Source: Whalleya microplaca (lineage: Eukaryota; Ascomycota; Sordariomycetes; Xylariales; Xylariaceae). From it: 64,000 nt of DNA. A program made the translations under genes and the position numbers. The stretch spans positions 310,001-374,000 of the forward strand of contig MU385740.1 of assembly GCA_022497155.1 (NCBI GenBank), written 5' to 3'. Shown piece by piece: positions 1 through 64,000 of the stretch. The notes beneath the pieces were generated by a model. It was not told the DNA's origin and ran no database searches. It saw only the letters and a list, made by a program, of their open reading frames with translations. Within the stretch, counting starts at the first letter, position 1. Every line of letters starts with the position of its first letter.

Positions 1-80
1 TTGCGTGCCGTCGGGCCTGTTTTGTTTTCGCTGTCACTTGCCGCTTAATCGCTGGCCGACTCCACGGTCCTCGTGTGACC

Positions 81-2132
81 ATGTCTAACCTGTTTTCTGG
101 GATGTAAGTGAAGATGCTTCTCATTTCTCTCATTTTCACCCCTGTGTGTTATAAGATCCCTTAGTTTTTTTAGTTTTTTTTTTTTTGGTGGTGACCCCGT
201 ATTTGCCCAATGCAACGCGCATGAATGAGAGGGCCTGAAATCATTTTCGTTGATCCAGGCATCTTGGGCGTGATCTCCTCCCCTCTACACAGTACATCCA
301 TGTGTGTACCTTGGCATCTATGGAAATATAGAAGACGGCCTAGGTCGCTAGTTTGCATACTACAACACATATGGGCTTAGCCCAACCTGGTCACCCTGCA
401 ATACAACATACCTATTCATTCAGCCGAAAGACGGGCTGCTTGATGGAACTTGGGCTTCTATCTGCAGATCTATTGCTGCACTACTGCCCATAAAAAAGCA
501 CAAGCCATACAGAGAGACGCGGCTGAGGCCATCTTCGTTCATGAGGCACCCGAGTGAACCGCCACCACCCCGGAAGGCTACTAGTGTACCGCACTTGGTG
601 CGGGAACGGTCCATCGACTCAACAGCTTGAGTGTTGGGCTAGCCTGGCTAGACAGATTTTAAACGCATGAAAACTATGTTCATGCTTGGACATTCCCACA
701 TTATCATTTCCTTCAATAGGAACACCAATAAGAGATGAACAGAGATCTCTTGGTAGCCGTTTCCCCAAAACACAAATTTCATTTAGGATGAAGCCAACAA
801 CAACGGCCTGAGTGTATGTCGAAAAAGTGAAATGCAAGTGCTTCCTCGTTTCGGTGCTGTTGCCATGATTTCATATTTGCCAGCTGGTGATGATAGAAAG
901 CCATGATACGGCATAGGCTTCTCTCCTTACCGACCTTGCATGCCTGGGCCGATCCTATGACGAAAGCCCTGGGTAAACAAACTGATGCTGACTACTTGTA
1001 TTTAGAAACGCTCGATTCAGAGGAACTTCATCCCGGACCCCAGGTCAGAACAAGAGCCCCGTTTCAACCAGCAGCGGTCAACCCAATTCACCCATCAATC
1101 CCTCCCACGGCAGCCATCCATCTTCCAGTCTAGCACCCAAGATACCTCCTCTTCCTAGCTCACCATCCTTAGCTCATAACATCGGTATGGATGAATCCAG
1201 CGGCGTGGTAGGCAACGGGGATGACGTGCTCAGTTCTTATCACCTGCCTCGACCCCTACCCCTATGGCTCAACGCGGCATATGCGAAACATATCGTCAAG
1301 GGCAACTTTATGACCTTGAGTGCAAGACCGAAGACCGTGGAGCAGGGAGAATGGATTGCTCATCAAGGTAACTCACATTCTGCTATTCGGCACATTTGGT
1401 CCCCAGATTTCTAACAGATCGAAGTTGTTGAACATTACCGCAACTTGTGGAACTTCGTCCGGGTAATCCACGAGAAGGAGGATGACGGAAGCACAATCTG
1501 CAGTCCTTCGACATGTCCACGGATGTCTGCCGGCGTGTGAGTAACGCCTGTGAAGTATCGGATATATTATGACGGCTGACCTCAGTAGAAACCACTCCTT
1601 CACATGGTTGAATAACAAGCGGGAGCCTGTCGAGCTTCCGGCATATGAATACATCACACTCATGCAACGCTGGATCTCTGGAAAGATTGACGACCTGAAC
1701 ATCTTTCCCACCGATTCTAATGGCGTCTCCTTTGCACACAATCCTTCCATCACCACTACGCCGCTGTCTCAGTTGACCAACCCAGGCGAGAAAGAATGGG
1801 TTGGCAAGCGCAGTGGCTTCCCTGAGAACTTCGTGGAGGTCTGTCAGACCATCTTCCGACAGATGTTCCGTGTGTACGCTCACTTGTACTGGGCGCACTT
1901 CATCGACCCTTTCTACCACCTGAACCTCGAGAAGCAGCTTAACAGTTGCTTCAGTCACTTCGTGCTGACCGCCTGCGCGCTGGACATGCTCAAGCCGCAG
2001 GAGCTGGAGCCGATGCAACCCTTGATCGACCTTTGGGCCAGCAACGGCACATTCCCGCCTGGCTCGAAGGCCTACGACTACGCTAACCACCGCGCCGGAG
2101 AGCGGCTGATGCAGCTTTCCAACCCTGCTTAG
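81..2132 (+). CDS. mob2: MOB-family kinase activator, MOB2 type
   Basis: MOB proteins bind and activate NDR/LATS kinases; in filamentous fungi MOB2 partners the COT1-type kinase that controls polar growth and septation. Proposed exons are 81-103, 1021-1367, 1425-1536 and 1589-2132, giving 341 residues. The first exon encodes only M-S-N-L-F-S-G plus two bases, ends at a perfect GTAAGTG donor and is phase-matched to an acceptor at 1020. That leaves a 917-nt first intron, so the 5' end is the weak part. Exon 2 carries a Ser/Pro-rich linker and then the MOB core starting near PLPLWLNAAYAKHIVKGNF. Exon 3 ends in CPRMSAG, part of the conserved MOB zinc-site region. Exon 4 has the RVYAHLYWAHF helix and NSCFSHFV. 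An insert after IFPTD, ending near KEWVGKRSGFP, is longer than in MOB1. MOB1 or phocein is less likely. The last acceptor could instead lie 3 nt upstream. Confidence 0.82.
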
Positions 2133-2847
2133 GTCGGATATTCTCACCACACCACACCTCGCTACTATGAGGATGTGCCACCACCTGGTATATCTCGAGA
2201 CTTGATCGCATCTAGAGCATCTACGGAGGAACCATCACGGCATTCGTTACAGGATGACGAAGAAATAAATGAACAGCATTTTGCCCTTGACGGGGGAAGT
2301 ATAAGGGCAACAAAGGCGTTTTTTACTTGACTTGACATTTGATTGTGGAGAGCGTGCGATTTGGCAAATACGTTCGTATGAAACGACGTCCAAAGTCTTG
2401 AGATATATGAAATGAGAGGAATGATGAACCCAACCAACTTGAGTGGCACTGGGAGGCAGGCAATCAGCATAGAGAAGAGAATGAAGTGAGATTTATAGAC
2501 CAGATCTGACAGATACATGCGTGGTGTAGACGGTGAATTGCTGCTTATCAGTGACAGGGGGAGAAGGGGTGATGCTGCTTTTACGATAATGTCAAACGAG
2601 ACCTCACTCGGTAGCAACCGAAACTGCTGATGTTGGAGGCTGAGCTGCTTGCCCCGCATCATGCAGGATTCGGCTATCGACCTACCTTACATTCATTCAG
2701 CTCGACCTGATAACTCTCTCCTACTAGCTTCATGAGCCTCTATGATCCAATTGGTAAAATGCCACACATCTGAGTATTTTAAGTATTCAGCCTTGCTCGC
2801 TCTCGTATGCTCCCTCGTTAGCTAGCTAGTTAGCGTAATCGAACAGG
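2133..2847. other. Intergenic region between MOB2 and the PSI-domain gene
   Basis: This holds the MOB2 3' flank and the promoter of the next gene. A 165-codon open frame on the minus strand (2165-2662) is rich in Ser and Leu, has no recognisable domain and overlaps the likely MOB2 3' UTR. I do not regard it as a gene. CTAGCTAG-type repeats occur near 2820-2832. Confidence 0.5.
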
Positions 2848-3568
2848 ATGGCAATGAACGCACCCCTCGTCAGCGATGAAGACGACGCGCACCTCCTGCG
2901 GTGCTGGGCGATCCAGAACTGCCAGGGCTGTCTCGAGCAGACGGATTGTAGTTGGTGTCCCTTTGTACGTGTTGAATCGTATTGTATTATTATTTTCCAT
3001 ACCTCCTTAAGCTAGCATGCTCTCCTCCCGCCTATCTTACCCCCCCAAACCCTCACCCATCTACCTCCCTCCCACACACCCCTATATTTTCTCCCCAGCT
3101 CCTCAGCCAGACCCTCAACTCCCCAACTAACCACACCAACAGTCCTGGACCTGCAACCCCAACCCCTCCCCCCAGCCCCTAATCCCCCTCCTGGCGCCCG
3201 CCTTCCACGAGAACATCTGCCCGCACTGGGCCGAGCGCTGGGAGCTGCGCGCGCGGCCCCTCGGGTGCCAGGTCTCGACGATCACGGCGCTGACGGCGGT
3301 CGTCTCCGTCGCGGGCACGCTGGTGCTGGGCCTGCTGGTTTGGGGGGCGGTTTGGGGCGGGAGGTGGGTGGGGAGGAGGTTTGGGGTTGGGGGAAAGGGT
3401 CTGGGGTGGTGGAGGAGGGGGTTGAGGGTGCGGTTATGGACTGGGTTGGGAAGGAAGGGAAGGGGGAATGGTGGTGGTGATGGTGGTGATACGTTGGAAC
3501 AGAGGGGTGAGCGGGAGCGAGAGCCCTTGTTGCCATCTTCACAGCCGCCGCCGGCGGCGGAAGCATAA
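2848..3568 (+). CDS. Small PSI-domain single-pass membrane protein
   Basis: Two exons, 2848-2964 and 3143-3568, with a 178-nt pyrimidine-rich intron joined in phase 0; 180 residues. The N-terminal half has the cysteine spacing of a PSI (plexin-semaphorin-integrin) module: CWAIQNCQGCLEQTDCSWCPF, then SWTC after the splice, ENICPHW and GCQ. A hydrophobic segment of about 20 residues follows (ALTAVVSVAGTLVLGLLVWG). After it comes a Gly/Arg/Trp-rich basic tail and an acidic end with EPLLP, which resembles a dileucine-type sorting signal. There is no clear cleavable signal peptide, so the membrane segment probably acts as a signal anchor. The role is unknown; an endomembrane location is inferred. 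A second in-frame ATG at 2854 could be the true start. Confidence 0.68.
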
Positions 3569-3659
3569 CAGTAGTGTATTATAAAACTGATATTTCATTT
3601 ACTTCATAACTCATAATATTCTTAACCTCGCTCTCGACTACGTATGTATGTACCTGTCC

Positions 3660-3965
3660 TCAACCAGAGCTGACCGGCGGAATAATAGCGACCTCGTCAC
3701 CCTCCTTGATCACCACAGCCCGCGACGGCTCCTCCTCCCCCTCATCCAGCTCGGGTACATCCACATAGTTCAGATTGACAGTCACGAGGCAGGAGCCGAG
3801 AATCCTGTCCTTGAAGCCCTCGTGCTTCTCCTCCAGCGCGTCAAACAGCTTGCGCAGGGGAAGCGGCGCGGGCAGCGTCTCGTATTCTCTCGAGGTGAAC
3901 GAGCTTGCACTTGCGAAGTAGAGGACGTTGAAGTGGCCCGGCGGCGGCTTGGGGATAGCCCCCAT
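3660..3965 (-). CDS. MOCS2A: Molybdopterin synthase sulfur carrier subunit (MoaD/MOCS2A-like)
   Basis: This is the small subunit of molybdopterin synthase, a ubiquitin-fold carrier whose C-terminal glycine is thiocarboxylated and donates sulfur to precursor Z in molybdenum cofactor synthesis. It is a single exon of 101 residues. The N-terminal strand is FNVLYFASASS, and the family-typical region LVTVNLNYVDV...GDEVAIIPPVS precedes the tail. The MoaD/ThiS family ends in Gly-Gly; here the protein ends in Ser-Ser-Gly, so the penultimate glycine is serine (AGC). Either Ser-Gly is tolerated in this lineage or function is affected. The gene is convergent with the PSI-domain gene, with only 91 bp between the stop codons. 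Confidence 0.82.
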   Translation of the reverse strand: MGAIPKPPPGHFNVLYFASASSFTSREYETLPAPLPLRKLFDALEEKHEGFKDRILGSCLVTVNLNYVDVPELDEGEEEPSRAVVIKEGDEVAIIPPVSSG

Positions 3966-4679
3966 TGCGGAGGTACAGCACGACGGAAGGCCGCGAGACT
4001 ATTCTGGGGAGCTTTGTGTTAGCTGCCAGGCTTCCAACGAGAATGTAACAAGAAGACAGTGGGATATTGTTGAGTCAGAGATCTTGGTGATAATTGTAGT
4101 ACATCATTAATGATCAGGTAATACATGCTTTTAGGTACATCATTTCAACATACAAGAGTGTCAGGAAAAGGAAGAGAGCTTACCAAGTACTTGTTAGACA
4201 GGTAGCGACTGTTGAGCTGCGGAAGTGAGAGAAGTTGGGTTTGCTAGAATTAGCGGGCGAAGATAAATATCAGATTGGTGCCAAGGAAAAAAATATCTGG
4301 TCAACGCTAGTTGTATGATTACTAAGCCATGTGCGAGGCAACGAATATCTGCTGCAAGACTGTCAGTTTATCCAAGTATAATTGGCCATGCCACCAGACT
4401 CGAATCAGTTCCGGAAATGTTGTAAGGTTTGGTCTGAAGAGGCTCATAACCCTCGAAGCAAGAGAATAACCGTATCACAAGAAGTAGTGGTCTGGGTATG
4501 AATGTTCTTTATTCGCAATGCAGAATGCCCATAGTCCAGTGACTCCTGTGACAAAAGGAATCTTGAGCACGAATGCCGTGAAATCCTGCCTTCGGCGCTC
4601 GACCGTAGTCCGCAGCCTAGCAATCAAGATGTAACTCCCATGCCATTTTTCTCAACACGTCCCAGAGCAAACCCCCGCT
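3966..4679. other. Intergenic region upstream of MOCS2A
   Basis: This contains the 5' flank of the molybdopterin synthase gene and the 3' flank of the eS28 gene. No ORF with recognisable protein features and no structural RNA were seen. Confidence 0.5.
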
Positions 4680-5045
4680 CTATCTCAATCTTCTGGCCTC
4701 GCGTTCGGACTCGAGTAGGCAGAGAATGTCGTCCTCACGAACTGTAAATCGCCCATATTAGTTGTGTCTCTCCCAAGTATGTATCCCAGCAGTGCGCAGG
4801 TATCGGTGGCTTCGTACCTGGTCCCTTGACGTTTCGGATAATGCTTCGGGTCTGGTCGTCCATGAACTCGACGCGGACTTGGGTAACACCACCACGAGAA
4901 CCTGCATGCCTTCTGTTTAGCCGTCGTCCAAATAGTGCATCGCCTCGTCGCCATTGCGCGGAGATGGATGGAGTCAAATCGTACCGGTTCGGCCCAAGAC
5001 GCGGGTGACCTTAACAAGCTTAACGGGCTGCTTGGATGAATCCAT
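4680..5045 (-). CDS. RPS28: 40S ribosomal protein eS28
   Basis: This is a component of the small ribosomal subunit near the mRNA exit channel. Three exons on the minus strand, 4985-5045, 4818-4901 and 4680-4741, join in phase 1 at both junctions to give 68 residues, the normal length. The product begins [21 protein letters not shown], continues with [22 protein letters not shown] and ends [10 protein letters not shown], matching eS28 almost throughout. Both donors are GTACGA. The small exons mean no single open frame shows the gene. Upstream sequence to about 5275 probably holds the leader. Confidence 0.95.
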
Positions 5046-5537
5046 ACTTGCGATCTGGAAGGTCAGATTAGAAATGAGCCTCAAGAAAACAAAAATTGGT
5101 TGGAGAGAGGGTCGCTCGTACGTGTGGATAAAGTGAGGCAAGGATTTGCTGCTTTGTCGCGAATATGGGATTTTGTCGAAGGTTGCTGCGCTTTGGTGGG
5201 AATTTTGATCAAGTCAGGCAGATCCTCTCGCCAAAAGCTGTGGCAGTTGTGGGTAGGGCTTTTTTTCGGATGCACGGGCCATGCTAGTCTGACAGCCTAC
5301 GCAGCTGCCAAAGCTTTTTCTACACCAGCCGCAAGCAGCTGGCAGGGAAATATAGGCCATTACTTACATCAGGGAATATCTAGGTGAATGGGAACCAATT
5401 ATCACAGAAGTCAAATACATGTAGTGTCACTCTTTATAGATGTACTTTTTCAAGTACGCTCTCCAACATCGCATCATTCTAATCTAGGGGTATCAGTACA
5501 AAAGCAAGTTGCATGCATCGGTAATCCCACTAGAAAG
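5046..5537. other. Leader of the eS28 gene and 3' flank of dynamitin
   Basis: The minus-strand 5' leader and promoter of eS28 lie here, next to the 3' end of the dynamitin gene. Short open frames on both strands (for example 5100-5387) lack protein-like composition and are not called. Confidence 0.45.
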
Positions 5538-6930
5538 TTACGACAGCTTGACTATCTTAGCCTCTAGTTCTTTCACCCATCCATCAACCACTTTCATGTT
5601 CGCTGTCATAGCCGTCTCGCCTTCGCCCATGGCAGTTTCAATCTTCTCCAACCCTTCTCTCCACTGTTTGATGTCCGATGCCATCTCGCTTTGTGACGAT
5701 TCAATCCGCTCCAGAGTATCGCTAGCCGTTGCCGCCTCAGTGTGGATAGCTCTCAGGGAGCGTAGTCTGTCCAGTAAAGGGGGCAGAAGGGGTGTTAGGT
5801 TCTCAATAGTCGGTAGCGTTCCGTAGAGAGCATTGACCTTAGCCGTTTGCTCCGAGTCATCGGCGTCCTCGGGAGGAGGGCCGCCGGAGGACGCCAGAGC
5901 GTCTTGCGCGGCCTTGGCAGCCTTTCTCGACTTTTCCAACTGCTCGGCTTCTTGCGTCAGGGTCCGTACTCGGCGGCTGATACTATCTAGAGACGAAGTA
6001 GAGGCCTCTGACAGCGTCAAGATCTGGTTCTGAAGCGTATCCAGTGTAGGCATGATGGCTCGAGGCAGGCCATTATTTTCTAGCTCAGATGTGGCTGATG
6101 AGGTGATTCCAATTGCTTTCTCCAGAAGAACAAGTCGACGATCAAAATCGGCTGCTTTAGCAAGAGCATGGCTTTGCTCGTAGTTGGGCGCGTAGGTAAC
6201 AGTGTAAGTCGCCCCATCGGCTGATAGGGTCAACCCTTCTGCCTGCTCCTGCGCTGGCTTGTGCGTGGTTCTTGTTGGAAGAGCTCTGGTCGTAATTCCC
6301 TTTTCCGAGACAGCTGAAATCTCATCCAAAGCTTGACTTAACGAGACGAGATCCGTATCCTGGTCCGGCGTGGCTCCCTTCGGTTCTGCTTTCTGTTTGC
6401 CGTATTCCTCCTTGGCTTCCTCGATCTCACGTTTTAAGCGCGCGATCTTCCTCTCAAGGTCCTCGCCTTCCCCCTCGTCGCTTAGGTCGCCAATTTGCTC
6501 CGTGCCATCCTCGAGAATTCGTTGTCTTCGACTGGATGCCTTGTATGATTTCCGTTTCCCATTCAGTCGGTCAGAGAAGTCCACGTCTCGAGCATCGACC
6601 TGTGAGGGGAGGAATCGGGATCGAGCTTCGTTGATCCGAAGTCGCGAGTGGGAAATGCTGCCCGCATCGTCATCTTCGTCCTCGTCGAATTCGTTATCGG
6701 ATTGAGATCGCCCTGCGGTAGTCTAAGAAATGCTACTCAGCATATATGTTACATGGCCAAATGCAAGGTCTGTAGTTTCTTACGGGAATAGTTGAAGTAT
6801 CATCTGTCAACTCGGGAGTCTCGTAGATGTCCGGCGCGGAGTCCTCGATGCTGTTAGCATGGTAAACAGAGCTTCAGAAGCTTCGACATACCAGATCCGG
6901 CAATGCAGCATATTTCCGGTTCAACGCCAT
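5538..6930 (-). CDS. DCTN2: Dynactin p50 subunit (dynamitin)
   Basis: Dynamitin forms the shoulder of dynactin, linking the p150 arm to the Arp1 filament, and is needed for dynein-driven nuclear and vesicle transport. Exons are 6892-6930, 6784-6843 and 5538-6722, all joined in phase 0, giving 427 residues. The N-terminus MALNRKYAALPDL followed by DSAPDIYETPELTDD is the conserved Arp1-binding start of dynamitin. Predicted coiled coils follow: an acidic/basic heptad-rich stretch (ERKIARLKREIEEAKEEYGKQ), a central helix after YAPNYEQSHALAKAADFDRR, and the C-terminal heptads ending VDGWVKELEAKIVKL. The length fits fungal p50. The first two small exons are needed to recover the conserved N-terminus. 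Confidence 0.9.
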
Positions 6931-7562
6931 GTTGGAGCTACCGAACCCGCCTGTCGAGTTTCTTAGACCCCTTTTTCTCGGCCTCTGGCACTCTGGTTGA
7001 GACGATGGATTTTGCGGTTGGTACCCAAGGTGCTACCTAGGTATGAGGTGCAAACGCATTGATGAATGAAAGTTACTCGACGGTCTGAGTGCCGCGCATA
7101 TGTAGGTACCTAAGTAACTTGACTGGTGCCCGCTAATGTGCAGTACCGGTAGGTACATGTAAGGGATCGGGTGGGCTGTGGCTGAGAGTGGCGGCCACCT
7201 GTAACTGACGCGTCTCCGGGAATTTGTCCTCAACGCGTCTTCTCACTCACAGTTCACCATCTATATCTCGGGTTTTCCATATATGAGCCCAATTCATGAA
7301 TTTCCGGTCTTCGCAGGTTGATATTTAGCAATGTATATATTGTGAAAAGTGCTCATCGTCTTGCCTTTTCTCTGTTTCCCCCACAATGAGTAGACAACGC
7401 CACTACTTGAAATATACTTGTTCGGTCTCTTCCTCAATTTTTCGTCCGAGCAACCTCTTTTAAGTTCAAGTCGCGCCAAGTTTCTTAAAATCTGCTATAT
7501 GAGTAGTATATACCCATCTGCAATGCTTCTCGCTGTTGCAGTCGGTATCCTCATTTGAGCTT
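6931..7562. promoter_or_regulatory. Divergent promoter region, dynamitin / RTC4-like gene
   Basis: These 632 bp separate two start codons facing away from each other, so both promoters lie here. TACCTAGGTA-type palindromic motifs, common in intergenic DNA throughout this window, occur near 7030-7045 and 7105-7160. No specific operator was recognised. Confidence 0.45.
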
Positions 7563-9245
7563 ATGGACTCTACGATGCCGATCATTAAACCATCACCACG
7601 CCCACAAGTACGAGTCGGACTCAGCAAAAATCAGAAGCCAGCCCCCCTACATAAGCAATTTCGGGAAAAGGCTAAGGAACCCGAGTCCATAACTGCGCCA
7701 CCACTAAGTAGCGACGAGGAGGCAGCCTACGACAGAGCCCGTGGGGATTCTTCAGACGATGATGAAGATGAACCTCCCCGGGGACAGATTGTGCCCACCG
7801 TCTTTAACAGTACTAGCAACCCCCGACGAAGTACTCGAGAGAAGGTCAACCCATCATCTCAGGGAAAGAAGATCACGAGTAGCTACCAAACGGATGAGTC
7901 CTCCGGCTCTGCTAGATCCAAAAGACCTGCTGAGGAGTCTCGAGGGGATAGCCACTTTACCGACGAACTCGGCTTCACTAAGAAGCAGAAGCTTTCCGGG
8001 CGCAAGCGCGCTGCAACTTACGGCAGTAAATCATCTTCACAAGCGAGATCTTCGCAGCCCAAAGGCTCCCAGAAATCTGCTCCTAGGTCTTCAGCAGCTG
8101 AATCTCCGGCAAAGAAGACATTCGTTGGCCATGATAGCAGTCTAAGTCCGGAACGGGCCCGCCCGCCGCAGTTCAAGATGTACAGGGATATTACGCCAGA
8201 GAAGAAAACACCTGCTAGATCTTTTACCAAGCCACCCTCGGCAGGCTCGAGTCCAGAGAGCCGCCAGAAAGTCACATTTCGACATGGGAGCGCTGTAACA
8301 GACGACTCGCCGGAGAAACCCAAATTTAAGAGGTTAAATGTAGAGGGTGAACCGGAGATAGAGAAGCCGAATTCTACGAATGGCAAGCGGGCTACCAGGC
8401 AGACGAGAGCCAGAACTAAGACAAGGAAGCGGCAGGACTCTCCACAAATCGCGGAAGAGGAGTTCACTCAGAGACCGACCTTCAAGATGCATATGTTAGA
8501 CGAATCAGATGACTCAGGTGACGGTGGCGCTAAGGTCGTCATTCTGTCCGAGAGCAAAATCACAGACCATGAAGAAGGGGAAGGAGAAGAGGAAGATATA
8601 GATCTCAGAAGCCGTGCTACGGGCCCGGCGCAGTGCCCAATGTGCCACGAAGCAGTGGACCCCGAGCTCCTAGCGAAGCACTCAGACCGCGGGCGAATGA
8701 ACATCCGGAAGCAGACGGCCTTCTGCCGGCTGCACAAGCGAAAAACAGCCCTCACCACCGGCGACGAGAAAGGGTACCCGAAGATCGAGTGGGGCGAGCC
8801 CCTGGACGCGCGCTTCGGCGCGCACGAGGCCTTCCTGCGGGACGTCCTCGAGGGCGCGCGGCCCTCGCACTACGCCGACGTCCTGAGGCAGAAGGTCGAG
8901 GCGGGGAAGGAGCGCACGCTGCTCAAGACCGAGGACAGCCTCACGCCGGGCTACTACGGCCCGCGCGGCCTGCGCGCCATGACCGAGTTCATCATGCGCG
9001 CGCTGGCGGCCGTCGTGCGCAAGCGCGCCGTCGAGGATAGGCTGGTTTCGGCCCGGGGGTACACGGGGTACGTGCAGGCGGTGCTCGTGCCCGAGCTCGC
9101 GGTCCGCTTGATCGCGGAGGATATGCGGGTCGGGGAGGAGGAGGCGCGGAAGGTCATGCGGGAGAGTATTGAGTACGGCGAGCTCATGTACGAGGACGTC
9201 GGCGATGTGATTACGGGGGTCAGCGACGAGGAGGAGGGGTTCTGA
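7563..9245 (+). CDS. RTC4: RTC4-domain protein
   Basis: This is a single-exon gene of 560 residues; the ATG at 7563 is the first in frame. Residues 1 to about 350 are disordered and highly charged, with many Ser-Pro and Lys/Arg clusters typical of nuclear or chromatin proteins. The C-terminal 200 residues form an RTC4-like domain: CPMCHEAVDPELLAKH opens it, followed by the FCRLHKRK region and a helical stretch through HYADVLRQKVEAGKERTLLK and LTPGYYGPRGLRAMTEFI. Yeast RTC4 was named from a screen for restriction of telomere capping; its biochemical role is unsettled. The last 500 bp are markedly GC-rich compared with the first kilobase, consistent with a conserved domain behind a fast-evolving linker. 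A nuclear location is inferred. Confidence 0.8.
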   Translation: MDSTMPIIKPSPRPQVRVGLSKNQKPAPLHKQFREKAKEPESITAPPLSSDEEAAYDRARGDSSDDDEDEPPRGQIVPTVFNSTSNPRRSTREKVNPSSQGKKITSSYQTDESSGSARSKRPAEESRGDSHFTDELGFTKKQKLSGRKRAATYGSKSSSQARSSQPKGSQKSAPRSSAAESPAKKTFVGHDSSLSPERARPPQFKMYRDITPEKKTPARSFTKPPSAGSSPESRQKVTFRHGSAVTDDSPEKPKFKRLNVEGEPEIEKPNSTNGKRATRQTRARTKTRKRQDSPQIAEEEFTQRPTFKMHMLDESDDSGDGGAKVVILSESKITDHEEGEGEEEDIDLRSRATGPAQCPMCHEAVDPELLAKHSDRGRMNIRKQTAFCRLHKRKTALTTGDEKGYPKIEWGEPLDARFGAHEAFLRDVLEGARPSHYADVLRQKVEAGKERTLLKTEDSLTPGYYGPRGLRAMTEFIMRALAAVVRKRAVEDRLVSARGYTGYVQAVLVPELAVRLIAEDMRVGEEEARKVMRESIEYGELMYEDVGDVITGVSDEEEGF

Positions 9246-12200
9246 GCATGAGCACGTGTTCTACGTATAATATAGAGAGCCACCATCACCATCGTCATTT
9301 TAGGTAGAGCCCATCATCATGGTCGTTATAGGCAGAGCGATCCTCATCATTATAGCCTAGCTAGGTACAGGCAGCGAAAAAAAAAAAAATAGCAATAGCT
9401 TTTTATATACTACGCATACTATGTATAACGGGCCCCGAGCGGTCAGTTACGTAGTTACATTTATTAGCAACAGTTCACGAGACCCTTGCCCCATGACTGT
9501 GTCCCCGGATTTGGAAATCGATAGCTTGGGTTTTTCTACCACGGATCGCACGACGATGGAAGCGCGCTGGGCTGGGCCGGGCTGGGCTTCGTCCATTTCT
9601 GGGCTGCAAATCGCAAAGCAGCAACATACGTTATATGTTAGCTACGACCCGGCTACCCGTCGGTCGGGTGATCGCGCACGAGCAGATCTTGGTTGGTTGG
9701 TTGGTGTTCAGTGATCTTATTGCATCGCTAGCTCACACGTATATACCTAGATAGGTACTTAGGTATGTAGGCGGGTCAAGTATGGATGTAATGCACATAC
9801 GGAATACATACATAGCCGACATAAACGCTGGGTAGGGGTTTTGACAAATATTTACAGGACACCTACATACATATACAATACCTTAGATGTATGTATGTAT
9901 GGATATATGTATGGTGGTATGTATGTACTACTATGTGCGTATGAGTGGCTGCATGCATGGTGCAAGAATCTGATGGCTCCGGATGGACGCGTTAACTATA
10001 AATGGATTGATGAGAGGCAGCGAGTGGCTTATCAGAATCTCATTCCATTTTCCTGCTTTTGCTGACTTGCATTTGCGACAACACACGGACTGTTTTATAT
10101 GAAGGAAGCTCGCTTGTCATGAACGTAATTGGCCGTCGTCGTTGTCGTCGTCGTCGTCGAATCAGGCAATGCAGGTTTCAACGATGGGAGCGACTATTGG
10201 GAGTCGTTTTATTATTATTATTGAACGAGATAGATGGGGGCTTACTTGAATTAGCAGTGGATGGATGGAAGGATGCAATTTTACGCAGCAACGCCCGCTT
10301 GCCGCGTGCTGCGCGCTGCTTGTAATACATATATAAGTATGCACTATATAATAAGATGGATCCAATTTTAGTTTGTTTCTTACTTTATATAGCAGTGCGC
10401 GTGAACAGCCCAGGTAGGATTTCGTACTACGTAGTAATAAGTAGAGATCATCTTCGCGTGTAAACAAATTGCGGCCTCCGGCGATTGGTTTGACTGTAAT
10501 TAATGAACACCCATAGAACGATATGAGAAAGTGAAGCGTTAACTAGTCTATCGGGAACCCTCGGGGACTTACGGCCTTGTCGGATATATCGGCTATAACA
10601 GTATACATACACTACGAGATCCAGATGAAGGAATATGTACCTAGGTAAGAATATATATAAAAGAAACGTTTACAGTTTACATCGACATAGCAACGAGGAG
10701 ACGAACCCCAAGTTTGGATCCTGCTGGAGTCTGTCGTCAGTTGTTGTGCGACGTTAGCCTGTTCCAGTTGAGTTCGTCGACGCCACTCCGACACGTACAC
10801 ATCCTCGAGAGTTGGGGACAGATGGAATCTTTTCGTTTTTTGAAACTATAACAAGGATGAGGCAAGTTTTGGTCTGGGGGTGTTAGAGTTCTTGGCGACT
10901 TTGGTGGAGTTGACGGCGGCGGCCACTAACAACACCACTAACAATATGTACGTATTATGTATAGCCATAGAGCGGTCAGGGTCATCACTTCGAGCCCGCA
11001 TTTTGTAGGTGTTCCCACCTGATCAAAGTGGCCAGTGTGTCTGTGTTCGAGTGTGTGGAGTAGTATGTAGTGAGTGGTGAGGCTCACTTCCGCAGATTTA
11101 AGCACCCTAGCTATATGTAGCAGCATCATCATCATGGCCTCGACTGACTTGGTTGATGACCTAGGTAATGACCATGCCGCGGAGGTCCAGGTACTTTGTG
11201 TGCGATCGAGTCAGTCGACCTACGACTTACATCAATACCGTTGTACTAATAGGTAGTATTGAACTCTGAAAAGTGTCAAATTGAGGCTGACATGGAGAGC
11301 ACGCAGTAATGCTCGGTGTACGGTTTAGGTCTACTTATATACCGATCAGTGAACGAGCGCATGATTAATACCGGCCAATAGGCTACTTGTTTACATCTCG
11401 GTGTTCAAGTGTGAAGTTGGGGGCATGGGCGCAAGTGGCCTCGGAAGTCTTCCAACGAAAATCTGAATCAACCCCACTGATCACATCGTCGTCAGGATTG
11501 GTTATGTACATACAAGGGCCTATCCGCTGTGGCCATAGCACGTACCACTCTTTCATCGCCCATCGCCCATCACCCACCACCGATGCCGCCAACGCCCTCT
11601 CCCCCTCCCTGCTCCCCTCCCTACTCCCCTCCCCCAAAATGCTCCCAATACCACATCCATGGCACCATGCTGCCGTAGGTATGCCACCAGTGACCACAGC
11701 TACATGTATGTACCATCATACATACTATACATACTACCTATACATACTACCTATACATACTACCTATACATACGTAGATACTATACATAGTCGAAGTAGC
11801 TAGCTAAGGTACCTAGGTAAGGTTGTATAGTGGCTAGGGTACATGTATTCGCTAGACATAGTCACTGCATGTGTGCACCATCCCGCTCCCGTCTACCACC
11901 ACCACCACCTTTAGTAGGTAAGGTAGGCTTGAAATCTGCCTGTGTGTCTGTCTGTCTGTCTGTCTGTCTATGTTCCCCGACGCCGTGTGCTGTAGTGTAC
12001 TTTTGTCTCATCTTTTTAGTTATCTTTTTTAGTCGCCTTTTCAGCAACTTACATAGTAACTTACTTAGCAATTCGAGCCCACCAACAAAGCCTCAACTTG
12101 CCTCATCCCGCCCATCTACATACCTGACTAACTGTATCTCCCCTCCAACTCTTATTGTTAGTCCCTCGAAACCGCGCATTGCTTGCTACCTGCTACCTTT

Positions 12201-12389
12201 GCTGGACGACGACTCGCCCCCTCATCCCTCTCCCTCGACCTAATAACTTGACAAGCTTGACAAACTTGGACAATACATACATACATACGCATGTGTTTCT
12301 CCAGCGAGAAATGACCCAGTCCTATCCTTTATTGATGGCGCCACCCTCTTGATTCGAGTTGCGAGAGGCCCGGTGTGCGAAGAGTGACA
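9246..12389. other. 3.1-kb intergenic region with microsatellites upstream of adenylate cyclase
   Basis: No gene was recognised. The stretch is rich in TACATACATAC and TACCTAGGTA motifs, with an A-run at 9379-9391, GTCGTC repeats at 10133-10158 and (GTCT)n at 11944-11968. Open frames here (for example 11387-11803 and 11830-12243) are low-complexity Ser/Pro/His/Tyr-rich. The pyrimidine-rich DNA at 11,580-12,300 probably contains the cyclase promoter and leader. Confidence 0.5.
11728..11774. repeat. 13-bp tandem repeat (ATACATACTACCT)n
   Basis: About three consecutive copies of a 13-bp unit lie in the upstream intergenic region of the adenylate cyclase gene. Confidence 0.8.
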
Positions 12390-15300
12390 ATGACGAGGGA
12401 TGACGGTCGCATCAGCTCCGTCGCGAGTTCAAGCAGTGGACGGTCCAATGTCACGGTGAAGCCGCCCGTCCCCAGTGTTCCCAGTCGCTCGGCTTCCGTC
12501 AACGCTTCCACCACGCGAGCTGCCCCGAGACCCATCAAGACCGGTGAAAATGGAAGGCTCAGGTATGTTCGAAAATGTCACGTTTGCCCGCTTAGGTGTA
12601 TCTGGACTATGGTTTATATACTATGGTTTATATACTATGGTCTGTGGTCTATGATCTATGATCTATGATCTAGGTGGTCGGTGCATCATCTTCCATCCGA
12701 AACTCCATGTGTGTCTGCTGTTAGGTAGTTGGGGCAGATCGCATTACGGAGTGTATAGGTCATGGATGCGAACTGTCAAGGCGTGTCAAGGCGTCTTGCC
12801 ACTACTCCTCCAGTCTGAAGTCTGAAGTCTGAAGTCTGAAGTCCGACTGTCAAGTCTGAAGAACTGTTTGTTGGCAGCTTCAAAAATCTATTACCTATTC
12901 CTCATACCCTTTTACCTGTCTCGTCTCGTCTCGTCTCGTCTCCCCTCGCCTTGTCTTATGAGTTGTTACTGTTTATATAGAGTTTCTTTAAACTGACGCC
13001 AGTCGGCGTTTCTGCGCCGTTGTATAGATCCTTCAAAGAAGAGTCCCTGCCATCGGCAGCCAGCCATCGTATCGCTTTATCGCCAACCTCCCCTGCCTCG
13101 AGCAGCCCGCTCCTCGATAGCCGTCGCATGAGTGATCTTACCAACTACCGACGTGACCTTGCCGTCCTCGAACCGTCCGGTGGCCGCCTCCCGCAAATCC
13201 AGCGAGACCCTCCGGCGAACAGTCCGAACTCGACCCAGAACATAGCGCCCTGGATGTCTCCCAACGGTGTTGCGAACGCTAATAATAATGCCTCGCCGAC
13301 CGCCTTTGCGACGAGCTTCTACAACGATTCGAGCGACAATGTGTCGACGGCGTCCCAATTATCGCCTGCTTTCCGAATAGGTGCCTCGCGACCTGCGCAG
13401 GCCTCCAGCAGCGACTCGCCGGATGCGGCTTATTTCAACGATGACAGGCGGCCGTCGGTGGCCAGTGTGACGACGGCTAGCAGCCAAGGCTCTAAAAACA
13501 GTGGTAGCAGAGGTGGGCTCAAGAAATTACAGGGGTTCTTCGGGGAAGATTACCCAGGTCGCGATGGATCCGACACGAGCTTGCCTCCACCACCCCAAAC
13601 CCAAGGGAAAGAACAGCGTTCATATTCGTTCAACCGGGCGCGTCGGGGCCGGAACGACTCGAACGCCACCGACCATACGAGAGACGTGTCGCCATCCTCC
13701 TCTCGCCCACGAACCCCGGTGCCCTCGAGTGACGTAGTGCCCTTCTTGTACCAGGAAGCTAATGATATTGCTAAATACGGAGAAGCACCAGTTCGCGATA
13801 TGCTCACTGGCCCGGACAAAGAGCGCTACGCGCAGGAAAATTTCGAAAAGCTGCCCCCGAAGACCTCGTCCTCTAACCGCTCCGGTCATGCCATCGTCCA
13901 TTTACCGAGCCATCATCATCACCGTCACCACCGGAGCAACGACGATCCTAACACGCTGCGGCCTGTAGCCAGTCTCGACGATACTGTTGGGAACGTGTAC
14001 AATACCAAGGAAAGGGGAGGGTCTGCCGTGACCATGCCGCGATCGCGCGCCCAGAGTCCGACGCCGAGCAGCAATAGCAATAATAGTAGGCTTGCATCTG
14101 TTGATGGCCAGACGTCGCCTGGAGCACACGGTAAACGCGGCCTCTTCGGTCGCTTACGACGGCACAAGCATAAAGACGACAATCAATCCAATCGTGTTCC
14201 AGGGACGCCTAGCTCTACCCGCTCGCTCGCACCATCGCTATCACGTCAAGATCTATCGTCGCGGGGGAACTCATCGCCCTACTACGATAAGCCCCTGCCC
14301 AGTATAGACCATGGCGATACTCCCATCCGTCCGACCAATTCTCGCCAGGCGACCTTCAACAACAAGTTCCCTTTCGCCAAGATAGGCCGTCCCCATAAGC
14401 TTTACGATGATCCCGACGAGCACATCGGCCCTACCGATAGGAACGACAATGGCAATGTGTTCCATCTCGACACCAACCTCAACGACATGGAAGGCATCCT
14501 CGCGCAACCGCTGCCGTTGACGCCTATGGAGCCTACGATGTTCCAAGTTGTGGAGCACGAAGTTGTCCCCGAGCCCGTGCAGGCTAAAGGAGGCGGGGCG
14601 TGGAATGCACCTGACAGCTGGGCTGTCCGTCGTAACGCCGAAGAGAGAGAAGCCCACGTACCCGAGGTCGACGATGTCGGAACACCACCCCGACCCGAAG
14701 AGAAGATGGCACCCCATTGCATACGGGTATTCCGATCAGATGGCACTTTTGTCACTGTCCAGATGCCCTTGAACTCAACGGTCACGGATGTTATGCAACA
14801 GGTCGTTAAGAAGACCTTTACTACTGAAGGCCTTGAGAATTACCACATCATCCTAAGAAAGCATGCCTTATCCCGAGTTTTAGCGGCCCCCGAAAGACCG
14901 CTCCTAATTCAGAAGCGATTATTACAACAGGTTGGATACGAGGAGAGAGACCGCCTAGAGGATATAGGCAGAGAGGACAACAGCTATCTATGCCGTTTTG
15001 TGTTCCTATCGGCAAGGGACAGCGACTACACCGCCGCCCCACACGATCTTGGACTCAGTGGTAGAGCTGCGAAGTTCAATCATGTCGACCTTACGGGACG
15101 AAATCTGATTACCATTCCCATCACGCTATACTCGAAGACGGCCGATATTATCTCTCTGAATCTCTCTCGAAACCTATCCCTCGATCTTCCACGAGACTTC
15201 GTGCAGGCGTGCCCTCAGCTGCGTGATATCAAATATGCCAACAATGAGGCGCGGAAACTTCCTATCAGCATTGGGAGAGCAGTCAAGCTGACATATCTGG

Positions 15301-18300
15301 ACGTGTCGAACAACCGTTTGGATGAGCTCGAACATGCCGACCTCAGCCGCTTAACCGGCTTGTTGAAGCTGAGCTTGGCCAACAACCGCTTGACCCATGT
15401 TCCTCAAGACTTTGGTGCATTCAGGGCGCTCCGCTCACTCAATCTGTCTTCGAACTTCCTGGACAAGTTTCCGGCATTTTTATGTAGGCTTGGTGGCCTT
15501 GTTGACATCGACGTCAGTTTCAACTCGATTGGTAGCCTGCCTGAGGAGATTGGAAAGTTGAGAAGCCTGGAGAAGTTTGTCATGACGAACAACCGTCTAG
15601 GAGGTTCGTTGCCGTCAACGTTCAGTCAATTGGTGAACCTCCGCGAGTTAGATCTGAAGTACAACGCGCTCACCGCGATCGATGTTATTTCGGAGCTTCC
15701 CAAGCTGGAGATCTTGTCTGCTGACCACAACATGGTCTCCCAATTCATTGGCAGTTTTGAACGAGTACGCAGTTTGAAACTGAATTCGAATCCCATCACC
15801 AAATTCGAAATCGTAGGACCTGTACCTACTTTGAAGATGCTCAATTTGTCTAGTGCTCAGCTTGCCAGCATCGACGGCTCGTTCAACAACATGATCAACC
15901 TAGAGAGGCTCGTGTTGGACCGCAACTATTTTGTATCGCTCCCCAACACCATTGGCAATCTGAGAAGGCTGGAGCATTTCAGCATAGCTCACAACTCGGT
16001 TGGAGAGCTACCTTCGGAGATAGGCTGTCTGAATGAATTGAAGGTACTGGACGTCAGAGGGAACAACATTAGGAAGTTGCCGATGGAACTATGGTGGGCG
16101 AACAGACTGGAAACGCTCAACGCCTCTTCAAATGTGCTCGACAATTTCCCAAAGCCTGCCTCTCGACCGCCTCAAGTACCCGGAGAATCGTCAGGCTCAA
16201 CTGCCGGCACCATTAGCAGACCGAGTGCTGGCCTGTTGTCTCACGCTTCTAGTTCCGAAGACCTTCTACCCGACGGATCGCGACGGCCTAGCCAAGCCTC
16301 TAGTACGCTACTCAGTGTTGGGCCTTCTCCAGTTCCGTCGGGTCCCGACCGCAAGAGTTCGGTCGTGTCAGTTTATGGAAAGGGTGGACGTAAGACGTCA
16401 GTCGTTTCCAGAAGCACGACGGCCAGCAGTGTCAACGTCAATGTCAACGGGAATATGACCCCCGCAGCGACAGCAACGTCGAGGAAGGACTCTGGGATTT
16501 CCAGCCGTCTGACGAATACCTTTGCCGGCTCCCTGAGGCATTTATACCTTGCAGACAATCAGCTCGACGACGATGTGTTCGAACAGATAACGCTCTTATC
16601 CGAATTGCGTACCCTGAATCTATCGTACAACGATCTCAGCGACATGCCACAGCGCTGTATCAAGAGCTGGCCTCAGCTTGTAGAGCTTTATTTGTCAGGC
16701 AATGATCTAACGAGCTTGCCAGTTGATGACCTGGAGGAGTATAGCTTGCTTCAGGTGCTTTACATCAACAACAACAAGTTCACCAACCTGCCGGCAGACA
16801 TCTCGCGGGCCAAGAAGCTGGCCGTTTTGGATTGCGGAAACAACTCGCTCAAATACAATATTGCAAACGTGCCATATGATTGGAACTGGAACTTGAATCC
16901 CAATTTGCGGTTTTTGAATTTGTCTGGAAACAAACGGTTGGAAATCAAGCAAACGAGTCCCGGCGCAGGGGCGCAGAATCGTGACCAGCAATATACTGAT
17001 TTCAGTAGTCTGGTGAACCTCCGTGTGCTCGGATTGATGGATGTCACCCTCACCCAGCCACGCATTCCGGATCAAAGCGAAGATCGCCGTGTCAGAACTT
17101 CAGGTTCATTAGCGGGACATCTACCATACGGCATGGCTGATACAATGGGTAGGAACGAGCACTTGTCAACAATTGATCTAGTCGTTCCAAGGTTCAACTC
17201 CTCGGATTCAGAGACGCTACTAGGCTTGTTTGACGGCCAGGCGCTGTCTAGTGGTGGCTCTAAGATCGCCAAGTACCTTCATGAGAATTTTGGGCACATT
17301 TTCACGATGGAACTGAAGGCCTTGAAAATACGCCAGCAAGAAGGGCCCACTGATGCGCTTAGGCGTGCCTTTCTCGCCCTCAATAAGGACCTCGTCACTG
17401 TAGCCATTGAGCATAGCGAGAAGAGACCGCTAGGATCGCATCGCGGTTCAGCAACTCAGGTAGTCCTAAGCAAGGAAGATCTCAATTCTGGAGGAGTCGC
17501 GACAGTTGCTTATCTCCAAGCCCAAGAGCTATACGTCGCCAACATTGGCGATGCACAAGCTATGCTTATCCAGTCCGACGGCACGCACAAGATCCTTACT
17601 CGGAAGCATGACCCCGCCGAGCCAAATGAGCGTCAACGAATACGAGATGCCGGTGGTTGGGTCTCTCGCCAGGGAAAGCTCAACGATCTGCTTGAAGTCT
17701 CTCGCGCTTTCGGCTATGTTGACTTGATGCCTGCTGTACAAGCAGCCCCCCACGTAACTCAGGTTTCCATCACCCCCCAGGATGAAACATTACTCATTGC
17801 AACAAAAGAATTATGGCAATATCTTACACCTGGCTTGATCGTTGATGTTACTCGGCCAGAACGAGGCGATCTGATGCGTGCTTCTCAGAAGCTCCGAGAC
17901 CTCGCCATGGCCTATGGTTCGACTAACAAGGTCATGATCATGATGATCAGTGTCGCTGATCTGAAGCGGCGCCAGGAGCGATCAGCTCGTCTGCATAGGG
18001 GGCAGAGCATGTCGCTGTATCCCTCCGGTGTACCGGACGAGTTCCAGTATCCGATCAAGCGAGGCAGGAAAGCCAAGGGCGAGGTCCAAGACTCTACGCT
18101 ACACAGGCTCGAGGCCGAGGTCCCTGCTCCCACCGATAAACCCTCTATCGTTTTCACCGACATCAAGAATTCTACCAACCTGTGGGAGATGTATCCGTCG
18201 GCCATGCGATCCGCCATCAAGCTCCACAACGAGGTTATGCGACGGCAACTTCGAAGAATCGGCGGATATGAAGTCAAGACTGAAGGCGATGCCTTTATGG

Positions 18301-19384
18301 TCTCCTTCCCTACCGCAACCGCAGCTCTGTTGTGGTGCTTCGCCGTTCAAACCCAACTGCTCGAGGTGCCTTGGCCTTCGGAAATACTCAACTCAGTCTC
18401 CTGCCAGGAAGTGTACGACAAGGATAACAACCTCATCTTCAGGGGCCTCTCCGTCAGAATGGGTATTCATTATGGTGAGCCAGTTGCCGAGATTGATCCT
18501 GTCACACGCCGCATGGACTATTTCGGTCCTATGGTGAACAAGGCGTCCCGTATCTCCTCGGTCGCCGACGGGGGTCAAATCACCGTCTCCGCCGATTTCA
18601 TCTCGGAGATCCAGCGCTGCCTTGAGACATACCAAGAGAATGAGCGAAATGGGTCTATGGGCTCCGATGATGCCTTCGATGACGACCAGACCTCGCTAGC
18701 GATCAGAAAGGAACTGAAGTCTCTCAGCTCCCAGGGTTTTGAAGTCAAAGAAATGGGCGAGAAGAAACTGAAGGGTTTGGAGAACCCTGAGTATATTTAC
18801 TCGCTCTATCCACACGTTCTTGCCGGCCGTATCGAGCATCACAACAGCCCTGTTACGACGACTGAGGATCCTGTGAAACCTGCCACACTCGAACCAGGCA
18901 GCGAACTCGGGTTCGATCCTGAGATAATCTGGTCTCTGTGGAAAGTTAGTCTACGCCTGGAGATGCTCTGCAGCTCCCTGGAAGAGATGTCCGGCAGGGG
19001 ATTGCAACCGCCTGAGACGGAACTCCTGGAACGTATGAAGCAGCGCGGCGGGGAGGTCACCGAGCGGTTTCTATTCAACTTCATGGAGCACCAAGTGAGC
19101 CGAATAGAGGTAAGTCAAGCCATTTTATATATACTAGGAATACATACATTCGACTTGCACCCTGCTAACGCAACTTACAGACGTGCGTGTCCACCCTCGC
19201 GATGCGACATATCGCCATGGGCGGCGGCGCGATCAATCAGCTGGAAGATCTGCGCACGCCGATGACGGTCGTGCTCGATAACCTCGCGGTCCAGCTCGCC
19301 GAGCTCGAGAAGTACAAGGCCAGGTACGGCGCCCTGGACACGGAATCCGAGGGCGGGGAGTTCAGCGACGCCGAGTTGGAATAG
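12390..19384 (+). CDS. CYR1: Adenylate cyclase, fungal class III Ras-responsive type
   Basis: It converts ATP to cAMP for protein kinase A signalling in growth, conidiation and pathogenic development (cr-1 in Neurospora, MAC1 in Magnaporthe). Exons 12390-12562, 13028-19109 and 19181-19384 join in frame to 2,152 residues. Residues 1 to about 610 are disordered and Ser/Pro-rich. A Ras-association-like domain lies near 618-725 (APHCIRVFRSDGTFVTVQMP). Leucine-rich repeats span roughly 745-1360, interrupted near 1100-1220 by a Ser-rich insert. A PP2C-like domain lies at about 1435-1700. The catalytic domain starts near 1770 with VFTDIKNSTNLWE, carrying the first metal Asp, and includes GGYEVKTEGDAFMVSF with the second. 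The C-terminal tail after the second intron is MRHIAMGGGAINQLEDLRTP. All domains appear intact. Intron 1 (465 nt) is long and repeat-rich. Confidence 0.96.
12640..12942. repeat. Cluster of short tandem repeats inside adenylate cyclase intron 1
   Basis: Intron 1 contains consecutive repeats of different units: TATGATC (about 12648-12672), AGTCTGA (about 12812-12842) and TCGTC (about 12919-12942). Just upstream, a TTTATATACTATGG unit is duplicated at 12612-12640. These probably expand and contract between strains. Confidence 0.75.
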
Positions 19385-19510
19385 GTGGAGCTTGCTTCAC
19401 CACGTTCAACGGCTCGCGTTCAAGCAACCCTTTTACCTCGCACCACTCAGTATGCATCACTCAGTACGCATCACTCAGTATACTATATCAACCTATATCC
19501 AAAGTTCTCC

Positions 19511-19545
19511 AGATTCATAGCACAGCGCGCTGTGCTATGAATCGT
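19511..19545. terminator. Perfect hairpin downstream of adenylate cyclase
   Basis: GATTCATAGCACAGC is followed closely by its reverse complement GCTGTGCTATGAATC, forming a stem of about 15 bp 130 bp past the stop codon. It could form a stem-loop in the 3' UTR. A mobile-element remnant or a chance palindrome is also possible. Confidence 0.4.
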
Positions 19546-20714
19546 TACCGCTCCTCATACTTTCGCTCTCCCATCCATTAATTCGACCCCAGGCTGGCAA
19601 CAACGTCCTGTTATATATAACTACTACCTACTTTTATAATGTGCTACGACGAAGAAACATTTCTTAACGACTTCTGGGAGGCGACGCGTTTACTTTCTCT
19701 TTTCTCTTCTTCATTTCTTTTTCTTTTATCATTACTCCGGGGAGTGGTGGGGATCAATCAGGCAACTGGGGGCGTTCCTTGCGAGCGAGCAAATATCATC
19801 GGGGTTAAAAGGGGAAAAAAAAGAAAGCGCCTCTCCCAACCCCCAACCAAACAGCAGCCCCTTGCCAGCAGTAGAACTGAGCCCTTCATCTCATCGTCGT
19901 CGAATAACCTACATACCTAGCTTTTCATCATCACTACCATCATCGTCACGTTTCATTTTGAATATTCAATATCGACTACCGGGTTGGATCCAACCAACCA
20001 ATCAGCTTCAACTCTTCGAACTCTCAAAACTCAAAAACTCACACTCGGTTGGTTTTTATACGGGGAGGGCATCGGGGTGTGTGTTTTTCTTACAAGGCAT
20101 AATTAAATACAACTCGTGTATCACAAACAGATGATACATTACTTTGCAAGCAGCAGCAAGCAAGCAGCAAGAAGCAAATCCAGGCGTTTAGGGTTGGGTT
20201 GGTGGGTGGGTGGGAGCAGAGTTTACTTTACAAGGGTTGCTAGGCCAGGCCAGGCGAGAAGAGGCGAGGAAGAAAGCGCTGCCTGCCTCGTTCCTTTTTT
20301 TTTTTTTTTTGATTTTGTTGCTGTTGATGCCCGGCTTGCTTGCCGAGTTTGGATAAGATGGGATAGGATAGGCTGCTAGGCTTACTGCCTGGCTAGCTGG
20401 CTCACAGACAGCCGAAATCCTGGTTGTTATGATAGCCCGAGCCTGCCTAGGTAGATAGGTAGATTACTTAGTTCGCAAGCAAAGCAGCCAAAGCAAAGCA
20501 AAGCAAAGCAAGCAGAACAAGCAAACTCACCCGGTGGGTGGGAGGAGAGAGAGCAACGGATGGATCGGATGGATTGTTGTGTATTAACTAAACTAACGAC
20601 TGCGGCGGCTTTGAAAAAATTCATCAATTACTTAAACTTAATTATCCAAATGTGTCCGTGGGTGTTTCTGTCTGTCTTAGGTGCTCGTGCTCGCGTGTTT
20701 GTGTTTGTGTTAAG

Positions 20715-20716
<2 letters not shown>

Positions 20717-20750
<34 letters not shown>
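20717..20750. repeat. (GT)17 microsatellite
   Basis: An uninterrupted GT dinucleotide run of 34 bp in intergenic DNA. Confidence 0.95.
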
Positions 20751-20751
<1 letters not shown>

Positions 20752-21306
20752 TTGGGGTGATGAACTGAGTGAGGGTTGAGGGAGGGAGCTTGAGGTTAGT
20801 TATGGTGGCTTGGGAGTCTGTAGAAGTGTGGTTTGTTGGTTTTGTAGTTGTCTTGGATGAGGTGTATGGTGTTGTGAGGCCTGGAGTCTTGTAGGGTGTA
20901 AGCTGCTCTGGTGAGTGTCTAAGTTTTTAATGTTTATAGGAGATAGAGGGCAGTATAGGATAACTACTATTAAGTAGGGAGTAGTACGCAAGGAATGAGT
21001 AACTGGTCAACTCGGCTACTGTATTATAGATAACCCCTCGCACTCACAACGAATGAGAGGGAATACAATGAATACGGGACATGGAGCGGCTTACTACTAA
21101 GTAGTGCGCAACGTACAGGCTCTCGAGTGATCCATCCTGTTTCCTCGGTCTACCAGTATCCCCCACCACTAACAAGTCTTACTCATGAGTAATTCGGTCG
21201 GACTCGTAGGACAATTAGAGACTTCTTGGCTGGGGCTAGGGGGTGGCATGTTTAGGTACACATATATGTATACATGGACGGGTGATACAAGATGAATTAC
21301 AACACA

Positions 21307-21325
21307 ATATATATATATATATATA
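21307..21325. repeat. (AT)n microsatellite
   Basis: An uninterrupted AT run of 19 bp in intergenic DNA. Confidence 0.9.
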
Positions 21326-21973
21326 CCTGGACCTAAGCCCCTTTCAGATGGAATATGGAGTGCTATGTGCACAGAGGGTAGCTGGTGTGTCTACATATTA
21401 TGTCTACATACCTTGCGTGAAAGGGGGAACGTACTACCTAGACGCTTTCGCAAAGGCGGGTATTAGATTATTTACATGTGAGCAGAGATGGTGACAAGAT
21501 ATCTATATTCGGGAACCTCAGCTTGCCCACGTAGAATTTAGTTGTGGGATAATATATCTGCAGCCTCCTATAGTAGTAGACCTGGCAGTTGTTCGGACTG
21601 GTGAAGGGGTTGATAGCATTATACCTGAAAGTTCGGGATGAAATACAGATACCTCTAGTAATCGATATCGTGACATTATTGTAAAGTTCGAATATATCAG
21701 CAGGTAAGAAGGATTTTCGAAGCCTCGAAGGAATAGCGACAGTCTTGAAACTAACTTGTTTACAGTCATCGGATCAGAAAGGCATCATGCGAAAACGGGT
21801 ATGCTAGGTCAGAGATAATAAAATACTGAACAGAAGGGCTACTAGATCAGACACCAGTCATTACTTAACACCGCAGCGATTAAAGAGGGAGCTACCATAA
21901 TTGGAAAAACATTCAAATTAAATATTTAAAAAAAAAAATCGAAACCCCGTTGTCGCTCGAACACAGCGCCGAC

Positions 21974-21979
21974 AAAAAA
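21974..21979 (-). terminator. Pol III T6 terminator of the tRNA-Gly-like gene
   Basis: Six A on the plus strand read as T6 on the tRNA strand, 13 bases past the 3' end of the predicted tRNA. Confidence 0.55.
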
Positions 21980-21992
21980 TTAATTCTCCTTT

Positions 21993-22081
21993 GCTACCAC
22001 CGGGACTTGCACCCGGGTTTCTCCCTGGACCCTTTTTTTGCAAATGGGAGGAGAGTAGGTTAACTTCTACCTTATGGCAGC
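21993..22081 (-). tRNA. Probable tRNA-Gly(CCC) with an 18-nt intron
   Basis: Read on the minus strand from 22081, a full cloverleaf can be drawn. GCTGCCA pairs with TGGTAGC (7 bp, one G-T) and AGGT with ACCT around an 8-nt D loop. CTCTC pairs with GGGAG (one wobble), and CCGGG with CCCGG around a 7-nt T loop. The anticodon loop reads C-T-CCC-A, giving anticodon CCC. An 18-nt intron sits after position 37, the canonical site, and contains GGG complementary to the anticodon, as usual for nuclear tRNA introns. A T6 run lies 13 bases downstream. The mature length would be 71 nt before CCA. Two features are unusual: the T loop is TGCAAGT instead of TTCAANT, and the D loop lacks G19. It may therefore be a diverged gene or a recent pseudogene. 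Confidence 0.58.
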
Positions 22082-23556
22082 TGATTGTCTGTTGGATTTC
22101 CGGTCTGCTATTATTAATTATGAGGCATTGGTCGGCGGTACATATGTTTGTGCATACAAAGTGAATGGTAGGCAACAAAGGCAGGAACGTCGGCGTGAGG
22201 CAGAAGTAAAAGGATACAGAGGTACAAGAGGGGGAGAGAGCTAGACGCGTCACGTAGCGACCAGGATAGGACGCGTTTAGAGCTGAGGACGGGACACGTA
22301 GTCAGCTGAGACTCTCTTGCTAGATTAAGTTCTGTTCACATAGCTTGGGAGTCAATTGTCTCTACATAAACGTCTAAGGTCAGGGACCCATGTTTCTATA
22401 TTGCGATTGCGGCTACCTGCTTGAGTGTCTATATTACTACATAGTAGATAGACTACTTAGGTATTAATCTGACTTGAACATATTGGTACGTACTAGCTTA
22501 GGTCATAGATACATGTAAGTAGTCAATGTTCTCGTAGAGCTAAGATAACTGTAGCCTATCATCTGGTACACTCTCACTCAACTATAGACACACATGCAGC
22601 AAGACTTCAACGTAACACAGGCTCAGCTACACGCCAACAAAGTATTTATTTTCCTATATACCAATCCCATTCATACCAGACATCACCAACGAAACCCAAC
22701 AATTTATAAATAAGCAAAGCAACAATGAAACAAAAATTCCCCATTGATCTCTCTCTCTCTCTCTCTCTTCCCAAATAACAACAGTGCGGAAGTAGATAAG
22801 TAGTATGCAGATATATGTATGTAAATGGTAAAATGGCTTGCTTGCAAGAGGGGGTATATATCGACATATGATTGTGTGGCATCGCTCAAATCAGAAGAAC
22901 ATTGTATCATCATACCCCATCCATATCCATCACCCATTATCCATCCATAGATAGGGTGGCATTGGGCGCACAATATAAAAAAAGGGTAGGTTGTTGGAGG
23001 AGAGGGACGCGCCCAGCTCATCAATCATCCCACCCACTACACCGAACCGCCGGCCACCACCACCACCCATCCGATGCGGCCTTGCCACGTCAGACACACA
23101 CACACACACCATCATGAACCACCATACATACACACACATAACACACAATATCACTCATAAAAAGAGACATACATATCCAATGCTTCATATCCAACGCTTC
23201 GTAGCCAACCGCATCAGCATCATACAGCACCACCCCCGCGCCATGCATCGCCGTCCGTGGTCGGAGATAGTGTTCTACAGCAGAAGCAGAAGCGGAAGCG
23301 ATTGCAACCCCACCAGCCCAACGCTATGAAAGATATATATGCCAACCCGACCGACCCAAAAAGCATAAATGCAAGCGTGAAGACACGAACAATATTCGTT
23401 CACGCGAAAAAAAAAAAAAAGCCCGCTCGCTCACTCAAATTATCGCCAATGTTATGATCCGACAAAAGCCCCCTCCTCTTCCTCCTTGACTCGTGTGGGA
23501 TGTCCCAGCCCAGCCTCCGATCGAGTATATAAATATCGAGATTACCGACCGCTAGC
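22082..23556. other. Intergenic region and 3' flank of the repeat-protein gene
   Basis: No gene was recognised. It contains a (CT)n tract at 22748-22769, a short CA run near 23094-23110 and an A-run at 23406-23419. The part next to 23556 is probably the 3' UTR of the large minus-strand gene. Confidence 0.5.
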
Positions 23557-26500
23557 TTACACTCCGGTAAGTTTCCTCCACCAGCTGCTTCGCGGCGTTG
23601 TGTCCATGAAGACAGATTCGCGCGGCGTAGGCGGCTGCGTCTGGTACTGCGGCTGCACTCGGTCTCCGCTATGGTCGGAACCACCAACGTGGCGTTCGCG
23701 GCGCTCTCGCTCTTCTCGGCGAGCGCGACGGCGTCTGCGGTCGTCGTCCATCTCATCGTTCGCCTCCGCGTACTTTGAGTGGCGACGAGCGCGGCGTGCG
23801 GCACGGCGAGCATCCTCGTCATCCTCAATGTGTGCGTCGTTAGCGGGGCCGTCCACGGGTGGGGGCCCAGCGTCTGAGTGTTCCTTGACCCAGGAGCTAG
23901 TTCCGGAGTGGGGCCAAGCCGGCTTGCTTCGCCTGGGATCCTCGACGGTGTAGCGCGACATCCTCTCCTGGGGGTAGACGTAGTCGTCCGCCGGCATCGA
24001 GCGCCTTCGGTTGGACTTCTCCGCAGCATGTCTGGCCTCGCGTCTGCGACGGCGGTCCCTCTCATCCTCAGAAGCGTCGTAATGGCGTGAGCGATGTCGA
24101 TCGTGGCGGGCAGCGCGTCGAGCTTCGGCTTCGGCTTCGTCAAAAGCCACAGTGGCAGCAGATTCCCTTTCGAGCTTGCGACGACTTCTCCGCTCGGCCT
24201 TCCCCGCTTGTATCGCCGCCATCTCCTCCGCGGCACGGCGCTCGGCCTCGCGTTCTCGCGCAGCTCTACGTTCAGCTCGTCGAGCCTCCCGTTCTTCTTG
24301 TCTACGAGCCTCGGCTTCCTCCTCCTCGCGCCTCCTGCGCCGTTCGCGTCTTGCTTCTTCTCTGGCGCGATGGGCTTCTTCGGCAGCCTTCTCTTCAGCC
24401 TTCCGAGCATGACGAGCGGCACGACGCGCTTCCCTCTCCTCATCTATACCATGGGAATCGACATGACCTCTGTCCCGCGAAGACCGTTTGGCCCGCTTGT
24501 CAGGCCTGCCTTCATCATCCGTTGTATAATATGTGCTCCGCCGGCGGGCTTCGGGGCGCAGTTCGGAGCGCGGGGTCGCGGACATGATCCCTCCAAAAAT
24601 ACCAGATAGCCCCTTCTTGGTACCCGTGTTCGATCTCCTCATAGGTGTCGCGTCGGTAGGACTATCGCCATCAACTGCGATGATGTCTTCTTCGGTCTTA
24701 ACCTGTGTCCTAGTTAGCGTCGCGAAACCTTGCTTAGTAGCGCGCTTTCTTACCTTTGGTCGCTTGCGAGGCGATCTCTCAGGACCTGGCGCTATGTTGG
24801 CGGCATCACCCATGATGATGTCATCTTCTATGCGCACTCTTGAGCTCCTGTGACTGCGACCTTTGTCGACACCTAGGACCTTTGCGGCTTTCGAGGACAT
24901 CTCGGGCGTTTCTTCGGGTGGTGGCGATACCATGCCATTGGTAATGTCAACTGATCGACGACGCGAACTCGATTTGCCCGAGCTTTGTCGCTTCTCGCGG
25001 GTTGACAACGAGCGCGTTAGAGGAGGCGTGCTTTGGAACAAGCTACTCATGCGCGGCTTGGGAGTTGACGCGACTTTCTTCTCAGATCGCTCTGCCCTGT
25101 CTGAAGCTGAGCCCTTGGAAGACGACTTCTCCTTGTCTTTCCTTGGCCGCTTCTCTTCAAGCCGAACCTTGGATTTCCTCTCTTCTTTGCGCGGTGAAGC
25201 GGACCACGTTCCCCATGATGCGCTTCCCTCGCGACTGATCTTTGGTCGCTCTCTCCTCGCTGGCTTGATCTCGGGAGGTGGTGTCGGTGGCGACGGGGGC
25301 GCGTCGTCAAAAGCCGGGGGAGGTTCGGGTGCTTCAGGTGGCGGAGGGGGAGGTGCCTCCTCCTTACCTTTGCTCTTCTTGCTACCCTTCTTCTTGCTCT
25401 TCTTCTCAACTGGCGATGCCATGTCAACGATCTCGATGATTTCGTCGTCTTCTTCGTCGGCTGGGAAGCTTCCGGGTAGAGGATCTTTATCCTTCCTAGA
25501 CTTCTTACGAGATTCCTTCCGTGGTGCCACAACAACAGGCGCGGGTGGCGGTGGTGGTGGCGCTGGCAGGGGATCAATTAAATCGGCATCCTCTTCCTCT
25601 TCTTCATGCGCCGCCTCGAACTTTTTGAGTCTGTCAGCGAGCTTGCTTCCTTTAGTCTTCTTCGGCTTCATCCAATCATCTGTGAAGTTTTTAGAAGAAG
25701 ATGGCGCTTCCTCGACTATGGCATCTTCGGATCCCTGTGATGACTCAGCAAATCTAATCTCGGTTGTTATCGACTACTAGGAGTTACTTACCTGTTCGGG
25801 AACTGAGTTTCTCGGCTTGGCATGCCAGAAGGAGAACGGGTCAGCATTGAATTGCGCCATGGGAGTTTGTACCTTGGGAGTTTGTGCCTTAGGAGTTTGC
25901 ACCACGGGAGTTGAAGCCTTGGGAGACTGGAAGCCTGATAAGATGGCCTCCACTTGTTCCGGAGACAAATTGGCAAGATCATCGTCAACATCCTGATCCA
26001 TGTCCTGATCTTCTTTCGGAGGTGTCTCATCCTTCTTAGAAGATGCAGCTTCTTTCGAAGATGTGGCTTCTCTCTTGGATGACTTATCCTTAGACTTAGA
26101 CTTCTTGTCGTCGGACTTGGAGCTCTTCTTGGACTTCTTCTTGGCTGCAGCAGCTGCAGCAGCTTCGGCCTCTTCCCGTTCACGCTCCTCGGCCTCACGA
26201 ACAGCTCGTTCAGCCTCCCGAGCGGCCTGTTCCTGAGCTTCTCGGTCAGCCTGTTCTTCGGCCTCCCGGGCAGCTTGCTCTTCAGCCTCCCTTTGTTCTT
26301 CAGCTTCTCGTTCAGCCTGTTCCTCAGCCTCAAGTGCGGCTAGATCAGAGTCAATTGTGTCCTGATCTTCGGCTTCTTGGGCAGCTGCTTCTTCAGCACG
26401 AGCTTTGACTCTCTCGGTAAGCTCTTCAAATCTCCTTTGATTTTTTGAGGATAGCTTCTTCTTCCTGCTCTTGGTCGTCAGTGTAGCAAGCTCATGTTCC

Positions 26501-27620
26501 TCGTCGGCGATCTTAGCCGCCAGCGCATCAGCGGCAGCTTTCTCTTCAGCCTCTCGGGCTTCGGCGGCAGCTCTTTCTTCAGCTTCCAACGCTTCGGCTG
26601 CGGCTTTTTCTTCAGCTTCTCGTGCAGCCTGCTCTTCAGCTTCCTTGGCCGCCTTCTCGTCAGCTCGACGATTGGCATTCGCAGTGAGCTCTTCAAGACG
26701 AGCCTTATCATTCTTAGAGAATTTCTTCTTCTGGGTCTTTTTCCTTGCTGTAAGTGTAGCGAGCTCATCCTCTTCGGCATCAATGATGGCTTGCAGCTCG
26801 GCTTCTGCAGCGGCCTTCTCGTCCTCTGTAGCCGCCTTGTCGTCTTCCTGGGTTGCTGACTCACCCCAAACATTCTCTTCCAGTTCTCGATCGGACACAC
26901 TCATATCTAAAGCAGGCGGGGTAGGAGCTGGAGGCGGGGACTTCTTTTTCTTATCTTTCTTGAAGCCGAAACCCCAGTCAGAATCATCGGCCTTGCTGCC
27001 CTTATACTCCTCGACGGAGTCGGGCTGGACCCCGTTGAGGTGAGAGCTGTTTTCGATCTCAATAGGTACGTTCTTGCTTCCCTTCTTCTTCTTCTTTGAA
27101 GTACTTAGACCCCAGATGTCATCTGACTTGGGTTCTTCGATCGAATCTGGGATGAGAGTGCCGTGAGCATGATTTTTCTTGTTCTTGCCACTGCCAAGAG
27201 TGTCCCAGAAATCGTCACCTCCGGCGTCAGGGGCGTCAGGAACGGCAGGTGGAGGCGATTGTTCAGGTTCCGGTTCCTTTTCAAGTTCAACTAGAGCAGT
27301 AGAAGAAGTCTTCTCCTTCTTGTTCTGTTTATTCCAGGGAAGCCAGCTATCATCACTATTTGCAGTGCTTTCAGCTGGGATCTCTTCCTTGATCTTCTTT
27401 GTGATCTTCTTGGTGGCTCCCCAGAAGTTCCAGGCGCTGGCAGGTTCTTCAGCAGGGGGTTCGGGGGCTGGCTGAGGAGCTGGTTCAGGGGCTGGTGGAC
27501 CTGGTTCTTTAGGTTTCTCCTCTTCAGCAGCCTTCTTCTTTTTCTTCTTGTCCTTTTTAGAAAGGCCCCAGCTCAGCAAATCGTCGTCCTTCTCGGGCTC
27601 TACTGCAGGAGCAGGGACAG

Positions 27621-27664
<44 letters not shown>

Positions 27665-29831
27665 TCTATAGGTGCTTCCTCGACAACACCTTTCTTCTTC
27701 TTCTTCTTTTCTTTCTTAGAAGCACCAAGTGGTGCAAAGAAGTAGTCCTCTACTGGCTTCACTTCCTTCATGGGCTCTGGTTCTGGTTCCACTATAGGTT
27801 CTGGTGCCGGTTCAGGTTCAGCTGCGCCCTTTTTCTTCTTTTTCTTGTCTTTTTTAGAAATAGTGAAGCCGTAAAGCTCATCTTCCTTGGGAGGCTCCGG
27901 CTCCGGGGCGGGCTCAGGCTCAGGTATAGGTTCGGGTTCAGGCTGTACGGGAGGTTCCTCTTTCTTCTTTTTCTTGTCCCTCTTAGTAACACCCCAGATG
28001 TCGAAGGCGTCGACTACTTCCTTCTTCTTGGGCTCAGGCTGTGGCTCGGGCTCATCCACAGGCTCTGGTTCAGGTTCCTTTACCTCAATAGCTTTTCCTT
28101 TCTTGCTCTTCTTCTTGGTGGATGTGCCCCAAACATCGTCCTTCTTCTCGGGCTCTGCTGCAGGGGTGGGTTCAGGTTCAGGTTCAGGTTCAGGTTCAAG
28201 GAGCGTGGTTTTGGCCTTATTCTTCTTATCCTTCTTCGAAGTAGATAGGCCCCAGCTGTCATCTTCCTTCTTATTAGTAGGCTCGGGCTCTGGGGTTGGA
28301 TCTTCCATCTTCAACTCATCGACAATCTTGCCTTTCTTCTTCTTGGTACTCTTCTTAGGGACGCCCCAGGCCCAGGCTTCCTCGGCTACAATAGGTTCGG
28401 GCTCTATAATAGGTGCAGGTGGTTTAGATGCTTGAACTTCTTCAATCGCGCCGATTTTCTTCTTCTGCTCGTTCTGAGCTGTGGTCCACCCATCATTCCA
28501 GAAATCGTCTTCTGGTTCAGGTGCTGGAGGATCAGGTTCCTTGGCTTCGTCAACCACGCCTTTCTTCTCCTTGCTTTTCTTGGACGTGGGAGTAAGCCAG
28601 TCAGGTACGGGAGCAGCGGCGGCAGTAGCAGCTGGCTCAATCTTCTCTGGTTCAGGCTCTGCTGCTGCTACACCCTTCTTGTTTTTCTTCTTCGTAGTCG
28701 TACCCCAACTATCCCCCCAAGGATCAGCTGCAGTTGAACCGAAATCCTGGGCTTCGACCGGCGGGGCCTTCTTCTCTTCGGGCTCGGGATTCCAGATGTC
28801 GAGTTGTTTCTTCTTCTTGTCTTTCTTGTTAGCCGAGGGGAGGCCAAAGTCAAACCCGTCGTCTTTCTTTTCATCAGGTTTATCACCCGGTTTCACTTCG
28901 GGCTCATCTAAGGAGCCGAAACCGAAGCCCGTCTTCTTTGACTTGGGCTGGTTAATGCTCCACGGGTTATCGTTGGCCTCTTCTTTCTTCTCTTCTTTGC
29001 CGAGGGGTTTGTCGGCCAATTTGGTACCCCAGCCTAACAATGTCCCAGGAACCCAATTTAGGAACCCGCTGCCCTTATGTTCTGCTGTGCTGTCATGATT
29101 TGTATCGTGCGAGGGTCCCGGATCGTCCAATTTGATGTCTGAGAATGTGTCGAATTTTGTGGGCACCTCCTCTACGGGATCGACTTTCTCCTCGATCTGG
29201 TTCTTGGCCTTCTTCTTCTTCTTGCCAACGGGCGCGAAAGAGCTAAATCCATCATCGGGTTTAGCATCGCCTGCGCCGTCCTTCTTGTCCTTGTCCTTGT
29301 CCTTGTCCTTGTCATCACCGTTGCCTGCGCCGTCGCCTGCGCCATCGCCTGCGCCTGCGCCATCTCCGCCGGTCTTGCCCGCATCCCCATTTTGATCACC
29401 GCCGTCACCACCTCCGTCACCTCCACCACCTGCGTCTTTGTTTACTTCCTGAGACCAGTCAAATGCTTGCGCAGTCGGCTTCTTCTTACCCTTCTTAGCG
29501 TGCTGGGTAAACCCTTCTTCGGAAGAGAACTCGAAAAGGTGCTCAATTGTCGGATCGTGGATTAACGACTCTGTTCGCCGTGCGCGGCGCTGTCGGGAAT
29601 CTTCGGGTGGGGGTGGCGAGCAGCCGGTCTCCTGAGAAGCTGGGTTTCGCTGTCGGGCTGTCCCATCAGTCTGAGCATGGTCGACTAGGGTTTCGGAGGG
29701 TAGAGAATCTTCGTCATGTCGCTTCGATAGTCGTTGCGATCGTCTTGGTGTAGGGTCAGGGATTATGAGGGGTTTAGAGATGGTATAACGGTGGATTCTT
29801 GGCGAAGGGTTCTGATTATGTTTCTGTTTCG
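23557..29831 (-). CDS. Large disordered W-G / poly-Lys / (Glu-Pro)n repeat protein, 5' end unresolved
   Basis: Two long exons join in phase 0 at a 57-nt intron (25735-25791); a second 51-nt intron (24703-24753) is in frame and stop-free but has donor, branch site and acceptor. The product is about 2,050 residues. Order: a basic N-terminus with [19 protein letters not shown]; a Gly/Asp-rich stretch with (DK)n; at least ten modules built on D-x-W-G-x-[ST]-K-K-x-K-K-K-K followed by Glu-Pro runs; an Ala/Glu/Arg coiled coil with AREAEEQ-type heptads; and a Ser/Lys-rich C-terminal half with another charged coiled coil, ending [10 protein letters not shown]. The frame closes upstream at about 29846 without an ATG, so a short first exon must lie further out, perhaps near 30038-30080. 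No enzymatic domain was recognised. Possible roles as a scaffold or cytoskeletal protein are speculation. Confidence 0.72.
26400..26775 (-). repeat. Internal duplication within the Ala/Glu coiled coil
   Basis: Two segments share the order ELATLT, a basic block ([11 protein letters not shown] or [11 protein letters not shown]), then R-x-EELT, then RA-x-E-x-AA-x-EAE. They are about 90 residues apart with Ala/Glu heptads between them. This indicates a duplicated helical unit. Confidence 0.65.
26930..28900 (-). repeat. Tandem W-G / poly-Lys / Glu-Pro coding modules
   Basis: Each imperfect unit of about 45-75 residues has an acidic Glu/Pro/Asp run, then D-x-W-G or D-x-x-x-G, then an [ST]-K-K-x-K-K-K-K block. 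The clearest blocks are [44 protein letters not shown] and [12 protein letters not shown]. The Glu-Pro run near 27610-27665 is an almost pure GGCTCT hexanucleotide repeat on the plus strand. Confidence 0.8.
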
Positions 29832-30107
29832 TACCGGATCAGTCAGCTAAGCGTCTTAACGATGGCCGTAAACGGACTATTGGCCAAGTAGCCATTGCCG
29901 CCATGGGCAGTCTTGTTTGGATTGAACGAGAGGCGAAAAGATCCTTGTCAGCATTCCCGTAACGCCAGCCTTGCTGGAGGAGGATAGAATATCAACAAAC
30001 ATAGGATGTTTGATAATTAAGGTATAAGGTTACGTACAGACGATGGTTTTGGTGTAGTTAAAAGCCATGCTTTTGCAATAAGCTGTAATTGAGTGGGCAG
30101 ATCGAAT

Positions 30108-30254
30108 TCATCCCACCGAGGTGTTGTCGTCGAAGGCCGGGTCGTTGGCCAGCCAGATGCGCTTTTTGGCCCGCTTGCGCAGAACCTCACAACCGCAACC
30201 GTAGCCATCTTGAGATTTGGAGCTCGACTGGCGGCAAGAGGGGATGAGAATCAT
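30108..30254 (-). CDS. Possible 48-residue small ORF upstream of the repeat-protein gene
   Basis: The minus-strand ATG at 30254 opens a 48-codon frame to a TGA at 30108. The last 20 codons before the stop, encoding KKRIWLANDPAFDDNTSVG, end almost entirely in C or G, a coding-like bias absent from the other frames and from surrounding DNA. It could be a small independent gene, an upstream ORF of the large repeat-protein gene on the same strand, or the last exon of an unseen gene. An overlapping frame starting at the ATG at 30208 runs to a GTACGT donor at 30037 and is an alternative first exon of the large gene. Confidence 0.3.
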   Translation of the reverse strand: MILIPSCRQSSSKSQDGYGCGCEVLRKRAKKRIWLANDPAFDDNTSVG

Positions 30255-32921
30255 GGACGCTGCGATCTCTTGTTAGACAGACAAAACAAGAGACAGGCGA
30301 TATCTCATCAAACTGCGGAATTAGTGATCGAGGACATGAAGACGGAAAGAGAAGCTGTCAGTCAACCTGTGTATTCCGCAGCCTTAAAAGTGGAAGCCCC
30401 AAAGTACCTGCTGGGCAAATCTAAGTTGGGGGCACAAGAAGGTTGCAGTGGTTGTTGGTGTTGAGTGGCAAAAGCGATGAGATGGCAGGGCATGAAAGTG
30501 CCAGACTCTCCAATCCTGGACAAAATCCTACAACTTATTCTTGCCAACTCGTAATCTCTTCAATGCTCCCGGGTATTGCCTCGGGCCGTCCAATGATAAG
30601 GACAGAAGGCGAGAGAGGAGTACAAGAGGGCAGGGGAGACGGGATGATGACAAAGAACCAGTGATGTGGAGGAAGCGGTACTTGGTCCTGCCAGTTTTGA
30701 AGACTAACAAGGTGTGTCAGAAAGTTATCCGTCTGGGTTTGTCCCCGGGTGAGACTGTGACACATCCAGAAATCCAGAATCGAAGGGGTTATGGGCAGCG
30801 TATGTGTGCATGTGTGTATGTGTGTGTGTGTGTACGTATGTGTGTATATGTGTATGTGGTATGTACGTATGTATGAATTTGAATAGGAGGTACGGATAGA
30901 TGGGACTTACTCACTGCATGCGAGATGTAGAAGCGGTTAGGTAGATAGGTAGCGTAAACGGAGGTCTGTCTTCCTCTCTGCTTCTAGCTACTACAACAAC
31001 AAGTACATGCCAGGAAGACAGAGCACGAGCAATAGGGCGGACTGGGGGTATATAGATAGATAGACGATATGTAATGTAAGTACTAACCTAGTTATGTATG
31101 TATGTATGTATGTGTATGTACGGGTTGCATGGATGGATGATTGAAGGTGCCCTGCAGGATCATACATGTATGCATATATGTACGCAGTATAGGTATGCAC
31201 AATGACAATGTCGGCGCCTGAGTGGGTGACGGGAACCTTATTAAGAGTGAGAGATGAGAGAAGAGACCTGAGTGTGTGAGAGGGTGTATGAGAGAGGGTG
31301 TATATGAGAGAGAGGGTGTGTATCGCCAGAGAAAAAGCACATGTGCACTGGTGTTTGTTTGGACGGCAACGGGATGGCTGGTAAATTCACTGATTGGGCT
31401 ATCGGTGCTGTGACGGACTCCACCTGTTTTATCATTACCCCCCCTTCTTCCCTTGCTCCCTGCCTGCATTCTCTGCCCCTCTCTTCCATCGTTTATTATT
31501 AACCTCGTCAACCCTCGTCAGCCCTCGTTACATAGTACATGTAGCCCTCGTTGACCCTCGTCAAGCTCAGAAAGGCAACTCTTCGTTATCCACTTCAGGC
31601 CTTCTTGCCGCACCTCCATAACCCCAGCGTCATAACCCAAATGGATCCGGGTGACAATGTGACAGGGGCATATGGAGTTCTACATACATGAAGCTTTGCC
31701 TTCCTGACAATAAGTTGACAGACAACCACTCTAATAAGGTTCTCCAACTTCCAACTCGAACTTTGTCCGAAAACACCCCCCCAAATCAGCAAGGTTCCGG
31801 TCTCGAGTTTGGGTGGGACTAGGTTCCCGGTCCGTTTACATAGTACAGTATGTACGCAGTACTGCGTACTAGGGCGAACCCGTCATGCCATCTCGACTAT
31901 AACCTGTCAGACCTGTCAAACAACTTAATTAACATAAAGGTTGATATGCTCTTCAGGGAAAACAAACCGAATTAGCGAATATAGCGCAAGGGACCCCCTT
32001 TGGACGTTGGGGACGTTTTTGGACCCTGCGTGACCTGCCACCATCATTTTCACCCTCTGCTTATCCCCTGATGCCGGCCAACTTGTTTCCGCCCCCTCCC
32101 CTCCATTCTCCTTTTTTTTTTTATCAATACCCCTCATCTGTTATTTCTATTTTTCTTTTTTTGTCTATTCAGCTCTCTCTCTCTCTCTCTCTCTCGCTTC
32201 GTTTATTCTAAATTTCTGTGTATCATACCCCTGCAGCTCGTCTGCTCGTGCCCTTATCCGACTCGTCTACGCGTACAGCATGGTCGATCATGTACCAAAT
32301 ATGTGAACGGCATCAGGAACGTGCAGCTCGCCTAGCATCTGTCCGTCTGTTATTGCTCAATGCGTTGCGCGTATCCTACCCTTCTTAACAAGTGTTGGGA
32401 TGAGCTTGTCAAATAATAGAATCGCGTGCCTGAGAATTGCATACCTAGACGCGACTCTGACAAGTGTCCAATAACTGATGCTTTCCCTCACGCACGGCAC
32501 GCGACTTTTAATCTGGCAACCAAGGCTACTGGATAGCTCGCTTGTTCGCCTGCTTGTGGAAATAGGTATTGATACGTGATGAATGGGCAGCTATGCGCTT
32601 ATTAGCTTGTATCTGCTCCTTCTCCAGTACCACACGATGCTTCCACGTCGTTGGACCCATCTGAAAGTGGACGTGCTAAGGCATGCCAGATGCATCTAGT
32701 GCATCGTATACTATAGTACAGTCCAGCCGTCGTTGTCATGCCGTTGTTCGTCTTCTCTACCCTTCACCTAGTTGTAGGCTACGGTCGAACCCTAGCTTCC
32801 CGCAGCGGGTTTTCTCGCCGTCGCATCGGCAGACTACCCTGCGCTGCTGCACTGTCCTTCTATCGACACCCCCAAGTCCGTTTGAGGCGTTCGAAGTTCT
32901 GCACATCGTGCCCCCAAGTGA
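30255..32921. other. 2.7-kb intergenic region with microsatellites
   Basis: No gene was recognised. It contains a TGTG/TATG-rich tract (30800-30870), (GTAT)n at 31093-31115, GAGAG(G)TGTAT repeats (31245-31320), CCCTCGT repeats (31500-31565) and (CT)n near 32173. Open frames are low-complexity. Confidence 0.5.
32173..32195. repeat. (CT)n microsatellite
   Basis: An uninterrupted CT run of 23 bp about 730 bp upstream of the hypothetical gene at 32922. Confidence 0.9.
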
Positions 32922-33613
32922 ATGGGTAATGGTTGTTCGTCGCCCAGTCCCATGGCAGATCCTCCATGCGCTAACCCACAGATATCACCAAAAGCGGCAT
33001 CGCGACTCTTCACCGCTCAAACTCCCCTCGACGTCCCTAAGCCAATTGGGATAGAAAAGTGGACGCGATTTGCAAGAGAGAATCGGCCACGACTTGACTG
33101 GCCTTCTGAAGCAGAAAAGTTTTTTGCACAATTGACCAACGGATTGCTGCATCGGTACATATCCGCTGCTTCGAAGACATTCCATCGACTACAATTGGAT
33201 AGTCACAACACGAATTACCCTCGAATGCTTCTTGTGGTACTTCGTACGAAGAACACGGTCGGCAATTATCGCACGGAGAGACGGGTAGGTCCGTGTTCTC
33301 GTTGTTGTTTTCATCATATGTTTCCAAGCGGTCAGATCGAGTTCTAAGGATGAGCTGTCTCTCAAACGCAAGTTTATTGGCATCATCTATTGTGTTTTCT
33401 CATTGTGTAGTCGTCAGTTTTACCTCCTTGTCACTGTATTTCCAGGTGGATAAGTGGACTCTTAATTACACTGGCAGTGCCATCAGCCCAACCTCATTCC
33501 ATGGTGTGGACCTTGACGCCGAGGCCTACGAGATGGAGCTTGCGATTGTACCTGATCTCGGAGTGGTTCGCGATCGGTTCAACACCAAGCTGATACCAAT
33601 GAACCATGAGTAG
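32922..33613 (+). CDS. Hypothetical protein
   Basis: Two exons, 32922-33284 and 33446-33613, join in phase 0 across a 161-nt intron with a GTAGGT donor and a TTTCCAG acceptor, giving 176 residues. The first ATG may be internal to the leader; MADPPCANPQ at 32952 is an alternative start. No domain was recognised. The sequence has a globular composition: SRLFTAQTPLDVPKPIGIEK, ARENRPRLDWPSEAEKFFAQ and, in exon 2, VDKWTLNYTGSAISP and AEAYEMELAIVPDLGVV. There is no signal peptide or membrane segment. It may be lineage-specific or a decayed gene. The intron is longer than most in the window, so the exon boundaries are uncertain. Confidence 0.45.
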
Positions 33614-36600
33614 CTCTGTACAGGTCCTCGGATCTAATCGCGGGATCGATGATCTCTCTACACGTAGGACATTGACTCCTACATAGATGAGTAATTTCTA
33701 GTATGGATTGGCGGTTCAGAAAGAATCCGTGATCTGAATATCATACTGAATGAGTTCCAGTATCTAGGTACGCAGATATGTAGTGGCAATATCGAGCTGA
33801 GTGGGTGGATTCATGTATGTAGTCGTGAGCAAGTGCATCTAGAAGAGTTCTATCCGTGTTCAACACGAGTATAGCAATATTCTAGTGAATACACGCTATT
33901 GCCAACGCACGTCAGCACAGTATAAGTCGCGAACAACGACTTATCTTAGGTATTTATCCCTGTTCACTTGCTGTTCTATGGAGACAATTCATGCAATTGA
34001 GTCATCGCATAGTGCTCAACACCTCACCCGTGACCAGTCTCATCATCAGCTTGATCTTCATTGCTCAACTAGCAAGAAGGACATTGCTAGATTCACTGGA
34101 TTTTTACAACTTGAGAATGATCGAGTAGAATTCGGGGGAGCTCTAGAAGGAGAATTAGATGAAACAGTGCTCATTACTACCAGAGAGATGTAGATGGCCA
34201 AATAGGATGCGAAGCCGCAAGCCCTTGTTGCAGCTTCTGGATAAAATCAAAAGAAAATCAGAGGGATATGCCTCTCAAATATCCTCCCAAGAACATTAGA
34301 GCCCGGGTCATACGAAGGTGAACCAGGCAGTAGTATTTAGCATACGATGCTCATTGAATCTGGAATGGCCGCTGCTATATTAATATTAGATATCTTATAC
34401 TATTTACAAGTAGGTAAAAATGAAGTATCGCAGTCCCTATCTCCGCCATCCTGCAGCTTCGGGCTGCTATCTGCATCCACCATCTGGACCGTATGGACCT
34501 TCTTGGCCGAATTTACGGGATTCTATACCAACCGGAATCGGATGCAAGTGTCAAAGAAGTGGACTGCACAGTCGGAATCTGCTCCTATCCGTCACACCGT
34601 CCCTTAGTATGCGCTTCTAAGATGCAAGAGCGCCTGCTATTCGAGCCAATGCCTATCATATACCCGCAACTGCAAGGCTCTGACAGCATGGCACGGCAAG
34701 GATACTGTAGTTAAAAAAAAGTAATCAGAGCACTACAGTCAAAATCCGTGTCTGCGTTTGTTATACAGCTCACCTGGTACACCAGCGAGAAACTCCGCCC
34801 CGGGGCCTCTGAGCCCGATTCCAAAGCCCTGCAGGTATGGATATGGCTAAACATGCTATTTGCTGTGCTATAGACATAATGGTCTCGCTCCAAAGCATAT
34901 AGATGCCAACCTCCATATGCAAGATATGATCCCTTGGGTCCTCATGTCGACGCCGCCTGCCTGGGCGACCTCGAGCCAGCAATTGAGAGCGTCATCGCGT
35001 ATGCATCAACAGTCCGTTCAGGCCTTAGAGCGCGAGTCCGTCGAATGGCAAGGCGATAGTGCCGCGTTGAGTTGTCAAGTTCGCTGGTCGCTGACGTCTG
35101 CTTGACGGCGGTACACACTAGAGAGCTCACGTCAACCGCGTTCGCGGCCAATGGGGCCACCAGCTCAGCACCTAGTCAGTCTGTCGTGGTGGTAGTATGA
35201 GATCGGCTAGTTGACTGCCTAGTGTTCTGGGATACCGTTGAGTAGTATACTGTGTGAGAGTCGAGATGGCACCGAAGAGATCTATGCGGAGAATATATGT
35301 ACATCGGGGCCCGATGGAGAGACCGTTGGTGAAAACGAAAGGCCGGTTTCATGAGAGGGGGTATATGAAGAAATATGCGCCTCTTGAGATCTCTCCTAGC
35401 GTGAGATACGGAACAACCCCTATGCATTATAGCCATGGCCCTATGTATACATAGCGCAGTTGTTTGCGTGCACATGTGCGGGAGCAATGGACTCATGTCA
35501 TAGGTCGTCACGAACCTGAAAATATACTATTATGTATACCCACTTGCTCTGATGGTATTTTCGGCAGCACGTATCTAGGTATAATCCTAGTCGGTAGGGA
35601 TTTCTACTGGGGCCACGGAAGGAGACGAACGGACGCGGCTCTTGTGGCTGGTGGGTGCTTGCGGGTCCCAGCCACTATGGAGCTCCCTCGAACCCGTGAG
35701 TCTCATGACTTCACGGACGTGCTGGAAGATACCTAGGTCCCAGTGGCAGATTCTCGTGAGAAGTCGCGTTGTCCAACCAGGTGTTGTTCGACTATGTCCT
35801 CTTCGGACTATCCGAAAAACTTAGGGACACGCAGGGCCGTAAGAATCATCAACCCTATTCCACAACCTCAGAACCGTGACTGCTGGCCTGGGTTCCTGCC
35901 ATAACAGGCGTTGTGCGTTCTAGACTGTTGAAAATAGCTACGCCGCTAATCGATCGATCGATCGATCATATCAGCGACGAAACCATGTCTCGAAGCCCAT
36001 CCGAAATGTCTGTCTGCAGCGCGCACAAAGCAGACTGACAGAACAGGAACAAACAAACCCCAGAAAACGGGCGCCAAGAGAACGCACTGCGAGCATAACT
36101 CACCTCGTATTGAGTTATCCAGATGGGGCCGACCTGTGCACATGTTACCCGTTTCGTGCAAATGCCTGCGAGCCGGTTCCAGCACACTTGCTCGTTTTCG
36201 GCCTTCCGAGATTTGTGAGCTAGCTCAAACACGTGTACCCTTGAACCACCTCTCGTCTCGCCAGCCGTAGATCGATGGATAGATGAATGGGCTTGCGTGC
36301 GTGCGTGGTTCTTGACAGTTCACAGATAGCAATGCGAGCGTGGACGAGATAGGGAGGGAACGCTGCATTATCGTGAATCATGGGCATGGGGAGAGTTGGG
36401 AGCTGGGGATCGACTCCGGCTGGAAGGAAGGAAATGGATGCGTATCCCGGTGCGGAGTGCCACGTCTGCTCCTGGCCTGACGTAGACTGTTGTTCTTCTG
36501 AGCAGTAGGCAGCGAAGGGGGATTCTCTGTTTACGAATGCTCGGGGGGATCTGGTGTCTATCTAGTCTAGACGATGCGGACCGCCGACATGGGTAAGTGG

Positions 36601-37747
36601 CATGCATATACAATGGATATGTTTCGGGTTGAGTTGGCATTTCAGGCTTCTTCTCCATCGTGCCCTCATCTCCATCATCTCCTGCAGGCGAGTTTCCGTT
36701 ATGACCACGCCCAACCCGCTTTCTTCGATTTGAAAACCAGCTCGGGGAGGTTCCTGGACGACAGTGTTAAAAAATAGCACGCAGCCGTCTGACGTGCTGC
36801 CATGATCAGTTCATGTCGAAAATAAGGAACGCCATCGAGGATCATACTCGCCAGATATTGCATCTAGGAGAATGGGCTGGCACCCGTCCGGATACCTTGA
36901 CATGCCTGTTATACGGCCCGTAATATCGGAACACCTAATGCTACTCTCTTCCACGTTTTCGTAAGCTGTCTCATAATGGTCTGAGGTAATTGGCCTTGTT
37001 CTATTCTGTTCCGATTGAGGTGCTAGGTGTTCTCTATCATGCTTAACCCATCATACTAAGCGCTATCTTTAGAATCAGCGCATATACGGATATTGACGCG
37101 CTCACTTGGAAGGCGCCACCAGGTTGCTATAAACTGGTGTAGCGTATCTGGGACTGCCGAGGGAGATGTTGGAGAAGGCACGGGGAGTGGCTTGCCGTCG
37201 GAATGATGTACACGATTGAGACAGTGGACGCAGACGCAGTCGCTGATGTGTTTATAGAAATCCGTAGTGCCTACGCTGACACGTAAAAAAGTATCAATGA
37301 GATGCCTATTCATCATCCTGGCACATGTGCTTGTTGAGCGTTGGGAAGATGAAAGTTAAGGTGCTCAGGAGAGATGGTAACTCAGCGCATCTTCCATGGA
37401 TGTGTAGAAAGGCTTACAGGGGAAGAAGAGAAAAGGTCGAAGTTAGGAGAGACATTTCTCTAGAATTGGTCTAAGTGTCTTGTCTAGACTATTTAGCAAT
37501 ATAGTATCTGGAGGAAGGCACATGCAAAACGACTAGGTGACCCCTTCAAAGACTACAATTAAGCATAACTAGCTATCATGTAATGCGTGCCATAAGAACA
37601 GACCAGTGCTACGCCCCATGGCCTCCAGCGCATAGACTTTCCTTTCCCCGAGGCATACTACCTGAGACCCTCGCCATCCACACAGCAATACACCTATCTC
37701 GAAGACCCCAGACTGGCAACACGGCCGAGGATCGCAATATATGGTTG
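33614..37747. other. 4.1-kb gene-poor region
   Basis: I could not support a gene here. Short frames with partly protein-like stretches occur at 33978-34193 (+), 34493-34714 (+), 36562-36780 (-) and 37056-37316 (-). The last contains DFYKHISDCVCVHCLNRVHH with fairly biased codons. None has a domain or a complete exon structure I can defend; they may be decayed genes or unrecognised exons. A (CGAT)n run sits at 35950-35967. Confidence 0.4.
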
Positions 37748-38115
37748 TCATGGTGGTGGGAATAACTTTGAGGATATGTACTGGTTCAAGATGGGCCACA
37801 GCAACCCTATTATCCCGATCACCAGCGCCCAGCACTCCGGTCTCTCGTGCCAGGCGGTGCGGATGAACGAGGCGTTCCGCGCGACTTCGCGCCGGCGTAT
37901 GCGTGCCCGTACTTCCTCTTGGAACACGGCCCTCTCGTGCGAAGCGCTGGCGATGTAAGTCAGTAGGTAAGTATATGCGGTAGGGCTGACTGGTGCTGAG
38001 AAGGAACGAAGGGAGGTGCCGAAGTTAGCAGTGAATGAGTAAGTTAGTGGTCTTACAACGTGGTCTTGTATGCTTGCTCTGCCATTCGATGGCGCTCATC
38101 CTGGCCCTTGCCCAT
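37748..38115 (-). CDS. Small single-pass membrane protein, 85 residues
   Basis: Two exons on the minus strand, 38057-38115 and 37748-37946, join in phase 2 across a 110-nt intron with a GTAAGA donor and a GCCAG acceptor, giving 85 residues. The first exon starts MGKGQDERHRMAEQAYKTT. The second has a charged amphipathic stretch (ERAVFQEEVRARIRRREVAR), then HERPECW and a hydrophobic segment ALVIGIIGLLWPIL, ending in Pro-Pro-Pro. GC content and codon bias in exon 2 stand out from the gene-poor surroundings. The layout suits a tail-anchored or single-pass membrane protein with a cytosolic basic N-terminus. The family is not recognised. Confidence 0.55.
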
Positions 38116-41100
38116 GGGTGGTGGCGGTAGGGCACGTTGTTGATTAGGCTGTTCGGACGATGGCAATCGAGAATGTCGATGCGCATGGTTCGAGGATTCG
38201 CCTTCTGTTTTCATGGGCTGCGACATGGATAAACATTTGATGACTGAGAATACAGCTGTGGATTTGCTGAAAGAGGGTTGACGCTTGAGCTTGTGATCTA
38301 AAATTGTGGGAAGCTTGGAGAATTACCCAGGTGAGTTCGAAGGGAAAGGAAGGCATTACACCACGGCAAGCATTATACGACTTTGCGCAAGTGTCTAGAT
38401 GCGCAGCCATCGCACTCATTGGGGTATTGGCAAGAGAGACCAGAAGCTACTGTCCTCGCTAATAACCTCTTGTCATATCGAAGCACTGTCCTTGCTTGTG
38501 GTCTTCGTCAATCCTGCCATTTTAGCATATACCTCATCCTCACTCGACTTGTGTTTGAAAGGTTTATCATGCGGTCAAAAAACATAGCACATATGCTTCT
38601 GAGTATTGGGTTTGGTGTCTTAATCATGCAACATAACATACGAGAAAAACCCCGAAGGGAAACACTTTCAAATGTTATAATGCTAGATCTCAAATACTCG
38701 ATAGAGTTGAATACTTTGGCTGGGGCGTCCTATGTGATTGGCTGTAATTGGTTGATGAGATGTTGAGGCTTCGTGTATCAAGGTACTAGTCAGAGTTTAT
38801 TGCAGTGCATTCATGTTTCGTATGGTTGGATGATAGAGGATCTTGACTAATGCTATGGAGAGATCCGATGTAGGACCTACGCTCGCTACCAAGCGACATG
38901 GATAGTAAGTCTAAAAAAGTAGGAAGTCACTATTGCAAGCTCATTGAACGACCCCTATTCAATATAGGATTCACGTACCATACGGTTCATCCTTTATCTT
39001 CTTTGTTCTTGTGTAGCTGATGTGCTTAGGCGTATAGGCGTATTCCCGGCGAACCGCTCCTGGGTGCCCTCCTGTATGCCCATGAGGGTCCAAAGAGCTG
39101 TTACTTATTCGACATTCTCATCACTCACCTCGGATGAGAAGTGAGCGCCATCTGCGGTCGCATATGTTAGTTAGATCGATCTTCTATCCTTCCGATGCGC
39201 CTGGGTGTTCCTGTTCTATATCGATTCCATAAATTTGGCAGGACTGGGCTTCGTCCTAACATCGCTGTGGTCACTATTGTAAATCGTAGTAAGATTCGTG
39301 AATTCGCCGCTCTCAGTTGAACAGTGGACCTTGTTATTCGGGCTGTCGGTTGAAAGGAACTACTCCAGATCCAGGAATCAGCAATCACTATATTGATTCT
39401 TGGGAGCTGTTGGGGATATGATCCGGAGAATATCGGGCAAACGACTCTGGAGGCATGCCCCGGTGGTTGATTACTACGAATCCTACAAAGCAAGGAAATG
39501 AAAGGCTCCAAATTTTAACTTAATGATTCGTTCCTAGCTTGTATCGTGCCCCGTTGGGATACGCGGGCATTTGCCGGGGCGTGGGGCATCGGATCCGGGC
39601 TCGGTTCGATGCCGTGTACCATCGTGCTTGGGCCGAATGCAGACTGCTCGATCTCTATGAACTAATTGACCAGGTTCGTATTGAGAGTCAGGCTACCGAT
39701 TTTGCGCTGGGGTCCTCTTTGTGTTGCGCTAGACTTTGGTCATGTCGAATATGTCGATAGGAGCATTTATGATGTCCTCGGTACGAATGGCTTACAAATG
39801 TTGGTGTATATCCCACGATGGGAAACCAATGGCATCACGACAGTCTTGAAGGTGTGTCGGCTGTGCGCCGGTCAGTCTATTCCATTCTGCGGTGATCATA
39901 GGTTCTCTGGCTGGTCGAGAAATGGACGGCGATATGGCAATCCGTGTGTTCAGACATCGTGAATATGTATGTAGGTAATTCCGCCCTTAGCGATTACGTA
40001 TCGAGGCGCCTTAGCCTAGTTAGTCTTTGGATGTAATAGCACGGACCAAATAGTGATCTTCTCGACCAGAACGGTGACATAGATGATCTTAGCGAGATCA
40101 AGACGTGCCGGCACCCCTATTTACAGAGGGCCAGCGCTCCGGAAAGAGCCATACACAATCTTGTCTTCTTGAGGCTTGCCTTGGCTTACTCAACTCCCAA
40201 GAGCTACCTCGAATGCGAACTGTGACTGTTCATCTATGATGATACCTTTATTTGCCTTCATATCCAATTTCGGTAGTAGTCCTCGCGAGGCCGCTCTGCC
40301 TTTACGTTGTTAGTTGAATATTATGAGATTTCTACCTGGAGCGATAGAAGATCAATTACACGATAGAATACGCGATTTTCAGCAGCAAGATCGAGCCGTA
40401 GTCTCTCATTGTCGCCCAGTGAAGTCCCCTCATCCAGATGCTTCAGCGCTCCATGGTTTAGGGTCAAATAGAACCGTCGTTTCTTTCTTTCTACATAGGA
40501 AGTTATGCAAAAGAGGATTACTCTTAGCGGCAATTCAGGTAGCCACTAATCTTGTAAGTCACGTCAACTCGCCGTCGTCGACTTGTCGTACCCGTGCATT
40601 ACAGCCGAGATAGCTTGCTCACTTTTCAGCATCTGCCTCAGCCCGTTCCTCAAGCAAGGTGCGAACTTTGGCCGCATGATCATTCTAGACGAAATACACT
40701 TAAGTATTCGAATAACTACGTAGAGGTGCGAAGTCTAACAAGGCAGTTGCTAGCGACACTTCGTCTGCACCGGCGTCTCGGTTATTGTCGTCCATCGCTT
40801 CGTACCCCCAGCATGGTTATATGCCATTTAGAGACATAATGCCGATACATCTGCCGTACTTCGGTTATTAGAGAAAGTCAATGGCATCATGCCGTTGTCA
40901 ATAACAATCAAGACACTTAGTCATAGTGAGTTTGAAGCAAGGTCTGAAAGAGAGTTGTGAGGGAAGGTGAAAGAAGTGCTCTATCTGAATAGGTCTAAAT
41001 AATCAAACTCTGTGACTCGTCCATTCTTAATACTTAAGAGAATACGCTAACTATGATTGTTGTCGATGGTATCTGTTTTATTTGTTTGGTAAGGATGAGC

Positions 41101-43028
41101 TGTAGATAGAAATCATAAGGCTTAATTGAGTGAGCTTGTAATCGTTTCAGCCTATACTGTACCCGTGAACTATAAGCTATAAAGACACCCGATTAAGCAA
41201 TCAGCTTGTATCTATTAAGGTTCGGTTTTTAAGTTTGACATGCTTCGGCCCAGATGGATATCCGGGAGCCGTGCCGGGTGGGGTCGTATAATTACCGGAT
41301 TAGGCAAGTGGTTTTAAAGTGACCCCCGGGTCTTCCTAAAAAACGCCGTCTATCATTCAAAGTGCGCAAGGTTGCGGGGTTCGGTAACATAAAGTAGAAG
41401 GTGAGTTGAGTTGGACGTTTCAGGTGCCTTTCCTGGATAGCATTGTGAGTATCCTACATATCATAAGACCCCAGTATCGTAGCGTATATTTTCACAGTGT
41501 AGCACCAATCTTCAACTTCAGTGATATAAGATATCTACTATACCTCTTAGAGTATAAATAGGAGACTAGACTACCCACATGTTGTACTATAGAACATCCC
41601 TCGGCCCCGGAGGGCTCTAGATACATTTAGATTGAGATCTTACAACAATCAATGAATACTCATCCTCATATTTGGCACAGCTATGGGAAGTACGAGGACT
41701 GTAACGCCAGATAGAGCGTTCATGTGCTCGTGTCCGTTGTTAACACATTGCCCATTGGTGATAGGGTCAGATATTTTTACTTTGGGCTCACAAGCAAACA
41801 TCAAGGTAAAGATACAGTAGGACATTAAATTAGGTTAACTTAGATTAGGGCCTACATAGCCCTGAAATGAAGACACATTCGAGGTCCTTATGGCTCAAAG
41901 TATGCTCTGCCTAGCCTATAATATACTTGTAATGTCTAGTTTCACTAAGCCTTAGTTTAACTTAGTGAGGAATTCTATGTGAGAATATAAATCAACTTGT
42001 GTTGCTATGCCTACTATCTTTTAAAATATATGATTTCAATCTGTATCTGTTTTGTGCTTAAATCATATCCACAGTGATTCATTCTTTAGTAATATAAAAA
42101 AGATTCAACCCGAGTCTTTGCCACGCCTGGGGGGCTCGAACCGCAAGTCTCTTTGAGTGTTTTCCAGGCAGAGGAGGGATACCCTCGGATCGGTAGATTA
42201 GTCAATGCGTCCAGGGCCCTCACTCCCCTTGGCAGTCAACCAACCACGTCACACACTCAATCGTTATAAGTTCCCTTGCAAAAGCAGACTATCTAGGCAG
42301 TGCACAGGCGCCTTTGCTCAACACCAAAAGGGTATCAAACATTCAAGGTGAGACTTCAATATCTTTTATTAGGCTACATACCACAGCTAGCGAGCCGACA
42401 GGTCACACTAGGCTGTAACATCCCTCCTGCTACACTGAGGTTCGGGGTGAACCTCAAGCTATGCTCGGTTCAGCTACAGCATCACTAGACAGGGGACTGG
42501 TACGAGGAATGGTCCTGGCGGCACAGGACATATATAGGGTATACCGGAAAATACAAAGCAAAGTCTTTTAACAAATATACAGCTTGAACGCAAGCCATTA
42601 GTTACCTTGGATATTGTGACGAACTGACAACTAGTAGCTAGCACCCCCACTAACCAGCTCCCTGATGGAGTATTGCTGCAACTGTGTACAATGGTAATTT
42701 ACTGTGACAAGGGCTGTAATAGGGCTTGGAATATATCAATTCAATAATAATTCTCTAGGGCCTCTGAGGGTGCTTATGGGTTCCAATCTAATCTGTATCG
42801 GCGTATGGTCTTATATAGACCTGCTACTACAGTACGTACTCTAGTACGCGTAATCTCTTGTTGCCTATATCGGCGTCGTCTGATGATCATACCTTTTGTT
42901 AGGCAGTAATACATTCCATCAGTAACGAATAACAACCAACAGCACCCAATATATGTCCTCGTGCAGCATTCCTGCATCTCGTATAGCTTCCAACAGGTCT
43001 TGGCTCCAATAGCCGTGTGACATTTACC
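38116..43028. other. 4.9-kb gene-poor, partly AT-rich region
   Basis: No gene could be supported. Around 39540-39850 several frames are protein-like for 40-60 residues (for example LCVALDFGHVEYVDRSIYD) but are broken by frame changes and stops, suggesting a decayed gene. From about 40,850 the DNA becomes more AT-rich. Between 42,090 and 42,700 there are tRNA-like and possibly LTR-like sequences. The last part is the 3' flank of the adenylation-reductase gene. Confidence 0.4.
42096..42230 (-). other. Possible tRNA relic or tRNA-derived element
   Basis: On the minus strand the sequence has a perfect Pol III B box (GGTTCGAGCC at 42133-42142) and a T6 run 31 bases downstream (42096-42101). A weak A-box-like segment lies upstream near 42195-42212. 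The T stem has only three of five pairs and no convincing acceptor stem forms, so a working tRNA is unlikely. Confidence 0.25.
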
Positions 43029-46000
43029 TCACAAGACCCAGCTCCGTAGCCACCCTTCCACTATTGCTCTATCCAAAACGTGAAGGTTCCCTTTGAAATT
43101 GGTTAAAGCGTTGGCTGTGGCGTACGTGGAGTTTTCTGCACCATCGCTCAGTATATCAAAGAAATCAAGCATAGCCAGTGCCGGCATCGTTGATATAAAT
43201 GCAGCCTTGGTTCCTTGTATGGTACGAAGCTTGTCCACCCATTCCTTCAACGGAACAACCTTGGTGACGTGAAGCAAGTCGCACAAGATGTCAACTACTG
43301 AGTCCCATGGTAGTGGCTCAGGATGAGAAATGTGGTAGAATTGCGCTTCCTGGTGGGCCGGGCGGACAATGAAATCCCGTAACATCTCGGCAGCAGTATC
43401 AACAGCAACCCAATCCACGACCGCGGCATGGGTCGGGATGCATTCTATTGTTTTTGCTGTTCGCACCAGAGCAGAGACCCATGACTGGTCAACCCATTTA
43501 CCTGAGCCAGTACTGGAACCCCCAATTTGACACACACGGACTATAGATACGGGAATGCCCAAAATATTGTTTGCAGCCGTGAGGATGCGCTCAGCAGCAT
43601 GTTTAGACTGCCCGTATCCTATGTTGACTGGAGCCAGAGCATCATTGATTGGAGCTTCAAGCACCCTCATTTTGGTAGCCATCTTGGTGACGGAAGACAT
43701 TGAACTGACGAATACGATGTGTATGTTGTTGGAGCTCGCGAGCTCGACAATGTCCCTTGTTGCGCGTAGAAATGGCTCAAATGAACGAATGGAGAGTCCA
43801 AAATCAAGTCTCCACGCGTTATAGACAATCACGCCAGCTTCGCTGGCGACTTTCTGATACTCATCAGGTGCCATCCCTAGTTTAGGCTTCCCCAGCTCAA
43901 TGGTATAATATTCTAGTTTGTCAGAAGGCAACGCGAGACTACCATCGATCTCATATAGAGCTTTCCCTTGCTTCTCTTGCGCTTGTGTCTTACTAGATCG
44001 ATTGAGACAATATATCCGAGAAACAGTCGGGGTTCTCAACAATTTTGCAACAAGGTGCGAACCTAGATAGCCTGTCGACCCTACCACGGCAATGATAGAA
44101 GGGTTATGTGGTCTTCCAGACTGAACGGTTGAGTTTCTTGGTAAAGAATGCACATAAGTTGCCACAATACCATCTATAGTCTTTGCACGATCGTTATCAG
44201 AATCAGCCCCAGGCACTATGCCCTCGTTGAGAAAAGCGCGAATCAACCGAGATAAATCATTGATAGTCGGATTGTGGAATATAGTCCGGACTGATATCCA
44301 CGCGGCAGACTTCGAACTCTTGTCTTCAAGATTGTGCTTCAAAGAGGATACAATTTCCAATGTCTGGACGGAATCCAAGCCGTGGGCAAAGAAATCTTCA
44401 TTCCCCCCTATCGTAGCACCTGCCGGGAAAGATGCGGATATAATACGACGCAAGAACTCGTCGACCGTAGTTGTTTCATAGTGAGGTTTAAGGGTTGGTT
44501 TTAATTCCACCTCTATGTTGCCGCCTGAATTGGTCGAGTAGAGATTCTCAATTTCGTTGAGGTAAACCTCCTCGGTCATTTTCCGTATTATAGTGCCTTT
44601 GCCAGTCCTCAGGAAAGGCTTGTCGGGATGTGCACAGATGATTTTCTCGTGATATATATGCCCTTGACCGGCTACTAGAGCATTCGACCTCTCGATAAGC
44701 GGCTGGAGCTCTTCTATCAATTTAACTCTCATTTCCTCGTTCAGGGGGTTATGAGGCTCTATAAGCAGGGCCGCTTGTGTTCTACGGTTGCCAACCACCA
44801 AGGCGCCCTTGAGGGAGGGATGAGCTTGAATGTTGATTTCTAAAGGAACGGGGTTGAATTTCTCTCCGTTGGCTAAGACAATGATATCGTCTTTTCGACC
44901 GTAGTACTTGAATAGCTGAGACTTTTCTGGATGGCGCGTAAAGAGATCCTTGGTATAGAACTTGCCAATGCCAGGCAAGTTATGATAGACAGCACTTGTC
45001 TCCTTAGCGCTCTCACCGGCGATGATCACCAATTCATATGTTCCTTCACTAGAATCATGTGGCTGCATTTCGTGCTTGAAAATTGGATTGAACTCATGCC
45101 ATTCCCAATCCTCAAGAGCAGCGGGAACCAACTCAGGCAATGGATACGATTCTGTAGAGCCATATGGTGAGTAGATTTCAACGACCTTCACGAGCTGGTC
45201 ACCGATTACGCGATTGAGAGATGCTCCGCCATACGTGACAAAGTCCAGTGTTTTCAAGAGATCAATCCCTTCAGGATCGTGGAGAATTTGCTCGATCACA
45301 GCGGGTGGTAGAAGCAAGGCCCGTAGCTTCTGATGCATCATCACGCTCTTCAATAATGTTCCATCTGGAATCATATTTGGGGGAGCCATCACAATGGAAG
45401 TGTTGCCAAAAACAGTTGCCACTGTACTTGTCAATGATCTCCTTGCATGTATAGCATTTATGGGCGGCTTACCTGTGTGCATGACAAACCCACCAAGCTG
45501 GAGTAGCAAGTCAGTCCCTAAATAAAATGTTTTACGCGGGCCAAGAATCTCACATGAAAGAAAGGGAAAGCTGTATATACTCTCCCTTCTCCCTGAAAAC
45601 TCCACATTGTCCAGTCTCTCTTCCGGCGGCCTGGTACACTAGGCAAGTTGTGCTCGTTATCGAGTACGGAAAACGAGCCATGTGTCATTATGACTGGTTT
45701 TGGGAGCCCTGTCTACTATTAGCATGAGATCAAGACCCTGTTGCAAGACTCACCGGTGGACCCTGATGAATGAAGCACAACTGCAGGCTCATTCTTAGCT
45801 TCGTTGTAGGTTTTTTCGTAGGGATAATGCTTCGGGACACTACGCATCATATCGTCGAATGATGGGACCATCTCGAGTCGAATCCTTGGCTCCAGGCCCT
45901 GTACTGGTTTCACCAGAGGTCGAACTTCTGCAGCAAACAGCAACTTTGTGCTCTCTGTCTGCTTCATCAAGGAGACATTGGTAGGCGGTGGGTTACGTGG

Positions 46001-46371
46001 TGACGGAAGTAGTAACTATATGCCTTTCAGCTCAGATCTCTTTCGAACTCCAAGAGCACCTGCTGAGAGCAAATTACCTTATATCCACATTTCACAGCCG
46101 CTTGAAAAATAAGAGGCCCTCTCAGGTCAGCTATTCCTATGTAACTAATAGTTTCAAAGCGTTGACTCTTTCCAAATCGATCCTCAATCCACTGGGCCAT
46201 GAAATTAACACATCGCGCCGCGTCCGCGACGGTGATATCGACGAATCCTTGCTCTACATCAGAAGACTTGGGAATGGCAGCAAACAGTCTACTAGGGTTC
46301 TCTTTTGCTAGCTCATCAAGGACCGAAGGCATCAGCCTTCGTCCATAGGTGGGCCTGTCGTTCGAGCTCAT
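43029..46371 (-). CDS. NRPS-like adenylation-thiolation-reductase enzyme (A-T-R)
   Basis: Such enzymes adenylate a carboxylic acid, load it on a phosphopantetheine arm and release it by NAD(P)H reduction as aldehyde or alcohol. Exons: 46078-46371, 45754-46015, 45554-45708, then 43029-45497, which itself probably holds a 51-nt in-frame intron (45422-45472). The product is about 1,042 residues. The adenylation domain has SSGSTGLPKP near 181-190, YGSTES near 331 and GRKDDIIVLANGEKF. The carrier domain has GLDSVQTLE near 591, with the attachment serine present. The reductase domain has VVGSTGYLGSHLV near 691, the SSM strand and a YGQSK active-site motif near 847. There is no condensation domain, so it makes no peptide bond. 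All motifs look intact. Substrate is not predictable by eye. It lies on the same strand as the kinase and repeat-protein genes. Confidence 0.9.
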
Positions 46372-47622
46372 GGTCAGGCTTGTATAGTATGGTAGAAACG
46401 AATATTACCAGGCAGAACAACATGGAAGTGCTTTTGAAATGGGAGAACTCTCATTAAAAAGATTGGGCACATGTAAGACTTAAGAGGTAGCAGGGGTGCG
46501 TGGTCCAGGGCTGGGGTTAGGGAGATCTTGGGCATGTTGAAAGCAGGTGCCGAAGTGGCATCCAATGCGACACACTACCACATCTACGCGACTAGCTAGC
46601 GCTCCTACAGAAAATGCGATACGTAGTACAAGGGGAGTCAGCTGGATAGGACATTGAGCTGATTCAGCTGATGATTTAGTCTTATCTACCCAAGGCGGTA
46701 AGGCCCCCCTTAGCATCGCGTATAATAATGAGTATGTAGGTATCTAAATGTAAAAGGGATAAGAAAGAACTTCCTGGTACTCTAGTAGACAGGCGATCTA
46801 GGTTTATCATACTTAGATACTACCGTACTCTAGACCTCTATAACGAGGAAGGTATGTTGATTTCATACTTCCAATACCTAAAGGAGGACCGCAAGTGACA
46901 CGTAATTCTAATATACTTCCGTAAAACAAACGGCTTGGATTTTCTTTAAGCATAGTCAACTGGAATAAACCTGTCTAGGATGTACTGCACTTCCGATGGA
47001 CGTGTGAATACTTAATGCCGTACCAATAATCTATTAAATCTCTACTGTCAATCCAAATATACGGATGTATATGCTAGACTATTATTATTCAGTTCTGCAA
47101 ATCAGTTCTGCTGGTTTTCTGTGAATGGGGTGACACCCTTTGCCAGTTCCGTGAACTGTTCACATTATCCATGTAACTCTTCTTGGCTAGTTGTATTAGC
47201 TTCCGAGTTTCGTTCATCAGAGCCGATTCTCGTAGGCTCTTACCTATCGCATCAGATTTCTCATCCTGACAACCCACTATATCGGCCGCAAGTAGTTGCT
47301 TTGATGTTACGTAACTCTGAAATGTATATGTATGACCTGGATACTGAAAAAAATATATCATGACCCTCTGCTAGCCCGTATTGGCAATGTCGGGATGAGC
47401 TTAAGCTTCTGCAGGCTATCTTCAAGATGCACTGTTTCAATGAGTCTCCGTCTCCAAACGTGGACATCCCCGCCGCCCCGTGCGCTCAAAGTCAATCCTT
47501 TGATGTAAAGCTTGAAGAGAATATTGACCATGAGGCGCGAACGCCAGCAGCAAGCAAGCCGGATGGCTGTATAACAGACTGGACGATAAATGAAGCTTTA
47601 TACTTAGAGGGGTAGAGCTAGA
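46372..47622. other. 1.25-kb region upstream of the A-T-R gene
   Basis: This contains the promoter of the reductase gene and the 3' flank of the kinase gene. A minus-strand frame at 47089-47361 has a protein-like stretch (SLRESALMNETRKLIQLAKK), and a plus-strand frame runs 47427-47615 (MHCFNESPSPNVDIPAAP). Neither has a domain or splice context I can defend. Confidence 0.4.
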
Positions 47623-49042
47623 CTAGAATCCCAAACGTTCAAGCAACTGAACAAGCTGCTTCTCATTGTCTTCCTTACATTCCATGATCACCTTCTCAGA
47701 CTGCATCCGTAGAATGTCAGAATTGCTGACTCTCCAGGGTAAGATAGTGCGAAGAATCGAATCAACATCCGCCACCTTGTCAATGCCTTCTATCGTCGCC
47801 GGCCTCTTCACATCCTGTTTCTCCAGCTCATCCTCCCAAGCTTTCGCGATTTCCCAGTTGACTCCATCCTCAATCGATTGCGGGAGGGGTGACGGAAACC
47901 CGTGCAGTTTAGCTTTCCTCAGTGCTGCTTGCTCGCCTGCTTCATCGCCCGACCAACCGCGAAACTGACCACCAGCACCATCAAAAGAACGAAGGAATTC
48001 GTAGGAAGGGTGCATAATACAGGCGAAGTCATAATCAATCAATGCAGTGATACGGTGGGTCGAAGCATCGAATAAAAGATTATTAGTGGCTGCATGGTAA
48101 TTACAGTTAGCTCGGCAATAGGATTAAAGAATTAATAATGAAAGGAGAACTTGCTGAAGTCAGCATGTATAATAGATTTATCTTGTGCTGTTTTCAGTGT
48201 TTCAAATTGACTTGGGACACCACGTTCAACAAAAGCGTCCAAACGGTCTCTAATACCGTTGGCATGCCATCCTTGAATGTAAGGGTTTGCCTCCGCTCTC
48301 TGGAGTGCTACTCCCAATCGACCTTTGAAGGAGGATTCGTATGATGGCCAGGGCCCAGCTCCAACGCTGGTCATAGCCGCACTAACAACACGGCCATTCT
48401 CGTCAAACGTCACACCTCCAAGCCCGGTTATGCTTTCCGGGAGCTGGTAGTCTTGTAAAGCTTTGAGCAGCTTGGCCATTTGTGAAAGGATTAGTTTCTT
48501 CTGCTGAAGATCCATAGATGCAAATGATTCATCTACAGATTCACCGGGCATCAGCTCTTGAATAATCCAACCCTGAGAAGACTCGGTAGCAGCACTTCCC
48601 CAGGCATACACGGAGGGGACCACTGATGGCTGAAAGCCTCTAAGTGCGGCAGCTGCGAGATTGATCATCGCTACTTCATTTTCGACCCGGGTTTCAGGGC
48701 TCATCCCCTCAGCGTCGGGATTGGTGAGGCGCAATATAAATTGCTTAGTGCCATCAGGAATCGGGTCGCAGCCAGGCTGCCGGGCTTCATTTTCCGTTGA
48801 GTGGTCCGAAGTGATGGGTAAGGGCAGTGTGATGTTATAGACAAAGTTGTTGTATTTGAAGGGGCATTCGGGGTCGTATTGAATAGGGACGATTTTAGCA
48901 TCCGCCTAACGTGCGCATACATTTGGCGGTTAGCGCCATAGCAACTTGTCTACAATAAGCTTACCTCAAGATTGAATTGCTTATGCAGCAGGCGCTGAAC
49001 GAAGTCCAGTCGAGCTTGGTAGTTGGCGTGATTGTGGGTCAT
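47623..49042 (-). CDS. APH-family phosphotransferase (aminoglycoside-kinase-like fold)
   Basis: Members phosphorylate small molecules; fungal members often lie beside secondary-metabolism genes, though most have unknown substrates. Exons 48965-49042, 48155-48905 and 47623-48089 join to 431 residues. The second intron (48090-48154) appears to be GC-AG: GCAAGT donor, GCTAACT branch, TGCAG acceptor. Splicing it restores the catalytic loop. The joined protein has HADFTTNNLLFD (H273-x-D275-x4-N280), followed by ALIDYDFA, which supplies the metal-binding Asp of the DFG-equivalent. Earlier, WIIQELMPGESVDE fits the hinge region. The start MTHNHANYQARLDFVQRLL gives the usual N-terminal helix. Catalytic residues are present, so it is probably active. 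It lies 325 bp downstream of the repeat-precursor gene on the same strand. Confidence 0.88.
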
Positions 49043-49367
49043 GGTGATCAGCTCTGAACTATAAGCTAGAGTGTAAGAATGAAGGACACTTGACAAACAC
49101 AAGGCGACTGTGCCCAATATGTACCTGTGCCGTGTTCTTCTATCCAGGCTGCCAGGGAGCGGTCAGTGGTCTGACAGGTGTGAGGTGGTCTAAGCGTCCT
49201 GGCACAAAACAAAGCAGATCCAGCTAGCTTTCCCCTCACCTCATCACCATTAATACACATATTGCATTCAGATGACTCCAGCTATCTTGCACGCCTTCTT
49301 CCATCCGGTTTACAAGTTTGTTTGCCCCAACTGGTCCGCCTTCGGCTTTCAGCATCGCAAATGACCC

Positions 49368-50003
49368 TCAGGCACCGTCAGCCTTGAAGATGCGCTTGAT
49401 GAGACTGAGCCCTGAATGGAGCCAGGAGCTTGAGTCGTGCATGATCATCAAGTGAGCGTGACAGCCTTTGTCAAGCTCATCGACATCCAAATATACTGGA
49501 CCGGTCGGTAGCTTAGACTGTGCAAGTAACTCTAACAAGCAGAGGCCAATAGATTGCATACCCAATGGTCAGAGAAGCCCAATTTTTGGCTGCCATGAGG
49601 AGCCACAGCTGAAGCTGCTCCCTTATATTTAGTCACCCACTTTCCCCGGGTGCTGGTTTCGTCGACCGTCGGCCCTTGTGGTGGAACGTCTTCTTTATCG
49701 TTGGAGTATGAACTCACCCACTGGCCTCTGGTGCTGGTTCCGTCAACCGTTGGCCCTTGTGGAACATCATCTCTGTCGTTGGAGTACGAAGACACCCACT
49801 GGCCTCTGGTGCTGGTTCCATCCACAGTTGGATGATGATCGCCTTCGGGGGCATGGACATGGCGTTCCTTAATAATCCGAATGTCAGTCGGTTCAAGCTA
49901 GACGCGTGAATCATTGGAAACTCACCACTGTATTGAGCGAGGGGGCTATCGCCATGGATGCCGCGCTGGCACATAAGGCCGTGAAAGGAACCGCTGTCTT
50001 CAT
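49368..50003 (-). CDS. Secreted tandem-repeat protein, candidate RiPP precursor
   Basis: Exons 49926-50003, 49562-49867 and 49368-49517 join in phase 0 to 177 residues. Exon 1 is a textbook signal peptide, MKTAVPFTALCASAASMAIA, with probable cleavage after the last Ala. Exon 2 encodes three consecutive repeats: residues 39-64, 65-91 and 92-118, each starting P-T-V-D-[GE]-T-S-T-R-G-[QK]-W-V. All three keep Trp and Tyr in W-V-x-x-Y (W50/Y54, W76/Y80, W103/Y107). Exon 3 adds a 49-residue non-repeat tail with LPTGPVYLDVDELD and one dibasic Lys-Arg near the end. The gene is head to head with a UstYa-family gene. Known dikaritin precursors combine a signal peptide and tandem cores, but separate them with Kex2 Lys-Arg sites; here none lies between repeats. 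A repeat-containing secreted effector is the main alternative. Exon 3 is the least certain part. Confidence 0.7.
49592..49831 (-). repeat. Three 78-81 bp coding repeats in the candidate precursor
   Basis: Units at 49754-49831, 49673-49753 and 49592-49672 encode 26, 27 and 27 residues. Copies 1 and 2 encode nearly the same peptide but differ at synonymous sites, including a serine switched between TCT and AGT. The repeats are therefore not a very recent duplication, and the amino-acid pattern appears to be maintained. Confidence 0.85.
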
Positions 50004-50485
50004 TCTGAGAGGAAACCTTCAGTTGGACGATATCTTGCAATTGGTACAGGCGCAGGACTACAACTATGCAGGCCAAACCACTTTGCAACTGGCGCAGTCA
50101 AGCATCATATATCCACAGGGAAAACTAAAGGACTAGGGCTGAAGAGGAATCGGCGTTGAAGAGATATTACCAACATCAGTATGGGATGCTTACCAAGTAA
50201 ATACCCTGCATTGTCACATATTCTAAAATCCAATTCCGTAGCTTCTTCTTATCTTTGCAAGGTGCCCAGGACAAAACTCGAATTTTGGTGAAGTAATAGA
50301 AACATATGCTGTCGCACTGTGTAGCTAAGTCATGCTCTTGTGCTGTATCAGGCTGCCGTGGTATGCCCGAGCTCTACTTCTCAGATGACCTCCATCCATT
50401 GTCTATCCATTCCCTCCAGGAAATTTCCAGTTACTTATCATTCATCTTTCCTCATCTTTACTTGATTTGGCTATAAGCACCCACA
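50004..50485. promoter_or_regulatory. Divergent promoter between candidate precursor and UstYa gene
   Basis: These 482 bp separate the two start codons, suggesting joint control. A CCAAT box lies at 50230-50234 (plus strand) and a TATAAG sequence at about 50472, 14 bp before the UstYa ATG. No binding site for the nearby Zn(II)2Cys6 protein (inverted or direct CGG triplets) was clearly recognised. Confidence 0.5.
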
Positions 50486-51510
50486 ATGGCAAACAACAAC
50501 GGCATGCAATATATTCGCCTCAGGAGCGTCGGTTCGAATACTACTACTCCAATGGTTCATGGGACTTCCCATACCGAAGAGCTTACAAACAAAGGCAACA
50601 GATCTACTTTCAGTCTCAAGCGTTTTCGTTTGAAGAAGTTTGTATTTCTTTTCTCTCTGTTGCTAAACTGCTTCGCTATATGGAACCTGTTGTTCTCAAG
50701 AACTCCACTAGACCGAATCCTTACTTATTGTGAGTCTGCAACACTATACGTAAGTAAGCATACTGTTAACTGGCCCTGATGATAAGAGCGCCTGCGCTGC
50801 CAGCCATCGAGAACGAGAAAGTGGTTTTCTCAAGTGCATTTGGTATTGAGCGATCATCGTTCCAAGGAGAACCGTCAGAAGAAAATGATAAACTATGGGC
50901 TGGCCTCTATGACTGTAATCTGACTCTTTCATTGTGCGCCATCTATCTCTAACATTTCTCAAGTTGGCATCACAAGGATCAGCGCAGATGAAGCGAGACC
51001 TATGGATAATAAAAGGCTCCCTATTCCCGATAAAGAAGGCGGGTACGTAGTCCAGCTAGCGGTGTTTCATCAACTTCATTGTTTGGTAAGTCTTATGTTC
51101 GTGTGACAAGTACTGCGCTGACCAAGACCGCAGAACATGATTCGAAAGGCCATATATGGCGGAGCTGACATGTCGAACATGGATGATGCAATGGGAATAG
51201 AGCATCTGGATCATTGCGTTGATATGCTTCGTCAAAGTATAATGGTAAGCTGTTACCAGCGAAGTGGTACTAGTTGCAAAACTGATGCTGGTGGCTTTGA
51301 CAGTGCACTAGCGACATAACTCCTACTACGTTCGCTCGTACGTCACTCGACAGCAGCATGAAAGTCGTCGCAGAGGTTGTCCATACCTGCCGGAGCTTCT
51401 CGAAAATTCAACAATGGGCATGGAATAGACGTATAGACAAGGCTATTGACAAGGATAAAGTCGTCACCGACGATCCATTAGGTTGGGGAACATGCACATA
51501 TTCGCCATAG
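50486..51510 (+). CDS. UstYa-family (DUF3328) oxidase-like membrane protein
   Basis: UstYa-family proteins act in fungal RiPP pathways (ustiloxin, phomopsin, asperipin), where they are implicated in oxidative macrocyclisation of the core peptide; others occur in non-RiPP clusters. Five exons, 50486-50729, 50789-50914, 50964-51085, 51134-51244 and 51304-51510, give 269 residues. A basic cytosolic N-terminus leads to a single membrane helix at about 52-70 (FVFLFSLLLNCFAIWNLLF). The lumenal domain has both hallmark motifs: HQLHC (H159-C163) and EHLDHCVDMLRQSIMC (187-202). TYSP is at the C-terminus. The fungal pattern of a short Tyr-Ser-Pro segment just after the helix is also present. Every key residue of the two motifs is intact, so the protein is probably functional. 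It is divergent from the candidate precursor. Confidence 0.9.
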
Positions 51511-54305
51511 GAGAGTTTCAGGACTAATTGAACCGTGCTTCTGTATTCCTAGACTAAGGCAAAAACTATGACAGTTGATCTGATTCTTCATATGCCTCTG
51601 CGCGCTGACGGAGTAATGTTGTTGTAGACATTAAAGATCAGATGGAACAGTAAAGAGTCGTGCCATTTGGAGATTTGAATATTATTGACCTTTTCTCTTC
51701 TCTTATTTCAGCTGCAATCAACCTGAGACCACCTGCCTACACCGCGTATATAAATTGTATGGTATCTGTATGTATTCATACATTGTATACTCTGACTTTT
51801 GACTGCCCTGAGAGTAACGCCCCTGCTATCGACTATTATATTAACCACGCTATCTATGAGTGCCCCGGCTTTATCTGCTACTAACGGAAGTATTCCAATG
51901 CGTTCAAGAGCTTCTTTGCGCCTCTATCACACGCGCGTTATCAATATATAAATCCTATAGCAATAGGGTTCGTAACAATTTTTAATTTATATAGTTGTTG
52001 ATTGTAAAAAGGGAGTGATGTGAATAGGGTCGACTAATAATAGTTGGTATCAGGAAGCTGACGGGTGACAGTAGTTGTTACCTAGAAAACAACCTCCGAA
52101 CTACACATATAAAAACAATCCCCATATAGCACAACTTATAGTAATCAGGATTATTTGACATCGACCTCTGCGTAAATACCTAACTCAGAGTCGTGCTTGT
52201 TGACCCATTCTGTAATCTCTGAAAAGTTTCGACACATGTGCGTTGTGGATACTCGCGCTTTAGATCTTTTGTGAGTCAGTGCCAGTCAAAAATCTGTCAC
52301 ACAAGCCCACCTATCCAGCTATTCTTTTCCCATCTTGACTTCCCAGGAAATTGTCAAGCCTCACATATACGCAGTAGCTATGTCCTACTTACACCTGCGT
52401 ATAACTGAATGTCACGGCTCTGCCGCTCGAGCTAGTTCAAGTCCCTGCTTATAGTTATAGTCCTACAGACCACCCAAGCATCTCGAAAATCCAGTCTAGT
52501 CAACTGCCCGAAAAAGCATAGTGTTTTCTTGGGATGACTATCACATGCATAGCTGCATAAGACGACTAATTAGAGACAATGGTGTTTTTCAGGCTATAGT
52601 AGATGTAAGGAATCAACCGCTGGCTTCCGCTCTAGTGTATTGTCTGGGTCTTCTAACGTCCCCGTAGGCATTTGGAACATATGTTGCACCAGAAACTACT
52701 GGCTTCACTTACACACAACTAGGTCAGCTTTAAAGCAACGAGAATGAAAATATAATCATAATTGTCCTTATTTTTTTTAATCGTCTGGTTGTCCTTTGCC
52801 CCAATCCCATATCACGCTCTAGAAATAGATTATGAAAGGTGGTAAATGAGGTGGTGTGAAAGCGTTAAGGCAATAGGCCATTCCCTATTAACCTATACCA
52901 GAAATCGCATTTTATAGCCTTATTATATACAATATCTCAATACTAACTAGCCTTGTTAAAATAACATTGTAAACATATAATGGTTATATAATAAGAAATA
53001 CATGTATTAAAAAACTATTAACAAGCTTTATATATAACGACTCCTCTCCTTCATATTAACTATTCATTAATAACATGTAGCTAATAACCCCGTAAAAGAT
53101 AAACTTCAATGTATAAAATTTATATTCACTATTGTCGCAAAGCCGACGCCATTATTGCTGCACAGAAATAATGCCTTATGTCCTGCGACGATTATTATTA
53201 CTTGAACTAGATTGGGCGTCCAAAGTAAGGGCATCGTGGTGAAGGAAGTGTCTCGAACGGGCAGCATCCCAAATGCCTGTGTGGGTCAAATGCAGTTCCA
53301 TGTTCGTTTTCCATTCCATATAGGCATTATTGCTCTTATTATTATCCATTATCTTCGAAGTCCAATGGGAGGTCTACCGGCTCAATACCTGGTTTCATAG
53401 TAAAATCGAGTGTTTGAGTGCTATGTAGTCTCCAGTCTAGACGTAAGTCTACTAGACACCACCCGCTGTATAAAAGAATTTGTCTACAAGCAGCAGGTGG
53501 TCTCAACCCCTGTATTTCACAATATGTGTGTACCAGCTAGAATGTACCCAACTGAGATATCTGAAGACACTAGCAATGTAGACATTCTTTTAATGTACTT
53601 AGTCAACCCGCTCACCGCTCAACAAGAATCCGTATTGTAGCCAATGACAATAGCTCGAATAAGCTCCTCCAGTAATCGCCAACTAAAAACACACCAACGA
53701 TGTTGTTTGAATTGCTAGGTATATTTCCAATATAAGGTCCAATCTACCACTCATTCGACTTAGTATTTGACAAGTTTGCAATCAAAACTCAAGACTCTTA
53801 CTGTGAAACACTACTTATTCGACCTCAAAGGTGTCCAATCTAGCCTAAGTAAGCAAATATTATATATATGACTGATTTGTCTAATTATCTGGTTTAACAA
53901 TAGACTTATGTAACTCGCCGTTCTTATGCATATCGGCTACCTATGATTGCTTTAAGTATTTTTAGTCGGCTACCTACCAGACCCTGCTCTAGGTCATGTG
54001 TATGTATGTGTAAGACAACGTCTTAACCTGTTGAGTTCCCATGGGGCGACGCCACCGGTTACACAATGCTTCACGTGGTGAGTTACTCACGGAGCTTCCC
54101 CAGAGTTAGCTTGTGTAAGCAATCAAAGCATAATAAGCAAGATTGTTACAGTTCAAAGTAGGAAGGCATACCAGCTTGTCAAAATGCAATGCTAGACTTA
54201 TCGTCTCATTAAAATTCGTGGTTGTAATTATCGTATACAAGCCTAATTCAATACTTGCAGCTTGTGGGATATCATTCGCATTCTCCTACATATGGGTATC
54301 TATCC
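51511..54305. other. 2.8-kb AT-rich region without recognised genes
   Basis: The stretch from about 51,900 to 53,200 is visibly AT-rich with many TATATA, AATAA and TTATTA runs and no open frame of interest. This fits RIP-mutated repeat remnants or a boundary between compartments. Short frames at 51660-51884, 53212-53400 and 53410-53640 are not protein-like. It separates the UstYa gene from the Zn(II)2Cys6 gene. Confidence 0.5.
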
Positions 54306-54956
54306 TCAACTAGGCCGTCTGGTCTGCTTAAAGATGTCGATGAGGTTATCCATCCTCGCCTCGTACTTATCTCTCTGCTGTCTGAGCTCACTCTCAAACT
54401 TGGCTTTTAGAGACCGTAGCTCCTTGGCGTGCTTCTCATGCTCTGTCTTGAGCACGTCCTGGAACTCCTCCTCCATGGTGCGCATTGTCTCCGTGAGTTC
54501 CCGGACTTGAACCTTCATCTCCTTCAAGTTCGTGATGACGGCAGCGCCGTCGTCTTTCTCGTCGCTGATCTCCTTCTGGCTGACTGCAAATACAGCAGGG
54601 TTGGTAGCGGGAGGAGAAATAGTGGGCGAAGCAGTAGCCTCAGGCCTCGGGGCTGAAGCTGGGGCTGAGGCTGAAAGTGGCATGGTCTTAGCATGCCAAT
54701 GCAGTTGAGCTCTTGCTGAGCGAGTCAGATGGCGTGACGAACGCTCTGGCCGTTGAAATGTTGCGGTCGTCTTGGATGCTGGACGACATTGGTAGTTTGA
54801 TCTCAGGCAATAATCACACTCGCCGTCTTGGCGGTTGTAGCGGCACTTCAAATGGCATTAGTTGACAATTCATTGCGACAGCTGACTGGTGACTTTGTAG
54901 GTGTTACATACCCTTTGATGGTGCTTCCGGCAGGCATAGCAGCGCGAAGATCCCAT
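54306..54956 (-). CDS. Short Zn(II)2Cys6 protein with a C-terminal coiled coil
   Basis: Exons 54912-54956 and 54306-54845 join in phase 0 across a 66-nt intron, giving 194 residues. The binuclear zinc cluster is complete only after splicing: C6-x2-C9-x6-C16-x8-C25-x2-C28-x6-C35 (CYACRKHHQRCRYNRQ..., then CDYCLRSNYQC). A Ser/Pro/Ala-rich linker follows, then a long charged coiled coil from about residue 100 to the end (EMKVQVRELTETMRTMEEEF, HEKHAKELRSLKAKFESEL), suited to dimerisation. There is no fungal-TF middle-homology domain. The protein could be a local regulator of the adjoining metabolic genes, a truncated transcription factor, or an unrelated small DNA-binding protein. Location 2.8 kb beyond the UstYa gene is suggestive only. 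Confidence 0.8.
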
Positions 54957-55793
54957 ACTACGTCAGTAGCGACAGGATGAGGTTCTTATCGCGAAGCGAA
55001 TAATTGATAGGCGTCGACGCACGAAGGATGTAGCGCTGGTTGACTTCGCTTGACAGCTGCTTTTGTGTTTATTGAGCAACATGAGGATTAGCAGCGAGCA
55101 GAGCAGCTAGAGTACCTTCGTTTGTTTGCTGTTTCCTGGCAAACATAGGTACTTGCTGAAAGCTTAATTACTGGTGTTCTCCACAACAATATGATAGCAG
55201 GCGCTTATCAGCACGTGAGCAGCACATTACATCACTTCAGCCTGTCAGCTGTTTGCTGTCTGGCTGGTTTACAAAATATTACAGCTACAAACTGAAACAC
55301 AACATCAATTCGTTTCAAGTTCCAGAATGGATATTGGTTATCCTTAGCAATGACATATAATTAACAATTAGATGAAACTTTTGCAAACAACTTCATGTTT
55401 TGATGCTGAATACAGTAATTGAGTTTCGGCTATCTCGTCGTTAGCCCCTTTCCATCTTTCAACCAACAAAACCTACACCACCTACCACCCACCCCCTTTC
55501 ACACTCCAAAATAGCAATTCAAGTCGTCATTGACTGAGACATTACGCAGGGCCAACGTTCCCCAAAGCAATGGAGGTCTTTTCAGTGCCGCAAGCAACCA
55601 ATCACGGTCCACGAATATGGTCAATGAAAACCGTATTGGCGCTTTGCATGACTTCATCCATATTTAGTCCCTGGGACTAGACTTATAAGGCTGGTCCTTT
55701 TGCTGTTTGTAGCAATCTCTATTATATGTAGACTTCTCTCCTCTCGCCTTTTCGTGAATTGCTTCAACTGTGAGCTAGAAGAAGTATACAACA
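54957..55793. promoter_or_regulatory. Divergent upstream region of the Zn(II)2Cys6 and small mitochondrial genes
   Basis: The two genes are transcribed away from each other across 837 bp. A CCACCTACCACCCACCC pyrimidine-rich stretch lies at about 55478-55494. CCAAT occurs at 55588-55592. No RNA gene was seen. Confidence 0.4.
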
Positions 55794-56306
55794 ATGTCTT
55801 CAGTAAGCAGGCTCATTCAATCACCAGCGCGAGCCTCGCTCGCGCGAGCCGCATCCCAGACACGAGGAGCGCGACCTCTAAGGCGGACCTTCACCGAAGG
55901 CCGACCTCCTCCAGCCCACGGGGGCAGCAACCAGAGAGTGTACGAACCCATCTCAACCTGCCAAACCCCCCAAAGCCCCCATCAAGACTTACATACTAAC
56001 ACACACCCTCACGCACGCAGCGTCATCGGCCTGGTCGCGATCTCGATCCCCGCACTGGCGTGGTTCACGATGCGCCCCGTCAAGCTGCAGGCGACGCACG
56101 TGGCGGCGCCGGGGGGCCTGGACCCGGCGGCGCGGGCGCGGCTGAAGCGCGAGACGGAGCCGGAGGTGCCCGTGCACCGCCACCCCGAGCACGAGGACCC
56201 CGAGCTCAAGGCCGCGTTCGGCGTCCCGCACAAGAAGAAGCGCGTCGATGGGCAGCCGGACGACCGGAACCATAAGTCGATGAGTGAGCGGAATAGGATG
56301 ATCTGA
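55794..56306 (+). CDS. Small membrane protein with a probable mitochondrial presequence
   Basis: Exon 1 (55794-55939) and exon 2 (56021-56306) join in phase 2 to 143 residues. The intervening 81 nt are in frame and stop-free, so unspliced reading would give 170 residues, but GTACGA, ACTAAC and GCAG elements support an intron. The N-terminus MSSVSRLIQSPARASLARAA is rich in Arg, Ser and Ala with no acids, typical of mitochondrial import. After splicing a hydrophobic segment VVIGLVAISIPALAWF spans the membrane, followed by a charged C-terminal domain with Pro, Glu, His and Lys (EPEVPVHRHPEHEDPELKAA). No family was recognised. A mitochondrial inner-membrane location is inferred. The second half is strongly GC-rich, as in conserved genes elsewhere in the window. 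Confidence 0.68.
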   Translation: MSSVSRLIQSPARASLARAASQTRGARPLRRTFTEGRPPPAHGGSNQRVYEPISTCQTPQSPHQDLHTNTHPHARSVIGLVAISIPALAWFTMRPVKLQATHVAAPGGLDPAARARLKRETEPEVPVHRHPEHEDPELKAAFGVPHKKKRVDGQPDDRNHKSMSERNRMI

Positions 56307-56342
56307 GGAGGTAGTTGATTAGGGGGAATAGGGGGGATTGTT

Positions 56343-56358
56343 GGGGGGGGGGGGGGGG
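56343..56358. repeat. Poly-G run (G16)
   Basis: Sixteen consecutive G in the 3' flank of the preceding gene. Its exact length may be unreliable in the assembly. Confidence 0.85.
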
Positions 56359-57414
56359 TATATTAGGTAGGCAGGTATGTAGGGATTAATATAGGAGTAC
56401 TTTTAGGATGGATAGCCTAAGCTTGAGTTAAGTTGTGTTGTGTTTTATGTGCTGAGAGCTTCGAATACCCCGTGATGTGTAGACTTGCTTGGCAGCACTT
56501 ACATCTCCGGCCCCTGGCTCATCTACATACCGGTTTGAGGTAATGGGTTTCAAGTTGATGACCTCTTCCGTCATATATTTTCGAAGAATCTATAGTTGGG
56601 TTTGGGAAAGAAGATTAACTCTATAATGAGTAAACCAGCATGCGCCAACTAGAACATACATCTTCTGTAGTAGCCCCCCTCGTCGTTATGATAACACACA
56701 CACACAACAACCCCTGTATTTAGACCAATGTCCCCTCCCACATCTCAAACACCAAAATACACGAAACAGCAAAACATAACAGAACTGCGCCGCAGGACAG
56801 CCATCCTCGTCGTTATCAACCATCCCCCTCACGCGCTCGTCCACCACCAGGCCCTTCCAAAGCAATGCGCCGTCGACCATCTCACGGGGTAGAAAGCTCG
56901 AGTGAGTAGTAGATACCTAGCATAGTAGATAAAACACCTACTCCACGGTTCAATAGTTGGAGGGGGCCATAAGATACACGCGAGTGAGATGTACCGGTAA
57001 GATACGTACTGACGCCAGATTCCCCCTTTACCGCCGCCGAACAGAAAGCAGGTACGTATTGCCTTGCCCAACTACCCATTACAGACCCGCATAGTCACCG
57101 AGTTGCCAATAACCCGAGTGTCTTAGCAGTAACAACAATTGCACGAAGAATACGTTCCCAGCATTCCCTCGTCAGACTCCGTCAGCCAGCCAGCGATATA
57201 ACTCCAGCAAAGCCCCCCACGGGTGCGAATCGACTCGTCTTCAATGCCAGCTTTACCCACCCCAACCCTCAAGTATACATCCCTACAAATACACCCGTCA
57301 TTCATAAGTCAAACTCACACCCGCGAATTTTCTCTAGATCTGGCATTGCATTATCTATAAAAGCTGCAAACCTCACAATGTATATGTATACACGTGTGTG
57401 CCGAGGAGAACCAA

Positions 57415-57442
57415 CCATCCATCCATCCATCCATCCATCCAT
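57415..57442. repeat. (ATCC)n microsatellite
   Basis: About seven consecutive ATCC units in the 3' region of CRZ1. Confidence 0.9.
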
Positions 57443-57883
57443 TCTATATGAACCCACCGTCAGAAGCATACATATAAAGTTCAAAGTTCGAAGACGAAAG
57501 ACGAAAAAAGGTATATAAAACTCCAAATTTGGTATCTATAGCATGCCATCGTATGAGAAAAAAGTGTAAGTAAGTAAGGCAGGCGCTAACATCAACATCA
57601 ACAACAACAACGAAGAGCGAAGAAGACGAGATAAAGATATATCATATGTTTCGAGAACCAACCAAACCAAACCAAACCAAGCAATCAACCACCTCTATAC
57701 GCCGCCGAAGCCCCCTCCCCTTTCCCCCGATCCCCACCTCCCAGTAAAACCGCTTGTAGGGTGGGGTGGTGTGGTGTGTGAATGTTCCGTCTAGAGTCTC
57801 AAGTGTAGTAATAAACGCCGCTAGTCCGTAAAAGTCATGTCATGAAGAATAACAACCGATGATGATGAGTGATCTAGGTTTGC

Positions 57884-60118
57884 TCAGAAGGCCTTCGAAC
57901 GGCCGCCGTAGTCGCTAGCATAGCCGCCGATCTGATCGCCGAAGTTCTGCTGCATCCCGCCCTCGCCAAAACCCGAGCCCGGGCCGCTAACATAGCCCGT
58001 GTCTTCGCCTTCGTCGTAGTCGGAGGCGTCGAAGCTGGAACGCCCGCTAAGCTCGTCCTCGACGGTGCCCATGTCGTTTTGCGCCCAGTTCATCTGCGCT
58101 AGTGCCGGGTACTGTGCCAACAAGGCCGCGGGCAGGGCGTAGCCTCCGGACTCCATTCCGGGATAGACGTTCGGGTCCATGACCGCCTGTTGCTGGGCCA
58201 TGTTTTGCGCCATGCTTGCTTGCATTCGCTGCTCTTGCCAGAGTCGTTGTCGGTCTGCCATTTCTTCATCTAACAGGGGTTTGATACATATCCGGCCTGC
58301 TTCTGATCGGAAGTGGCGACCTAGAGCATCGGCTCGGGCAAACCGCCTACCGCAGCCCCATTGTCCGCCGGCTTTCAGATCTCCCTTGCAAACGAATTTC
58401 TTCTCGCCCGAGTGTAGACCTTCGTGCCGCTTCCGATCGTGCTGTCGGGCAAATGCTTTTCCACATACAGTACAGACAAATGGCCTCTCGTCCGTATGTG
58501 TGCGCAGATGAGAGCGCAGATTGTACGCCCTAGTAAATCTCTTGGGGCAAAGGTTGCACTGGAACGTGGCAGGATGCTTCTGAACTCGCTTGGTGTTTCC
58601 ACTATCCTGGGCGGCCTGGTACTCGGGATCCGCTAAGCGTAGAGCGATCACATTGTTGGGGACAGCTGACATGGATTGACGTCTCCTGGAGGCAGCATTC
58701 GCACTACCCGACCTGTCACCTGGCGAGAGCGAACGTGGGGATGATTCGGAGCCGGAGCGGTTGCGATTAGCCAAGTCAGCCCCGAGATGAGGCGACAAAC
58801 TTCCCGGGGTGTGAGGTCGCGAGATAGCAGCTCCGCCACTGTTAAAGGGGTCCGTAACTGCCCGTGGACGAGCTCGTGGGCGACCTGAGATACTGTCAGC
58901 TCCGGTCAATTGTACACGGCAAGCATTTGACTTACCTCTCTCGGGAGGGGTTAAGGACTGCACGTCCATAGTTTGCTTTGGAGGCTCGAAGCTGTTTTGC
59001 CGCGAATTGGGCGCAAAATCGATGTTGATTGATGGTGGCGCCATTGATTGAGTCATTGATGGATCTATTGGTCCCTCCTGCGGCAAAGCAGGAAACGATT
59101 CCGAGCCTTGGACAGGGTAGGCCATAGTTGGGGGGTTTGGGTACCCGGTATTTAACATCATGTTTTGGCCCGGCTGATTAGCATCGGGCATCTGCTGGGG
59201 AAGTATTCGAGGAGAGATAGCTGGGCTATGCGAGGGGCTTCGGCTAGGCTGGTTGGGGTCTGATATACTGAAGTTACCCAGCTGGACAACCTCATCATGG
59301 AAGAAACCGTCTTGAGGACGTTGCATGGGTGAGTGCCCTTGTTCGGAGTGTTCAAAGTTGTCATGGCCGGTTAGGTGTGGGGATGGGGCAGCCGATGATA
59401 CATCAGAGTATTCTGATGGTGTTCTACGATGCCCCTGGAACTGCACTTGGTTCCAATCCAACCGCCCTGGCATCAGAGCAGCTTCTGGACCTAGCGACGC
59501 GTGCCGCGAGTGTCCCGGCGACGAGAATTGGTGCTGATTGAAGGATGGAGACTGATGCGCGGAGCCAGGCTCTGGCTTCAGCAGATGCGGCGGAGTAGGT
59601 GAGTGGTGTGTCTGCGGGGAGGTCATGTTGGCTAGGTCGTTGGGATTCAGGGATTGCGCGTTGGGTTGGGACAGGTCGCCGAACAGGGGAGTATTGAACT
59701 GATCCCCCTGGGTAGACGGCGGGAAGAGCGAGAAATCGCCGCTGTTGTTGAAATCGGAAGCCAGCAGGTTCGGCGAGTAGCCCACCTGGGGTTGCGACGT
59801 GAGGGATTGCGAGAAGTCTTGGGTCGGGTCAAATGATATCGGGTCAGCGATACCGGGTTGATTGAGGTTCTGTGGCTGTGAGGTATTCAAGAACTGGTTG
59901 CTGCCGTTATTAGGGTTGTAAATGTTGAAGTCGTTGGTGGTGAACTGGGGGTTCGTTGAGGCGTCAATGCCAATGCCGAGGCCGATCGATGGTTCCGGGG
60001 ACTGCTGATATGGATGAGGCGAAGGAGAATGACTATTTCTTATATGAGGCTGTTGATGCCCCGCGGACGGCGATCGGCCACGAGCCGACCCAGCAGACCG
60101 TGCAGCTTGTTGATCCAT
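57884..60118 (-). CDS. CRZ1: Calcineurin-responsive C2H2 transcription factor CRZ1/CrzA
   Basis: Calcineurin dephosphorylates CRZ1, which then enters the nucleus to activate calcium, cell-wall and ion-stress genes. Exons 58936-60118 and 57884-58884 join in phase 1; the 51-nt intron is in frame and stop-free but has GTAAGT, GCTGAC and CTCAG. The product is 727 residues. The first 500 are Gln/Asn/Ser/Pro-rich with many Ser-Pro sites. P-S-I-N-I-D near 362-367 fits a PxIxIT-like calcineurin docking site. Three zinc fingers lie at about 502-590: FQCNLCPKRFTRAYNLRSH, then VCTVCGKAFARQHDRKRH, then an atypical third, VCKGDLKAGGQWGCGRRF, whose wide cysteine spacing is a CRZ1 hallmark. The C-terminus is Gly/Asp/Ser-rich and ends SDYGGRSKAF. 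All zinc ligands are present. Confidence 0.93.
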   Translation of the reverse strand: MDQQAARSAGSARGRSPSAGHQQPHIRNSHSPSPHPYQQSPEPSIGLGIGIDASTNPQFTTNDFNIYNPNNGSNQFLNTSQPQNLNQPGIADPISFDPTQDFSQSLTSQPQVGYSPNLLASDFNNSGDFSLFPPSTQGDQFNTPLFGDLSQPNAQSLNPNDLANMTSPQTHHSPTPPHLLKPEPGSAHQSPSFNQHQFSSPGHSRHASLGPEAALMPGRLDWNQVQFQGHRRTPSEYSDVSSAAPSPHLTGHDNFEHSEQGHSPMQRPQDGFFHDEVVQLGNFSISDPNQPSRSPSHSPAISPRILPQQMPDANQPGQNMMLNTGYPNPPTMAYPVQGSESFPALPQEGPIDPSMTQSMAPPSINIDFAPNSRQNSFEPPKQTMDVQSLTPPERGKSNACRVQLTGADSISGRPRARPRAVTDPFNSGGAAISRPHTPGSLSPHLGADLANRNRSGSESSPRSLSPGDRSGSANAASRRRQSMSAVPNNVIALRLADPEYQAAQDSGNTKRVQKHPATFQCNLCPKRFTRAYNLRSHLRTHTDERPFVCTVCGKAFARQHDRKRHEGLHSGEKKFVCKGDLKAGGQWGCGRRFARADALGRHFRSEAGRICIKPLLDEEMADRQRLWQEQRMQASMAQNMAQQQAVMDPNVYPGMESGGYALPAALLAQYPALAQMNWAQNDMGTVEDELSGRSSFDASDYDEGEDTGYVSGPGSGFGEGGMQQNFGDQIGGYASDYGGRSKAF

Positions 60119-60870
60119 GGCGCAACGATGTTTCTGTCTTTAGAAATGCCAAATCTGACGAGGTTGAATGCGCACCTTGGCTAACCGTGAAAGTCTGCCT
60201 GACAACGTGGCGCAGCCTGGGCAGCGTGGTGAGAGTGGAAGGGGGCTGTGCTTAGGCGAATGCTGACCGTTCCAGAATACGGTTACCCAACCACGACCAG
60301 CAGCGCTAGACACTTGAGACAGCTTCCGGGATTGACGCAACGTCCCAGGTTGCGGGGGGTGGAATGGTGGAATGGTGGAATGGGGGATCGTTGTTATGGA
60401 TGTTGGGTGGAATCGCGTACTGGCTGACTGGGTCAACTGTACTGCGTACGGACGGTACTTTGTGTATGTAACTAGTAGGCGGGCAATTACAACGAGGGTG
60501 AAACCAACACTCCCTAGGTAGAGGATCCCTAGAGTGCTGGTTTGTTTGCTTTTTTCTGTTGGAGACCAGCCAGAAGTAAAATAAAATAAAATAAAAAGAA
60601 GGAAAAAAGGTGAGGGGAGGAAGCGAAGGGGGGGCGCCAAGGGCCGGTCCTCTGGCTACTTGGTTGGTTGGTTTGCGCTACGGTTCGCTACGTCTTGTTG
60701 CGAGACTTTGCGGCCAGACCCTGTGTTCGCTTGACACCTCTTTTTTCCTTTTCCTTTTTCTGTGACAGATGTCTACAGGATCGAGTTACTGGCGTGTGGC
60801 CCAGAAACACACTCCTACGGTTATCGTGAGGCAGTGCTAGCAATTGATGGCAACAGCAGCAACAGCGGTA

Positions 60871-60873
60871 ACA

Positions 60874-60897
<24 letters not shown>
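60871..60897. repeat. (AGC)n trinucleotide repeat
   Basis: About eight or nine CAG/AGC units upstream of CRZ1, flanked by further degenerate CAACAG units. Confidence 0.9.
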
Positions 60898-60907
<10 letters not shown>

Positions 60908-61511
60908 ACCCGTCTGTCTGGAACGACAGGCGCTTGCGCTTGTGTGCCGAAGTTGCGCAGCTAACAAGCACGCGAGTAGTATTTATGGCTCTCGGTTCTC
61001 GCTCGTATCCAAAATAAAACCTGCTGGGTTCTCTGTTGTTCCTCGCGAGTCAGACGTGTTGGCCGAATGCTCTGACGTCGTCGTCGTCCTTGTCTTTCCC
61101 GTCATGCGAACAATAACAACAATATGCGGACTCAAGAGCGACTAACTAACTCTTGGGGATGCGACGCGCTGTAGGATTGAATGCGACAGGCTTGCGTGTT
61201 GCGGTCGTTGGTTTGCGATAGCTTGGACAGGTCGAAGGGGGGGTCACTGGAGATGCCTTCGAATTGGTGGTCGGGGGGCGTGTGCAAGGAATAGCGGTCG
61301 GCGATAAAAGTAGATACTAGTATATATCAGGCTAACCTAGGGTGTTCAGATTGAGGCGCAGGGAGGTTCGATAGTGTCTCCAAACTCCATATAGAATATA
61401 ATATTATTATATCCTTGGTTGCTTAGTTGCTTAGTTGGGAGTATGAGGTATGAGGTATGTATAGAGCAGAGTGTATGTAGAGTCAATTGAGGTGGGATGA
61501 CTGGAAATTGT

Positions 61512-61559
61512 GTAAGTGTGAGTGTAAGTGTGAGTGTAAGTGTGAGTGTAAGTGTAAGT
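61512..61559. repeat. 12-bp tandem repeat (GTAAGTGTGAGT)n
   Basis: About four copies of a 12-bp unit composed of alternating GTAAGT and GTGAGT hexamers. These happen to mimic splice donors. Confidence 0.85.
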
Positions 61560-63627
61560 TACTACTACAGAGGACCTCATCAGTTATTACAGAGGCAGCC
61601 CGTCACTCAGTCACTCAGTCACTCAGTCAGGCAGGCAGGTCAGGCGTCTCATCGAGCCCTGGGCAAATTGCAGGTGCTCAATTGCTGCTGTGTGCTTTGC
61701 GCTTAATCTCAAGAGAGCGGCAGGTGCAATTGTGATGCGCCGTACAGAGTACGCTTTCTGTAGATCTGCGAAGTATACAGAGTGCATCCACACGTACCTA
61801 CATACCTAGGTACATCATGCGTAGGCTGATATGTACAGTACGGTTCGCATAACTGTCCAAGAAATACCTACCCGAATGTACATACATACATGCCAATATG
61901 TACCGCGAGTTCAAAACGTGTGGGCGACTATCGCAGGTAGGGCTCACCCATTCTCAATCGATGCCCACCTCTCGACCACTCACCCGGAAGCCCTGATTCG
62001 CATCTCCGCCTTATGACAAATTCACCGCCTTATGGGCAGTATGGATCGCATCAATTACTATACCTAGTAATGCATCTATCGTATGCAGTAAAAGACCAAC
62101 GGCATGATTGAACCGTCTCGTCTTTCCCATCTTTCCCATCTTTTCCCATCACTGCATTGACATCACCTACTACATACACGTGTCGGCTGGGTAGGATCTA
62201 TTTTCGTAGACGCGAACCACAAATTCGACAAAGTGCTCTACATACATAATATTACATATGTATGCTGGTACTGCGTATGTATGTACAAACCTACATACAT
62301 ACTCCCTCTAGGTAAGGTGTATTTCCCCAGAAAAGGAATGGACCGTCCAAGTACATACCTAGGTTAGCTACGTTATTACTTGTATTTCAGACACCAGATA
62401 GACCCTACCCAACCTTAGGTTTTTACCAACCCAGCTCCCGCGGGCGGGTCCGTAGGGCTACATACATACATTCCCTAGGTGGTGTGTGGTTTGTGGTGTG
62501 TCTGTGTGTGTGGCTGTTGGGTTGTCTTTCCTCCCATCTCACGAACTGGAAGGCCAACATACCGTCTTACTATGGTAGTATTATTCAGACAACACTATAT
62601 AAAGTTTATGTCACACGGCTAAATCCATCCCATCCCATATGCGATATAGCAAACAGACCTAATCTTGACCATCTTGCCCTTTTCTGCCATTCCAATCGAT
62701 GTCAGGCAGCAACAATATCTCAAGGGACTTATAGGGCAGCCTCCGTCATTGTGGCTGTGAACGAGGATCTCTTGATACTTGTGGCCTGTCTCGAAAAGGA
62801 TACGCTGAATACGGTCGATATCGGGCTATGCATTACTTACACCGTAACCTAAACCCCCCCCTGACTGGTCTTGTCTACCGGGTCTTGGGTCTTGGCGCTC
62901 TTCAGTTCCGTCCAGTCAACGGGCTTTTCTCGTCAGCTTGCAGTCCGATTCCCTAATGCATGTCTTAACTCACAAGGACGGGAGCACATCCGCTAGGTGA
63001 CTGGCTGATAAAGATACTTGAAACTAATCATTCCTAGATATGCGCAGTGCGTGGACACGCCATTAGCAGGTTGTGTCAGCCCTGTCTCTTTCGCTAGGTA
63101 TGATTAGACAAATGCATCTTGACGCGTTCACGCATACCCAAGACCAAAGATCGTGGCTGTGGCGTCACTATAGCCGCGTGTCAGTCGGAACTTCATCTAT
63201 TCCAGAAGATTTCTGGAAGATTTCGGTAAGATTTCCATGCCCAGTCCAATGTGAAGCAGCAGCTGTGCACATTGCGCCTAGACCGCCGTAATGCTGGGCA
63301 CGTAACAGAATCACCAACCCTAGAGTCTTCAAGCTATATTGCCGGGTTATATACGTTAACGGTATCAATTTCGATGAATATAATCGTGAATATCAACCCT
63401 TTTTAACCCTATTATATTCAGACCTTCGCAGTTTGATACGAGTGGTATAATCATGGTTTACTAATGATCACGCTGCCAGGACAGTAGCATATCCTGGTTT
63501 GACAAGTTGGCTGTTCTTCCGTTTAAGGTTTTGTTAAGCCTCCGAACTGTCAATACATAAAAGAACCTGGGTAATTTTTCTGGAAATCTTGAAGACAGTA
63601 GCCAAGCTTAATACTAAAATCATCACC

Positions 63628-64000
63628 ATGCCTCCGAAGATAGTTTTGATCGGTACGTATGAAATCGTGTCGTCCTGAAGCTTTGAATATTTGCTTCCTG
63701 GACTATCTCCTGGGTCACTCAGTCTATGGCAGTTAACACGTGGCAGTGAGTGGAACAATTTCATTATTCTCTTTCAGAGTATTTTCCTGGGCAGCATGGT
63801 CAGATATGTTGAGCTCTAGACAGGCGAGACTTGAAAACCAACGCAACACGTCTCAATTCAACAGAGTGGTTCAATCAGGGGGTTAGGTAGAGGACTTGTT
63901 GAGATCTACCTCCCCAAGCCGAACCAAACTATCACCATCGCCAACCACGATCCTGAGCAGTAAGTAGCATCCACTGTCAATTATGTCCCCTTTCCGTTCT
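63628..64000 (+). pseudogene. Short-chain dehydrogenase-like gene start, partial and possibly broken
   Basis: The ATG at 63628 encodes MPPKIVLI and stops at a GTACGT donor at 63653, a start typical of Rossmann-fold reductases. Near 63880-63959 a frame reads GLGRGLVEIYLPKPNQTITI followed by ANHDPE, resembling the glycine motif and second strand of fungal short-chain dehydrogenases, and ends at a GTAAGT donor at 63960. I found no acceptor that joins the first exon to this segment without a stop, so either a small exon was missed or the gene is damaged. The rest lies beyond the window. Confidence 0.4.

Follow-up and report, generated by a model that had tools for sequence, protein, structure and literature searches.

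An apparently secreted repeat protein and a UstYa-family (DUF3328) protein are encoded head to head in the genome of the xylariaceous fungus Whalleya microplaca, and with a probability of roughly 0.7 we read the two, from their sequences, as substrate and modifying enzyme of a RiPP pathway in which a W-V-[ST]-x-Y motif would be oxidised and the repeats cut out of the precursor. The pair lies in a stretch of 64,000 nucleotides (assembly GCA_022497155.1, contig MU385740.1, positions 310,001 to 374,000), here called the window, whose own numbering is used below. Since such pairs occur again in fungi that are only distantly related, this one probably makes an undescribed modified peptide. The locus consists of the following features.

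49368-50003, minus strand: precursor gene, three exons, 175 amino acids, supported by homologues
50003-49926, minus strand: precursor exon 1, coding for the first 26 residues with the apparent signal peptide, its start aligned in homologues
49925-49868, minus strand: precursor intron 1, 58 bp, GTGAGT...TTAAG, predicted
49867-49562, minus strand: precursor exon 2, all three repeats, with unit starts at 49831, 49753 and 49672 (DNA repeat family D1)
49561-49512, minus strand: precursor intron 2, 50 bp, predicted, its acceptor picked via homologues in which HW is followed by LPxGP
49511-49368, minus strand: precursor exon 3, conserved C-terminal segment LPTGP...KRIF, a candidate recognition (follower) sequence
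50004-50485, no strand: shared intergenic region, 482 bp, a possible bidirectional promoter judging only from the head-to-head layout
50486-51510, plus strand: UstYa/DUF3328 gene, five exons, 269 amino acids, a single apparent hydrophobic helix near the N-terminus, and the motifs HxxHC and EHxDHC
50486-50729, 50789-50914, 50964-51085, 51134-51244 and 51304-51510, plus strand: the UstYa exons, predicted

An earlier note on this DNA had proposed a spliced product of 177 residues with three tandem repeats of 26-27 residues, its start codon separated by 482 bp from that of a divergent UstYa gene. The splicing (as predicted), the head-to-head spacing and the repeats (beginning at residues 39, 65 and 92, with spacings of 26 and 27) all stand, but the size does not, as the homologues place the acceptor of intron 2 six bases downstream of the one that the 177-residue form would use. 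In 12 of the 13 homologues aligned over this junction [LI]PxGP directly follows HW or YW, and the 175-residue product is therefore favoured; the exception, P0007, has three extra residues, and the alignment was made without P0093, whose segment departs at that point. Nine homologue fragments (P0008-P0010, P0085-P0089 and P0092) run from HW or YW into a V and then into unrelated residues to their ends, and the unspliced frame of the window precursor shows the same read-on; such a tail would be expected from reading on past a conserved GT donor. The signal peptide is apparent, as judged by eye from the sequence, and the C-terminal segment forms a helix of low confidence in a structure model. Repeats 1 and 2 are identical at 19 of 21 residues, and over these 21 codons 35% of the synonymous sites and 8% of the non-synonymous ones differ, while repeat 3 shares 12 of 21 residues with either, with 78% synonymous and 34% non-synonymous differences from repeat 1 and 53% and 33% from repeat 2. 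This excess of synonymous over non-synonymous differences, together with 24 homologues, argues that the frame is not a chance one. Each of the three units contains a Tyr. The sole dibasic pair of the precursor is KR at residues 167-168, C-terminal of the repeats, and a scan of the 175-residue product found no dibasic Kex2 site between the repeats, only single basic residues around the units.

The UstYa-family assignment with intact HxxHC and EHxDHC motifs, also made in the earlier note, was borne out: the motifs read HQLHC and EHLDHC in the translation, and the spliced protein of 269 residues matches PF11807 with an E-value of 3e-50 (171.6 bits, cut-off 25). The H and C columns of the two HxxHC motifs are invariant in the 34 relatives that were aligned, of 69 found. 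P0015 from Nemania abortiva, 74% identical to the window protein, has a modelled helix at residues 44-70 (mean pLDDT 93-96 over 51-70), which a hydrophobic N-terminal stretch of the window protein resembles by eye. In the same model the two HxxHC motifs sit on helices 157-175 and 187-204, a predicted placement in line with the published binuclear copper enzyme CctR (PMC12435403). Searches by sequence and by Foldseek found no solved structure related to the UstYa protein.

Searching with the repeat product, as the earlier note had proposed, returned 24 homologues (14 by single-sequence search and 10 more by profile search), so the protein is a conserved one; 12 of the 24 come from named species. 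Most carry one to four copies of P-T-V-D-x-T-S-T-R-x-x-W-V-[ST]-x-Y and keep the C-terminal segment where they are complete, with the consensus HWLPxGPxYLDLDxLxxGYHxHLxxMxxSxSWxxSxxxxxKRF or close to it. Of 25 sequences, the window's included, 24 have one or more W-[VM]-x-x-[YH] units, the exception being P0007 from an Annulohypoxylon. Because W, the next V/M and Y were part of the pattern used to find units, their conservation among the 51 units is not independent evidence; upstream of the Trp these units mostly read T-V-D at -10 to -8, with Thr at -4 in 49 of 51 and a basic residue at -3 in 50 of 51 (48 R, 2 K). When every unit of the window precursor and of those from the 12 named species is counted, 24 of 32 retain both W and Y. 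A KK lies some residues past a unit in P0006, P0011, P0013, P0084, P0090 and P0093 among the 24 homologues, and between units there is an RR in P0001 and a KR in P0085; P0086 and P0087 have one KK or RK. P0090, P0091 and P0093 (Ilyonectria, Fusarium and Durotheca) look by eye like a divergent subgroup with TVDxxNTRSxWVTSY.

From these sequences we infer the modification of the precursor, its site, the processing and the product. The precursor would enter the secretory pathway via its apparent signal peptide, and a membrane-anchored UstYa protein with its dicopper site in the lumen would oxidise the W-V-[ST]-x-Y motif in every repeat, the likeliest outcome being a bond between Trp or Tyr and a neighbouring side chain or their hydroxylation. 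The likely recognition sequence for UstYa is the C-terminal segment, which is the most plausible candidate because it is kept even in the members with a single unit (P0012, P0013 and P0084). The modified repeats would then be cut out, probably behind the near-invariant Arg that precedes the Trp by three positions and at basic residues shortly past the Tyr; cuts at single basic residues are proposed because no dibasic site lies between the repeats, and the KK, RR or KR near units of some homologues suggest that the cut site in the window may be the same one in a weaker sequence. A rather improbable alternative keeps the two genes as precursor and modifier and takes the product to be the whole secreted protein, a chain strung with oxidised WVxxY motifs that stays uncut. 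Such a chain would suit a precursor whose only dibasic pair stands outside the repeats, a family in which unit number varies while the C-terminal segment stays, and the homologues P0012, P0013 and P0084 with one unit, whereas the KK a few residues after the Tyr in P0006, P0011, P0013 and P0084 suggests a cut, and the almost always basic residue at -3 from the Trp also speaks against an uncut chain.

Linkage in other fungi argues that the two genes belong together. The earlier note had named homologues consistently without a UstYa neighbour as an outcome that would count against it; this outcome did not arise, as in four other species the two appear to be linked. Of the 69 relatives found with the window UstYa, four appear to share a contig with a precursor homologue, as read from contigs of equal size and from gene numbers that are near or consecutive in three of the four cases:

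Nemania abortiva, 58,764-bp contig: precursor P0002 and UstYa P0015 (genes F5Y10DRAFT_257089 and F5Y10DRAFT_257091)
Xylaria telfairii, 135,266-bp contig: precursor P0012 and UstYa P0024 (genes F4803DRAFT_531546 and F4803DRAFT_531544)
Podospora australis, 10,200-bp contig: precursor P0011 and UstYa P0038 (genes QBC35DRAFT_396303 and QBC35DRAFT_457468)
Drepanopeziza brunnea, 918,735-bp contig: precursor P0084 and UstYa P0030 (genes LZ554_009586 and LZ554_009585, consecutive)

The linked pairs span three orders and two classes, namely Xylariales and Sordariales of the Sordariomycetes and Helotiales of the Leotiomycetes. In a tree of 26 rows, made of the window protein and the best 25 of the 69 relatives, the five linked UstYa proteins fall within one set of 18 rows (support 99/98); they are not a clade of their own, and 21 of the 26 members have no precursor seen beside them. 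Among the 12 named species in which a precursor homologue occurs, 4 have a linked UstYa of the same set. For the other eight (Hypoxylon argillaceum, Nemania serpens, Annulohypoxylon nitens, Annulohypoxylon sp. FPYF3050, Anthostomella pinea, Ilyonectria robusta, Fusarium piperis and Durotheca rogersii) no partner was seen among the 69 relatives, a list with one name per 90% cluster that is bounded by sensitivity and gene annotation, and these species are evidence against an obligate pair. Identities of the precursor C-terminal segments co-vary with those of the UstYa partners over the five pairs (r 0.60, with 3 of 120 permutations as high), a weak result as the partner models P0030 and P0038 are short. 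All 11 units of the linked precursors have both W and Y intact, against 13 of 21 units in named species where no partner was seen, a contrast (Fisher p 0.03) that is only suggestive because units within one protein are not independent. Adding by hand the units of Podospora anserina (one of three intact) gives 14 of 24 intact among precursors without a partner seen, and in H. argillaceum four of four units are intact despite no partner being seen.

Other genes in the window are as follows.

43029-46404, minus strand: A-T-R synthetase-like gene, situated 3 kb past the precursor, with matches to the AMP-binding C-terminal, carrier and NAD_binding_4 reductase domains; the AMP-binding domain itself scored below its cut-off
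47623-49050, minus strand: gene for an APH-type phosphotransferase (PF01636 in two frames), lying downstream of the precursor and with approximate outer bounds
54306-54956, minus strand: small gene, possible regulator, with Zn2Cys6-like cysteines by eye and a coiled-coil-like stretch, about 2.8 kb from the UstYa gene; a domain search covering its second exon gave no Zn2Cys6 match
12981-19265, plus strand: ordinary fungal adenylate cyclase, a large frame in which LRR, PP2C and adenylate/guanylate cyclase domains were matched

The first of these bears on a second alternative to which we give little credence, namely that the repeat protein is the precursor of a linear secreted signalling peptide or effector and the UstYa protein acts elsewhere, for example on an A-T-R product. 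Cyclochlorotine is a non-ribosomal peptide. It too is modified by UstYa proteins (PMC12435403), and an A-T-R type enzyme within the window, together with the eight species without a partner seen, would fit a UstYa of this kind, while the phosphotransferase-like gene separates the A-T-R gene from the pair, and the linkage to UstYa proteins of the same set recurs in four other species of three orders.

The genome as a whole offers a background for the locus. At least 34 UstYa exon matches occur in it, and of 19 other 9.8-kb stretches around such matches, 7 contain a tandem-repeat open frame with dibasic sites in its unit (repeat identity 0.7 or more; these are open frames, not verified genes). 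Among the resulting eight UstYa-linked repeat loci only that of the window has no dibasic site in the unit. Tyrosinase matches number 18 in the genome; one adjoins one of the seven repeat loci (C4, 541270-541981), and none lies on the window's contig, C31, where weak matches split by introns could escape. Ordinary ustiloxin-type loci thus seem to be plentiful in this genome, and the window locus would depart from them in its processing sites. On C27, the frame 286351-287451 (L024) has well over ten near-identical 14-residue repeats, mostly KR-bounded (KRSDADAATKYIAD), with a UstYa match about 1.5 kb away, and looks like an ordinary ustiloxin-type precursor. The stretch 532500-542300 of C4 (L027) combines KR-bounded VDFxxVGDEYKR repeats with two UstYa matches and the tyrosinase match just given, and looks like a ustiloxin/phomopsin-type cluster. 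At L017, L021, L026, L029 and L033, repeat frames with dibasic sites adjoin UstYa matches and the units differ, that of L029 containing Trp (PPLWDGGVDFEEE). Although so many UstYa matches and repeat frames could bring a repeat frame and an unrelated UstYa gene side by side by accident, we regard chance neighbours as very improbable given the conserved homologues, the recurrent linkage in four other species, and one low-complexity match only when the same scan was run on five control segments of the window outside the locus.

With substrate and modifying enzyme as our preferred reading, a wider and considerably more speculative proposal can be made, which we hold to be doubtful as a whole: a RiPP family in which a C-terminal follower would guide UstYa to a Trp cross-link in W-V-[ST]-x-Y, with release independent of dibasic sites and precursors that Kex2-based mining misses, with members in Xylariales, Sordariales and Helotiales and divergent ones in Hypocreales. 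In the literature searched no description of the WVxxY precursor family as a RiPP came up. Published precursor searches have used similarity to known precursors or Kex2-bounded repeats, and the window precursor offers neither. A survey of Hypoxylaceae relied on the former and disclaims judging real RiPP diversity (PMC8403587). The definition of KEX2-processed repeat proteins (KEPs) asks for at least three repeats, each no shorter than 8 residues and set between KR, KK, RK or RR, and a kingdom-wide survey also demanded a signal peptide (PMC7329392); the window precursor shares the tandem repeats and the (apparent) signal peptide, and KEP-style surveys would miss it because it has no dibasic pairs between its repeats. 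A search for UstYa genes would pick up the locus without pointing to its substrate. If the reading is right, dicopper UstYa enzymes would gain a new type of substrate whose core contains Trp as well as Tyr, the conserved C-terminal segment would open substrate recognition to study, and Podospora anserina would serve as a tractable model, its homologue being already known as transcribed.

That homologue is predicted CDS 3 (chromosome 1, 5,382,147) of a re-annotation, to which P0006 is nearly identical by eye; RNA-seq revealed it as a transcribed region where no gene had been annotated, FGENESH predicted its three exons, and its table entry reads 'signal peptide, transmembrane domain', with no function or neighbour given there (PMC9801653). 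Its discovery in this way suggests why such genes often lack annotation. By eye it shares with the window precursor a similar N-terminus, three units and the same C-terminal segment, and it has the same number of predicted exons (PMC9801653, Table 3); it differs in keeping both W and Y in only one of its three units, and with three KK it might pass the KEP definition. On the enzyme side CctR, ApnU and AprY belong to the same DUF3328 family as the window UstYa. CctR is a dicopper, O2-dependent enzyme with a double HxxHC motif, which the window protein shares, and with a single membrane helix and a lumenal catalytic part, which the window protein probably shares (PMC12435403). These three act on known substrates, whereas the substrate of the window UstYa is proposed from linkage. 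Cross-links made by UstYa proteins join Tyr with Ile or other residues, or Phe with Leu in victorin (PMC7329392, PMC9233826); a Trp in the core would be less usual.

Among the dikaritins (ustiloxin, phomopsin, asperipin-2a), a secreted repeat precursor (at the window locus an apparently secreted one) likewise adjoins a UstYa/DUF3328 gene and each repeat has a Tyr, to which the window precursor adds a Trp; asperipin-2a likewise has a single UstYa (PMC7329392). The earlier note had likened the pairing to that of dikaritins and proposed an undescribed cyclised peptide as its product. The recurrent UstYa link upholds the pairing, but the case is weaker than the note implied, as Kex2 sites between repeats (a defining trait of ustiloxin-type precursors), a tyrosinase match on the contig and a partner in eight of the 12 named species were not seen. 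Dikaritin units are typically 8, 13 or 14 residues long versus 26-27 here, and tyrosinase is required for ustiloxins and phomopsins (PMC7329392), unlike the window contig with its lack of a tyrosinase match. The window precursor further differs from dikaritins in its W-V-x-x-Y motif and dibasic-free spacing, and may do so in its conserved C-terminal segment. On its sequence the window locus is placed as a variant of UstYa-type RiPP loci rather than as a dikaritin in the strict sense.
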